Part shown: positions 1 through 46,388 of the stretch, one piece after another | How positions within the stretch are numbered: position 1 is the first letter of the stretch | Layout: each line of letters opens with the position of its first letter | NCBI RefSeq assembly: GCF_001953305.1 | Contig: NZ_MTFE01000010.1 | Location: 1,816,317 to 1,862,704 of the forward strand | Reading direction: 5' to 3' | DNA length: 46,388 nucleotides | DNA from: Cnuella takakiae | GTDB lineage: Bacteria > Bacteroidota > Bacteroidia > Chitinophagales > Chitinophagaceae | Notes under the pieces: generated by a model | What the model was told of the DNA's origin: nothing | Seen by the model: only the letters and a program-made list of their open reading frames with translations | Databases searched by the model: none | Translations under genes and position numbers: made by a program

Positions 1-309
1 CGCAATATTGACCTGGTGAAGCTGTTGTGCAAGCTGATGGATGAAAAGTTGGGTCGCACAACAGGAGAAAGCGAACAGCTGATTACTTATGTGAAGGACC
101 GTCCAGGTCATGATCGTCGCTATGCCATCGATGCCAGCAAGATCAATAAAGAACTGGGCTGGAAACCTTCGGTAACATTTGAAGAAGGTTTGTCGCAAAC
201 CATCGATTGGTACCTGGAAAACACCGAGTGGCTGGAACATGTAACCTCCGGTGCCTACCAGCAATACTATGAGCAGCAATATCATTATGCTAGGTTAATG
301 CCTTCATGA
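1..309 (+). CDS. rfbB: dTDP-glucose 4,6-dehydratase, C-terminal part
   Basis: The reading frame is open from the first base, so only the last 102 residues are present and the true start lies left of the window. The [11 protein letters not shown] segment followed by [19 protein letters not shown] and a WYLEN end is typical of the C-terminal substrate-binding lobe of RmlB/RfbB short-chain dehydrogenases. These convert dTDP-glucose to dTDP-4-keto-6-deoxyglucose, the precursor of rhamnose and other deoxysugars, in the cytoplasm. The NAD-binding and catalytic YxxxK parts are outside the window. It leads into a glycosyltransferase cluster, which fits nucleotide-sugar supply. Its base composition is close to the GC-richer right part of the window, unlike the AT-rich genes that follow. 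Confidence 0.88.
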
Positions 310-476
310 TGAAGTTGTCAAGATTCAACTTGCAATTATATCTTATTACTACCAAGTTGGAGCTTAAGAGTTTCGTCTACTAGCCTTTAGGTGAAATGAT
401 AATCAAGAGGAATAAAAGCAGTTCTGGATGCATATCATTCAGATTGCTTTATTTATATAGCTAAAAGAGAAGTAAC

Positions 477-1346
477 ATGCCTGTGCGCATTGCTCACCTT
501 ATTACCACTTATAAATGCCCTGTTCAATTAGAGCGGTTGGTTGATGCATTGGCACATAAGGATGCTGCCTGTTTTATACATGTAGATGGAAATGTGTCAT
601 TGTCAGAATACCTGTTCTTAGAAAAGAAAGATGGTGTGCGTCTGATTAAAAACAGGAAACGGGTAGTTTGGGGTGGTTATAGTTTTACAGAAGCTATTCT
701 CAACTCTATAGAAGAAATAGCAAATTCGGAAAGTAAGTTTGATTATATCAATTTACTCAGTTCGCAGGATTACCCAATAAAGCCAATAGAAGAATTTGTC
801 CAGTTTTTAACTGTCCATAAAGGTTATTCTTTTATAGCTTACGAAGGCGAAGATTCAAGCAAGTGGTGGAAAGAATCTACTTCAAGAATTTATGCTTATA
901 ATTTGAATGATTTTAAATTTAGGGGCAAATATTTTATTCAACAGGTACTCAATACCTTTTTACCCTTAAGGAAGTTTCCGATGTTAGGAAAATTGTATGG
1001 AAGTAGTTGTGCCACATGGTGGACAATGGACATGGCTTGTGCTTCATACGTTCTTTCATTTATCAATAGTAATAAGAAGCTTACGCGCTATATGAAATTT
1101 ACTTGGGGTGCGGACGAGTTTTTATTACCTTCTATTGTTATGAATTCACCCTTTGCAAAATTGACTTTAAACAACAATTTGCGTTATATAGATTGGTCTG
1201 AAGGCGGATCTAATCCAAAGATATTAGGGATGAAAGATTTGCCTTCCATTAAAAGATCGGATAATTTTTTCGCAAGAAAATTTGACATCTTAATCGATGA
1301 AAAGGTGTTAACAGCTATTGATACCGAAATGTTGAATTATGTGTAA
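477..1346 (+). CDS. GT14-like (core-2/I-branching type) beta-glycosyltransferase
   Basis: This 289-residue cytoplasmic protein begins MPVRIAHLITTYKCP and has the pattern of the core-2/I-branching family: HVDGNV near residue 36, VVWGGYSFTEAIL near 63, NLLSSQDYPIK near 98 and the ATWWTMD segment near 180. Bacterial members are usually around 290-320 residues and transfer a sugar (GlcNAc or xylose in characterised relatives) from a UDP donor onto a growing glycan. The acceptor cannot be told from sequence. The ATG is preceded by a purine-rich AGAGAAG. It is the first gene of a plus-strand run of polysaccharide genes and is strongly AT-rich. I see no clear promoter in the 167 bp upstream. Confidence 0.82.
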   Translation: MPVRIAHLITTYKCPVQLERLVDALAHKDAACFIHVDGNVSLSEYLFLEKKDGVRLIKNRKRVVWGGYSFTEAILNSIEEIANSESKFDYINLLSSQDYPIKPIEEFVQFLTVHKGYSFIAYEGEDSSKWWKESTSRIYAYNLNDFKFRGKYFIQQVLNTFLPLRKFPMLGKLYGSSCATWWTMDMACASYVLSFINSNKKLTRYMKFTWGADEFLLPSIVMNSPFAKLTLNNNLRYIDWSEGGSNPKILGMKDLPSIKRSDNFFARKFDILIDEKVLTAIDTEMLNYV

Positions 1347-1438
1347 CTAAAAGTGTCAATAGTTTACTTGACCCATTCAAACTGACTCAGATAGATATTA
1401 CAGTGATTGAGTTAGATGTTTTTTTACAACTATGGTAA

Positions 1439-2806
1439 ATGAGGGAGATGTTCAAAGTAAAGTCATTGATTGCAAAGTTGAAAGATAAGCACTTCTTGTC
1501 TTTATGTGGAAATGGGATTATGGCAATAGCTAACATGATAACCTTGGCCTTACTTTACCGTGGTCTAGCATTGCCAGAAAATGGAACATGGATCTTTTAT
1601 CAAACAGCGGTTTTATTCGTTGACACTTTTAGAACCGGTTTACTAACAACAGCGGTTGTTAAATTCTATTCAGGAACAACTAAAGAGAGAGGGGAAGAGG
1701 TGTTAGGGTCAACATGGATCCTAATATTATTGATTTCAGCAGCTTTCATTCTTTTGGATTTACCGTTTATCTTATTAGCAGGCAACCTAAAGGATGAAGG
1801 GATCCGTATTTTTATCAAGTTTCTGCCAGCAAACTTACTCTTTTCAATTCCAACAGTGATTGCTCTTTGTAAAGCTCAAGGCGAAGATAGATTTGATAAA
1901 ATACTTTATGTACGAGCTATCAATAATGGACTCTTTCTTTTAGCAATTCTTTTTCTTTGGGCTAATAACCAGCTTAATCTCAATTCAATAATCTTAATCA
2001 ATCTTTTAACAATACTTTTAACTGGGTGTTTTGTCTTATTAAGTGGATGGTCTGGAGTAAAAAGTATAAGCAAATGGACTGCTTCTTGTGTGAAAAGTAT
2101 TTTTCATTATGGAAAGTTTACTGTTGCGACCTCAATTAGTGCAAGCCTTTTTAAAGTAACAGATAGCTTTATCATCAATTTTATGTTGGGGCCTGCAGCA
2201 TTAGCAGTTTATAATGCGGGACAAAGATTGATGGAAATTGTTGAAATTCCACTTAGGAGCTTTACAGCAACTGCAATGCCTGTACTATCGGCTTCTTATA
2301 ACCAAAATAACAAAGACCTATTTTTATCTACGCTACAGAAATACGTAGGAGTAGTTACAGTTGCGTTGATCCCTTTATTGCTAATTAGCTTTGTGTTTGC
2401 CGACGACGCCATAGGACTGATCGCAGGTGGAAAGTACCAAAATACAGAAGCAGGAAATGTGTTCCGCTTGTTTGTAACATTTGCTTTATTATACCCGGCA
2501 GACAGGTTCTTGGCAACTGCATTGGATGCAATTCACAAACCTAATATTAATTTTTACAAGGTATTAGGTATGCTGGCGATTAACCTTATAGCCGATTTAC
2601 TAGGTGTTCATCTCATAGGTAATATTTACGGGATTGTAATGGCAACATTGTTTACAACATTGTTTGCAGTTGCTATATCAAATCATTACATTAAAAAAAA
2701 TTTTAATGAATATAGATTTTGGCGTTCCTATAGTTGGGGATTGAAGGCCGTAATAATAAAAATAATCAACATTATAAGAGGATCCGGCCTTAAAAGTGCA
2801 AGTTAA
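1439..2806 (+). CDS. Wzx-like oligosaccharide flippase
   Basis: This 455-residue, very hydrophobic protein has about a dozen membrane segments and the layout of the polysaccharide transporter / MATE-like flippases. Such proteins move undecaprenyl-linked repeat units across the inner membrane. The segment TDSFIINFMLGPAALAVYNAGQRLMEI near residues 240-266 resembles the conserved middle of Wzx-type proteins. The assigned start is ATG 1439; a second in-frame ATG at 1448 directly follows a GAGGGAG purine tract and would shorten the protein by three residues. It follows the GT14 gene and its stop sits next to the start of the next gene, so the run is probably one operon. Confidence 0.82.
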   Translation: MREMFKVKSLIAKLKDKHFLSLCGNGIMAIANMITLALLYRGLALPENGTWIFYQTAVLFVDTFRTGLLTTAVVKFYSGTTKERGEEVLGSTWILILLISAAFILLDLPFILLAGNLKDEGIRIFIKFLPANLLFSIPTVIALCKAQGEDRFDKILYVRAINNGLFLLAILFLWANNQLNLNSIILINLLTILLTGCFVLLSGWSGVKSISKWTASCVKSIFHYGKFTVATSISASLFKVTDSFIINFMLGPAALAVYNAGQRLMEIVEIPLRSFTATAMPVLSASYNQNNKDLFLSTLQKYVGVVTVALIPLLLISFVFADDAIGLIAGGKYQNTEAGNVFRLFVTFALLYPADRFLATALDAIHKPNINFYKVLGMLAINLIADLLGVHLIGNIYGIVMATLFTTLFAVAISNHYIKKNFNEYRFWRSYSWGLKAVIIKIINIIRGSGLKSAS

Positions 2807-2807
2807 T

Positions 2808-3812
2808 ATGAACAAGCTTAGAGATAAACTGAATGGTAAAAATATTCTCTACATTGGAGTGGAGTTCTATCATTATTCAAGTGAGATAAAAAATAAAATG
2901 GAAGAGTATGGTGGTACTGTTACTTTCTATCCAGAACGCGATACTTCAATAATATATGGATTAGTCAATCGCCTATTTCCCAATCAAATTGATCAATATC
3001 AAAACTTTTATTACTCCAAACTAATAAAGAGAATCTCTGGAGATCGTTTTGATTATTTTTTGGTAATTAGGGGATTTAAAATGCCTGTTTGGTTTATAGA
3101 AAAAGTTAAGCAAATAAATCCAGGGATTGTTTGTATCATGTATCAATGGGATGCAAATATCAACAGTCCCTTTCTTAATCTGGAACCACAGTATAACATA
3201 ATTCCGCAGTTTGATAAGGTGCTTTCTTTTGATCTAAAAGACGTTGAGGAGAACCCTGAACTTTTACAATATTGCCCTACCTTTTATACTGATGAAATTT
3301 TGGCTTTAAAAGATCATGATTTGTCACCTACAAAATATGATTTTTTCTTTTTTGGATCTTACCTGCCAGAACGGTACAAAGGCTTGATGAAGATGAAAAG
3401 TTTTACAAAACAGAATGGTTATAGCTTACAAGCTCATTTTTATATGCCGTTCCGATATTATCTAATTGAGCGATTGAAAGGGGTAAATCTTGATAGAAAG
3501 CTATTGAAACACCGTAAAATGAATCGTTCGGAATACCTTGAACAATTCAAACAATCAAAAGTAATTGTTGATGTTAGCAATGCAAAACAAACCGGATTGG
3601 CGATGCGAGTGCTGGATGCATTTGGAGCTGGAAAGAAGGTTATTACAACAAACTCCTGGATCACAAGAGAAGTTGGAGCTAATAATCAGCAAGTTCATGT
3701 AATTGACTTAGACAATTTGTCGGTTCCTAAAGATTTCATGGAGGAACAAACAAAATTCAGTCCTAATATTAATTACACTATGGATAAATGGCTTATGAAT
3801 ATTTTCTCATGA
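2808..3812 (+). CDS. CgeB-like GT-B glycosyltransferase
   Basis: The product is about 334 residues. I chose ATG 2808, one base after the flippase stop, over GTG 2796, which would overlap that gene. The N-terminal half has a GKNILYIGVEFYHYSS Rossmann-like start and the C-terminal half carries QTGLAMRVLDAFGAGKKVITTN followed by a short acidic tail. That pattern matches the C-terminal donor-binding domain of GT4-like / CgeB-type transferases, where a conserved acidic or hydroxyl residue near the glycine-rich loop binds the nucleotide sugar. Neither donor nor acceptor can be predicted. Tight spacing to the flippase suggests cotranscription. It could also be annotated simply as a hypothetical LPS biosynthesis protein. 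Confidence 0.65.
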   Translation: MNKLRDKLNGKNILYIGVEFYHYSSEIKNKMEEYGGTVTFYPERDTSIIYGLVNRLFPNQIDQYQNFYYSKLIKRISGDRFDYFLVIRGFKMPVWFIEKVKQINPGIVCIMYQWDANINSPFLNLEPQYNIIPQFDKVLSFDLKDVEENPELLQYCPTFYTDEILALKDHDLSPTKYDFFFFGSYLPERYKGLMKMKSFTKQNGYSLQAHFYMPFRYYLIERLKGVNLDRKLLKHRKMNRSEYLEQFKQSKVIVDVSNAKQTGLAMRVLDAFGAGKKVITTNSWITREVGANNQQVHVIDLDNLSVPKDFMEEQTKFSPNINYTMDKWLMNIFS

Positions 3813-3863
3813 GCGATATTTATTAAGGTTGCTATTTACCAATTTCATTTAAAAAATAAGATT

Positions 3864-4724
3864 GTGCAATTTTTCAAAAACCCTACTTGGATTGATGATT
3901 TTAATTTCAGGTTTGGTACTCTGAATGACGTTCCACCAAGTGTATTTGACTCAATCAATGCTAAACTGGATAACGTGCAAAGTGCATCACCCCTTGTAAG
4001 TGTTATTATATCAGCATGGAATGAAGAAACAAATATTATTAAATGTCTGGCAAGTATGGCCAGCCAGGTAAGCGAATTTCCATTTGAAATTATCGTTGTA
4101 AATAACAATTCCACCGATGCTACGGAAGAAACCTTGAAACTACTGCATGTTAAAAGACTTTTTCAACCCATACAAGGCTGTGGTCCTGCTAGGCAGTTAG
4201 GTCAGGAAAATGCAGCAGGTAAATATATATTGTTAGCAGACGCTGATTGTATTTATCCAAAAGTATGGGTAAATGAAATGACAAAACAATTGATGCAGGA
4301 TGGCGTTGTCTGTATTTACGGGAGGTATTCTTTTATTGCGGAATCTGGAATCCCAAGGTGGAAACTGTTCTTACACGAGCGACTGAAAGATGTCATAGCA
4401 GAGTTCCGGCATTTCAAGAGGCCATATTTAAATGCTTACGGAATAAGTATGGGCTATGTTAGGGAGTATGGTTTACAAGTTGGGTATGTAATGCACAAGA
4501 TTTGGGGAGATGACGGCCGATTGTGTTTTGACTTAATGCAATTTGGAAAAGTTAAACAAGTAAAACTCGATTCTGCGCGAGCATGGACGGGACCACGTAC
4601 TCTTTTGAGAGATGGGAGCTTCAATAAAGCAATTATGGTAAGAATAAAAAAGGAGGTTAGTCGTGCTTTTTCAATGTTTAAACCACATCCTCACCATGAT
4701 ACAAAAAGCTCTTTAAATGATTAA
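3864..4724 (+). CDS. GT2-family glycosyltransferase
   Basis: This is a 286-residue GT-A fold transferase. After about 40 residues with no recognisable motif come SVIISAWNEETNI (residues 46-58), VVNNNSTDATEE near 78-89 and the metal-binding LLADADCIYP, whose DxD is D126/D128. No transmembrane anchor is evident, so it is probably a cytoplasmic or peripheral enzyme adding one sugar to a lipid-linked repeat unit. The start is GTG 3864; no in-frame ATG exists between it and the previous stop at 3812, so the first codon is uncertain. It is followed two bases later by another GT2 gene. The donor is unknown. Confidence 0.82.
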   Translation: MQFFKNPTWIDDFNFRFGTLNDVPPSVFDSINAKLDNVQSASPLVSVIISAWNEETNIIKCLASMASQVSEFPFEIIVVNNNSTDATEETLKLLHVKRLFQPIQGCGPARQLGQENAAGKYILLADADCIYPKVWVNEMTKQLMQDGVVCIYGRYSFIAESGIPRWKLFLHERLKDVIAEFRHFKRPYLNAYGISMGYVREYGLQVGYVMHKIWGDDGRLCFDLMQFGKVKQVKLDSARAWTGPRTLLRDGSFNKAIMVRIKKEVSRAFSMFKPHPHHDTKSSLND

Positions 4725-4726
4725 CA

Positions 4727-5500
4727 ATGATAGAGATGATATCAAAATTTCCGGATATAACCTTATTGATTACCCACTATAACAGAAGTAATTCGTTAGC
4801 CAATCTTTTAAAAAGCTTTAAGTTGTTAGGTATTTCTTTTGGTGATGTTGTTGTTTCAGACGACGGCAGCGAAGATGAGCATCTAATTGTAGTTCATAAA
4901 CTTAAAAGTGAATTCGGCTTTAAACTCGTTGCTGCACCTGCGAATGCCGGATTGGGAAACAATATCAATAAAGGACAAAACTCAATAAGTACTCCCTATA
5001 CATTATATATTCAAGAAGACTTTGAGCCTACGGCCAAATTTCAATCTGCTTTGAACAATGCCATCGAGATAATGAATGAACGGATGGATATCGATATAAC
5101 ACGTTTCTATGCTTATTTAAAATATCCTTATTTGAAAAATTTGAAAAATGGTTTTTCTGAGATGTATATTCCTTCGTTTGCACTTAACTATAAAAAAATT
5201 TATTTCTATAGTGATCATCCTCACTTAAGGAGGAGTAATTTTTTTAGCAAATTCGGTAAGTATTCTGAAGGTATAAAGGGGGATAAAACAGAATACAATA
5301 TGTGTCTTTCCTTCATAAGGAATAATGGAAAGGGATTGTTTTACAACGATTTTCAAAGCTTATTTATTCAACGCAATAGTGAAGCGGAACCAAGTACGAT
5401 GGTCAGAAGCAAAATTTCAAATAGCAATTTTTTTATAATAAAGATCGTGAGAGACTTGTATCGTCAGATCAAATACAATTATGACTTATTCAAAAAGTAA
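4727..5500 (+). CDS. GT2-like glycosyltransferase with an ED in place of DxD
   Basis: This 257-residue protein starts two bases after the preceding GT2 gene. DITLLITHYNRSNSLANLLKS near residues 9-29 and VVVSDDGSEDE near 46-56 mark a GT-A nucleotide-binding domain. Where GT2 enzymes usually show DxD, this one has YIQEDFEP, so the metal site would use E/D side chains in a slightly different register. The C-terminal half is basic and AT-rich and ends in a lysine-rich tail without a membrane segment. It is the last gene of the plus-strand run, and its stop lies only 5 bp from the stop of the convergent acyltransferase gene. Substrate unknown. Confidence 0.75.
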   Translation: MIEMISKFPDITLLITHYNRSNSLANLLKSFKLLGISFGDVVVSDDGSEDEHLIVVHKLKSEFGFKLVAAPANAGLGNNINKGQNSISTPYTLYIQEDFEPTAKFQSALNNAIEIMNERMDIDITRFYAYLKYPYLKNLKNGFSEMYIPSFALNYKKIYFYSDHPHLRRSNFFSKFGKYSEGIKGDKTEYNMCLSFIRNNGKGLFYNDFQSLFIQRNSEAEPSTMVRSKISNSNFFIIKIVRDLYRQIKYNYDLFKK

Positions 5501-5505
5501 TTGCA

Positions 5506-6498
5506 CTAAGATTGTCGAAGTGAACTTCCATTGATAATACGATAAATCTTTGGACTCCATTTTTCAATACAAATTGCCGCCATTATTGTGATAACAAGGG
5601 TTATAAAAGGAAAAAGTAACAGGATTATTGTTGGTGAATTGGGATAAAATTTTAATAATACATAATTCTGAAACATAATTGTAATTGGATGATATAAATA
5701 AATGAACAATGAGTACTTCTCTCCGTAGTTTGAAAGCATATTTGATTTAAGGTCAATATTCAATGCCAATAAGAAAACGCCAAATGCTGATAAAATGGTC
5801 CCAAATAAAAATTGCTGATTGAGTATTGAATACCCATATTCATTTTGAAAGAATATGCTTTCTAATATTTGAAGGCATAGGCCAAAGATTGTCATTACAA
5901 TGCCGACCTTCATATTTCTAGCGCTTTTCAAATTTTGATTTGATAAATTAAATCCAGCAAATAGAAATGGGATTGACAGCAAAAATCTCGGGAATTCAAA
6001 AGAGGAGTTTCCCTTTACTAGGTTGAAATATGAATTTGAATAGAGTGCATATAGAAGAATTAGGACCGATATCAAATAAAGCTTTTTCAAATGCCCCGCA
6101 GAAATGAAATACCATAATGTCAGTATTCCAAGAATTAAAGATCCGAGGAACCAAAGGTGCCAATAAGACCCATATAAAAACATTTCAACATTACTAGTAA
6201 AATGTCCAATTCCAAAATGAATGTTTTTAATGTATGCAATTGGTAAGAATACTAAACTAGCAATTAAATACAGACTTATTGTTTTATGCAACGAAGAGAG
6301 TTGCATTTCTTGTTTTTGCCAATATTTCTTCCCAATATAGAAACCAGATACTAAAAAATAGAATGGTACTGCCCATCTTGACGCTAGTTTAAGATGACCT
6401 GAAACTCCTAACGAAAGCGTATCATAATCTGTGTGTATAGTTATAATACATAAGGCTCCTATAAGCCTCATTAAATCAACTCCTGAATTCCGATTCAT
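5506..6498 (-). CDS. Membrane acyltransferase, OafA/NodX-like (acyltransferase 3 family)
   Basis: The 330-residue product has about ten hydrophobic segments and begins with a VDLMRLIGALCIITIHT stretch typical of the first helix of the acyltransferase-3 family, which carries the conserved histidine. WAVPFYFLVSGFYIG in the second helix supports this. The family moves acetyl or other acyl groups across the membrane to decorate surface polysaccharides, so an O-acetylase role for the repeat unit is likely. Its ATG overlaps the end of the upstream GT4-like gene by four bases, which implies translational coupling. It is the last gene of the minus-strand run. Confidence 0.82.
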   Translation of the reverse strand: MNRNSGVDLMRLIGALCIITIHTDYDTLSLGVSGHLKLASRWAVPFYFLVSGFYIGKKYWQKQEMQLSSLHKTISLYLIASLVFLPIAYIKNIHFGIGHFTSNVEMFLYGSYWHLWFLGSLILGILTLWYFISAGHLKKLYLISVLILLYALYSNSYFNLVKGNSSFEFPRFLLSIPFLFAGFNLSNQNLKSARNMKVGIVMTIFGLCLQILESIFFQNEYGYSILNQQFLFGTILSAFGVFLLALNIDLKSNMLSNYGEKYSLFIYLYHPITIMFQNYVLLKFYPNSPTIILLLFPFITLVITIMAAICIEKWSPKIYRIINGSSLRQS

Positions 6499-7733
6499 CC
6501 GTTTTGATGTGTTGTATTATTTTTCTCCAAATGAGAGTATATAGCCTTGTAAATTTGATTTACACTAGTTTCCCATGTGTGTTCAGAAGCAAAAGCCACT
6601 CGTTGTTTGCTAAGTTGATTGTTATCATCCACTAATGCTTGTTGAATCAATGTAGAAAAGCTGAATTTTGAGTTCGCCAGATAAACAACTGAATTAAACA
6701 ATTCCATTGTTTTTGTTGCTGTGGCAACAACTGGTTTTCCCATTAGTAGGTATTCATCAACTTTCCTAGGGTAATTTCCAATTGTTAGTTGATTTATAAC
6801 TTGTGGGTTGATACAGACGTCAAATGAATCAATAATCGAAGGAAGCTCTTTTAATGATTTTGCGCCTAAAAAAAATACGTTTTTATATTCATGTAAAAGT
6901 GAGGTCTTGAAGTCATCATCTTCTGGTCCTACAAAAACAAAGCTGTAATTAGGGTTATCTTTTACAATGTACTCTATTAGGGAAAGGTCAAGGCGGCTTG
7001 AAAGTAACGATCCTACATACCCAACTATTGGTCTTTTTATTTCTTTGATATTATCTAAAAATTTAAATGAGCTTACAGTGTTAACTTGAAATATTGAAAA
7101 ATCGCACCCTTGCCCAACATAAAAGCTATTGGGATTATATCGTGAGCAATACTCTTGTAAGAAGATGGAGTTTGTTACACAAATGTCTGATTTGGAAATT
7201 AGTAACGGTTCTAATCTGGTACCATGCTTTTTCCAGTAATCTGTGGCTAGGATATAATCTCTAGAGTAATAAATTGAAATTGATGGGCCTAATAAATCCT
7301 TTAGATAAAAACATTTTATTAGTTCATTATCATTGAATAAAATGTAATCTTTAAAGTTTAACTCTTGTAATGCATTGATGATTGATTTTGAAAAAATTTT
7401 ATTATTCCTTTTATTGATGAAGTCGAATATAAAGGTTGAGTTCAACCAATTGATAGATTCAACTAAACAATCAGGATACAAATTCCAAAGGTTGTTATTT
7501 ATTTGATACAGCCCTCTTTCGGACTTGTTGATAATGTTTATCCTTTTTTGTATTTCCTGTTGCTTCTTGTGCTTTATACTTGTTATCCTATCCAGGGGTG
7601 AATTGACGTATAAAACTCTGTTGTGTTTACTAAGCTCAATCGCAATATCCTTGCAATTACTTCCAATAGAAGTATCCCAAGGTTGCTGCCCAACTATGAT
7701 AATATCCCTTCCTAATATTTTAGCCTGGTTCAT
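6495..7733 (-). CDS. GT4-like (TuaH-type) glycosyltransferase
   Basis: This 412-residue GT-B protein begins DIIIVGQQPWDTSIGSNCKDIA and has VGYVGSLLSSRLDLSLI near residue 230 opening the donor domain, VFVGPEDDD near 268 and a C-terminal PRKVDEYLLMGKPVVATAT near 320-345. The K/R plus late E pattern is the usual GT4 nucleotide-sugar pocket. The overall form resembles TuaH-like transferases of cell-wall polymers. It lies 4 bp after the polymerase/ligase gene and overlaps the acyltransferase gene, so the three are almost surely cotranscribed. GC content is low, like its neighbours. The sugar transferred is unknown. Confidence 0.78.
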   Translation of the reverse strand: MNQAKILGRDIIIVGQQPWDTSIGSNCKDIAIELSKHNRVLYVNSPLDRITSIKHKKQQEIQKRINIINKSERGLYQINNNLWNLYPDCLVESINWLNSTFIFDFINKRNNKIFSKSIINALQELNFKDYILFNDNELIKCFYLKDLLGPSISIYYSRDYILATDYWKKHGTRLEPLLISKSDICVTNSIFLQEYCSRYNPNSFYVGQGCDFSIFQVNTVSSFKFLDNIKEIKRPIVGYVGSLLSSRLDLSLIEYIVKDNPNYSFVFVGPEDDDFKTSLLHEYKNVFFLGAKSLKELPSIIDSFDVCINPQVINQLTIGNYPRKVDEYLLMGKPVVATATKTMELFNSVVYLANSKFSFSTLIQQALVDDNNQLSKQRVAFASEHTWETSVNQIYKAIYSHLEKNNTTHQNG

Positions 7734-7737
7734 TAAC

Positions 7738-9156
7738 TCAGTTAATTTTTGTTTTTTTATCTAATAAAAAGCATACGTTAATCAACGAGATTGCCAAGTA
7801 GAAGTATATGTTTGTTGGATATTGAACTAAAGCTTCTTGTGGATAGTTTCCGATGTTCAATGCAAAGATGATCAATGTCATAGCCAAGCAATAATTTTTA
7901 AGTTCCGGGTTAGAAATTCTAAAAAAGTTTTTAATCCCTGTTGCTAGTGTTGTAAATATCAATGAGCAGAATAGAAGTAAACCTACCCAGCCTTGTTCAA
8001 CAGCAACTCGGACGTAGCCACTGTCTGGTGGAAAGTTCGCTAAGTAAGAATTAGGAGAAAAACGTTGTCCCCAAGTACCTGTCGCACCCAATCCTCCACC
8101 AAAGGGATGTGATTGAATAAATGGCTGAATCTTTTTCTGATTTATTTTTCGCACCATAAATGATGCATCTGTTGAAGGTTTGAAAGCTGACTGAAAACGT
8201 CCAAGCATGGGGTTTGATGTAGGAATGATTATTAAGCAAATCATACATGTGCCAGCAATTACCGCTACTATAACTGTCTTCCTATTAAAATTGAGAGTGA
8301 TGTACAATAGGTAAGCTGCTGGAATTAGAATATAAGCACCTCTTGTACCTGAGAATAGCATCGCAAAACAAAAAAAGATGCACAATGCCCAGAGAATTAA
8401 TTTGATTTTGATAGATTGAATGATTGTAGAAAGAGTAAAACTCAATATGGTACTAATTGCCATATTGTATGCAAATGTTACTGGGTCAGTGAAGAAGGAA
8501 AATTTTCGCCAATGTCCATTTATAAAGTATAATTCCGAATAACGCGGATCAGAATTTAGCCATGTTTGCTCTGAATCTGAAAATCCGAAAAATTCTTGCT
8601 TAAATCCATATAGAGCACCTAGAAAACTGAGTAACAGCCATAATATTATAATTAAGCGAATAAATTCAATTTTATTTATGAACCTAGTAAAAACAAAATA
8701 TGTTAGGGTAATTATTGCAATAGATCTTATAGTGTAGAGCCAAGCTAATTTTGACAAAGCTTCAGGATTCAATACTTCTAGAAAATTGTATGCAACCCAG
8801 ATCAAGATTAAATAAGTTATTTTGGTATCAAAAATTCTCCAGTTAGGATTAAATCTTTGTTTTAATAGCAATGAGAATAGTAATAAGACTTGGAGTGCGT
8901 CCAAGATAGTTCCCAAAGGAAAGTTTACACCGGTTCTTGCAACTAAAACCATTAAGTTAGAAGCTAACAGCAGTACACCTATTCCAAAAATTGGGTATAC
9001 CAAAATAGCATAAACTATTGGCAATGCAACAACTGATATAATCGTGATTATGCCGCTGGTTAATCCATTGATTGTAGCCAGCAGCCCTACCGTTATTGAA
9101 ACAACTATTAATATTGGTAGTAAAACTTTTATATCGGTTGTAAAAGGTTTATTCAT
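7738..9156 (-). CDS. Wzy / O-antigen ligase-like membrane protein
   Basis: The 472-residue protein has about ten to twelve membrane segments and a large loop with SHPFGGGLGATGTW and PPDSGYVRVAVEQGWVGLLLF near residues 365-410. That glycine-rich motif with a later GYVRVAVEQGxxG helix is typical of the O-antigen ligase / Wzy_C domain. Such proteins either polymerise lipid-linked repeat units in the periplasm or ligate the polymer to an acceptor; sequence alone does not separate these. Because flippase and co-polymerase genes lie in the same locus, I favour the polymerase. Its start is ATG 9156, with a 63-bp gap to the small ORF upstream. Confidence 0.8.
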   Translation of the reverse strand: MNKPFTTDIKVLLPILIVVSITVGLLATINGLTSGIITIISVVALPIVYAILVYPIFGIGVLLLASNLMVLVARTGVNFPLGTILDALQVLLLFSLLLKQRFNPNWRIFDTKITYLILIWVAYNFLEVLNPEALSKLAWLYTIRSIAIITLTYFVFTRFINKIEFIRLIIILWLLLSFLGALYGFKQEFFGFSDSEQTWLNSDPRYSELYFINGHWRKFSFFTDPVTFAYNMAISTILSFTLSTIIQSIKIKLILWALCIFFCFAMLFSGTRGAYILIPAAYLLYITLNFNRKTVIVAVIAGTCMICLIIIPTSNPMLGRFQSAFKPSTDASFMVRKINQKKIQPFIQSHPFGGGLGATGTWGQRFSPNSYLANFPPDSGYVRVAVEQGWVGLLLFCSLIFTTLATGIKNFFRISNPELKNYCLAMTLIIFALNIGNYPQEALVQYPTNIYFYLAISLINVCFLLDKKTKIN

Positions 9157-9219
9157 GTTTTTTTACCATGATTCTTCCACTGAATAGAACATTTGCTAAT
9201 TTGTAACTAAACAAGTTTA

Positions 9220-9351
9220 TCAGAAGAACAATATTTTAATAAAGAAAAAAAATACTCCAATGAAGGCCATACCTATTGCAACCAATTCAGGAATCATTTT
9301 TTCTTTAACTTGAATGTTTGCAGTTAAACTCTTGTGTGGGGTAATTTTCAT
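9220..9351 (-). CDS. 43-residue single-pass membrane peptide (hypothetical)
   Basis: A small ATG-initiated frame lies between the membrane GT2 gene (stop at 9361) and the Wzy-like gene (start at 9156). It encodes 43 residues: a basic N-terminus (MKITPHKSLTANIQVKEK), then one strongly hydrophobic helix from about residue 19 to the end, finishing IKILFF. The ATG is preceded at close range by GGGAA and starts 9 bp after the upstream stop, as expected for an operon gene. I do not recognise a family. It might be a small accessory subunit of the polysaccharide machinery. Chance occurrence in AT-rich DNA cannot be excluded. Confidence 0.5.
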   Translation of the reverse strand: MKITPHKSLTANIQVKEKMIPELVAIGMAFIGVFFFFIKILFF

Positions 9352-9360
9352 TTCCCAATT

Positions 9361-10530
9361 TTATTTGTTGTTCTCTTCTATAATGTGTGTTGTAGCTACT
9401 GATAATTTGTTTGCGCTAAACACCTTGGTCAGAGACTTTATCTGGTAGAAAACAAATAGTGGGATACTGCTCAAAGCTTTGTAGATGCGTCTGTCTGTGT
9501 TTGAACTTGATAAAGACAGGTAAAAGCCTGCAGCAAAAATCATCATTCCCAGGAACCAAGGCAAAATGGAATAGCCTATGAGCCAATTGATTAATATACA
9601 ACCTAAGGAAAGTAACAGGAATATAAATAGTGGCGGCCTCAATAAAATCAGTCCGAATAGCAATTGGTTCCAGGAGCGATGACTGATACCCTTGGTGATT
9701 AGGCTAAATCCCAATACAAAGTACTTGAACCAGGTATTGATCCACCGGGCTCTTTGTTTTACCAACTGATCCGATTTAGAAGTTTTTTCGTCATAAACAA
9801 TGGCGCCTGCAGCATATCCAATCCTGTATCCCCGCTTTACAATTTCATACTGCAACACCTTATCAAACCCAGCTCCAACAATATCCATTTGGCCCAGGCA
9901 TTCCTGATATAATGCCACATCAAAAGCCATCCCTGAACCGGCTAGTGTAGCTGAAGAGCCTAGTTGATACAACAGCTTGCCATCATAATAATGGTAAAAG
10001 ATATCCCGGGCTGCATCCAGGCAGGCAAAAGTGGTATTTAGGTTTTTGGCTTTTCTAATGCCTTGTACTGCCCTAAGACCTTGGTCAAACAACAAATTAA
10101 GCTGGTTGATAAATTCAGGGTCAACCAGATTGTCACTGTCAATAATTGTAAGCCGTTGGTGTGGGCGTACAAACCGGTTGATTGCGTAAAAGTGCGATCG
10201 GGTATTGGATGCTAATACCCAGTCGGGTTTAAGCAAAATGATTTTTTCGTTGTCAAAGTGCAGGTCTGATATGTCGCAATTGTCCGCCACAATATAGACC
10301 AGGTAATTCGAGTAATTCAATTGCAGGATTGAATTCACTACTGTATGTAAAAGTTCTGTTTGCTGGTAGGCTGTTACTATAATAGCATAATCAGCTTCTT
10401 CGGTTGATTGAACCTGATTATGCTTTTTATTTGTTTTCACCTTTGCCAGTATGTACAGTAACAGGGGCAAAACAAGATTATACCCAATGGTAACCTGAAC
10501 TACTGCCCAAAAACCTTCTAATAAGTTCAT
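9361..10530 (-). CDS. Membrane GT2 glycosyltransferase with QxxRW motif
   Basis: The 389-residue protein has one N-terminal membrane segment (about 7-30), a GT-A domain and a C-terminal cluster of hydrophobic helices (about 285-355). Visible motifs are YAIIVTAYQQTELL near 48, the DxD IIDSDNLVDPEF (D131, D133) and QRARW at 259-263, which matches the QxxRW signature of processive GT2 enzymes such as hyaluronan and cellulose synthases. This suggests an inner-membrane enzyme that extends a glycan chain or transfers a sugar to a lipid carrier. It lies 26 bp after the co-polymerase gene. The polymer made is not predictable. Confidence 0.82.
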   Translation of the reverse strand: MNLLEGFWAVVQVTIGYNLVLPLLLYILAKVKTNKKHNQVQSTEEADYAIIVTAYQQTELLHTVVNSILQLNYSNYLVYIVADNCDISDLHFDNEKIILLKPDWVLASNTRSHFYAINRFVRPHQRLTIIDSDNLVDPEFINQLNLLFDQGLRAVQGIRKAKNLNTTFACLDAARDIFYHYYDGKLLYQLGSSATLAGSGMAFDVALYQECLGQMDIVGAGFDKVLQYEIVKRGYRIGYAAGAIVYDEKTSKSDQLVKQRARWINTWFKYFVLGFSLITKGISHRSWNQLLFGLILLRPPLFIFLLLSLGCILINWLIGYSILPWFLGMMIFAAGFYLSLSSSNTDRRIYKALSSIPLFVFYQIKSLTKVFSANKLSVATTHIIEENNK

Positions 10531-10556
10531 AAGCGGATGTTTTTTGATCCCTGGAT

Positions 10557-12713
10557 TTAATTTGAGTGCTTGCCGCTTTTATCCTTGTTGAGAATCCATC
10601 CAAGCAGGTTGCTGTTTTCCGATTTCAGGTTTTCCAGAACCTGCAATTTGTTTTGACTCAATTGCTCTCCTGATTGAAATACTATTACAGACTTGTCAGC
10701 CTGAACCATCCACTCCCTTGCCATGTTCAACGAGTCAAGAGATGGGGCATCAATGATGATGACATCATACAAATCTTTCAGCATTGCAATTTTTTGCCCA
10801 ACTACATCACTATTAGCTAATTCTGCAAGTGATTTGTCCGAACCAAGATTCCCTATTACCGGGATTGCATCCGGCTGGTTTGAAATTATAATAGTCGAGG
10901 ATGGATTGGAAATGAAGTCCTCAAAGTAAAAAGTAGTCCTAGTTAGCTTGCTCAACTCGGGTGTTTCAAAATTGCCATCAACGAGGAGCACGTTTTTGTT
11001 GGCAATTCTATAAGCCTGTGCAAGGTTGTATGCAATAAAAGATTTCCCTGCACCTGCCTGCAAACTGGTGATCGTCAAAACCTTTGGATTGTTACCTTCC
11101 TGGTCTATCTCGAACCTAATGTTGCGCAATTCTTTTTTGAGTTGTTTTTGCGTCTCGCTCTGAACGCCAGGCTGCTTTTCCCAAAGTTCAGTAAGATTGA
11201 AGCCTCTTTCATTCAGGTAAGGCAGGGTACCTAAAACCGTCATGCCGGATTTGTTGGCCAACATTGCGGCATCGTTAACGGCATTATCGAAGAAAAACAG
11301 GATAAATAAGACAACAATGCAGAATCCCAAACTTATTGCACCCGCAAGTATTACCAATAATAACTTCTTGGAAGGTAATTTGGTACCTGGCATTGATTTT
11401 TCAACCTGAACCAGCCTTGTTGTAAAGTTGGCATCTAAAAGTGCTTGGTTGTACTTGTTGGTTAACGCGTCATAATCTTTCCGGTATATTTCTACTTCGT
11501 CTTGCAGGTTTTTTATAGCTGCTTGGTTGGGAACCAAAGCGTAGAGCTTGCCATTCAGCCGGGTCAATTCAGCGTCCAGAGATGATACGCTGTTTTTTGC
11601 CAATTCCAGCGACAATTCTAGATTGGTTTTTTCTTCTATTAAATTCTTTTTGCTTGCTAGTGGATCATAATTTTGGTTATCATTGATCTGGTTGATTTTG
11701 GCAGACAAAGCACTTTGAAGGGAATCCATTCTTGTTTTCAGCCTTGAATCAAAATTGCTTTTTATATAATCGTCGTTGGCAGCAGCAATCCTGCTCCTGG
11801 TTTGAACTATATCCTGATTCAGTTTTGCCTGAACGCTTTCAAAATACCTCCTGTCATTGGGGTTGAACCGGGCGTTTATGCTTTGAATCGCGCCCTGGTA
11901 TGCATTTATATTTTTTCTTGCTTCCTGTCTTTTGGTTTCAAAGTCTGCAATTTGTGCGATCAAGGTACTTGCCTGATCATTTACGTCCAATACACCATTT
12001 CTAACTTTGTAAGCCTGCAAGGCTTGCATTTTCTTTTTTAAGGTGTCTTGCTTGCGGGTAATTACACTGTCCAGAAAAGCAATGGTTTTGTTCTTGTTCT
12101 GGTTCAAGGTACTGGTATGGTATGCAATAAATTCTTGGCATAATGTATTCAATGCGAACGCTGAAAGCATTGGATCCTCTGACTCAAATTGCAAGTCAAT
12201 AAAGTCGCTGTTGTTAACCCTGTAAACTACAAGATTGTTCCGGATCGATTCATAGTCATACTCAAATGATTCCAACAACTCATTCAGTCGCAACTCTGAA
12301 TTAACGGTAAGATCAAGGTCTTCACCTTTTTGGATCTTTTGTTGTAAGAGCGATAAGATTACTGGTATTTCTTTTTGGTTTATCTCCTGTAAAGTATTGC
12401 CTGGGATTCTGTACGGAGCGTTGTCTTTTAAATCATGTTGCAGGAGTTTGTAGGATACCTGCAATAAGTTCTTTTTTAAAACCATCATTTCAATGATGTT
12501 ATTGAACTCCTGATTGATTTTAGACTCCGGTAAATTGTTATTGAGAATTGCGTCCTCCCTGTTCACTATACCCGTTGCGATACGGGCCCTCGACTGATAG
12601 TTGTTCTTTAATTTCTGGGTAAGAAAAAATGAAATGCAGGCTGTAATAAGCGGCACTATAAAGAGGATCCACTTATACTTGAGTAAGTACCTGAAAAAAG
12701 CAGCTAGTTCCAT
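10557..12713 (-). CDS. Wzc/GumC-like polysaccharide co-polymerase with degenerate BY-kinase domain
   Basis: I place the start at ATG 12713 (718 residues); the longer frame to 12785 would add 24 residues and overlap the TolC-like gene. Order: membrane segment at about 14-33, Wzz-type periplasmic region, long coiled coil at about 200-430, second membrane segment at about 450-475, then a cytoplasmic P-loop domain. Walker A is GAGKS with K557 and Walker B is VIIIDAP near 651-657. The Walker A' segment reads LLVDGNF rather than the DxDxR form of bacterial tyrosine kinases, and no C-terminal tyrosine cluster is present. Such proteins control chain length and span the envelope with an outer-membrane partner. 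Autokinase activity is doubtful. Confidence 0.85.
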   Translation of the reverse strand: MELAAFFRYLLKYKWILFIVPLITACISFFLTQKLKNNYQSRARIATGIVNREDAILNNNLPESKINQEFNNIIEMMVLKKNLLQVSYKLLQHDLKDNAPYRIPGNTLQEINQKEIPVILSLLQQKIQKGEDLDLTVNSELRLNELLESFEYDYESIRNNLVVYRVNNSDFIDLQFESEDPMLSAFALNTLCQEFIAYHTSTLNQNKNKTIAFLDSVITRKQDTLKKKMQALQAYKVRNGVLDVNDQASTLIAQIADFETKRQEARKNINAYQGAIQSINARFNPNDRRYFESVQAKLNQDIVQTRSRIAAANDDYIKSNFDSRLKTRMDSLQSALSAKINQINDNQNYDPLASKKNLIEEKTNLELSLELAKNSVSSLDAELTRLNGKLYALVPNQAAIKNLQDEVEIYRKDYDALTNKYNQALLDANFTTRLVQVEKSMPGTKLPSKKLLLVILAGAISLGFCIVVLFILFFFDNAVNDAAMLANKSGMTVLGTLPYLNERGFNLTELWEKQPGVQSETQKQLKKELRNIRFEIDQEGNNPKVLTITSLQAGAGKSFIAYNLAQAYRIANKNVLLVDGNFETPELSKLTRTTFYFEDFISNPSSTIIISNQPDAIPVIGNLGSDKSLAELANSDVVGQKIAMLKDLYDVIIIDAPSLDSLNMAREWMVQADKSVIVFQSGEQLSQNKLQVLENLKSENSNLLGWILNKDKSGKHSN

Positions 12714-12757
12714 AAACGACAGCACTTTGCGTGTTGATATAAGATAAATATGTGCAA

Positions 12758-13468
12758 TTATTGTTTTATGGAATCTGAAGTCCAATAATTCAGTTCTTCC
12801 AATTTCGTCCCAATAAGTGCTTCTAATTCTGCTTTCGCAATTAACAACTGCGCCTCCATGTCTATCCGGTTTTGGTTTGCACTATTAACCGCTGATAGCG
12901 CAGAATTGTAATTTTCAAAAGTTTCTTCTCCTTTCTCAAATTTTGAAGTAACCAGTTGCAGTAGGTTTTCTGCATCTTGGGCCGCTTTGATCCTTATTTT
13001 AAGATTTGTAAGACGTTGTGTATAAACAAAGTATTTTTCTTTTACTGTGTTTTCCAGAATCAGGTCATATTCTTTTTTTTCCAGGTGGGCAATATCTAAA
13101 TGTTGCCTGGATGTTCTTACCTGATTGCCTTTCTGTAACAATCCACCCAAATTTAAATTCAGGCCGTATTGATAACCATTCAATAAATAAGCGTTTGTGT
13201 TGGTTGCGCTAAGGTTTTGATTGCGCATGTAGGCAAAATTGAGAACATCGAACCAGGCAACTTTGCTGTTCTTTAGTTGGGTTTCTGCTATTGCAATCTG
13301 TCGTTCGAAAGACTTTGCTTTTGGGTAGTTTTCCTTTGCCAGGTTGATCATTCTTTCCAGTAAAGGATAAGAAATTTCATTCATCATCGAAGACTGGGCA
13401 CTAATAGCACTATTTAGAAAAGATAGTGTGACCACTAAACACAATTTTTTTACAAGCACCTCAGTCAA
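12758..13468 (-). CDS. Short TolC-like outer-membrane efflux family protein
   Basis: The product is 236 residues, about half the usual 420-450 for TolC-type channels. A signal peptide is visible (LVKKLCLVVTLSFLNSAISAQ), followed by long amphipathic helices with FERQIAIAETQLKNSKVAWFDVLNF and LTNLKIRIKAAQDAENLLQLV typical of outer-membrane efflux proteins. The sequence looks like a single repeat of the family rather than a truncation: it ends in an ordinary stop with no visible continuation downstream. No in-frame ATG exists; TTG 13468 or GTG 13459 must start it. It is first in the minus-strand run and probably pairs with the co-polymerase just downstream in envelope transit. No Wza-type export protein is in the window. 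Confidence 0.7.
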   Translation of the reverse strand: MTEVLVKKLCLVVTLSFLNSAISAQSSMMNEISYPLLERMINLAKENYPKAKSFERQIAIAETQLKNSKVAWFDVLNFAYMRNQNLSATNTNAYLLNGYQYGLNLNLGGLLQKGNQVRTSRQHLDIAHLEKKEYDLILENTVKEKYFVYTQRLTNLKIRIKAAQDAENLLQLVTSKFEKGEETFENYNSALSAVNSANQNRIDMEAQLLIAKAELEALIGTKLEELNYWTSDSIKQ

Positions 13469-14473
13469 TTTAGTAGTTTGGTATGAAGGTCAATAATGAT
13501 TAAGCCTTAGCTGAAATATTTTGGAAAATTAAGAAAAACCGAATTAATTCTATTTATTAATTAAAAGCATATGCATTAACAGTATCTAATTGCATGAGTA
13601 TAAAATGGTAATTGATTATATTTTAATGTAATGCTGAGTAATTTTTATAGTTAATTACAACTTCCCATTAGGTGAAAGCATGCAAATGTATTTTCCATTG
13701 TAGTAGCTGGTTTTTTTTTGGAAGTAATTGTCCAGGTACTCTGCAGGTAAATATGCTAAAGAGCAGGCGCATTATGAGAACCGATTTTATGCTATTGATT
13801 CGGTGCGAAGGCGTAATGGATGCACCTGAGATGCACTGCAACAGAGGAGGTGGGCGAACCTGATAAGAATAAAGGAAAATGGAAACCAGGACGCTATTCA
13901 CCCACAATTGTGAAGCCCTTCCAGCAAAAGCAATGGCTTGCAGGCCATAATTGATTTTCCATAAGATTATTGGTACAAAGCAGGAATGCCCTGAAATTTG
14001 GAACACAGCATTTTTCCCAAAGCCGGCTGCTGCAAATCATCTTTTACTGAACGGCTATTTTCAATTCTTTTTGTGCTCAGGCAGAACAATTAAGCACTAC
14101 TTACACAATTGCACAATGAACTATTGGTGGAAAGACTAGTGGAACTGGGCTAAGTAGGGACCATAAGCTCCGTATAATATTGTAGCAGCCTTTTTTTCAG
14201 AGGCCATACACGTTATTTTATTGGTTTGAATCTTCTTTATCCCAAGTCATCAAAAAGCTACCGGCAATCAAATGTTTGGCAACCTGAGAAAGAACCGGTG
14301 ATCCAGGTTGTGTATGAATTGCTCCGGTAGTACAGTAATAGCACATTGTTGCTCTGCCAAAGACGCACGGCTTTCCTGTTTCATTAATTAATCCAGGGGT
14401 AACCTTCCATTAATGATCGGGTAACCTCGGCCTGCCACCTTCACCCATCATACATCCCAACAAAGAAAATTTC
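13469..14473. other. 1-kb region without a supported gene
   Basis: This stretch separates the leftward polysaccharide operon from the rightward SusC gene. The first 200 bp are very AT-rich and should hold the promoter and leader of the leftward operon, though I find no exact TAnnTTTG element there. From about 13661 the composition rises to average. Short frames exist on both strands, but none has a recognisable domain or a convincing start. The SusC promoter should lie in the last few hundred bases but I cannot place it. No tRNA, repeat array or insertion sequence end is seen. Confidence 0.5.
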
Positions 14474-17400
14474 ATGAGTCAATTGTACAATTGCTGGAAA
14501 AAGCAGTTACCATTCCTGCTGCTGCTTTGTTTCAATGCCTTCCATGCAACTGCCCAAAGGCAGGTTACCGGTACTGTACGTAGTGAGAACAATCCCGTGG
14601 CGGGCGCCACCATACAAGTAAAGCGCTCGGGGGCACAGGTTACCACTGATGCAAAGGGCAATTATCGTATTGCTGCAGAACCATTGGATTCGCTTTTGAT
14701 CAGTAGTGTTGGTTTTGAAACAATAGTTGTTGCTGCTGAAGATGGACGCATTGTGCCTATGCGCAACAGCACAAAGGACATGAGCGAAGTGGTGGTTACG
14801 GCGCTCGGCATCAAACGCGAAGAAAAATCCCTTGGATACGCAGCACAGGTAATTAAAGAGTCTGCTGTTAAAGATGCCCGCTCCAATAACTGGGTGAACA
14901 GCCTTTCCGGCAAAGTTGCAGGGCTTAATATACAAGGTGCCGGTGCAGGTCCGATGGGTTCTTCCCGCATTACCTTACGGGGTGAAAACTCGTTGAATCT
15001 GGACAACAACCAGGCACTGATTGTTGTGGATGGCGTACCGGTTAGTAACCGGATTACCGGTACCGGCAACTCCTCGCACCTGTCTGCTGACAGCCCCGTT
15101 GATTTTGGTTCATCGGTTTCCGATATTAATCCCGACGACATCGAGAAAATTACGGTACTAAAGGGGCCGGGTGCAACGGCCCTTTATGGTAGCAGGGCCG
15201 CCGGCGGCGCTATTATCATCACCACCAAAACAGGTGTTCGCAAAGACCGTGGGCTAGGCGTTACCTACAATACAAGTTTCAGCCTGGACCAGGTTAACCG
15301 CTGGCCCGATTACCAGTTTGACTATGGTGAAGGGCGTACCAATGCTTATTTTTCCTACCTGGATGGACCAGATGGCCCCAATACGGCTACCAGTGTTTCT
15401 GCCGGTCGTGCATGGGGTCCTCGTTTTAATGGGCAGCTTTATTACCAGTACAACCCTGCGGCTCCCGATGGCAGGTCAACAGCTCCCACCCCCTGGGTAG
15501 CCAACGAAGACTATATCTCCGGATTTTTTCGCACGGGCAGGACTATTACCAACAGCCTTTCATTCGAAGGCGGTTCAGAAAAAGGCACGGCAAGGCTTTC
15601 CCTCACCCACCTGAAAAATGAATGGATACTGCCCAATACTGGTTTTGAAAGAATAAATGCAGCCTTGTCCCTTAACCACAAGTTGTCCGACAGGCTCACT
15701 ATTGCCGGTAAGGTAAACTATACCAACAAGTGGAGTGATAACCTGCCAGCAGCCGGTTACAACAACCAAAGCCTTATGTACTTCCTGATATTGGGTACCA
15801 CACCTAATATTAAGCCTGAGTGGTTCAAGCCTTACTGGGAGCCTGGGCTGGAAGGCGTGAAGCAAAGGAATCCCTTCAACCCCGGGCCGGATAATCCCTA
15901 CCTTGATCTTTACGAGATGCTGAATAAGATGAACAAACACGGAGTGATCGGTTCGGTTTCTGCAACCTATGCCCTTACAGATCATCTTTCGCTCATGTTG
16001 CGCAGCGGCCTGGATATGAGTTATGAGGCCCAATCGCAGCAGCGGCCCTTCAGCATGACCAAGTTTCCGCGGGGCATGTACCGTGAGCAAACCGTATTTA
16101 ATTATGAAATGAACAATGATCTGTTGCTTTCCTACAATAACAACTTAGGAAATGCTTTCCGGTATACCGTTTCAGGGGGCGCCAACGCCATGCGGCAGCA
16201 GTACGATTTCAATGGCATTTATGCCGATCAACTGGCACAACCCGGCATTTACCAGTTGTCCAACAGCCTTGATCCCGCGGTAGCAGATCCCCAAAAAAGT
16301 ACCAAGGCCATTATTAGTGTATACGGTACGGGCCAGCTGGCTTACCGTGAAAAGATATTTCTGGATATTACTGGCCGCAACGACTGGTCGAGCTCGCTTC
16401 CTTACGGCAATAATTCTTTTTTTTACCCTTCCTTAAGCACTTCATTCCTGCTGAATGAACTGGTGCGGCTGCCGGAAGCTGTTTCGTTTGCCAAACTGCG
16501 TTTTTCATGGGCACAGGTAGGCAACGATACCCGTCCCTACCAAACTGCCAAGTACTACGACCGTATTTATGGCAACAATTTCACCAACCCCAATACGCTT
16601 TTTAATGCCGACCTGAAGCCCGAGATAACCTCCAGTTTCGAGGCGGGCATTGACCTGCGCCTGCTCCGCAACCGCCTGAATATCGACTTCTCTGTTTACG
16701 ACAATTACAGCCGCAACCAAATCCTGGCCATTCCGCTGGATCTAACATCAGGTTATGCAAACGGGCTTGTTAATGCAGGCCTGATCAACAGCAAGGGTGT
16801 GGAACTGGCGCTTACCGGAAAGCCGGTGGCGGGTAAAAACTTTAATTGGTCCACTACACTCACCTGGAGCCGCAACCGCAGCTATGTAAAAGAACTGGCC
16901 GAGGGCATTACTACACAGGTTATTTATGCCCACAACAGCAATGTGAGCATTGAAGCAAGGGTAGGGGGGCGGATGGGAGATATGTACGGTAAGGGGTTTC
17001 AGCGCACTGCCGACGGGCAGATCATTTACGGCACCAATGGCTTGCCCGCACCACTTGATCCGGAACTGAAAAAGTGGGGCAATGCTTTTGCCGATTGGAA
17101 AGCAGGCATCATGAATGAGTTCGTTTACAAGAATGTGCGCTTCAGCTTCCTGTTTGATGGACAAATGGGCGGCAGCATGTATTCGCAAACCAACCACAAA
17201 CTCAATACCCTTGGAAAGACGAAGGTAACCCTGCCGGGCCGCGACAATGGTATTGTTGGCGCAGGTGTGGTACTGGACCCTGCCATTGGCAAGTACGTTC
17301 CCAATACCACCAATGTTGCCGCATCTGCTTATTACGACAACGTATACCAGATTGGTAATGCGGAGATGAATATTTTTGACGCTTCTTTTTTAAAGCTCCG

Positions 17401-17626
17401 GGAAGCGCGCCTGGAGTTTAACCTCCCCCAGCCCTTGCTCCGAAAGGTTGGTGTGCGGCAAACCAGTATTGCCGTATATGGACGGGAGTTATTCAACATT
17501 ACTAAGTTCCCGGGCTTTGATCCGGAAGGTGGTAACCTGAACAACGGAACACTAACGCCCGGCGTGGAACTAACACAATTTCCCTCTACCCGCAATATGG
17601 GCGTTAACCTCACTTTCAAATTTTAA
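14474..17626 (+). CDS. SusC/RagA-type TonB-linked outer-membrane transporter
   Basis: The 1050-residue protein has a signal peptide ending near ATAQ (residue 28), a carboxypeptidase-regulatory-like domain (about 29-105, VTGTVRSENNPVAGATIQVK), the SusC signature EVVVTALGIKREEKSLGYA, a plug domain (about 120-235, with LIVVDGVPVSN and ATALYGSRAAGGAIIITTK) and a 22-strand barrel ending in the aromatic LTFKF. SusC proteins import ligands delivered by a SusD lipoprotein using TonB energy. Its SusD partner starts 21 bp downstream. Neighbouring phosphodiesterase genes suggest a phosphorylated ligand, but the transporter itself does not reveal it. No ECF sigma or anti-sigma gene is adjacent. Confidence 0.95.
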   Translation: MSQLYNCWKKQLPFLLLLCFNAFHATAQRQVTGTVRSENNPVAGATIQVKRSGAQVTTDAKGNYRIAAEPLDSLLISSVGFETIVVAAEDGRIVPMRNSTKDMSEVVVTALGIKREEKSLGYAAQVIKESAVKDARSNNWVNSLSGKVAGLNIQGAGAGPMGSSRITLRGENSLNLDNNQALIVVDGVPVSNRITGTGNSSHLSADSPVDFGSSVSDINPDDIEKITVLKGPGATALYGSRAAGGAIIITTKTGVRKDRGLGVTYNTSFSLDQVNRWPDYQFDYGEGRTNAYFSYLDGPDGPNTATSVSAGRAWGPRFNGQLYYQYNPAAPDGRSTAPTPWVANEDYISGFFRTGRTITNSLSFEGGSEKGTARLSLTHLKNEWILPNTGFERINAALSLNHKLSDRLTIAGKVNYTNKWSDNLPAAGYNNQSLMYFLILGTTPNIKPEWFKPYWEPGLEGVKQRNPFNPGPDNPYLDLYEMLNKMNKHGVIGSVSATYALTDHLSLMLRSGLDMSYEAQSQQRPFSMTKFPRGMYREQTVFNYEMNNDLLLSYNNNLGNAFRYTVSGGANAMRQQYDFNGIYADQLAQPGIYQLSNSLDPAVADPQKSTKAIISVYGTGQLAYREKIFLDITGRNDWSSSLPYGNNSFFYPSLSTSFLLNELVRLPEAVSFAKLRFSWAQVGNDTRPYQTAKYYDRIYGNNFTNPNTLFNADLKPEITSSFEAGIDLRLLRNRLNIDFSVYDNYSRNQILAIPLDLTSGYANGLVNAGLINSKGVELALTGKPVAGKNFNWSTTLTWSRNRSYVKELAEGITTQVIYAHNSNVSIEARVGGRMGDMYGKGFQRTADGQIIYGTNGLPAPLDPELKKWGNAFADWKAGIMNEFVYKNVRFSFLFDGQMGGSMYSQTNHKLNTLGKTKVTLPGRDNGIVGAGVVLDPAIGKYVPNTTNVAASAYYDNVYQIGNAEMNIFDASFLKLREARLEFNLPQPLLRKVGVRQTSIAVYGRELFNITKFPGFDPEGGNLNNGTLTPGVELTQFPSTRNMGVNLTFKF

Positions 17627-17647
17627 GTAGTACCAAAGGAAAGTACC

Positions 17648-19129
17648 ATGAAACTGTTACCCATAGGAACCGTGCTGCTGGCCGCCACTTTGCTGGGCAC
17701 AGCCTGTACCAAGAACTTCGAAGAACGCAATACGGATCCCAACCGCCCAAAGGAAATCACACCTGGTGTTATGTTGGGTCAATTGCAGTACCGCATCGTC
17801 AACAGCAGCATCAGCGCTGCACGCAATTTTACCCACGAACTAATGCAGGTAGATGCGCCCCGCGCCAGCACCAGCGGTGCTGGCCTGCACCGCTATGTTG
17901 TGGAGCCTGGCGCCGGTGTATGGACCTCCTTTTACAACCTGCTTACTGATATAGAGGAGATCAATACCATTGCAAAAGAACTTAACGAGCCTAACTACCG
18001 CGCCATTGCACTGATATACAAAGCATGGGCGTATTCTATTCTGACCGATTTGCATGGGGACATACCTTTTTCAGATGCGATCAAGGCAAGTGAAGGCGTG
18101 TTGCAGCCAAAGTTCGATAGCCAAAAGGATATCTATATGCAACTGCTGCAAGGCCTGGACACGGCCAATGCCATTATGACAACCAATAAAGCGCTTACCT
18201 ATGGCGGCGACCAGGTGTATAATGCCAATGCAATAATTGGCGGCGTAAATACCGGTATGGTAAAATGGAAAAGATTCTGCAATTCTCTAAAGCTGCGGCT
18301 GCTGCTGCGCACCTCCAAACGGGATGGTGAACTGAACGTGCGGGAACAGATCAACCAGATACTGGCTAACCCAACTGCTTATCCTCTTTTTGCAGCTAAT
18401 AGCGATGAGGCGATTTTCCGTTATCCGGGTACTTTTCCTTATTTCAATCCTTATTTCAATGCCCGCCAGGTGGATTGGCGGGATGGCAACTACTTCACCC
18501 AGTTTTTTCTCAACAACCTGAATAGCTGGAACGATCCGCGGCGTGGAGTATGGGCAACAACGATCAACGTAGGGGGCGTGCCCACTTACCGTGGCATTGA
18601 GAGCGGTTATGCCACCAGCCGGGAATATACCGTGGGCAGCAATAGCAGTTACAACGATGCACTGAAAACCCTTCCTCAACTCGGCGTGATGATGACCTAT
18701 GCCGAGGTGGAATTCATGAAAGCCGAACTGGCACTTAAAGGCTACCCTACGGGTGCAACGCCGAGGCAACACTACGAGGCTGCTATTGCTGCATCCATGT
18801 TGCAGTGGGGAGTAGCCATGCCGGCAACGTACCTGGAACAGCCCGGAGTTGCCTACGATGCAACTGCATCGGCCGAGGCGCAGCTGGAGCAAATCATGCT
18901 GCAGAAGTATTATGCTTATTTCTTTGTTGATTTCCAGGCATGGTTCGAGAAACGCCGCACCGGCTATCCGATCCTGCCTCGTGGTTCCGGCATCCCGGTA
19001 GAAAATAAATTTCCCAACCGCATCCCCTATCCATCTTATCTGCAATCGCTAAACGCTGCTAACCTGGCAGCAGCCGTTTCTGCCATCGGTGGTGATAGGA
19101 GCGATGTAAAAGTTTGGTGGGCTCAATAA
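17648..19129 (+). CDS. SusD/RagB-family surface lipoprotein
   Basis: This 493-residue lipoprotein has the signal peptide MKLLPIGTVLLAATLLGTAC with lipobox LGTAC, then NFEERNTDPNRP, a common N-terminus of the SusD-like_2 group. TPR-type helices with AIALIYKAWAYSILTDLHGDIPFSDA near 120-145 and the late AEVEFMKAELALKG near 350 are characteristic. SusD proteins cap the SusC barrel on the cell surface and bind the ligand. The gene follows SusC by 21 bp and precedes the GDPD-like gene by 9 bp, so all three are very likely cotranscribed. Length is normal for the family. Confidence 0.93.
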   Translation: MKLLPIGTVLLAATLLGTACTKNFEERNTDPNRPKEITPGVMLGQLQYRIVNSSISAARNFTHELMQVDAPRASTSGAGLHRYVVEPGAGVWTSFYNLLTDIEEINTIAKELNEPNYRAIALIYKAWAYSILTDLHGDIPFSDAIKASEGVLQPKFDSQKDIYMQLLQGLDTANAIMTTNKALTYGGDQVYNANAIIGGVNTGMVKWKRFCNSLKLRLLLRTSKRDGELNVREQINQILANPTAYPLFAANSDEAIFRYPGTFPYFNPYFNARQVDWRDGNYFTQFFLNNLNSWNDPRRGVWATTINVGGVPTYRGIESGYATSREYTVGSNSSYNDALKTLPQLGVMMTYAEVEFMKAELALKGYPTGATPRQHYEAAIAASMLQWGVAMPATYLEQPGVAYDATASAEAQLEQIMLQKYYAYFFVDFQAWFEKRRTGYPILPRGSGIPVENKFPNRIPYPSYLQSLNAANLAAAVSAIGGDRSDVKVWWAQ

Positions 19130-19138
19130 GCAACCCTC

Positions 19139-19996
19139 ATGTTTGTAACAAGATTTTTTCGTTTGCTGCCCTTAGTAGTCCTGGTGGCAGTTGTGATGCC
19201 CGCCGCTGTGCTGTCGGCACAGGATTCAATAATTGCAATGCCGTCCCGCGGTCTTTGTGCCCATAGGGGTGCTATGGAGACCCACCCCGAAAATACATTG
19301 CCTTCCCTGCAGGAGGCCATTGTGTTGGGTGCGCAGATGATTAAATTCGATGTGCAGCTTACCCGCGATAGCGTGCTGGTACTGATGCACGATAAATCGG
19401 TTGATCGTACAACCAATGGCAAAGGCAATGTTGCCGACCTGGTTTTCTCCGATATCCGGAAGCTGGATGCAGGCATTCGCAAGCACAGCCGTTTCGCGGG
19501 AACAAGGGTGCCCAGCTTTGCCGAAGCGCTTGCTATTATGCCCCGCAACGTTTGGCTTAACTGCCACCTGAAGGGTGGTGCCGGTGTCGGTGCAGCTGCG
19601 GCGCTGATGCTGCAGCAAAGCGGCCGGATGCACCAGGCTTTTATAACCTGTAGCGAAGAAGCTGCCCTAGGTGCCCGCAAAGCCGTTCCGGGTATTATGA
19701 TTTGCAACGGTGAGAACCGCTACCGCACGGACGGTCCGGCTTATACCGCCGCAACCATTGCCATGAAGGCTCAGTTCATTCAGTTTCTGCCCCCACAGAA
19801 AGCAGAGGACAGGCCTGCGCTGATCCGGTCTTTGAAGCAGGCGGGCATTCATATCAATTACTACCATGCACTTGCACCAGGGGAATTAGCTGCCTTGTTC
19901 GACAGTGGTGTCGAGTTTGTGCTGGTGAACGACCTTGCGCGTTTTCAGGAAGCTGCACGGCAAAAGGGTATTATACCAGTCCGCCCACAATTTTAA
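19139..19996 (+). CDS. Secreted glycerophosphodiester phosphodiesterase-like protein with altered metal ligands
   Basis: The 285-residue protein has an N-terminal signal segment (about 1-27, ending LSAQ) and a TIM-barrel GDPD pattern: AHRGAMETHPENTLP (H42, R43, E51, N52), DVQLTRDSVLVLMHD (D71, H84, D85) and a late GVEFVLVNDL. The usual IExDV motif reads MIKFDV, with K69 where a metal-binding glutamate is expected, and the later IELK-type segment reads NCHLKGG with H143. These changes suggest an altered or weakened metal centre, or a divergent subfamily. The canonical reaction hydrolyses glycerophosphodiesters to glycerol-3-phosphate and an alcohol. It lies 9 bp after SusD, which fits periplasmic processing of the imported ligand. 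Confidence 0.85.
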   Translation: MFVTRFFRLLPLVVLVAVVMPAAVLSAQDSIIAMPSRGLCAHRGAMETHPENTLPSLQEAIVLGAQMIKFDVQLTRDSVLVLMHDKSVDRTTNGKGNVADLVFSDIRKLDAGIRKHSRFAGTRVPSFAEALAIMPRNVWLNCHLKGGAGVGAAAALMLQQSGRMHQAFITCSEEAALGARKAVPGIMICNGENRYRTDGPAYTAATIAMKAQFIQFLPPQKAEDRPALIRSLKQAGIHINYYHALAPGELAALFDSGVEFVLVNDLARFQEAARQKGIIPVRPQF

Positions 19997-20113
19997 CCCC
20001 TTGTGTTTGTACAGAAAACCATGCAGGGCACTGCAATACCAATAGAGAAGGACGCACCGCATTGCATGTCTTCTTCTAAATTTTTACAAGGATCATCCAA
20101 TTCTTTCAGCACT

Positions 20114-21640
20114 ATGTTTAGCAAAAAGATTGTTCCGCTTATCATTGCCTCTGCTTTGACCCTTACCACCGCCGCCCAGCAACGCGAGCAGCGTACGTTT
20201 ATTATTTTTTTTGATGGGCTGCGCCCGGATTATATTACACCCCAAGTGATGCCGAACCTGCATGCCTTTCGCAAGCAGGGTGTTTATGGCAAAGCACACC
20301 ATAGTGTTTTTCCAACTGTTACCCGGGTCAATTCGGCTTCCTATGCCACTGGGTCTTATCCCAAACATCATGGACTGTTGGGTAATACCGTATACTTTCC
20401 ACAGGTAGAGAAAACCAAAGGGTTGAATACCGGCGAGGCATCCGATCTGATGCGGATTGATTCGGCAACGAATGGTGGCCTGCTTACTGCAGTTTCGCTG
20501 GGCGAGGTGCTGGCCGCTGAGGGAAAGAAGCTAATGGTATTCAGTTCCGGTTCTTCGGGTCAGGCGCTTTTGCAAAACCATAAGGTAAACAACGGTACGG
20601 TGATCAACCCCGAGCTGATTTTGCCTGTACAGATCAGGGACAAAGTAGTATCGGAAATAGGCACACCTCCGGCATATGCCAAGCCCAATACAGCGAGGCA
20701 TAAATGGATGGTAGATGCATTCCTGAAGTATGGTATGGGTGCCGATGCTCCGCTGGTTAGTGCGCTTTGGTTCTCCGACCCTGATGCAACGGCACATGCT
20801 TATGGCATTGGTGCGCCGCAAACAATGGAAGCATTGCGGGTTGTTGATCAGGAATTTGGTCGCGTGTTGGAAGGTTTGGGGAATTACCAGGCGTTCAATA
20901 TCCTTATCTCTACAGATCATGGTTTTGTAACGTATGTTGGAAAGGAAGGCATAGCCGATCTGCTGATCCAGTCAGGCATGAAAAAAAGTAAGGAATCGGA
21001 AGATGTAGTGATTGCCGAAGGAGCTATTTATGTACGCAACCATGATAAGGATACCATACAAAAGATTGTTTCGCTGTTGCAGCAACAGGATTGGATCGGG
21101 CCGGTATTTACCCGTGCGACTAAACCCGGAAGCATGCAGGGCCAGATAGCCGGTACGCTTTCTTTTGATGCCATACACTGGCAGCATCCGGAGCGGGCTG
21201 CTGACATATTGGTGGACGAAGCATGGAATGACGCTGCAAACAGTTTCGGATATAAGGGAAGCGGCTTTTCAAAAGGAGTAGCGGGGCATGGCGGCACCAG
21301 TCCCTTTGAAATTACGATACCGCTCATTCTTTCCGGGCCAGGCTTCCGTAAGGCAACGGAGAGTGATCTGCCGACGTCGAATGTTGATATTGTACCTACA
21401 GTGCTTAGCCTGCATGGCATTGCTGTACCCCAGAGTATGGACGGGCGGGTGCTCAATGAATTGATGGTGCTGCCAGGCAAAACGAAACCAGGTGTGGTCA
21501 AAAAAGAAACCCTCACCAGCAAAGTACAACAGCCATGGGGTACTTATGAGCTGCACCTGGAGCTTTCGGTGCTGGGGAAATACCGATATATTAATCAAAC
21601 CAACATAGTGCGCACTAAGGGGGTAGTTAAAAAGTTATGA
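20114..21640 (+). CDS. Secreted type I phosphodiesterase / nucleotide pyrophosphatase family enzyme
   Basis: I choose ATG 20114 (508 residues) because it opens a clean signal peptide (MFSKKIVPLIIASALTLTTAAQ); the frame extends 37 residues further upstream without such a signal. Alkaline-phosphatase-fold metal and nucleophile sites are visible: FFDGLRPDY (D34), PTVTRVN (T70, likely nucleophile), DPDATAHAYG (D224, H228), STDHGF (D268, H269) and GHGG (H392). The family cleaves phosphodiester or pyrophosphate bonds, for example nucleotides, phosphocholine or phospholipid head groups, in the periplasm or outside the cell. Placement after SusC, SusD and a GDPD-like gene suggests a shared phosphodiester substrate. 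The histidine after the Asn of the NPP TxxNH motif is replaced by Ser. Confidence 0.88.
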   Translation: MFSKKIVPLIIASALTLTTAAQQREQRTFIIFFDGLRPDYITPQVMPNLHAFRKQGVYGKAHHSVFPTVTRVNSASYATGSYPKHHGLLGNTVYFPQVEKTKGLNTGEASDLMRIDSATNGGLLTAVSLGEVLAAEGKKLMVFSSGSSGQALLQNHKVNNGTVINPELILPVQIRDKVVSEIGTPPAYAKPNTARHKWMVDAFLKYGMGADAPLVSALWFSDPDATAHAYGIGAPQTMEALRVVDQEFGRVLEGLGNYQAFNILISTDHGFVTYVGKEGIADLLIQSGMKKSKESEDVVIAEGAIYVRNHDKDTIQKIVSLLQQQDWIGPVFTRATKPGSMQGQIAGTLSFDAIHWQHPERAADILVDEAWNDAANSFGYKGSGFSKGVAGHGGTSPFEITIPLILSGPGFRKATESDLPTSNVDIVPTVLSLHGIAVPQSMDGRVLNELMVLPGKTKPGVVKKETLTSKVQQPWGTYELHLELSVLGKYRYINQTNIVRTKGVVKKL

Positions 21641-22290
21641 GGACCCTTAAAACACATATAGGTCGGATTTTAGGTTTTCAAGGTTTAAGCTAAACGGATC
21701 ACCAGGAACAACCCCCCGTTGACCCATACACAGCTTGTGGCCAAAGAGCAGCAGGAAGCTTGCTGCTCCACCAAAGCAACCTGCCGGGAGCACCTTAATT
21801 CCAAGGCCATGTTTTACAACAGGAAAAGCAAGTGCGGCGACATGGAAGCCAGTGATAAAAGCGGCTTAAACAGCTGGAAGAAAATTAAAGCTCAAACGCA
21901 TGGCTGCATGGCCCTGAACAATGAAATTCTAAGAGAACTGTTCGCAGAAACAGCTAGGCCTGCAAATGAAAAGCAACTAAATGGAGCGGTTGTGAAGGAA
22001 ACAATAACCCATGTACAAGCTGATTGAAACGATGTCATTTTTACAAGAATAAATCGATAAATTCTTCCAGTCTTTTATCTTTATTCAGGGTTGACCAAAT
22101 TTTTTTTATACAAAAGATTTTTTGGCTTCCTTTCATAAGACCAATCCAAATATCCTCAAGGTGTTGCAGCAGGTAACAAAATAGAAATTGGTTAACTTTT
22201 TCCCGCAAACGAATACCCTGTTGCTGCAGTTCAGTCCCGCACGGAGCTTATTGTCTTTATTGGTTATTTTCCACGCAACAAAGCTCCCAT
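21641..22290. other. Intergenic region, no supported gene
   Basis: A rightward frame at 21719-22027 would encode 102 residues from a TTG, rich in Lys, Cys and Glu, with no recognisable domain, signal or conserved-looking motif and no ribosome binding site. I do not call it a gene. The part from 22030 to 22290 is more AT-rich and probably holds the promoter of the alpha/beta hydrolase. No terminator hairpin or repeat stands out. Confidence 0.5.
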
Positions 22291-23184
22291 ATGAACAAAG
22301 CATTCCTTGCCTTCCTCTGCCTGTTGTTTGCTGCTGCGCCAACTTTTGCACAATCCAACCGGGTGATTTCTTTTTTTCCAAAAGGTACCGTGCTGCATGC
22401 CAACCTTCCGTACCACAACGATACCCTGCAAAAACACCTGCTGGATATTTACCTGCCGCCTAATGCCAGTGGAAAGCTGCCCCTGGTAATATGGGTGCAC
22501 GGCGGTGGCTGGTTGAGCAATGATAAGTATGCCGATATGGGGTACATGCAAAAAACCATTGCAGCCATCATCAACAGTGGTTATGCCCTGGCATCCATTG
22601 ATTACCGCTTCAGTACCCAGGCCAGATTCCCGGCGCAGATACAGGATTGCAACGCAGCCCTTGCCTACCTGTTCAACAATGCGGGCAGGTACCAGCTGGA
22701 TACGAGCCGCTTTGCCCTGATGGGGTTTTCGGCAGGCGGCCACCTGGCTTCTTTGCTTGGTTTGTCGCACAACAACCGGGTGCCGGCTTTTTACACTTCC
22801 GGTGCCCGGCGCATGCCTGCTATCAAGGCTGTTGTTGATTTTTACGGTCCTGCCGACCTGGTGCTCTTTCCCGGGAGCGACAGCCCCCAATCGCCCGAAG
22901 GCCTGCTGCTGGGTGCCGCCCCGCTTGCCCGCCCCGACCTGGCAAAAGCGGCCAGCCCGATCAGCTATGTGGATAAGAACGACCCGCCATTCCTGATCAT
23001 CCATGGGGAGCGCGACGATATGGTTGCGCCCAAGCAATCGCAGCTGCTGCGTTCCTGGCTGCAGGTGAGCGGTGTTCCCAGCGAGTTGATCATTGTAAAG
23101 GACGCACCCCACTTCGGTGTTCAGTTTGATGTGGAGGAAGTGCGCGGCAAGGTGATGCAATTCCTCCAGCAGCATCTGAAGTAG
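22291..23184 (+). CDS. Secreted alpha/beta hydrolase, esterase/lipase (BD-FAE-like)
   Basis: The 297-residue protein has a signal peptide (MNKAFLAFLCLLFAAAPTFAQ) and an alpha/beta-hydrolase core. The oxyanion-hole motif is HGGGW at 70-74, the nucleophile elbow is GFSAGG with S147, the acid is D242 in HGERDDMVAP and the base is H274 in DAPHFG. This resembles carboxylesterases and bifunctional feruloyl/acetyl-xylan esterases. The protein probably works in the periplasm or is secreted, removing acyl groups from a sugar or small ester. It stands alone between two gaps of more than 200 bp, upstream of an AraC regulator read in the same direction. Substrate unknown. Confidence 0.88.
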   Translation: MNKAFLAFLCLLFAAAPTFAQSNRVISFFPKGTVLHANLPYHNDTLQKHLLDIYLPPNASGKLPLVIWVHGGGWLSNDKYADMGYMQKTIAAIINSGYALASIDYRFSTQARFPAQIQDCNAALAYLFNNAGRYQLDTSRFALMGFSAGGHLASLLGLSHNNRVPAFYTSGARRMPAIKAVVDFYGPADLVLFPGSDSPQSPEGLLLGAAPLARPDLAKAASPISYVDKNDPPFLIIHGERDDMVAPKQSQLLRSWLQVSGVPSELIIVKDAPHFGVQFDVEEVRGKVMQFLQQHLK

Positions 23185-23409
23185 CGGGGCTGTTTGGGTG
23201 GTGCCCCAGCTTGTAGCTGACTGGAAGCTGTTACAGGAACAGGAAAAACCTAAATCAAAAACCGGCTTTCCGAAGAAACAGTTGGCTTTTGAATTTAGCC
23301 TTTTGACTGTTTCCTTGTATGGCATGATCCGCAATACCCGCTAATTAACACCTTGCTGGTGCAACAAGTAGTAGGTTTGCGCCAGATTTGATTTTCTTAA
23401 TTTAAGGGT

Positions 23410-24288
23410 ATGGGAATTATCCAGCAGCGGCCTGTTTCGGCATTCAATAGTGAGCTTAAATTGAAAGGCTTCAACGTGTTTGCTATTGAAAGCGATAGCG
23501 GTGCTACCCGCATGTACAGCCGGAAGGACTTTTACAAGATCTGTTTGACCACAGGCAAGAGCAGGATCCATTATGCCGACCGGAGTTTTGATGCCGAAGG
23601 CACGGTTTTGTTTTTTGGCAATCCCCATATTCCCTATTCCTGGGAAACGCTTTCCACCACCTATGTGGGCTACACCTGCCTGTTTTCTGAAGATTTTATC
23701 CAGCAGTCGGAACGTTCGCAGACCCTGCTGCAATCGCCCTTCTTTAAATTGGGTGGTACCCCCATCCTCAACATCACGGAGGCGCAGCGCACTTTCCTGA
23801 ATGCCATTTTTCAAAAGATGATGGAAGAGCAGCAAACCGATTACCCGTATAAGGATGACCTGATCCGCAACTATGTGCACCTGATCATTCATGAGGCCCT
23901 GAAGCTGCAACCTTCCGAACAGTTTACCCGCCACAAAAACGCGGCTTCCCGCATCACTTCCGTGTTTTTGGAACTGCTGGAGCGGCAGTTTCCCATCGAA
24001 ACCAGTGAACGGCCCCTGCAGTTTAAAACCGCGCAGGACTATGCCCGTGCCCTTTCCGTGCATGTCAATTACCTCAACCGTGCGGTACGGGAGGTAACCG
24101 GCAAGTCAACCACCGCCCATATCAGCCACCGGGTGGTAACTGAAGCCCGGGCCCTGCTGCAGCATACCGACTGGAACATTGCGGATATTGCCTATGCCCT
24201 GGGGTTTGCCTATCCCAGTTATTTCAACAATTATTTCAAAAGAGCAACCGGCATCAATCCAACCGCTTTCCGGCTGGCACAGGTTTGA
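23410..24288 (+). CDS. AraC-family transcriptional regulator
   Basis: The 292-residue protein has an N-terminal ligand-sensing half with a cupin-like strand pattern (about 20-160) and a C-terminal double helix-turn-helix (about 195-290). The second helix-turn-helix contains NIADIAYALGFAYPSYFNNYFKRATG, the classic AraC signature, followed by NPTAFR. Such proteins activate nearby genes on ligand binding, and the run of small enzymes that starts 85 bp downstream is the obvious target set. A TAGGTTTG at 23372-23379 could be its -7 element, but the matching -33 sequence is poor. The effector is unknown. Confidence 0.92.
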   Translation: MGIIQQRPVSAFNSELKLKGFNVFAIESDSGATRMYSRKDFYKICLTTGKSRIHYADRSFDAEGTVLFFGNPHIPYSWETLSTTYVGYTCLFSEDFIQQSERSQTLLQSPFFKLGGTPILNITEAQRTFLNAIFQKMMEEQQTDYPYKDDLIRNYVHLIIHEALKLQPSEQFTRHKNAASRITSVFLELLERQFPIETSERPLQFKTAQDYARALSVHVNYLNRAVREVTGKSTTAHISHRVVTEARALLQHTDWNIADIAYALGFAYPSYFNNYFKRATGINPTAFRLAQV

Positions 24289-24373
24289 ATTTTATAAGTA
24301 TTGGTTTGCAAAAGCTTGCTGCAGGTCCGCCATGCGGTCTACCTTCGGGTAACAGTTAATCAGCAGCTTAACC

Positions 24374-24973
24374 ATGAACGACCCCATCCAGGAACAGCAG
24401 CGCAAAGACGGTCGTGGCAATCTATTTGAACGTATGCGCCAGGGCGGAATGCTCCCTGCCAACGACCCCCAACTGCCCAAAATGTGGGCTTATGTGGCCC
24501 GTGCCATTCGGCTATCTGCTGCACTCAATACGGCAACCACCATTGAGGACATCCGCAACAAACTGGGTGAGATCATCGGCACGGCGGTGGATCCTACCAC
24601 TACGGTGTTCGTACCTTTTCATACCAATTTCGGCCGCCATATTCAGCTCGGAAAACAGGTATTCATCAACCATGGCTGCAGTTTCCTCGACCTGGGCGGC
24701 ATTATCATCGAAGACGATGTAATGATCGGGCCTGGGGTGCGCCTTATTTCCGAAAACCACCCGCTTGACCCCACCCAACGAAAATCGTTATTGCTGCAAA
24801 AAGTAGTGGTAAAACGCAATGCCTGGATCGGTGCGGGTGCTACCATCCTGCCCGGGGTAACCATTGGGGAAAACGCGGTAGTGGCTGCAGGCGCTGTTGT
24901 GTCCAAAGATGTGCCGGCCAATACGGTGGTAGGTGGTGTGCCGGCCAAAGTGCTGAAAACCCTCAGCTCTTGA
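24374..24973 (+). CDS. Maltose/galactoside O-acetyltransferase-type LbH protein
   Basis: The 199-residue protein has an N-terminal helical segment (about 1-70) and then hexapeptide repeats that form a left-handed beta-helix: FGRHIQLGKQVFINHGCSF, IIIEDDVMIGPGVRL, AWIGAGATILPGVTIGENAVV and the end VPANTVVGGVPAKVLK. The catalytic histidine of this family is expected in the SENHPLD segment. The enzyme uses acetyl-CoA to acetylate a sugar or similar hydroxyl in the cytoplasm, as a trimer. The gene starts 85 bp after the AraC gene and probably leads its target operon. The acceptor is unknown. Confidence 0.9.
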   Translation: MNDPIQEQQRKDGRGNLFERMRQGGMLPANDPQLPKMWAYVARAIRLSAALNTATTIEDIRNKLGEIIGTAVDPTTTVFVPFHTNFGRHIQLGKQVFINHGCSFLDLGGIIIEDDVMIGPGVRLISENHPLDPTQRKSLLLQKVVVKRNAWIGAGATILPGVTIGENAVVAAGAVVSKDVPANTVVGGVPAKVLKTLSS

Positions 24974-25038
24974 TCTCCGGTTTCATGCATCAGAAAAAAT
25001 ATTCCTGGCCGTATTTCTTAATCAGTAATCCTTTTTAC

Positions 25039-25530
25039 ATGCGCATCAATAAAATATGCTTCCCGGCTTTTTTGGCCTTTGCGATGTCCCATGGTTTGCA
25101 GAGCCACGGACAGGCTGCTGGAAAAACCAAGGACACACTGCAAACCATTTTTCCGAAAGGACAGTTGGGGCCGGCAGAAAATTTTACCGGCAAGGCCTGG
25201 GCACTAAGCCTGGTAGCCGATGACACCACCTACAACACCCTTGTTGGCAATGTCTATTTCGAACCCGGCGCACGAAGCAATTGGCATATTCACCCATCCG
25301 GTCAAATGCTGATCATTACCGAAGGGGTGGGCTATCACCAGATAAAAGGACAGCCCAGGCAAACGATCCGGAAAGGGGATGTGGTGCAATGCCCTCCCAA
25401 TGTGATGCATTGGCATGGTGCCAGCCCGGATACCGCCATGCACCAGCTATACATCTTGCCCAAAACAGAAAGGGGGATTGTGACCTGGTTGCAGAAAGTG
25501 ACGGATGAAGAGTACAACAACGGTAAATAA
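25039..25530 (+). CDS. Exported cupin of the hydroxynitrile-lyase-like family
   Basis: I use ATG 25039 (163 residues), which begins a signal peptide (MRINKICFPAFLAFAMSHGL); upstream starts at 24970 (TTG) and 24985 (ATG) only add a poorly hydrophobic extension. The cupin core has WHIHPSGQ (H83, H85, Q89) and NVMHWHG (H124), a 3-His/1-Gln metal site, and ends WLQKVTDEEY, the same ending as the cytoplasmic cupin at 28023. In the remembered Granulicella hydroxynitrile lyase the same ligands bind manganese. Here the position of its active-site Gln110 is isoleucine and Ala40 is glycine, so lyase activity is less certain. It follows the acetyltransferase closely. Confidence 0.82.
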   Translation: MRINKICFPAFLAFAMSHGLQSHGQAAGKTKDTLQTIFPKGQLGPAENFTGKAWALSLVADDTTYNTLVGNVYFEPGARSNWHIHPSGQMLIITEGVGYHQIKGQPRQTIRKGDVVQCPPNVMHWHGASPDTAMHQLYILPKTERGIVTWLQKVTDEEYNNGK

Positions 25531-25577
25531 TCCCTGGGAGGCTTTAAAGGCAATAATTTAAAACAAGTAGGTAAAAT

Positions 25578-27064
<1,487 letters not shown>

Positions 27065-27246
27065 TGCTTTGCAGGTTCCTGCAGCTCATCGAAGGGGATT
27101 TCACTTTAATGGGTAGTGCAAGGTCAAAACATAGTACGATTGTTGGTGCGGTAGGTAAAACATGGGTGAAGCATTCTGGATAAAATCGTCAATGCCAAAC
27201 CTGCCTGGTAATTGACGCAAGTAAAACACAATGAGGAGTGAAGGAA

Positions 27247-27981
27247 ATGGCAAGAATTTTCATCACCGGGTCTGCAGATGGACTGGGCGCATTAGCAGCG
27301 AAAGCTTTGATAGAACAGGGACATGAGGTGGTATTGCATGCCCGGAATGCGGAGCGGGGACGGGATGCCATGGCAAGGAACCCGGGTGCCGCAGCTGTTG
27401 TTACCGGCGACCTGACCGACACGGCGGCAACCATAGCCCTTGCATCCGAAGTAAACAAGCAGGGTGCATTTGATGTCGTTATTCATAATGCCGGTGTGTA
27501 CCAGGTATCCGCAAAGGAAATATTCGCCGTCAATACCCTGGCGCCATATATCCTTACCTGCCTGGTACAAAAACCAAAGCGGCTGATCTACCTGAGTTCG
27601 GGTATGCATATGCAGGGAAGTGCGAAACTCAACCTGTTTGCAACCGATGTAAACCGCATTACCTATTCAGATTCCAAACTGCATGTGCTGATGCTGTGCA
27701 AGGCCGTAGCCCGCAAATGGCCCGATGTGTATGCCAATGCACTGGACCCGGGTTGGGTGCCTACAAAGATGGGCGGCCGCGGCGCTCCCGACGACCTGCA
27801 AAAAGGATACGAAACACAGGTGTGGCTGGCAACAAGCGGGGATGCTGCGGCGCAGGTAAGCGGCCGGTATTTTTTTCACCAAAAGGAAAGACCATACAAC
27901 CGCGAAGCGGATGATGTATTGCTGCAGGATCAGTTGCTGCAACAGTGCGCAGCGCTTACGGGTGTTTCCTTCCCGCAGTAA
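27247..27981 (+). CDS. SDR-family oxidoreductase (second copy in the cluster)
   Basis: The start is ATG 27247, preceded by a good purine run (AGGAGTGAAGGAA); GTG 27238 would add three residues. The 244-residue protein has TGSADGLG (about 7-14), HARN, a HNAGVY segment near 80, a serine in YLSSGMHM and the catalytic YSDSK near 140. The later [11 protein letters not shown] with a C-terminal substrate loop is typical of SDRs acting on small carbonyls or alcohols. It differs clearly from the SDR at 25578, so it is not a recent duplicate. It ends about 40 bp before the cupin start and is probably cotranscribed with it. Substrate unknown. Confidence 0.9.
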
Positions 27982-28022
27982 AACAAAATAAATCCCTGTT
28001 TAAAGGGGGTGAAACATCGAAC

Positions 28023-28418
28023 ATGGAAATAACAAGAATCGGATCGCAGCCATCAGCAAAAGGACCGGGAGACTGGTTTACCGGGGCCGTAAGGATTGAC
28101 CCTTTGTTTGCAGCCAATGATGCAAGGAGGGGTGCTGCTGCCAGTGTCACTTTCGAGCCGGGTGCCAGGACCGCCTGGCATACGCATCCGCTTGGACAAA
28201 CCCTGGTTGTAACGGCTGGTTGCGGTTGGGTGCAAAAAGACGGCGGGCCCGTGGAAGAGATCCATCCTGGTGATGTCGTTTGGTTTGCCCCTAATGAAAA
28301 GCACTGGCATGGCGCCACGGCAACCACCGGTATGACCCATATTGCCATACAGGAAAACCTGGACGGGAAAGTGGTAGACTGGATGGAACAGGTTACGGAT
28401 GAACAATACCAACCGTGA
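28023..28418 (+). CDS. Cupin-type hydroxynitrile lyase homologue (cytoplasmic)
   Basis: I choose ATG 28023 (131 residues); an open stretch upstream overlaps the SDR gene and is not domain sequence. From memory this matches the Granulicella cupin (R)-hydroxynitrile lyase in length and at every key position: metal ligands H53, H55, Q59 and H94, active-site A40, V42, H106 and Q110, the start MEITRIGSQ and the end [12 protein letters not shown]. Those enzymes use manganese to split mandelonitrile-type cyanohydrins into aldehyde and cyanide, or run the reverse. Many relatives have no tested activity, so the substrate is inferred. No signal peptide. It lies 42 bp after an SDR and 184 bp before an aldehyde oxidoreductase operon. 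Confidence 0.85.
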
Positions 28419-28602
28419 ATTTGCAGTTGAGGCAATGTTCTTTCTAAACAAAAGGCCAAATTCAAAAGGGTAGTAGCTGTCGCATTTTTGCCTTTATACT
28501 TTTTCCTTTTGCCTTAACAGGGCATGATTATTTATCCTGTTTCCTCTTTCCGCATGCTTCGCTGCTCACCCTTTCCTTCTGTTTGACTGCTAATAAATTT
28601 TT

Positions 28603-29241
28603 ATGGCTAAAGACAACGAAATCAACGGACAACCTGAACATAGCCCCGACCAGGGGCGCAGGAGTTTCCTCAAAAACTCTTCCCTTTTATCGGCATTGGC
28701 CCTGGCGCCCCCCTATATCGTAAAAGCTGCAGGGGCGGAGTGGGACGAAAAAGCTGCCCGGTTCTTCGAACGGGTGCCGCTGAGCATAGAGGTAAATGGC
28801 CGAAGCCGCACCCTGTCCATCGAGCCCCGCACCACCCTGCTCGACCTGCTTCGTGAACAGCTGGCACTCACCGGCACCAAGAAAGGCTGCGACCATGGCC
28901 AGTGCGGCGCCTGCACGGTGCACGTGGATGGCAAAAGGGTATTGTCCTGCCTGTCGCTGGCGGTGATGCAGGAAGGCAAAAAAGTAACCACCATCGAAGG
29001 GCTTGCCGAAGGCGAAAAGCTGCACCCCCTGCAGGAAGCCTTTATCAAACACGATGGGTTCCAATGCGGCTATTGCACGCCGGGACAGATTATGTCGGGT
29101 GTGGCCTGTATCCGCGAAGGGCATGCCGGCTCCGACGACGAGGTGCGTGAGTACATGAGTGGGAATATCTGCCGCTGCGGTGCCTATCCCAACATTGTAA
29201 AAGCCATCCGAGATGTACAAAAAGGAGGGCAAAAAGTATGA
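28603..29241 (+). CDS. paoA: PaoA-type 2Fe-2S subunit of aldehyde oxidoreductase, Tat-exported
   Basis: The 212-residue protein carries a twin-arginine signal (GRRSFLKN, residues 18-25, with ALALAPPYIVKAAGA after it). Two 2Fe-2S domains follow: a ferredoxin-type cluster with C96, C101, C104 and C116, and a helical cluster with C155, C158, C190 and C192. The order matches the small subunit of the periplasmic xanthine-oxidase-family aldehyde oxidoreductase PaoABC (YagTSR) of E. coli. It passes electrons from the molybdenum site to the FAD subunit. Its stop overlaps the start of the FAD-subunit gene by four bases. Folded export through Tat would carry the other subunits along. Confidence 0.9.
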   Translation: MAKDNEINGQPEHSPDQGRRSFLKNSSLLSALALAPPYIVKAAGAEWDEKAARFFERVPLSIEVNGRSRTLSIEPRTTLLDLLREQLALTGTKKGCDHGQCGACTVHVDGKRVLSCLSLAVMQEGKKVTTIEGLAEGEKLHPLQEAFIKHDGFQCGYCTPGQIMSGVACIREGHAGSDDEVREYMSGNICRCGAYPNIVKAIRDVQKGGQKV

Positions 29242-30221
29242 TCAACTTTGACTACATCCGGGTGTCCACGCCCACAGCAGCCGTGGATGCGCTGGCAAAA
29301 GATAAAGCTGCCCAGTGGATTGCGGGGGGCACCAACCTCATCGACCTGATGAAGAAGGGCGTGCTGAACCCCCAAAAGCTGGTGGACATCAATAACCTGC
29401 CCCTAAAAGAGATCAGGAAGGAAGGCAAGGTGCTGCGCATCGGTGCACTGGCCCTGAACAGTGATGTTTCGGAACATGAACTGGTACTACAATCACAGCC
29501 GCTGTTGGCGCAGGCACTTAAGGCGGGCGCCTCCCAACAAATCCGCAACATGGCTACCGTGGGCGGCAATATGATGCAGCGCACCCGCTGTCCTTATTTC
29601 TACAACCCCGATATGCCCTGCAACAAGCGGGAGCCCGGAACCGGCTGTGGCGCGCTGAAGGGCTTCAACCGGATGCATGCCATTTTTGGTACTTCCGATA
29701 AATGCATCGCGGTACATCCCAGCGATATGTGTATTGCCCTCGTGGCCCTGGACGCTACCGTGCTGGTTGCCGGTCCCAAGGGCGAGCGGCGCATTCCTTT
29801 CCAAAATTTCCACCGCCTGCCCGGCGAGCTGCCCCAGCGGGACAATACGCTGGAAAGAGGCGAGCTGATCCTGGGTTTGGAAATCCCCGACAACCCATTT
29901 GCCGACCATGTGCATTACCTGAAAGTGCGCGATCGTAGCTCTTACGCCTTTGCGCTGGTATCGGTTGCCGCGGCCCTTGCCCTGAAGGGCAAAACCATCC
30001 AGGATGTGCGGCTGGGTATGGGCGGCGTTGCCCACAAGCCCTGGCGATTGGTGGAAGCCGAAAGTTTCCTGAAAGGAAAGCAGGCTACAGAAGCCGTATT
30101 CCGGGAAGCGGCAAACCTCGCCATGCGGGGTGCAAAAGGGTATGGACAAAACAATTTTAAACTGAAGCTGGGGCCCAACACCATCGTGGAAGCACTGAAA
30201 AAGGCCACCGAAAAAGCATAA
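29238..30221 (+). CDS. paoB: PaoB-type FAD-binding subunit with extra Fe-S insertion
   Basis: The 327-residue protein has the FAD-binding signature of the xanthine dehydrogenase medium subunit: IAGGTNLIDLMK near 28-39 and IRNMATVGGNMM near 102-113. Just after it is a cysteine-rich stretch with C118, C128, C137, C156 and C165, as in PaoB, which carries an additional 4Fe-4S cluster in this place. The C-terminal domain includes GVAHKPWRL. The subunit receives electrons from the iron-sulphur subunit and hands them to an acceptor. It has no signal of its own and overlaps paoA by four bases, so piggyback export is likely. The next gene starts 4 bp downstream. Confidence 0.9.
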   Translation: MINFDYIRVSTPTAAVDALAKDKAAQWIAGGTNLIDLMKKGVLNPQKLVDINNLPLKEIRKEGKVLRIGALALNSDVSEHELVLQSQPLLAQALKAGASQQIRNMATVGGNMMQRTRCPYFYNPDMPCNKREPGTGCGALKGFNRMHAIFGTSDKCIAVHPSDMCIALVALDATVLVAGPKGERRIPFQNFHRLPGELPQRDNTLERGELILGLEIPDNPFADHVHYLKVRDRSSYAFALVSVAAALALKGKTIQDVRLGMGGVAHKPWRLVEAESFLKGKQATEAVFREAANLAMRGAKGYGQNNFKLKLGPNTIVEALKKATEKA

Positions 30222-30225
30222 GCAT

Positions 30226-32469
30226 ATGGACAAGGAATTCTTTTTCGACAAACAGGCAAAAGACCCCATCGAGCGGGTAGGGGGCAGGGCCAAGGTTACC
30301 GGTGCTGCGCTGTACACCGCCGACCAGCAGTTCCAGAACCTGGCTTATGGCTTCCTGGTGGGCAGCACGGTGGCCAAGGGGCGCATCAAAAGCATCGACA
30401 CCAAGGCTGCCGAAAGAGCACCGGGTGTGCTGGCTGTAATCACCCACCAGAATGCGCCCAAGATACCGGGTTACCAAACCGGGAGGGATCCTGCAAAGCC
30501 GCCTACCGCCGGCCAGCCCCTGCGTATCTTTTACAACGAAGAGATATTTTACTACGACCAGCCCATTGCCCTGGTTATTGCCGATACCTACGAACGGGTG
30601 CTGCATGCCGCCAAACTGGTAAAAGCGCAATACGAAAAAGGCGTTTTCCAGACAGAGTTGGGAAGCAATTTGGCCAAGGCCAAAATTCCGACCGGTCCCC
30701 GTTTTGAAGACTATAAACGCGGTGAGGTAGATGGCTATAAAAATGCCCCGGTTAAAGTGGAACAGGAGTATTACCACCCCATTGAAGTACACAACCCCAT
30801 GGAGCTGGGTAATACCCTGGCACATTGGGAAAGTGATCAAAAGTTGATGGTATATACCAAAACCCAGGGCGTGGAAGCCACCCGCAAGTCGATCAGCGAT
30901 GCCTTCAAGCTACCGCCGGAAAACATCACCGTACATGCCGAGCAGATTGGCGGCGCCTTTGGTATGGGCCTGCGTACCTGGCCTTATGAAATTGCAGCCG
31001 TGATGGGTGCTCAAAAAGTGGGCAGGCCTTTAAAACTGGTACTGCACCGCGAGCAGATGTTTACCAATGTGGGCTACCGCCCGGCAACACAACAGAAGAT
31101 CGGCATTGGCGCCACGCCGGATGGCAAGCTGGTGGGCATCACCCATGAGGCTTATGCCAACACCTCTTCCTACGAAGAGTTTACGGAGGCTACGGTCAAT
31201 CTCACCCAGTTTCTTTATGCCTGTCCCAATGTAACCACGCGTTACCGGCTGGTGCCGCTCAACATGTGTACCCCTATCTGGATGCGCGGCCCCGGCGAGG
31301 CCACGGGCAGCTTTGCCCTGGAATCCGCCATGGACGAACTGGCCTTTGCCCTCAACCTGGACCCCATTGAGTTGCGCAACCGCAACCATGCCGATGTGGA
31401 CCCCGAAAAGAACCAGCCCTGGTCGAGTAAGTACCTGACGGAATGTTTCCAGATGGGGGCCGAAAAGATTGGCTGGAAAAACCGCAAGCTGCAGCCCCGA
31501 ACTGCACAGGAGGGCGACTGGCTGGTAGGTTATGGTATGGGCACGGGTGCTTTTGGTGCCATGCGTTGGGCAGCTACGGTTAAGGCAAGGTTGCAACCCG
31601 ATGGCAGCCTGCTGCTGCAATGTTCGGTAAACGATATGGGCCCGGGTACAGCTACCATGATGACCGCCGTGGCAACAGAAGCCATGGGCCTGACACCTGC
31701 AAAAGTGCGGATCCAGATGGGCAGCACCGGTCTGCCTCCCGGCCCAACCCAGGGTGGGTCCAATGTGACGGCAACCGTTGGTGCGGCGGTTAATGATGTG
31801 TGTACTGCCTTAAAAGAACAGATCGCAACCCTGCTCAGCAAGGAAGGTTCGCGTTTTCATACCGCTAATGTGCATGGTGTGAAAGTGGACGACCTGCTAT
31901 TTGCCGAAGGCGCCGTATCACTGAAGCAGAACCCCGCCATCAAAATGACCTATACTGAGCTACTGCAACAAAACGGTCTGTCTGTACTGGAGCAAACCAG
32001 GGAGTCGAAAGGACAGCAACAGCAATACTCGATGTATTCTTTCTCGGTACACTTTGTAAAACTGCGGGTACACAAACCCACCGGCAGGATCAAAATTGAC
32101 CATGTGGTATCCTGTGCCGATGCGGGTACCATTGTGAGTCCCACAACCGCCGCCAGCCAGATGATCGGCGGTGCGGTGGGCGGCATCGGTATGGCCATGA
32201 TGGAGGATCTGGTGATTGACCACCGCTTTGGCCGGCCGATCAACAACAACCTCGCGGATTACCATGTGCCGGTGAATGCCGATATCCCGAATGTGGATGT
32301 AGTTTTTGTGGGCAAGAAGGATCCGTACATCAACCAGATGGGTTCAAAAGGCCTGGGTGAAATCGCCCTCATCGGGATGGCGCCCGCTATTGCCAATGCA
32401 GTATTCAATGCAACGGGCAAGCGCATACGAACGCTGCCCATTACACCAGATAAACTAATGGAAGGGTAA
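30226..32469 (+). CDS. paoC: PaoC-type molybdopterin catalytic subunit
   Basis: The 747-residue large subunit has the N-terminal alpha/beta hammerhead (DPIERVGGRAKVTGAALYTADQQ), the cofactor-binding domain with IGGAFGMGLRTWPYE and IWMRGPGEATGSFALESAMDELA (an active-site arginine as in PaoC), and near the end GSKGLGEIALIG, where E712 is the catalytic base of the xanthine oxidase family. Known PaoABC oxidises a broad range of aldehydes, notably aromatic ones, in the periplasm, with molybdopterin cytosine dinucleotide as cofactor. No XdhC/PaoD-type chaperone gene is in the window. A terminator-like hairpin follows at 32588. Confidence 0.92.
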   Translation: MDKEFFFDKQAKDPIERVGGRAKVTGAALYTADQQFQNLAYGFLVGSTVAKGRIKSIDTKAAERAPGVLAVITHQNAPKIPGYQTGRDPAKPPTAGQPLRIFYNEEIFYYDQPIALVIADTYERVLHAAKLVKAQYEKGVFQTELGSNLAKAKIPTGPRFEDYKRGEVDGYKNAPVKVEQEYYHPIEVHNPMELGNTLAHWESDQKLMVYTKTQGVEATRKSISDAFKLPPENITVHAEQIGGAFGMGLRTWPYEIAAVMGAQKVGRPLKLVLHREQMFTNVGYRPATQQKIGIGATPDGKLVGITHEAYANTSSYEEFTEATVNLTQFLYACPNVTTRYRLVPLNMCTPIWMRGPGEATGSFALESAMDELAFALNLDPIELRNRNHADVDPEKNQPWSSKYLTECFQMGAEKIGWKNRKLQPRTAQEGDWLVGYGMGTGAFGAMRWAATVKARLQPDGSLLLQCSVNDMGPGTATMMTAVATEAMGLTPAKVRIQMGSTGLPPGPTQGGSNVTATVGAAVNDVCTALKEQIATLLSKEGSRFHTANVHGVKVDDLLFAEGAVSLKQNPAIKMTYTELLQQNGLSVLEQTRESKGQQQQYSMYSFSVHFVKLRVHKPTGRIKIDHVVSCADAGTIVSPTTAASQMIGGAVGGIGMAMMEDLVIDHRFGRPINNNLADYHVPVNADIPNVDVVFVGKKDPYINQMGSKGLGEIALIGMAPAIANAVFNATGKRIRTLPITPDKLMEG

Positions 32470-32587
32470 ACCTTGCTTTTTAAAAGTTGAGCATGGTTTT
32501 GCAAAACAGGTACCTGGCAGCAGTTACAACACGAGAACCGCTGTTTGCAACTTAGTCTCGGATGGCATTGCAAAAATCATCCTGCGA

Positions 32588-32616
32588 GGGCAATTTCTAT
32601 TGCCCTTTAAGTTTTT
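32588..32616 (+). terminator. Putative intrinsic terminator after paoABC
   Basis: GGGCAAT (32588-32594), a TTCT loop and ATTGCCC (32599-32605) make a perfect 7-bp stem, followed by TTTAAGTTTTT. It lies 119 bp after the paoC stop. Overlapping sequence (GCCCTT at 32602 with AAGGGC at 32617) could form an alternative hairpin. The convergent chrA gene ends at 32736, so it may serve either side. Confidence 0.55.
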
Positions 32617-32735
32617 AAGGGCAGTATGTAAGATGCCCAGGCTTTGAAGGCCGGAGTTATAACCACGCCATTCAAAATAAGGCATTTTGTTACTACCTGT
32701 TGCGTCCATCTGTCGTTCAGGAGGCGCCTGCTTTC

Positions 32736-33911
32736 TTACTGCAGTCCCAGCTTCAGCACAATGCCTACCAGTGCTGCCACCAGTACGATCTGCGGCTCCT
32801 GTACTTTTTTGACCTTCAGCAAAACCACCATGGTGACCAGGGCGATTAGAATGGTGGGCAGGTCAATAATGGAGCGGGAGGCAATCACAATTACGGCACC
32901 CAGCAGGGCGCCTACTACGGCTGCAGTTATACCGGTTACAAATGCTTTGATGCTCTTGTTTTGTGCAATACGCTTGTAGTAGGGAGCGCAGCCAACGGTG
33001 ATGAGGTAACAGGGCAGAAAAGTGGCCAGTGCCGCCACCGTTGCGCCCCAAAAGCCAGCAATGAGGTAGCCTATAAACCCTACCGTGATCACCACCGGCC
33101 CCGGGGTGATCATGGCAACGGCTACGGCGTCGAGGAATTCCTGCTCGTTGAGCCAGCCATTTTCCACTACCACGCCGCTGTGCAAAAAAGGCACGATGGC
33201 CAGCCCGCTGCCAAAAACAAAGGCGCCGGCCTTGGTGAAAAACAATGCGATCTCACCCAGGGTTCCCCAGGGGAGCGGGGCCAGCCCAACACCCAAAAAA
33301 ACGGAGTTGCGGACGGTTTGTGCCGACAGCCGCGGTGGTGCTTTTACCAGCATATACAGCAGGCCCGAAGCCAGCAGCAACACCACGCTTTCCGACTGCG
33401 TAACAACGGTGGTAACTGCCGCAGCTACATACAGGATCCATAAGAAGCTGTTATTGCGCAGCCCTTCCGGGTTGATTTTACTGATCGATTTGGTGGTTAG
33501 CTTGTAGGTGCTCAGCAAAATAATTCCCATTACGGCGGCTGCCACACCGTAATAGGCTGCCTGCATCCAGGGCAGGCCGCCATAGAGCTTATACACCATA
33601 CCCAGTGCCAGTACCATCAGGAAGGAGGGGAGCACAAATGCCAGCCCCGTAAGCGTAGCACCCAGGAAGCCATAGTGCACATAGCCCAGGTAGATGCCCA
33701 GTTGCGCTGCCAGTGGACCGGGTGCCAGTTGGGAGAGCGCCAACCCTTCTTTGTATTCATCCTCGCTGATCCAACCCTGCTTTTCCACCAGGTCGCGGTG
33801 CATATAGCCAACGAGGGCCACCGGCCCGCCGAAGCCCGAATAGCCGAGTTTGAGAAAATATAGGCTTAACTGGCGAAGGGTGTACCCGGGAGTTGGAGCA
33901 GTTGCAGTCAT
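32736..33911 (-). CDS. chrA: Chromate transporter, two-domain CHR family
   Basis: The 391-residue membrane protein holds two tandem CHR domains. The first has GYSGFGGPVALVGYMHRDLV (about 18-37) and LALSQLAPGPLAAQLGIYLGY. The second has AGAFVFGSGLAIVPFLHS and AVAMITPGPVVITVGFIGYL. This is the long ChrA form that exports chromate from the cytoplasm; homologues may carry sulphate or be misnamed, so the substrate is inferred from family. The start is ATG 33911, just downstream of a clear Bacteroidota promoter with a dyad in its spacer. It is transcribed leftward and ends convergent to paoABC. No PadR- or ChrB-like regulator gene is adjacent. Confidence 0.92.
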   Translation of the reverse strand: MTATAPTPGYTLRQLSLYFLKLGYSGFGGPVALVGYMHRDLVEKQGWISEDEYKEGLALSQLAPGPLAAQLGIYLGYVHYGFLGATLTGLAFVLPSFLMVLALGMVYKLYGGLPWMQAAYYGVAAAVMGIILLSTYKLTTKSISKINPEGLRNNSFLWILYVAAAVTTVVTQSESVVLLLASGLLYMLVKAPPRLSAQTVRNSVFLGVGLAPLPWGTLGEIALFFTKAGAFVFGSGLAIVPFLHSGVVVENGWLNEQEFLDAVAVAMITPGPVVITVGFIGYLIAGFWGATVAALATFLPCYLITVGCAPYYKRIAQNKSIKAFVTGITAAVVGALLGAVIVIASRSIIDLPTILIALVTMVVLLKVKKVQEPQIVLVAALVGIVLKLGLQ

Positions 33912-33925
33912 GGCAGGGTTTTAAG

Positions 33926-33957
33926 CAAATGTATAGTCTACAGTTTTTGTAGACAAA
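33926..33957 (-). promoter_or_regulatory. Bacteroidota-type promoter of chrA
   Basis: On the minus strand, TTTG (33957-33954) is followed by 20 nt and then TACATTTG (33933-33926), an exact fit to the Bacteroidota -33 TTTG / -7 TAnnTTTG pattern. Transcription would begin around 33920, leaving a leader of only about 10 nt before the chrA ATG at 33911. Confidence 0.75.
33936..33954. promoter_or_regulatory. Perfect inverted repeat, likely repressor operator of chrA
   Basis: GTCTACA-GTTTT-TGTAGAC is a perfect dyad with 7-bp arms and a 5-bp spacer. It fills the gap between the -33 and -7 elements of the chrA promoter, so a bound dimer would block RNA polymerase. The half-site core TACA/TGTA recalls BlaI/CopY operators, but those have a shorter spacer, so the regulator is not identified. 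Confidence 0.65.
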
Positions 33958-34230
33958 TCATTGTTAAAAGCGTTGCCGGGTACTTGAGTTTACCGGAATT
34001 TCCACTGCTGCCCCAATGCTGAAATGGGCCGGGTGTAATTAAGATTGCGTGGTTTTGTTGGCTGTATTGAGGTATATAAAGGCATTGGCAACCTCGTGGT
34101 AGAGGCTGTATTTTTCGCCAAATACTGACTTTAGTCATCAAAGACCAGCATCTTTGTTGGTATAGTTGTAAGTTTTTGTATGCAAATTGCACTCTTTTAT
34201 CAGGCAATCAGTAGTAAAAAATAAGACTAT
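33958..34230. other. Divergent intergenic region between chrA and the receiver gene
   Basis: Beyond the chrA promoter the gap to 34230 holds two more dyads: TGACT-TT-AGTCA at 34126-34137, and CAAAGA-CCAGCA-TCTTTG at 34139-34156. They lie about 75-105 bp upstream of the response regulator start and could be regulatory. No exact TAnnTTTG element for the rightward gene was found. Confidence 0.4.
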
Positions 34231-34638
34231 ATGCATAAGCAAGCCCAGCAAAAGCCGGTGATCTTGTGGGTGGACGATGACGCCGATGATTCGCAATTAT
34301 TTCGGGAAGCTTTTGAAAGCCACAATACCCGGCACCAACTGGTGCAGGTGTGGGATGCTATGGAGGCACTTGCTTATCTCAGGCAGCAGGACCAGGATCT
34401 TAAACCTGTATTAATTGTACTGGATATCAACATGCCCCTGATGAATGGCAAGGAGTTGCTGTCTGAACTGAAAGGCAATCCTGTTTACCGCGGCATACCG
34501 GTAGTAATGGTTTCCACATCCAATACCGCCGAAGACCAGGAATTTTGTGAACGCTATCATGTCATGATCATGGAAAAGCCCGACTCGGAAGAAGGCATTG
34601 ACCAGATGGTCCGCCAATTGGTAAATGTTGCTCTATAA
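34231..34638 (+). CDS. Single-domain response regulator (receiver only)
   Basis: The 135-residue protein is a lone CheY-like receiver. Acidic residues D15-D17 (LWVDDDADD) bind the metal, D65 in VLDINMPLMNGKEL is the phosphoacceptor, S95/T96 (MVSTSNT) form the switch and K116 (EKPDS) is the conserved lysine. The layout resembles the Rcp1-type receivers that work with phytochrome or multi-PAS histidine kinases. No output domain is present, so it must act through a partner protein or as a phosphate shuttle. It has no adjacent kinase; the PAS kinase at 36743 is 2 kb away in the same direction and is a possible but unproven partner. Confidence 0.92.
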   Translation: MHKQAQQKPVILWVDDDADDSQLFREAFESHNTRHQLVQVWDAMEALAYLRQQDQDLKPVLIVLDINMPLMNGKELLSELKGNPVYRGIPVVMVSTSNTAEDQEFCERYHVMIMEKPDSEEGIDQMVRQLVNVAL

Positions 34639-34827
34639 AACTATGTTAGGCGCCTGCAGTAGCTTTTACTGATAGCAGTTTATAAAACAGTAAGGCAAAG
34701 CAACCTTCAAAGGATAGAAACTACCCGTTCGCAAAGGCATTTACCCTTTCGACTCCAGTCAAACTTTCATGTCAATACATCGTCTGGCAAATCATTCTGC
34801 TTTACCTTCCTGCCTTAACCCCCATTG

Positions 34828-35289
34828 ATGCAGATACAGGCAGGCATTTTCCTACGCAGCACCAAAGCCCTTCGCGACACCTATTTTGAAGATGCGGTGT
34901 TGTATATCGCGGAACACAACAGCAATGGTGCGGTAGGTTTTGTGATCAACAAGACTTTTGGCCGCAGCCTCAACGAGCTGGTAGCATATAAAAACGCTGG
35001 TTACTTTCCGCTTTTTGCCGGCGGGCCCGTGGATACGGAACACCTGTTTATCCTGCATCAAAGTCCGGAACTTATAGCAGACGCTATGCCGGTAGCGGCA
35101 GGGATTTATATGGGTGGCAATTTCGACCAGGCCGTGGCAGCCATCCGGAACAATGCCCTTACTACTACAGGTATTAAGATCTTTGTGGGCTATTGTGGTT
35201 GGGATACCGGCGAGCTGGAAGCGGAAGTGGAAGAAGGCAGTTGGGAACTGGTGCAGGGTGCCGACCCCTTATTGTTTGCACAGGCCTGA
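34828..35289 (+). CDS. YqgE/AlgH family protein
   Basis: The 153-residue protein starts at ATG 34828 (a TTG directly upstream is unlikely). It shows the family pattern GIFLRSTKALRDTYFEDAVLYIAEHNSNGAVGFVINK, then FAGGPVDTEHLFILHQ and IFVGYCGWDTGELEAEVEEGSW. Typical members are about 180-190 residues, so this one is slightly short but contains all core motifs. The biochemical role is unsettled; Pseudomonas AlgH was linked to alginate regulation, and the protein is probably cytoplasmic. It stands as a single gene with gaps of about 190 and 230 bp on either side. Confidence 0.9.
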   Translation: MQIQAGIFLRSTKALRDTYFEDAVLYIAEHNSNGAVGFVINKTFGRSLNELVAYKNAGYFPLFAGGPVDTEHLFILHQSPELIADAMPVAAGIYMGGNFDQAVAAIRNNALTTTGIKIFVGYCGWDTGELEAEVEEGSWELVQGADPLLFAQA

Positions 35290-35521
35290 GTGCGGTACGC
35301 ATGCAATACATGCAATAGGTATTTTGCACAACGCAAATCCTACTTTTACAAACCTTGCTATTTGTAAACGCCTGTTTCTTCAGTAATCTATACTTCTATC
35401 CAGGAAAAAAAAGGGCGCTAATAGCGTGGTTACTGTCCTGCGTTCATACATCTGCTCTGCAGTACTAAAAGGATGCGACTTCCAGCATCTTTCCCTAAAC
35501 TTGCTTTCTCAACTCCACATC

Positions 35522-36373
35522 ATGATCAAAGCATTTCTAGGTACGGGCCTGCTGGGCTCGGGATTTATACGGGCCATGTTGCAGCGTGGCGACACCGTGC
35601 AGGTTTGGAACCGCACCACTGCCCGGGCACAGGCACTGGAAACATTTGGTGCAAAAGTTTGCAGCGAAGTAACGGATGCCGTTAGCGGTGCCGGTCGCAT
35701 TCATATAACCCTCAAAGACGACGCATCGGTAGACGAGGTGCTGGAAGCTGCACGCACCGGTTTCGCACCCGGCGCCATCATTATCGATCATACCACTACT
35801 TCAAAGGAAGGCGCCATCCGCCGCACCGCCTACTGGAAAGAGCAGGGGTTTACCTACCAGCACGCACCTGTATTTATGGGGCCGGCAAATGCACTGGAAG
35901 CATCGGGGTTTATGCTGGTATCGGGCGATGAGGCCGTAATGGACGGGCTCAAACCCGAACTATCGGTAATGACCGGGAAACTGCTGGAACTGGGCCCTGA
36001 GGTGGGCAAAGCTGCGGCACTCAAACTGGCCGGCAATGCCTTCCTGGTATGTTTTGCCTTCAGCCTTCGCGAGTCGGTGGCGGTGGCCAAATCGCTTGGC
36101 ATGTCGGCATCAGATATGGCGGGCCTTTTCCAGAACTGGAACCCTGCAGCACAAACCGACGCCCGGCTGAAAAGACTCAGTGGCGAAGACCAGGACCAGC
36201 CTTCCTGGGAGCTGGCCATGGCACGCAAAGACACCGGTCTCTTCCTGGAAGCCGCGCAACAGGCAGGTGTGCCTTTAACCCTGTTGCCACAAATTGCACC
36301 CGTAATGGACGCCTGGATCGAAAAGGGCTTTGGCCATTACGACTGGACCGTTGTGGGCAGGGATTTGGCTTAA
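35522..36373 (+). CDS. Beta-hydroxyacid dehydrogenase-like NAD(P)-dependent oxidoreductase
   Basis: I use ATG 35522 (283 residues), which directly opens the Rossmann motif FLGTGLLGSGFIRAML; 32 codons upstream are not family-like. The N-terminal NAD(P)-binding domain has VWNRTTARA after the second strand (R suggests NADP), and the substrate motif DHTTTSKEGAI is near 88-98. The helical C-terminal domain begins GKAAALKLAGNAFL, where the conserved lysine is the catalytic residue of 3-hydroxyisobutyrate dehydrogenases. Imine reductases share this fold but usually replace that lysine, so a 2-/3-hydroxyacid substrate is favoured. It is a single-gene unit that ends in a likely terminator at 36477. 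Confidence 0.9.
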   Translation: MIKAFLGTGLLGSGFIRAMLQRGDTVQVWNRTTARAQALETFGAKVCSEVTDAVSGAGRIHITLKDDASVDEVLEAARTGFAPGAIIIDHTTTSKEGAIRRTAYWKEQGFTYQHAPVFMGPANALEASGFMLVSGDEAVMDGLKPELSVMTGKLLELGPEVGKAAALKLAGNAFLVCFAFSLRESVAVAKSLGMSASDMAGLFQNWNPAAQTDARLKRLSGEDQDQPSWELAMARKDTGLFLEAAQQAGVPLTLLPQIAPVMDAWIEKGFGHYDWTVVGRDLA

Positions 36374-36476
36374 GGCATTGGATAAAACGGATGGGCCCTT
36401 CTGGTAAATCTGATCGCTGCGCCAGCGCCAAAAATCTGCTTTTAATTCTTGTTGGTTCCATCAGAATAAACGGTAT

Positions 36477-36511
36477 CACCGGCGAAAGCATTCACTTTCG
36501 GCCGGTGTTTT
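36477..36511 (+). terminator. Putative intrinsic terminator after the dehydrogenase gene
   Basis: CACCGGCGAAAG (36477-36488) pairs with CTTTCGGCCGGTG (36495-36507) with one bulged base and a 6-nt loop, followed by TTTT. The stem is long and GC-rich; the T tract is short. It lies about 100 bp after the gene's stop. Confidence 0.6.
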
Positions 36512-36700
36512 AATGTATACAGGTACCCAAAGTATTTTATGCAAAAAGGAAGTTGCACTTATCTCCAGGAGGTGCATTTGTAAATTAAATATTCATGAAC
36601 TGCCTTGTTTATCAAGGCGGAATAAACGTCATCCTAACGGTTTTGGGTAATAACTACACATTAGTATAGTCCCTTAACGCTTTTTCTGCTCATTTGTAAG

Positions 36701-36708
36701 TAGTTTTG
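36701..36708 (+). promoter_or_regulatory. Possible -7 element of the histidine kinase promoter
   Basis: TAGTTTTG fits TAnnTTTG and lies 34 bp before the kinase ATG. A T-rich stretch (TTTTT at 36681) sits near the expected -33 position but is not TTTG. The rest of the 369-bp gap holds the terminator at 36477 and a small dyad GCCTTG-TTTAT-CAAGGC at 36602-36618. Confidence 0.35.
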
Positions 36709-36742
36709 CTTATCAAGTACCAAATGAAAAGCTGCAAGTAGC

Positions 36743-38917
36743 ATGTTGCAAACCTGCCCCGAACCCTCATTATCCCCTAGTTTGGAAACCCACTCCCTGC
36801 TTCAATCCATTCCCGACGTCATCTTTGTATTCCAGCCCTCAGGTTTTATTGTTTTTGTCAGCCCTTCCTGTAAAGCACTCCTGGGTTATGATCCGGAGGA
36901 GATGATTGGCAAAAGCTTCCTGGATTTTGTACATACCGATGATATTGACAAAACCCTTCGTTTTGTAAACCGGCAGTCAAAAAGCGGTGTTGCCAAAAAG
37001 TTCGACAACCGCTACTACCGCAAGGACGGCAGCCCCCTGTCGCTGCTTTGGTCTGGCCGCTGGGAGCCCAACGATAACCTGTTTTATTGCGTTGCCCGCG
37101 ACAACTCGGAATACAGCGAACTGGAGCACCGCTTGCAGAAGGCGCAGGAACTGGCCTTGATGGCTTCTTACGAGTTTGACCTGGAGACGGGGCGCTATAC
37201 CCATGTTTCAGATAGCTTTTATTCCATTTTTGGTATTGAGAGAAAGGCGCAGGAAGCTTTTTCGCTGGCGCAGTTCTGGATGCTGGTACACCCCGCCGAC
37301 CGCCAGCGTGTGCAGCAAAGTGCCCTGCAGGTACAGCCCGGCGAGCAGGCCTCTATCGAGTACCGCATCATCAGGCCCGATGGTGCCGTGCGCTATATAC
37401 ACCGGCAGCGCGAAGTATGGTGCAATAGCGAGGGCAAGGCCGTCAGGGTGCTGGGTACCATACAGGACATCACCGAACGCAAGACCGCGGAGGCGACCCT
37501 CTTTAACCGCGAAGAGCGTTTTCGCTACCTCATGCAAAATGGCAACGACATGTTTGGCATTATTGCAAACGACGGCACCTACCGGTTTGTGGGCGATAAC
37601 GTTTTGGTGCACCTGGGTTACCATCCCGAAGAGTTGGTGGGCCAGAGTGTTCTGTACCTGGTGCATCCCGATGACCTGGAAATGGCAGGACAGGCACTCC
37701 GGCAGATCACGGTCAACAAGGTGCTTACCGTTGGCCCCTTCAGGATACGCAACAACAAGGGTGAATGGCGCTGGGTAGAAACTACGGCATCCAACCACCT
37801 CAGCAATCCGCTGATTGAAGGCATTGTGATCAACTCGAGGGACGTTACCGAGAAAAAGCTCCGGGAAGATGCCCTTGAATCTAGTGAGCGCCTGTTTAAA
37901 GCCCTTGTGCGCAATGGTTCCGATTTGATTGTGATCCTCGACGAACAGTCCTGTTTTACGTATCTCAGCGAAAACGTGGGCAGCCTCATGGGTTACGAAC
38001 CATCCGAGCTGCTGGGTAGGCCGGTATTCGACTATATACATGAAGAAGACCAGGTAAAAGTTTCCACGGAGCTGAAAGCGATGCTGGAGCATACCGATGC
38101 CAGCGCCGTGCAACACCGTTTCCGCCATAAATCGGGTAAGTGGGTGTGGCTGGAGTCGAAAGGCAGCAATCACCTGCACAACAACAGCATCAGGGGCGTA
38201 CTGGTAAATGCCCGCAATATCGATGATCGGAAAAAACTTCACGATCGCCTGAGCCGGGAACGGGGGCACCGCCAGCGTGCCATCACCGCAGCGGTAATCA
38301 GGGCGCAGGAGCAGGAGCGTACCCTGTTGGGGCTTGAACTGCACGACAACGTAAACCAGGTGCTCACTACCGTGAAGCTGTACACCGAAATGTTTGTCAG
38401 TGGTTATATCACCGATAAGCAGGTGCTGGTAAAATCGGCGCAGTTTACACAGGACTGCATCAATGAGATCCGGACAATTTCTAAAAGACTTTCAGTACCT
38501 ACCTTGGGTAATATCTCCCTGCAGGAATCCATTACGGAGCTGGTGCGCTCTGTTAACCTGGCACAGAAAACAGTTTTTCATATCAGCGTTAGCCTGGAGC
38601 CGGCGCCTGTTATTTCCGAAGAACTCCACCTTACCCTTTACCGTATTGTACAGGAGTCGGTAAATAATATTCTTAAATACGCAGCGGCCTCCGATGCATG
38701 GATCACTATTGAACATAAAGACCAGCACCTCTTGCTGATGATCCGCGATAACGGGCTTGGCTTTGATGTGAGTACCCGCAAGGCGGGTATTGGTATTGCC
38801 AATATGAAAACCCGTGCCGACAGCCAGCATGGCCGTTTTAAAGTGCAGAGCAGGCCCGGCGCAGGAACCGTTATCCGCGCAAGTTTCCCTTTGGAAGAAG
38901 CGCCAACCATCGGGTAA
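36743..38917 (+). CDS. Sensor histidine kinase with four PAS domains (HisKA_3 type)
   Basis: The 724-residue protein has no membrane segment, so it should be a soluble cytoplasmic sensor. Four PAS/PAC units lie at about 18-130, 135-250, 257-375 and 382-500; several end in a DVTEKK/DITERK type PAC motif. The dimerisation and phosphoacceptor helix contains RTLLGLELHDNVNQ with H534, the HisKA_3 form that pairs with LuxR-type regulators. The ATPase domain has the N box IVQESVNNILKYA (636-648), DNGLGFD (669-675) and GIGIANM (682-688). No LuxR-type partner is adjacent, so it is an orphan kinase. The signal is unknown. A strong terminator follows at 38954. Confidence 0.93.
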   Translation: MLQTCPEPSLSPSLETHSLLQSIPDVIFVFQPSGFIVFVSPSCKALLGYDPEEMIGKSFLDFVHTDDIDKTLRFVNRQSKSGVAKKFDNRYYRKDGSPLSLLWSGRWEPNDNLFYCVARDNSEYSELEHRLQKAQELALMASYEFDLETGRYTHVSDSFYSIFGIERKAQEAFSLAQFWMLVHPADRQRVQQSALQVQPGEQASIEYRIIRPDGAVRYIHRQREVWCNSEGKAVRVLGTIQDITERKTAEATLFNREERFRYLMQNGNDMFGIIANDGTYRFVGDNVLVHLGYHPEELVGQSVLYLVHPDDLEMAGQALRQITVNKVLTVGPFRIRNNKGEWRWVETTASNHLSNPLIEGIVINSRDVTEKKLREDALESSERLFKALVRNGSDLIVILDEQSCFTYLSENVGSLMGYEPSELLGRPVFDYIHEEDQVKVSTELKAMLEHTDASAVQHRFRHKSGKWVWLESKGSNHLHNNSIRGVLVNARNIDDRKKLHDRLSRERGHRQRAITAAVIRAQEQERTLLGLELHDNVNQVLTTVKLYTEMFVSGYITDKQVLVKSAQFTQDCINEIRTISKRLSVPTLGNISLQESITELVRSVNLAQKTVFHISVSLEPAPVISEELHLTLYRIVQESVNNILKYAAASDAWITIEHKDQHLLLMIRDNGLGFDVSTRKAGIGIANMKTRADSQHGRFKVQSRPGAGTVIRASFPLEEAPTIG

Positions 38918-38953
38918 GTGGAATTTCTTTTCAAGCCTAAAAAATATACCATG

Positions 38954-38990
38954 ACCCGGATGCTTCAGCTGCATCCGGGTTTGTTTTTTT
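38954..38990 (+). terminator. Intrinsic terminator after the histidine kinase
   Basis: ACCCGGATGC (38954-38963), a 7-nt loop and GCATCCGGGT (38971-38980) form a perfect 10-bp stem, followed by TTGTTTTTTT. It lies 36 bp after the kinase stop and is the clearest terminator in the window. Confidence 0.9.
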
Positions 38991-39276
38991 ATAGTCAATG
39001 TATTTTTTGCCTGTTTGAAACTTGTTGTTTTTCTTTTGAATTGTATTAGGATTGGAAGCAGTATTGGTATTGTTTGATTTCTATACATCTTGATTTGAAA
39101 TCCATAACCCGCAACCCGGGAAAACAGGTTAATTTCCCGCTGGTAAAAAATGCAGGATACCAGTAGGCTTCGGACTTCGCCTTTCGTATTTTGAAAAGCG
39201 TTTTGTGCTAACAGGAATTGTGACCGCGACCGGTATTGTATTCAAACATCTTATTGCTTGCATAAATCAAAGCATT
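38991..39276. other. Intergenic region upstream of iorA
   Basis: Between the kinase terminator and the iorA start nothing coding is supported. It should contain the promoter of the iorAB genes, but I find no exact TTTG / TAnnTTTG pair; GTATTTTG near 39187 is only a near match. Confidence 0.4.
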
Positions 39277-39750
39277 ATGGCAGTTATCCAGTTCACCCTT
39301 AACGGCAAGGCGCAATCCATAGATGTGGATCCCGAGATGCCCTTGCTTTGGGCAATCCGCAACACGGTAGGCCTTAAGGGCACCAAGTACGGCTGTGGCA
39401 TGGCTATGTGCGGTGCCTGCACCGTGCACTTCAACGGGCAGCCTACGCGTTCCTGTTCGCTTCCCATGAGTGCGGTGGCGGGCAGCAGCATCACCACCAT
39501 CGAAGGCATATCGGAAGATACCACCCACGCGGTGCAGCGTGCCTGGATCGAAGAGCAGGTAGCCCAGTGCGGCTATTGCCAGAGCGGGCAGATCATGTCG
39601 GCGGTGGCCCTGCTCAAAAACAATCCTAATCCTTCCGATGCCGATATCGATGCTGCCATGGCGGGCAATATCTGCCGGTGCGGTACCTATCCCCGCATCC
39701 GCAGTGCCATCAAGAAAGCCGCGCAACTGACGGCGTCGGCAGCGAAGTAG
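39277..39750 (+). CDS. iorA: IorA-type 2Fe-2S subunit of a molybdenum hydroxylase
   Basis: I start at ATG 39277 (157 residues), which opens the ferredoxin fold; the frame is open 24 codons further upstream without domain sequence. The first cluster uses C40, C45, C48 and C60, the second C98, C101, C133 and C135. Length and motif order ([42 protein letters not shown]) match the alpha subunit of isoquinoline 1-oxidoreductase. Unlike PaoA it has no Tat signal. It carries electrons from the molybdenum subunit encoded 120 bp downstream. No FAD subunit is present, as is usual for IorAB. The actual substrate may be another N-heterocycle or an aldehyde. Confidence 0.9.
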
Positions 39751-39754
39751 GTTT

Positions 39755-39830
39755 TAAGCTACAAGCTGTTAGCTGCAAGCCACAAGCCGGCAGCCAACTA
39801 CTTGCAGCTTGAAGCTCACTGCTTGCAGCT
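39755..39830. repeat. Palindromic AAGCT/TGCAAGC repeat between iorA and iorB
   Basis: The gap is filled with variants of AGCTGCAAGC in both orientations. AGCTGCAAGC (39771-39780) pairs perfectly with GCTTGCAGCT (39821-39830), and CTTGCAGCT at 39801-39809 offers a competing partner. This is the form of short dispersed REP-like elements; whether it is multicopy cannot be seen here. Confidence 0.7.
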
Positions 39831-39870
39831 TTCCCTCCACCCCCTTTCCTCACCAACGACATTATTCCAT

Positions 39871-42021
39871 ATGGAATCCTCCGTTTCAAGAAGAAAATTC
39901 CTCCGCCTTTCCAGCCTGGCCGGTGCCGGACTGGCTTTGGGCTTTTATTTTCCCGCCGCCGCAAAAGCAGCCACCATCATCAATGGTACCGATGCGGCAG
40001 CCCTGGGTGTTGAGCTCAACTCCTGGATCTTTATCGACCCTTCGGGAAAGGTAACGCTGATGTGCCACCGTGCCGAGATGGGCCAGGGTGTGTACCAGTC
40101 GCTGGCGCAGATCATTGCCGAGGAACTGGAAGTAAACCTCGACGAGGTGAACATCCAATTTGCCAAAGGCGACAAAAAATATGGCAACCAGGTTACGGGT
40201 GGCAGTTCCACCGTAAGTGGCTCGTACAAGAACCTGCTGAAGCTGGGTGCCACGGCCCGCGAAATGCTGATCGCCGCTGCCGCAGCTAAGTGGAGCGTAC
40301 CTGCCTCCGAGTGCTACGCTGAAGGCGGAAAGGTGATTCATAAGCCTACCGGCAACAAATACCACTACGGCGAGCTGGCTGAAGCCGCTTCCAAGCTGGA
40401 GGCTCCCAAAGAAGTTAAACTCAAGCCTGTTTCCGAATACAAACTGGTGCGCAAACCCCTGCCACGCCAGGACCTCAAAATGAAGACCAACGGCACCGCC
40501 GTGTTCGGGCTCGACTTCGAAGTGCCCGGCATGCTGTACGCACAAGTGGAACGCAGTCCGCGCTGGCATGGCGTGGTGAAGAGCTTCAACGAGGCCGAAG
40601 TGCTGCAGGTACCGGGTGTGAAAAAAGTGGTGAAAGTAAAAATGAGCGTACACGATAAGTACCGCGAAGGGCTGGCCGTAGTGGCCGACAACCTATGGAG
40701 TGCCATGAAGGGCCGCAAGGCCTTGAAGGTGGTTTGGGACGATAGCGGTTTTGAACACGTAAACTCTGCCGACATCCTTAAGCGCCAGGAGGAAGCCCTG
40801 AAAACAAAGCAGGGTATTTCCGCCAAAAAGCAGGGCGACCCTGATGCCGTGCTGGCAAAGGCCACAAAAAAGCTCGACCTCATTTACCAAACCCCCTACC
40901 AGGCACATGCCGCCATGGAGCCGCTCAACTGCGTGGCCCACTACCATGGTGACAAGATCGAAATCTGGGGTCCCATACAGGCCCCCGACTGGGTTCAGGA
41001 CCATATCAGCAAGCAGATGAACGTGCCCCGCGAAAAGGTAATCGTGAACATGACCTTCCTGGGTGGTGGCTTTGGCCGCAAGGCCTTTACCGACTACCCG
41101 CATGAAGCGGTACTGATTTCAAAAGAAATTGGCGCCCCGGTGCAGGTAGTGTGGAGCCGCGAGGATGATATGACGCAGGGACCTTTCCGGCCCGGTGTGT
41201 CGTACCGCTGCGAGGCGGCCCTTACCAACGGCGCCATCGATGCGGTACGCATTAAGATGGCGGGGCAGGACCTATCCAACTGGATGCGCCCAGATAAGAA
41301 AAGCGCCAACTGGGGTACCACTGAGGGATTTGCCGATCCTTATTTCAAGACCATCCAAAATATTTCCTTTACCGATATCCCGTTTGAAACACCGATTCCT
41401 CCCTTGTGGTGGCGGTCGGTATATGCTTCCACCAATGGTTTTGCCTATGAAAGCTTTATGGACGAACTGGCGCTGGCCGCCGGTAAGGACCCCATGGCTT
41501 TCCGCAGGCAATACTTGGATGATGAGCGGATGCACAAACTGATTGATAAGCTGGTGGAAGTATCGGGTTGGAACACCCGGAAGAAGAAAGGCGGTTATGG
41601 TGTGGCCATCGTTGAAAGCTTTGGCAGCACGGTGGGACAGGTGGTGAAAGTATCGAAACCCGCCGGTGGCAAACTGAAGGTGGACAAGGTTTGGGCCGTG
41701 ATCGACTGCGGCTGGTACGTGAACCCCGATACCATCCGGGCACAGGTGGAAGGCGCCATTGTAATGGCCCTGGGTGCCGCCACGCAGCACGCCATGACCT
41801 TTAAAGATGGCAAGGCCGAATTGACCAATTTTCATAACTACCCGGTTACCCGCATCAGCGAAACCCCGCCTATTGAAGTGCATATCATGGACAATGATGC
41901 CAATGCAGGTGGGGTGGGCGAGCCCGGTTTGCCGCCATTGGCGCCGGCACTGGCTAATGCGATCTTTGATTTGACGGGAAAACGAATCCGTAAACTACCA
42001 ATCAATCTGGCAACCGTGTAA
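39871..42021 (+). CDS. iorB: IorB-type molybdopterin subunit, Tat-exported
   Basis: I start at ATG 39871 (716 residues), giving a twin-arginine signal SRRKFLRLSS (6-15) followed by AGAGLALGFYFPAAAKA; upstream frame falls in the repeat. Motifs of the xanthine oxidase large subunit are present: WIFIDPSGKVTLMCHRAEMGQGV, TFLGGGFGRKA and near the end GVGEPGLPPLAPALANAIFDLTGKR with E684 as catalytic base. IorB enzymes use the cytosine dinucleotide form of the cofactor and hydroxylate N-heterocycles or oxidise aldehydes; exported relatives often act on aldehydes. The MocA-like gene 105 bp downstream could supply the cofactor. The iorA partner lacks a signal and would travel with this subunit. Confidence 0.9.
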   Translation: MESSVSRRKFLRLSSLAGAGLALGFYFPAAAKAATIINGTDAAALGVELNSWIFIDPSGKVTLMCHRAEMGQGVYQSLAQIIAEELEVNLDEVNIQFAKGDKKYGNQVTGGSSTVSGSYKNLLKLGATAREMLIAAAAAKWSVPASECYAEGGKVIHKPTGNKYHYGELAEAASKLEAPKEVKLKPVSEYKLVRKPLPRQDLKMKTNGTAVFGLDFEVPGMLYAQVERSPRWHGVVKSFNEAEVLQVPGVKKVVKVKMSVHDKYREGLAVVADNLWSAMKGRKALKVVWDDSGFEHVNSADILKRQEEALKTKQGISAKKQGDPDAVLAKATKKLDLIYQTPYQAHAAMEPLNCVAHYHGDKIEIWGPIQAPDWVQDHISKQMNVPREKVIVNMTFLGGGFGRKAFTDYPHEAVLISKEIGAPVQVVWSREDDMTQGPFRPGVSYRCEAALTNGAIDAVRIKMAGQDLSNWMRPDKKSANWGTTEGFADPYFKTIQNISFTDIPFETPIPPLWWRSVYASTNGFAYESFMDELALAAGKDPMAFRRQYLDDERMHKLIDKLVEVSGWNTRKKKGGYGVAIVESFGSTVGQVVKVSKPAGGKLKVDKVWAVIDCGWYVNPDTIRAQVEGAIVMALGAATQHAMTFKDGKAELTNFHNYPVTRISETPPIEVHIMDNDANAGGVGEPGLPPLAPALANAIFDLTGKRIRKLPINLATV

Positions 42022-42025
42022 ATGG

Positions 42026-42109
42026 GAACCACGGAGGCAGTTACGACACGAAGGAACACAATAGCATTATTCTTTGTGTAACTCCGTGTGCTCCCTGTCT
42101 CTGTGGTTC
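42026..42109. repeat. 84-bp imperfect inverted repeat between iorB and mocA
   Basis: GAACCAC (42026-42032) matches GTGGTTC (42103-42109), and ACACAA (42056-42061) matches TTGTGT (42074-42079), with partly matching sequence between. The wording (ACCACGGAGG ... TTTGTGTAACTCCGTG ... CTGTGGTTC) is like the dispersed intergenic repeats I remember from many bacterial genomes. It could fold into a long hairpin in the transcript. Confidence 0.7.
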
Positions 42110-42126
42110 AAATTATTTCCATACAA

Positions 42127-42738
42127 ATGAATACGTCCCAAAACATCGGAGTGATGCTGCTGGCTGCGGGGAGTTCTTCCCGCCTGGGCAGGCCCAAGCA
42201 GTTGCTGGCCTACGAGGGACAATCGCTATTGCAGCACAGCCTGCAGGTAGCGCTGGAAGCCGGTACCGGGCCGGTAGTGGTGGTGCTGGGCGCAAAAGCC
42301 GATGAAGTAGGAGCGGACCTGTCCGGTGAAGGGGTGCATACCGTCTTCAACCCGGAATGGCAGGAAGGCATGGCCGCTTCCATCCGTTGCGGGGTGCGGC
42401 ACCTGCAACAGGTAGCCCCCAGCGTAGAAGCCCTGATCCTGATGGTATGCGACCAGCCCTTTGTTTCACCCCAAATACTACAAAGTCTGGTTAAGGCCCA
42501 CCAGGATACCGGTAAACCCATTGTTACCTGCACATATGCCGGTACCTTTGGTCCACCCACCCTGTTTCGCAAATCCCTTTTCCCCCAATTGTTGCAGCTA
42601 ACCGGTGATGTAGGGGCAAGGAGCATTTTGAAACAATATGCCAACGAGGTGGAGGCCCTTCCTTTCCCCGAAGGAAAGCTGGACATAGATACCGAAAACG
42701 ATTACCAACAAATGCTTTCCGGCAACCGAACCGCATGA
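42127..42738 (+). CDS. mocA: MocA-like molybdenum cofactor nucleotidyltransferase
   Basis: I start at ATG 42127 (203 residues), which leads straight into GVMLLAAGSSSRLGRPKQLL, the NTP-binding LAAGxSxRxGxxK signature. VVVVLGAKADEV, NPEWQEGMAASIRCGV and LILMVCDQPFVSPQIL follow, as in MocA-type CTP:molybdopterin cytidylyltransferases. This enzyme makes the cytosine dinucleotide cofactor needed by PaoABC- and IorAB-type hydroxylases, which fits its place directly after iorB. Its last four bases overlap the moaA start (ATGA), so the two are translationally coupled. A different nucleotidyltransferase specificity cannot be fully excluded from sequence. Confidence 0.87.
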   Translation: MNTSQNIGVMLLAAGSSSRLGRPKQLLAYEGQSLLQHSLQVALEAGTGPVVVVLGAKADEVGADLSGEGVHTVFNPEWQEGMAASIRCGVRHLQQVAPSVEALILMVCDQPFVSPQILQSLVKAHQDTGKPIVTCTYAGTFGPPTLFRKSLFPQLLQLTGDVGARSILKQYANEVEALPFPEGKLDIDTENDYQQMLSGNRTA

Positions 42739-43715
42739 TCCTTGACTCCCATAACCGCATACACAATTACCTGCGCATTTCCCTCACGGACAATTGCAAC
42801 CTGCGCTGCTTTTACTGTATGCCCGAGGAGGAATACGATTTTACACCGGCTTCGCGGCTGATGCAAAAGGCGGAGATCGATGCGCTGGCCCGTACCTTTG
42901 TGGCGCAGGGCGTAAAAAAGATCCGGCTTACTGGCGGCGAGCCCCTGGTGCGCAAAGACGCTGCCGATATCATCCTGTCCCTTTCCCGGCTACCTGTAGA
43001 ACTGACCCTCACGACCAACGGCACCCGCGTACATTCCTTTATGGATGTTTTCCGAGATGCGGGCATCCGTTCGCTCAATATCAGTTTGGATACATTACAA
43101 TCCGACAAGTTCCTTTTGGTTACCCGCCGCGACCAGTTTAGCCTGGTGAAAAACAATATCCGGCTCCTGCTGGATAAGGGCTTTCATGTAAAAGTGAACG
43201 TGGTGGTGATGCAGGGACTGAACGATACCGAGATCCTGGACTTTATTGCCTGGACAAAGGATACGCCGGTACATGTACGCTTTATCGAGTTCATGCCCTT
43301 CAGTGGCAACCGCTGGACCAGCAACAAGGTGGTGACCCTGCAACAGATCCTCGATACCATTGCACAGCGTTACGACTTCCTGCCGCTCAAAGGCGATGTC
43401 CACGATACGGCCAAAAAATTCATCGTGCCCGGTCATGCCGGCACCTTCGCGGTGATCAGTACCATGACCGCTCACTTCTGCGGCGATTGCAACCGCATGC
43501 GGCTTACCGCGGATGGCAAGCTGAAGAACTGCCTCTTCTCCCAGTCCGAAACCGACCTGCTCACGCCCTTGCGGAACGGCGAAGACGTGTTACCGCTTAT
43601 TCATCAAAGTATTCTTTCCAAAGCAAAACAACTGGGCGGACAGCTGCCGGCTGACTTCCAGAACCTCCAAGCCGAAGCCCTGCTAAACCGCAGTATGATC
43701 ACCATCGGTGGCTAA
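42735..43715 (+). CDS. moaA: GTP 3',8-cyclase MoaA (radical SAM)
   Basis: The 326-residue enzyme has the radical SAM cluster CNLRCFYC (C21, C25, C28), GGEPLVRKD at 67-75, and the C-terminal second cluster with C249, C252 and C266 (FCGDCNRMRLTADGKLKNC). It ends in the Gly-Gly tail that enters the active site of MoaA. Length and both clusters are complete, so it should be active. It performs the first step of molybdenum cofactor synthesis, turning GTP into 3',8-cyclo-dihydro-GTP in the cytoplasm. The mocA overlap and nearby hydroxylase genes place it in a molybdenum enzyme locus. MoaC, MoaD, MoaE and MoeA genes are not in the window. Confidence 0.95.
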   Translation: MILDSHNRIHNYLRISLTDNCNLRCFYCMPEEEYDFTPASRLMQKAEIDALARTFVAQGVKKIRLTGGEPLVRKDAADIILSLSRLPVELTLTTNGTRVHSFMDVFRDAGIRSLNISLDTLQSDKFLLVTRRDQFSLVKNNIRLLLDKGFHVKVNVVVMQGLNDTEILDFIAWTKDTPVHVRFIEFMPFSGNRWTSNKVVTLQQILDTIAQRYDFLPLKGDVHDTAKKFIVPGHAGTFAVISTMTAHFCGDCNRMRLTADGKLKNCLFSQSETDLLTPLRNGEDVLPLIHQSILSKAKQLGGQLPADFQNLQAEALLNRSMITIGG

Positions 43716-43742
43716 GTGCCGCCGTTTTTGTTTCATCCAATC

Positions 43743-46328
43743 ATGCAGTTGAACACCGCATATCAAAACAGGATCCGGGCCTTGGTGTGTAGCCTGCTGC
43801 TGTGTGCTGTACAGGCCTTTGGTCAGGATACCACAAAGGTGGCACCCGCCGATAGCCTGTCTAAAACACTGGAAGATGTGGTGGTGACCGCTATGCGTAC
43901 CCCGCAGCAGCTGATGCAATCGCCTGTAGGTATTGAAAAAGTTACCGCAAAAGATTTTGCCCGTTCCGCTGCACCTTCTTTTTACGATGCCCTGCAAAGC
44001 CTCAAAGGCGTGCAGATGATCACACCCAGCCTTGGCTTTCGCGTCATCAACACCCGTGGTTTTGCCAACACCACTAATGTACGGTTTGCGCAGCTGGTGG
44101 ACGGTGCCGATGTACAGTCGCCGCATATCGGTGCACCCGTAGGTAATGCGCTGGGTCCGTCTGATTTGGACATCCGCAGTGTGGAGCTGGTGCCTGGCGG
44201 TGCTTCGGCCCTGTACGGTATGAACACCACCAATGGCATGGTGAACCTGTTTACCAAAAAGCCCTTTGAGCAGCCGGGCCTGAGTGTGCAGCAAAAGGCA
44301 GGGATCAACCATGTACATAGTGCTGTTGCTCCTGCAAAGCTTTTTGCTGAAACTGCCCTTCGCTGGGCACATGTATGGTCGTCAAAACTGGCGTTTAAAC
44401 TCAACGGAAGTTACACCACCGGGTACGACTGGGTGGCGGACGACCGCACCGACCTGAGCCCTTTGGCCAACGCCAGTACGGGTTTGCTGGGTGCCGGCAA
44501 CCCCGCCCTCGACCCGGTGAATGGCTATGGCAACGAGTCGAGCAACAGGCGTACCCTGGCATTGCAGGGCAAAAATTACGTGGTTGCCCGTTCGGGATAC
44601 TATGAAAAGGAAGTGGCCGATTACCGGCTGCAAAATGTAAAGGCCGATGCCAGTATTTATTACAAGCCCACCGGCAATGCCACACTTTCCTATACCTACC
44701 GCCGCGCCGACTTCAATACCATTTACCAGCGATCCAACCGGTTCCGGTTGCAGGGATATGTACTCCAGCAGCATGCCCTGGATTATGCCGGTTCGTTCAT
44801 CCGGGCAAAGGCCTATGTAAACCTGGAAAATACCGGCCGCTCTTACAACCTGCGTTCCATGGCCGAGAACCTGGACCGGGTAAGCAAAACGGACGACCAG
44901 TGGTTTGCGGCCTACGCATCGGGGTTTAATAATGCCGTGGGACAGGGTTTGTCGCCTGCCGCAGCACACGGGGCTGCACGTGGGTTTGCCGATGCAGGCC
45001 GTCTGCAGCCCGGCACTGAAGCGTTTGCCAATAGCCTGCACCGCCTGCAGGATATCAACAACTGGGACAGCGGTGCGGCACTGCGGGTTAAGGCCGCCCT
45101 CGCCCATGCCGAAGTGCAGGTGGACCTGACTCAGCAATGGCTGCAGCACTGGAAGAAAAGAACAGGTGTGGAGTTGCTTACAGGTATGGATATGCGCAGT
45201 TACGTGATTGTACCCGATGGCAATTACTTCATCAACCCCGATGTGACAAAAGCCGGCAGGAACCTGGTTTATGGCCGTTGGGGTGCGTTCCTTTCTGCCA
45301 GCCGGAATATGTTGGCGCAAAAGCTCCGTACAGGGCTGGTGATGCGGCTCGATAAGAACGACTATTTCACACCGCGGCTGGCCGTGCGGGCTACCGCAGT
45401 ATATAGTCCTAACACAAAGCATAGCCTGCGCCTTGCGGTACAAAATGGCTATCGTTACCCCAGCATCTTCGAAGGGTTTTCCAATATCAACAGCGGCGGG
45501 GTACGCCGGGTAGGTGGCCTCCGGGTGATGTCGCAAGGCGTGTTTGAAGCCTCCTGGCTGCGTTCTTCCATCGATGCATTTGCCACGGCAGTGAACAGGG
45601 ACGTAAATACAGGCGGCTTGTCGCGCAGTGCCGCTATTGAGAAGAATAAAAGCCTGCTGCGGCAAAACAGTTACACCTACCTGGAGCCTGAAGCAGTAAG
45701 TTCAATAGAAGGCGGTTACCGCGGAAGGCTGTTGAAAGGCCGCCTCTTTGTGGATGTGGACCTGTACTATAACCGCTACCGCAACTTCATTGCGCAGGTG
45801 GAAGCCCATGTGCCGCTGACCACTGTAGCCGATTCTATTCCTTATGCCCTGTACGACCGAAGGCAGCAGGCCCGCTACCGTTTGTGGACCAACTCCAAAA
45901 CCGTAGTGCACAATTACGGCGCTGCGCTCAAAGCCCGAATGGACCTGGGTAAAGGCTTTATTGCCGACGGTAATCTTTCCTATGCCCGTTTGCAGCAACA
46001 GGAAAACAGCGATGGCCTGGAAGACGGCTTCAATACCCCGAAATGGATGGTGAACCTGGGATTGTCGAATGACCAGTTATGGGGTCGATGGGGTGGGGGC
46101 ATCCTGTTCCGCTGGCAGGACAGCTATTACTGGCAATCTTTCCTGGTAAATGGGCAGGTGCCCGCTATTGCCGCACTCGATGCGCAGGTGACTTATGCTT
46201 TTGCCAAACAACCATTCCGGATCAAAGTGGGCGCTACCAATCTTACCAATCATTACCAGGCTTCCTTCCTTGGTGGCCCACAGGTAGGCGGATTTTATTA
46301 TACTGCGCTGAGTTATGGGGTGAGGTGA
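43743..46328 (+). CDS. TonB-dependent outer-membrane receptor
   Basis: I start at ATG 43743 (861 residues), where MQLNTAYQNRIRALVCSLLLCAVQAFGQ forms a signal peptide; GTG 43716 right after the moaA stop is less likely. A plug domain (about 40-165) has EDVVVTAMRTPQQLMQSPVGIEKV, TRGFANTTNVRFAQLVDGAD and ELVPGGASALYGMNTTNGMVNLF; the rest is barrel strands with late FEGFSNINSGG. It lacks the carboxypeptidase-like domain of SusC. It lies 27 bp after moaA and is probably cotranscribed, so it may bring in molybdenum, another metal chelate or a hydroxylase substrate; none is proven. It ends YGVR rather than in the usual aromatic, and its stop codon merges into a tandem repeat. Confidence 0.92.
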   Translation: MQLNTAYQNRIRALVCSLLLCAVQAFGQDTTKVAPADSLSKTLEDVVVTAMRTPQQLMQSPVGIEKVTAKDFARSAAPSFYDALQSLKGVQMITPSLGFRVINTRGFANTTNVRFAQLVDGADVQSPHIGAPVGNALGPSDLDIRSVELVPGGASALYGMNTTNGMVNLFTKKPFEQPGLSVQQKAGINHVHSAVAPAKLFAETALRWAHVWSSKLAFKLNGSYTTGYDWVADDRTDLSPLANASTGLLGAGNPALDPVNGYGNESSNRRTLALQGKNYVVARSGYYEKEVADYRLQNVKADASIYYKPTGNATLSYTYRRADFNTIYQRSNRFRLQGYVLQQHALDYAGSFIRAKAYVNLENTGRSYNLRSMAENLDRVSKTDDQWFAAYASGFNNAVGQGLSPAAAHGAARGFADAGRLQPGTEAFANSLHRLQDINNWDSGAALRVKAALAHAEVQVDLTQQWLQHWKKRTGVELLTGMDMRSYVIVPDGNYFINPDVTKAGRNLVYGRWGAFLSASRNMLAQKLRTGLVMRLDKNDYFTPRLAVRATAVYSPNTKHSLRLAVQNGYRYPSIFEGFSNINSGGVRRVGGLRVMSQGVFEASWLRSSIDAFATAVNRDVNTGGLSRSAAIEKNKSLLRQNSYTYLEPEAVSSIEGGYRGRLLKGRLFVDVDLYYNRYRNFIAQVEAHVPLTTVADSIPYALYDRRQQARYRLWTNSKTVVHNYGAALKARMDLGKGFIADGNLSYARLQQQENSDGLEDGFNTPKWMVNLGLSNDQLWGRWGGGILFRWQDSYYWQSFLVNGQVPAIAALDAQVTYAFAKQPFRIKVGATNLTNHYQASFLGGPQVGGFYYTALSYGVR

Positions 46329-46388
46329 TTGGGTATTGGGTATTGGGTATTGGGTATTGGGTATTGGGTATTGGGTATTGGGTATTGG
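46328..46388. repeat. Heptanucleotide tandem repeat (ATTGGGT)n
   Basis: ATTGGGT is repeated perfectly 8 times plus 5 bases, running to the window edge, so the true length is unknown. The first A is the last base of the TonB receptor's TGA stop. The repeat does not fit a terminator, CRISPR or coding sequence. Such arrays change copy number easily. Confidence 0.95.

Follow-up and report, generated by a model that had tools for sequence, protein, structure and literature searches.

We have found that a cupin of the Granulicella-type hydroxynitrile lyase family adjoins a complete paoABC-type aldehyde oxidoreductase operon in Cnuella takakiae, and that this pairing recurs beyond chance in the sampled clades and in more than one phylum. 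The genes lie in a stretch of 46,388 nucleotides, here called the window (Table 1). We judge it about an even chance (probability roughly 0.5) that the locus is an inducible reactive-carbonyl cassette, in which the AraC-family regulator probably controls genes for dealing with reactive aldehydes and other carbonyl compounds. Biocatalysis makes use of cupin hydroxynitrile lyases, for which, to our knowledge, no natural role has been established; a search of the literature by title gave no match for one. Nor do the titles and abstract openings that our searches of the open-access literature gave describe the cupin-paoABC pairing. The recurrent aldehyde-oxidase and carbonyl-reductase partners, on chromosomes and on plasmids, point to aldehydes and their adducts as candidate substrates and to strains for study.

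Table 1 Features of the cassette and of the downstream molybdenum hydroxylase set, in window coordinates
Feature	Position	Strand	Basis
AraC-family regulator	23410..24288	+	Pfam HTH_18
Hexapeptide-repeat acyltransferase	24374..24973	+	Pfam Hexapep
Second cupin, same family, signal-peptide-like start	25039..25530	+	NCBIfam MandnitrLy
SDR1	25578..26324	+	Pfam adh_short, E 8e-64
Aldo/keto reductase remnant, ~57 of ~331 codons	26324..26497	+	tblastn
Cyclophilin-like (PF18050) putative lipoprotein	26591..27064	+	Pfam Cyclophil_like2, E 6.7e-32
SDR2, end 41 bp 5' of cupin	27247..27981	+	Pfam adh_short
Cupin, Granulicella-type hydroxynitrile lyase family, 131 aa	28023..28418	+	PDB, NCBIfam, residues
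paoA-like 2x[2Fe-2S] subunit, twin-arginine motif RRSFLK	28603..29241	+	NCBIfam PaoA; Pfam Fer2, Fer2_2
paoB-like FAD subunit, PaoB-type Cys-rich stretch	29238..30221	+	PDB 5g5g_B
paoC-like molybdenum subunit	30226..32469	+	PDB 5y6q_C, 5g5h_C; NCBIfam PaoC
Second molybdenum hydroxylase, small subunit	39205..39750	+	NCBIfam, Pfam
Second molybdenum hydroxylase, large subunit	39802..42021	+	NCBIfam, Pfam
MocA-like, 3' of second molybdenum hydroxylase	42088..42738	+	NCBIfam, Pfam
MoaA, 3' of second molybdenum hydroxylase	42735..43715	+	NCBIfam, Pfam

The cupin and its possible functions

The cupin aligns free of gaps with PDB chains 4bif, 8oz8 and 4uxa (E 6.3e-70, 8e-69 and 6.8e-68), with the first over 130 residues, and its score against the NCBIfam profile MandnitrLy (NF049940), 204.3 bits, exceeds the equivalog cut-off of 140. 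We take 4bif, whose entry title reads cupin 2 conserved barrel domain protein, to be GtHNL, the (R)-hydroxynitrile lyase of Granulicella tundricola. The initial annotation had named eight residues as those of the Granulicella lyase, and the alignment bears out every one of them: A40, V42, H53, H55, Q59, H94, H106 and Q110 are present as in 4bif, together with H96. Presumably H53, H55, Q59 and H94 are the metal ligands, and A40, V42, H106 and Q110 belong to the active site. The protein is therefore a member of this family and a predicted lyase, its likeness to GtHNL being one of sequence; what sets the window copy apart from GtHNL is the paoABC genomic context. Thermotoga maritima TM1010 (PDB 2f4p, E 1.5e-25), a cupin of unknown function, is also a relative, far more distant than 4bif. 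The 4uxa chain differs from 4bif at three positions, 40, 42 and 110; this variant, A40H/V42T/Q110H, is also named in PMC8097096.

Of 120 cupin rows of at least 60% identity from many phyla, 93 retain the full set of nine residues (two loci being counted twice, L124 = L136 and L156 = L165), which suggests a defined reaction. This conservation speaks against a possible but rather doubtful alternative, namely that in the living cell the cupin has some metal-dependent role other than that of a lyase (for example as an isomerase, a dioxygenase-like enzyme or a carbonyl sensor) within a general electrophile- or quinone-stress island, lyase activity being a side reaction. Such a role would fit the variety of genes found beside the cupin elsewhere, which include ABM-monooxygenase-like, carboxymuconolactone-decarboxylase-like, tautomerase, cyclophilin-like and DUF2255 genes and MFS transporters (the ABM and some other names being our own reading of the sequences). 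It would also fit the in-vitro nitroaldol reaction of cupin relatives (PMC8097096), which points to loose specificity, and the second cupin of the window, which scores just over the MandnitrLy cut-off (141.3 bits) and whose residues at these nine sites are G V H H Q H H Q L, H106 and Q110 being absent.

A PaoABC-type operon downstream

A complete paoABC-type operon had been proposed to begin 184 bp after the cupin stop codon, and this is confirmed. The paoA start at 28603 opens the next reading frame on the same strand, and the genes for the Fe-S, FAD and molybdenum subunits are all complete and tightly packed. Scans for promoters, terminators and RNA folds gave no clear signal either way in the intervening 184 bp. 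Scores against the NCBIfam profiles PaoA (252.8 bits, E 2.3e-75) and PaoC (586.5 bits) fall below the equivalog cut-offs of 322 and 1180, and hence we name the operon PaoABC-type and do not call it an ortholog. The nearest solved structure to the window PaoB is E. coli 5g5g_B (E 1.5e-81), with which the stretches RTRCPYFY, PCNKR and G-GC are shared in alignment; we assume this Cys-rich stretch to be the 4Fe-4S site. For PaoC the nearest structures are 5y6q_C (E 1.8e-139) and 5g5h_C (E 2.7e-126). The window operon thus resembles E. coli PaoABC (PDB 5g5g, 5g5h) in its three subunits in the same order, a Tat-motif small subunit and the PaoB-type Cys stretch; it differs in scoring under the PaoA and PaoC cut-offs and in that the scanned window proteins include no PaoD/XdhC next to the operon. 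Given the Tat motif on PaoA, the complex should be periplasmic, whereas no signal peptide was seen on the window cupin with a home-made rule (not SignalP).

Recurrence of the pairing

Our initial working answer was that paoABC and the cupin cassette are transcribed independently and are neighbours by chance in this genome. That would fit the 184-bp gap and the relatives of C. takakiae: among 58, four genomes carry both cupin and paoABC, which are adjacent in one of the four and in the other three are separated by 99 kb, by 431 kb or by a contig break, and none of the relatives' 11 pao loci holds a cupin. We dropped this answer on the clade-wide counts and on a plasmid of Adhaeribacter swui, and we now hold it to be highly improbable, the occurrence of paoABC within the cassette at loci L159-L163 telling against it as well.

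Among the matches listed, cupin and PaoB genes lie close together in 6 of the 67 genomes with both in the family of a Bradyrhizobium MAG (0.24 expected), in 3 of 42 in the family of Roseomonas (0.20 expected) and in 5 of 17 in the order of Pontibacter (0.12 expected). The enrichment over random neighbours that had been suggested as a check is thus present, with 14 pairs against 0.85 expected at 6.2 kb over three clades, index genomes excluded and phylogeny uncorrected; these genomes are kin, so that Poisson values overstate the strength. The index genomes, in which adjacency was first met, are L124 (= G368) and that of the Adhaeribacter plasmid; both are out of the pair counts and still within the expected values. 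Two of the clades were picked after an adjacent case had been met in each, and the distance limits were chosen after the data had been seen, at 3.5 kb in both alphaproteobacterial families and at 6.2 kb in the Pontibacter order. Gene positions were compared by eye from tables, and the counts rest on the stronger cupin and PaoB matches, the location of some PaoB copies (e.g. G790, G905) being left out. At 10-70 kb the null fits roughly in the alphaproteobacterial families, with 3 pairs seen for 3.5 expected and 1 for 2.9, contig ends being ignored. Not every close pair forms one operon: a LysR gene intervenes in G729, one of the three pairs of the Roseomonas family, and the two genes lie on opposite strands in G1037, one of those from the order of Pontibacter.

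The A. swui plasmid (NZ_CP055155.1) carries nearly the whole set of the window, in the order regulator, acyltransferase, second cupin, cyclophilin-like gene, SDR, cupin and, last, paoABC, with identities to the window of 88% for the cupin and 75, 80 and 79% for PaoA, PaoB and PaoC. Unlike the window, it has extra alpha/beta hydrolase and DUF1593 genes and a divergent helix-turn-helix regulator that is weakly like the window's, and its cluster is plasmid-borne beside an IS982 transposase. Elsewhere, paoABC lies amid cyclophilin-like, acyltransferase and cupin genes (L159-L163), and in L031, from the window's own genus, the same module occurs without paoABC. Both gene orders exist, paoABC-cupin and cupin-paoABC. 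On a 105-row cupin tree the 10 pao-adjacent rows require 9 label changes, a rough figure, as 66 of 102 inner branches are open and the strongly supported branches are compatible with one origin.

Features of the pao-adjacent cupins themselves vary. By the home-made rule, and in a comparison made post hoc, signal peptides occur on 6 of 13 cupins in an operon with a molybdenum hydroxylase vs 7 of 93 others. Which cupins count as lying in one operon, here, on the tree and in the residue count, was our own choice (L122, L145, L146 and L152 excluded). Six of the 11 alphaproteobacterial cupins next to pao genes have A or G in place of Q at position 110, and hence their chemistry may differ; the count excludes L153, where the cupin keeps Q110 and a LysR gene stands between it and a divergent paoABC.

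A proposed reactive-carbonyl cassette or a possible cyanohydrin pathway

The pairing is a minority arrangement. In the best 80 of 592 cupin loci, 52 of which had 5 kb on both sides, paoABC is near one, and other molybdenum hydroxylases are near 3, a figure not clearly above chance because one or more molybdenum hydroxylases are present in 45 of 46 such genomes. Within the window's order, 24 genomes carry the cupin, and two of them have a molybdenum-hydroxylase large-subunit gene no more than 10 kb from it: the window's and G149, where that gene is of another type and on the opposite strand. The commonest cupin neighbours are carbonyl reductases (aldo/keto reductase, Zn-alcohol dehydrogenase and SDRs), and an AraC match lies within 7 kb in 13 of 21 Bacteroidota cupin loci.

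In the reactive-carbonyl cassette that we prefer, the metal-dependent cupin lyase would split an aldehyde from its adduct; in vitro, relatives act on cyanohydrins and produce nitroalcohols. The freed or incoming aldehyde would then be reduced in the cell by the SDR, aldo/keto reductase and Zn-alcohol dehydrogenase partners or, alternatively, be converted to the acid by Tat-exported PaoABC in the periplasm. The C. takakiae cassette has a decayed aldo/keto reductase and ends with paoABC on its 3' side. The sequences establish family membership, gene order, and the recurrence and enrichment of the pairing, whereas we infer joint regulation, the identity of the substrate and any passing of aldehyde from one enzyme to another.

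The initial annotation had read the pair more narrowly, as a cyanohydrin-to-acid route. Its aldehyde and carbonyl context holds in general, and the pair is enriched in three clades; the specific route is a possible one. As a dedicated pathway, in which natural aromatic cyanohydrins would be split by the cupin into aldehyde and HCN and PaoABC would yield the acid, it seems to us quite unlikely. The match of all named residues to GtHNL, the recurrent PaoABC-type neighbour, the oxidation of benzaldehyde by PaoABC (PMC4287710) and signal peptides (by the same rule) on L130, L133, L134 and L136, all cupins that adjoin pao genes, argue for it. Set against these are the scarcity of the pair, its usual partners that reduce carbonyls, the Tat motif on PaoA beside a cupin with no signal peptide seen, and the low activity of wild-type GtHNL. 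A Pfam scan of 30 window proteins gave no match to a nitrilase, nitrile hydratase, rhodanese or cyanase family, nor was any nitrile- or cyanide-handling family found in six annotated plasmid regions, for which the gene tables are incomplete.

It is tempting to speculate further, in what we consider an unlikely extension, that cupin hydroxynitrile lyases have a true physiological role, in a module for turning adducts into acids that has been assembled repeatedly with PaoABC or related molybdenum hydroxylases and is often carried on plasmids. An exported lyase would free periplasmic aldehyde from cyanohydrins or other adducts for PaoABC, and cytosolic reductases would be the alternative branch.

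Other genes of the window

Relatives of the acyltransferase sit in the same neighbourhood at L159-L163 and L165, and the SDR2-cupin pair is collinear in Pontibacter anaerobius (72% nucleotide identity over 1184 bp). For the aldo/keto reductase remnant, 24 of the 25 best tblastn rows are aldo/keto reductases of other cupin loci, at 70-79% identity over 57-64 residues (best E 4.5e-25). This remnant, the second cupin and the second molybdenum hydroxylase are additions to the initial annotation. The second molybdenum hydroxylase set (39205..43715) lies about 7 kb downstream of paoC and is possibly related to the cassette.

Identity and surroundings of the paired genes

The initial annotation placed the cupin and the three pao reading frames exactly, and every residue it listed for the cupin is present in our alignment. 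The cupin aligns gap-free over 130 residues with the solved chains 4bif, 8oz8 and 4uxa (E 6.3e-70 to 6.8e-68) and exceeds the NCBIfam (R)-mandelonitrile lyase cut-off (204.3 versus 140 bits). The pao genes match solved E. coli PaoB and PaoC, and PaoA carries a twin-arginine motif; because PaoA and PaoC score under the NCBIfam equivalog cut-offs, we name the operon PaoABC-type.

Features in and around the cupin-paoABC pair (strand relative to the cupin)
Feature	Position	Strand	Remarks
BD-FAE family esterase	22291-23184		just 5' of AraC regulator
AraC regulator	upstream of cupin	same	
Hexapeptide acyltransferase	upstream of cupin	same	
Second cupin, same family	25039-25530	same	signal-peptide-like start; H106 and Q110 replaced
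First SDR (SDR1)	upstream of cupin, after second cupin	same	
Aldo/keto reductase remnant	26324-26497	same	about 57 codons, wedged between SDR1 stop and cyclophilin-like gene
Cyclophilin-like putative lipoprotein	upstream of cupin	same	
Second SDR (SDR2)	upstream of cupin	same	stop 41 bp before cupin
Cupin	28023-28418		
paoABC	28603-32469		
Chromate transporter	downstream of paoABC	opposite	
Second molybdenum hydroxylase, Ior-type, both subunits, then MocA-like and MoaA genes	39205-43715		about 7 kb downstream of paoABC

The aldo/keto reductase remnant, mostly 70-79% identical to reductases neighbouring this cupin elsewhere, is by sequence a decayed cassette member. Pontibacter anaerobius has SDR2 and the cupin in a collinear arrangement, at 72% nucleotide identity over 1184 bp. 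This genome encodes a third cupin of the family (locus L146, G000:C1:17001-36000), likewise clustered with genes for an Ior-type molybdenum hydroxylase and aldo/keto reductases.

Recurrence of the pair

Among 58 related genomes, a close cupin (76-100% identity) occurs in 10 and a close PaoB (61-100%) in 13, rising to 18 and 20 at E 0.001. Both occur in four, adjacent only here; in the other three they lie 99 kb (G003) or 431 kb (G009) apart or on different contigs (G032). No cupin of this family was present within the stretches fetched for 11 pao loci, drawn from 13 relatives' rows at at least 61% identity. The cupin was found in 18/298 genomes of the window's order, and pooling both searches gave 24 cupin-bearing genomes of that order. 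Of these, 17 possess a molybdenum-hydroxylase large subunit; its distance from the cupin is 10 kb or less only here and in G149, where it is of another type and on the opposite strand. Across phyla, among the best 80 of 592 cupin loci, paoABC was within reach of one, L124 from a Bradyrhizobium MAG. Molybdenum hydroxylases of other kinds were near three (L056, L067, L122); with 45 of 46 such genomes encoding at least one, this is not clearly above expectation. Judged by these results alone, the pairing looked accidental.

Clade-wide counts of close cupin-PaoB pairs
Clade	Genomes	Cupin	PaoB	Both	Close pairs among genomes with both
L124's family (among cupin matches listed)	198	136	88	68	7 (at most 3.2 kb, same strand)
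Roseomonas's family	200	76	76	42	3 (at most 3.4 kb)
Pontibacter's order (among PaoB matches listed)	341	30	102	18	6 (at most 6.2 kb)

Compared with random placement, the check that the initial annotation proposed, the pair is commoner than expected in these three sampled clades: leaving out the two index genomes, whose adjacent pairs had prompted the choice of clade, there are 6, 3 and 5 close pairs against 0.24, 0.20 and 0.12 expected under uniform placement (P 2e-7, 1e-3 and 2e-7). These P values overstate the strength, given the relatedness of the genomes and distance limits chosen after the counts were known. A control at 10-70 kb in the two alphaproteobacterial families, those of L124 and Roseomonas, gave 3 and 1 pairs where this null model expects 3.5 and 2.9.

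Gene order varies, with paoABC preceding the cupin at seven loci (L130, L131, L133-L136, L154) and following it at three (L132, L150, L151). On the cupin tree, most forks of which are unresolved, 9 changes are needed for 10 pao-adjacent rows. At L159-L161, which may represent one event, paoABC sits inside a cassette of second cupin, cyclophilin-like gene, paoABC, Zn-alcohol dehydrogenase, acyltransferase and cupin, rearranged in L162 and L163; having been fetched for their nearby PaoB, L159-L165 serve as illustration and are not counted again.

An Adhaeribacter swui plasmid carries most of the genes seen in the window: acyltransferase, alpha/beta hydrolase, second cupin, cyclophilin-like gene, SDR, NAD(P)H-binding protein, cupin, DUF1593 and paoABC, with a divergent helix-turn-helix regulator. 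Identity to the window is 88% for the cupin and 75, 80 and 79% for PaoA, PaoB and PaoC. An IS982 transposase gene (L156, 14534-15433) adjoins the molybdenum subunit gene, as would suit a mobile cassette. The cupin and paoABC are also found close to each other on plasmids of Bradyrhizobium barranii (paoABC first, cupin next), Methylobacterium nodulans (second cupin directly after paoC) and Agrobacterium fabrum (LysR gene between divergent cupin and paoABC).

Compartment and position 110

E. coli PaoABC is exported whole via the Tat signal of PaoA (PMC4273604). Sequence inspection found no signal on the window cupin, and hence the cupin and PaoABC should occupy different compartments in this genome. 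By a home-made rule, 14/107 cupin rows (13/106 without one duplicate) have a signal peptide; compared post hoc, the proportion is 6/13 for cupins that share an operon with a molybdenum hydroxylase versus 7/93 for others, and 4/9 for alphaproteobacterial rows beside paoABC alone versus 9/97. Of the 11 alphaproteobacterial cupins next to pao genes, 6 have A or G in place of Q110 (L131-L134, L150, L155), which hints at a substrate-shifted subgroup; 16 of all 120 rows lack Q. Among Bacteroidota, Q110 is retained in the cupins associated with pao (window, L159-L163, L165).

A proposed role in carbonyl handling

Taken as a whole, the cassette speaks for the handling of reactive carbonyl compounds, in which the cupin, as a putative lyase, would act on aldehyde adducts and PaoABC would be one among several aldehyde sinks. 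The initial annotation's cyanohydrin version, with the cupin freeing an aldehyde that PaoABC oxidises to the acid, is possible. Three observations count against it: no nitrile or cyanide family turned up among the window proteins scanned, the two enzymes should be in different compartments in this genome, and cupin neighbourhoods favour reductases. Of 90 loci, 28 have an aldo/keto reductase within 3 kb of the cupin, 19 a Zn-alcohol dehydrogenase and 16 an SDR; of 21 Bacteroidota loci, 13 have an AraC regulator within 7 kb and 12 a Zn-alcohol dehydrogenase. A link between the BD-FAE esterase and release of aromatic substrates is conceivable.
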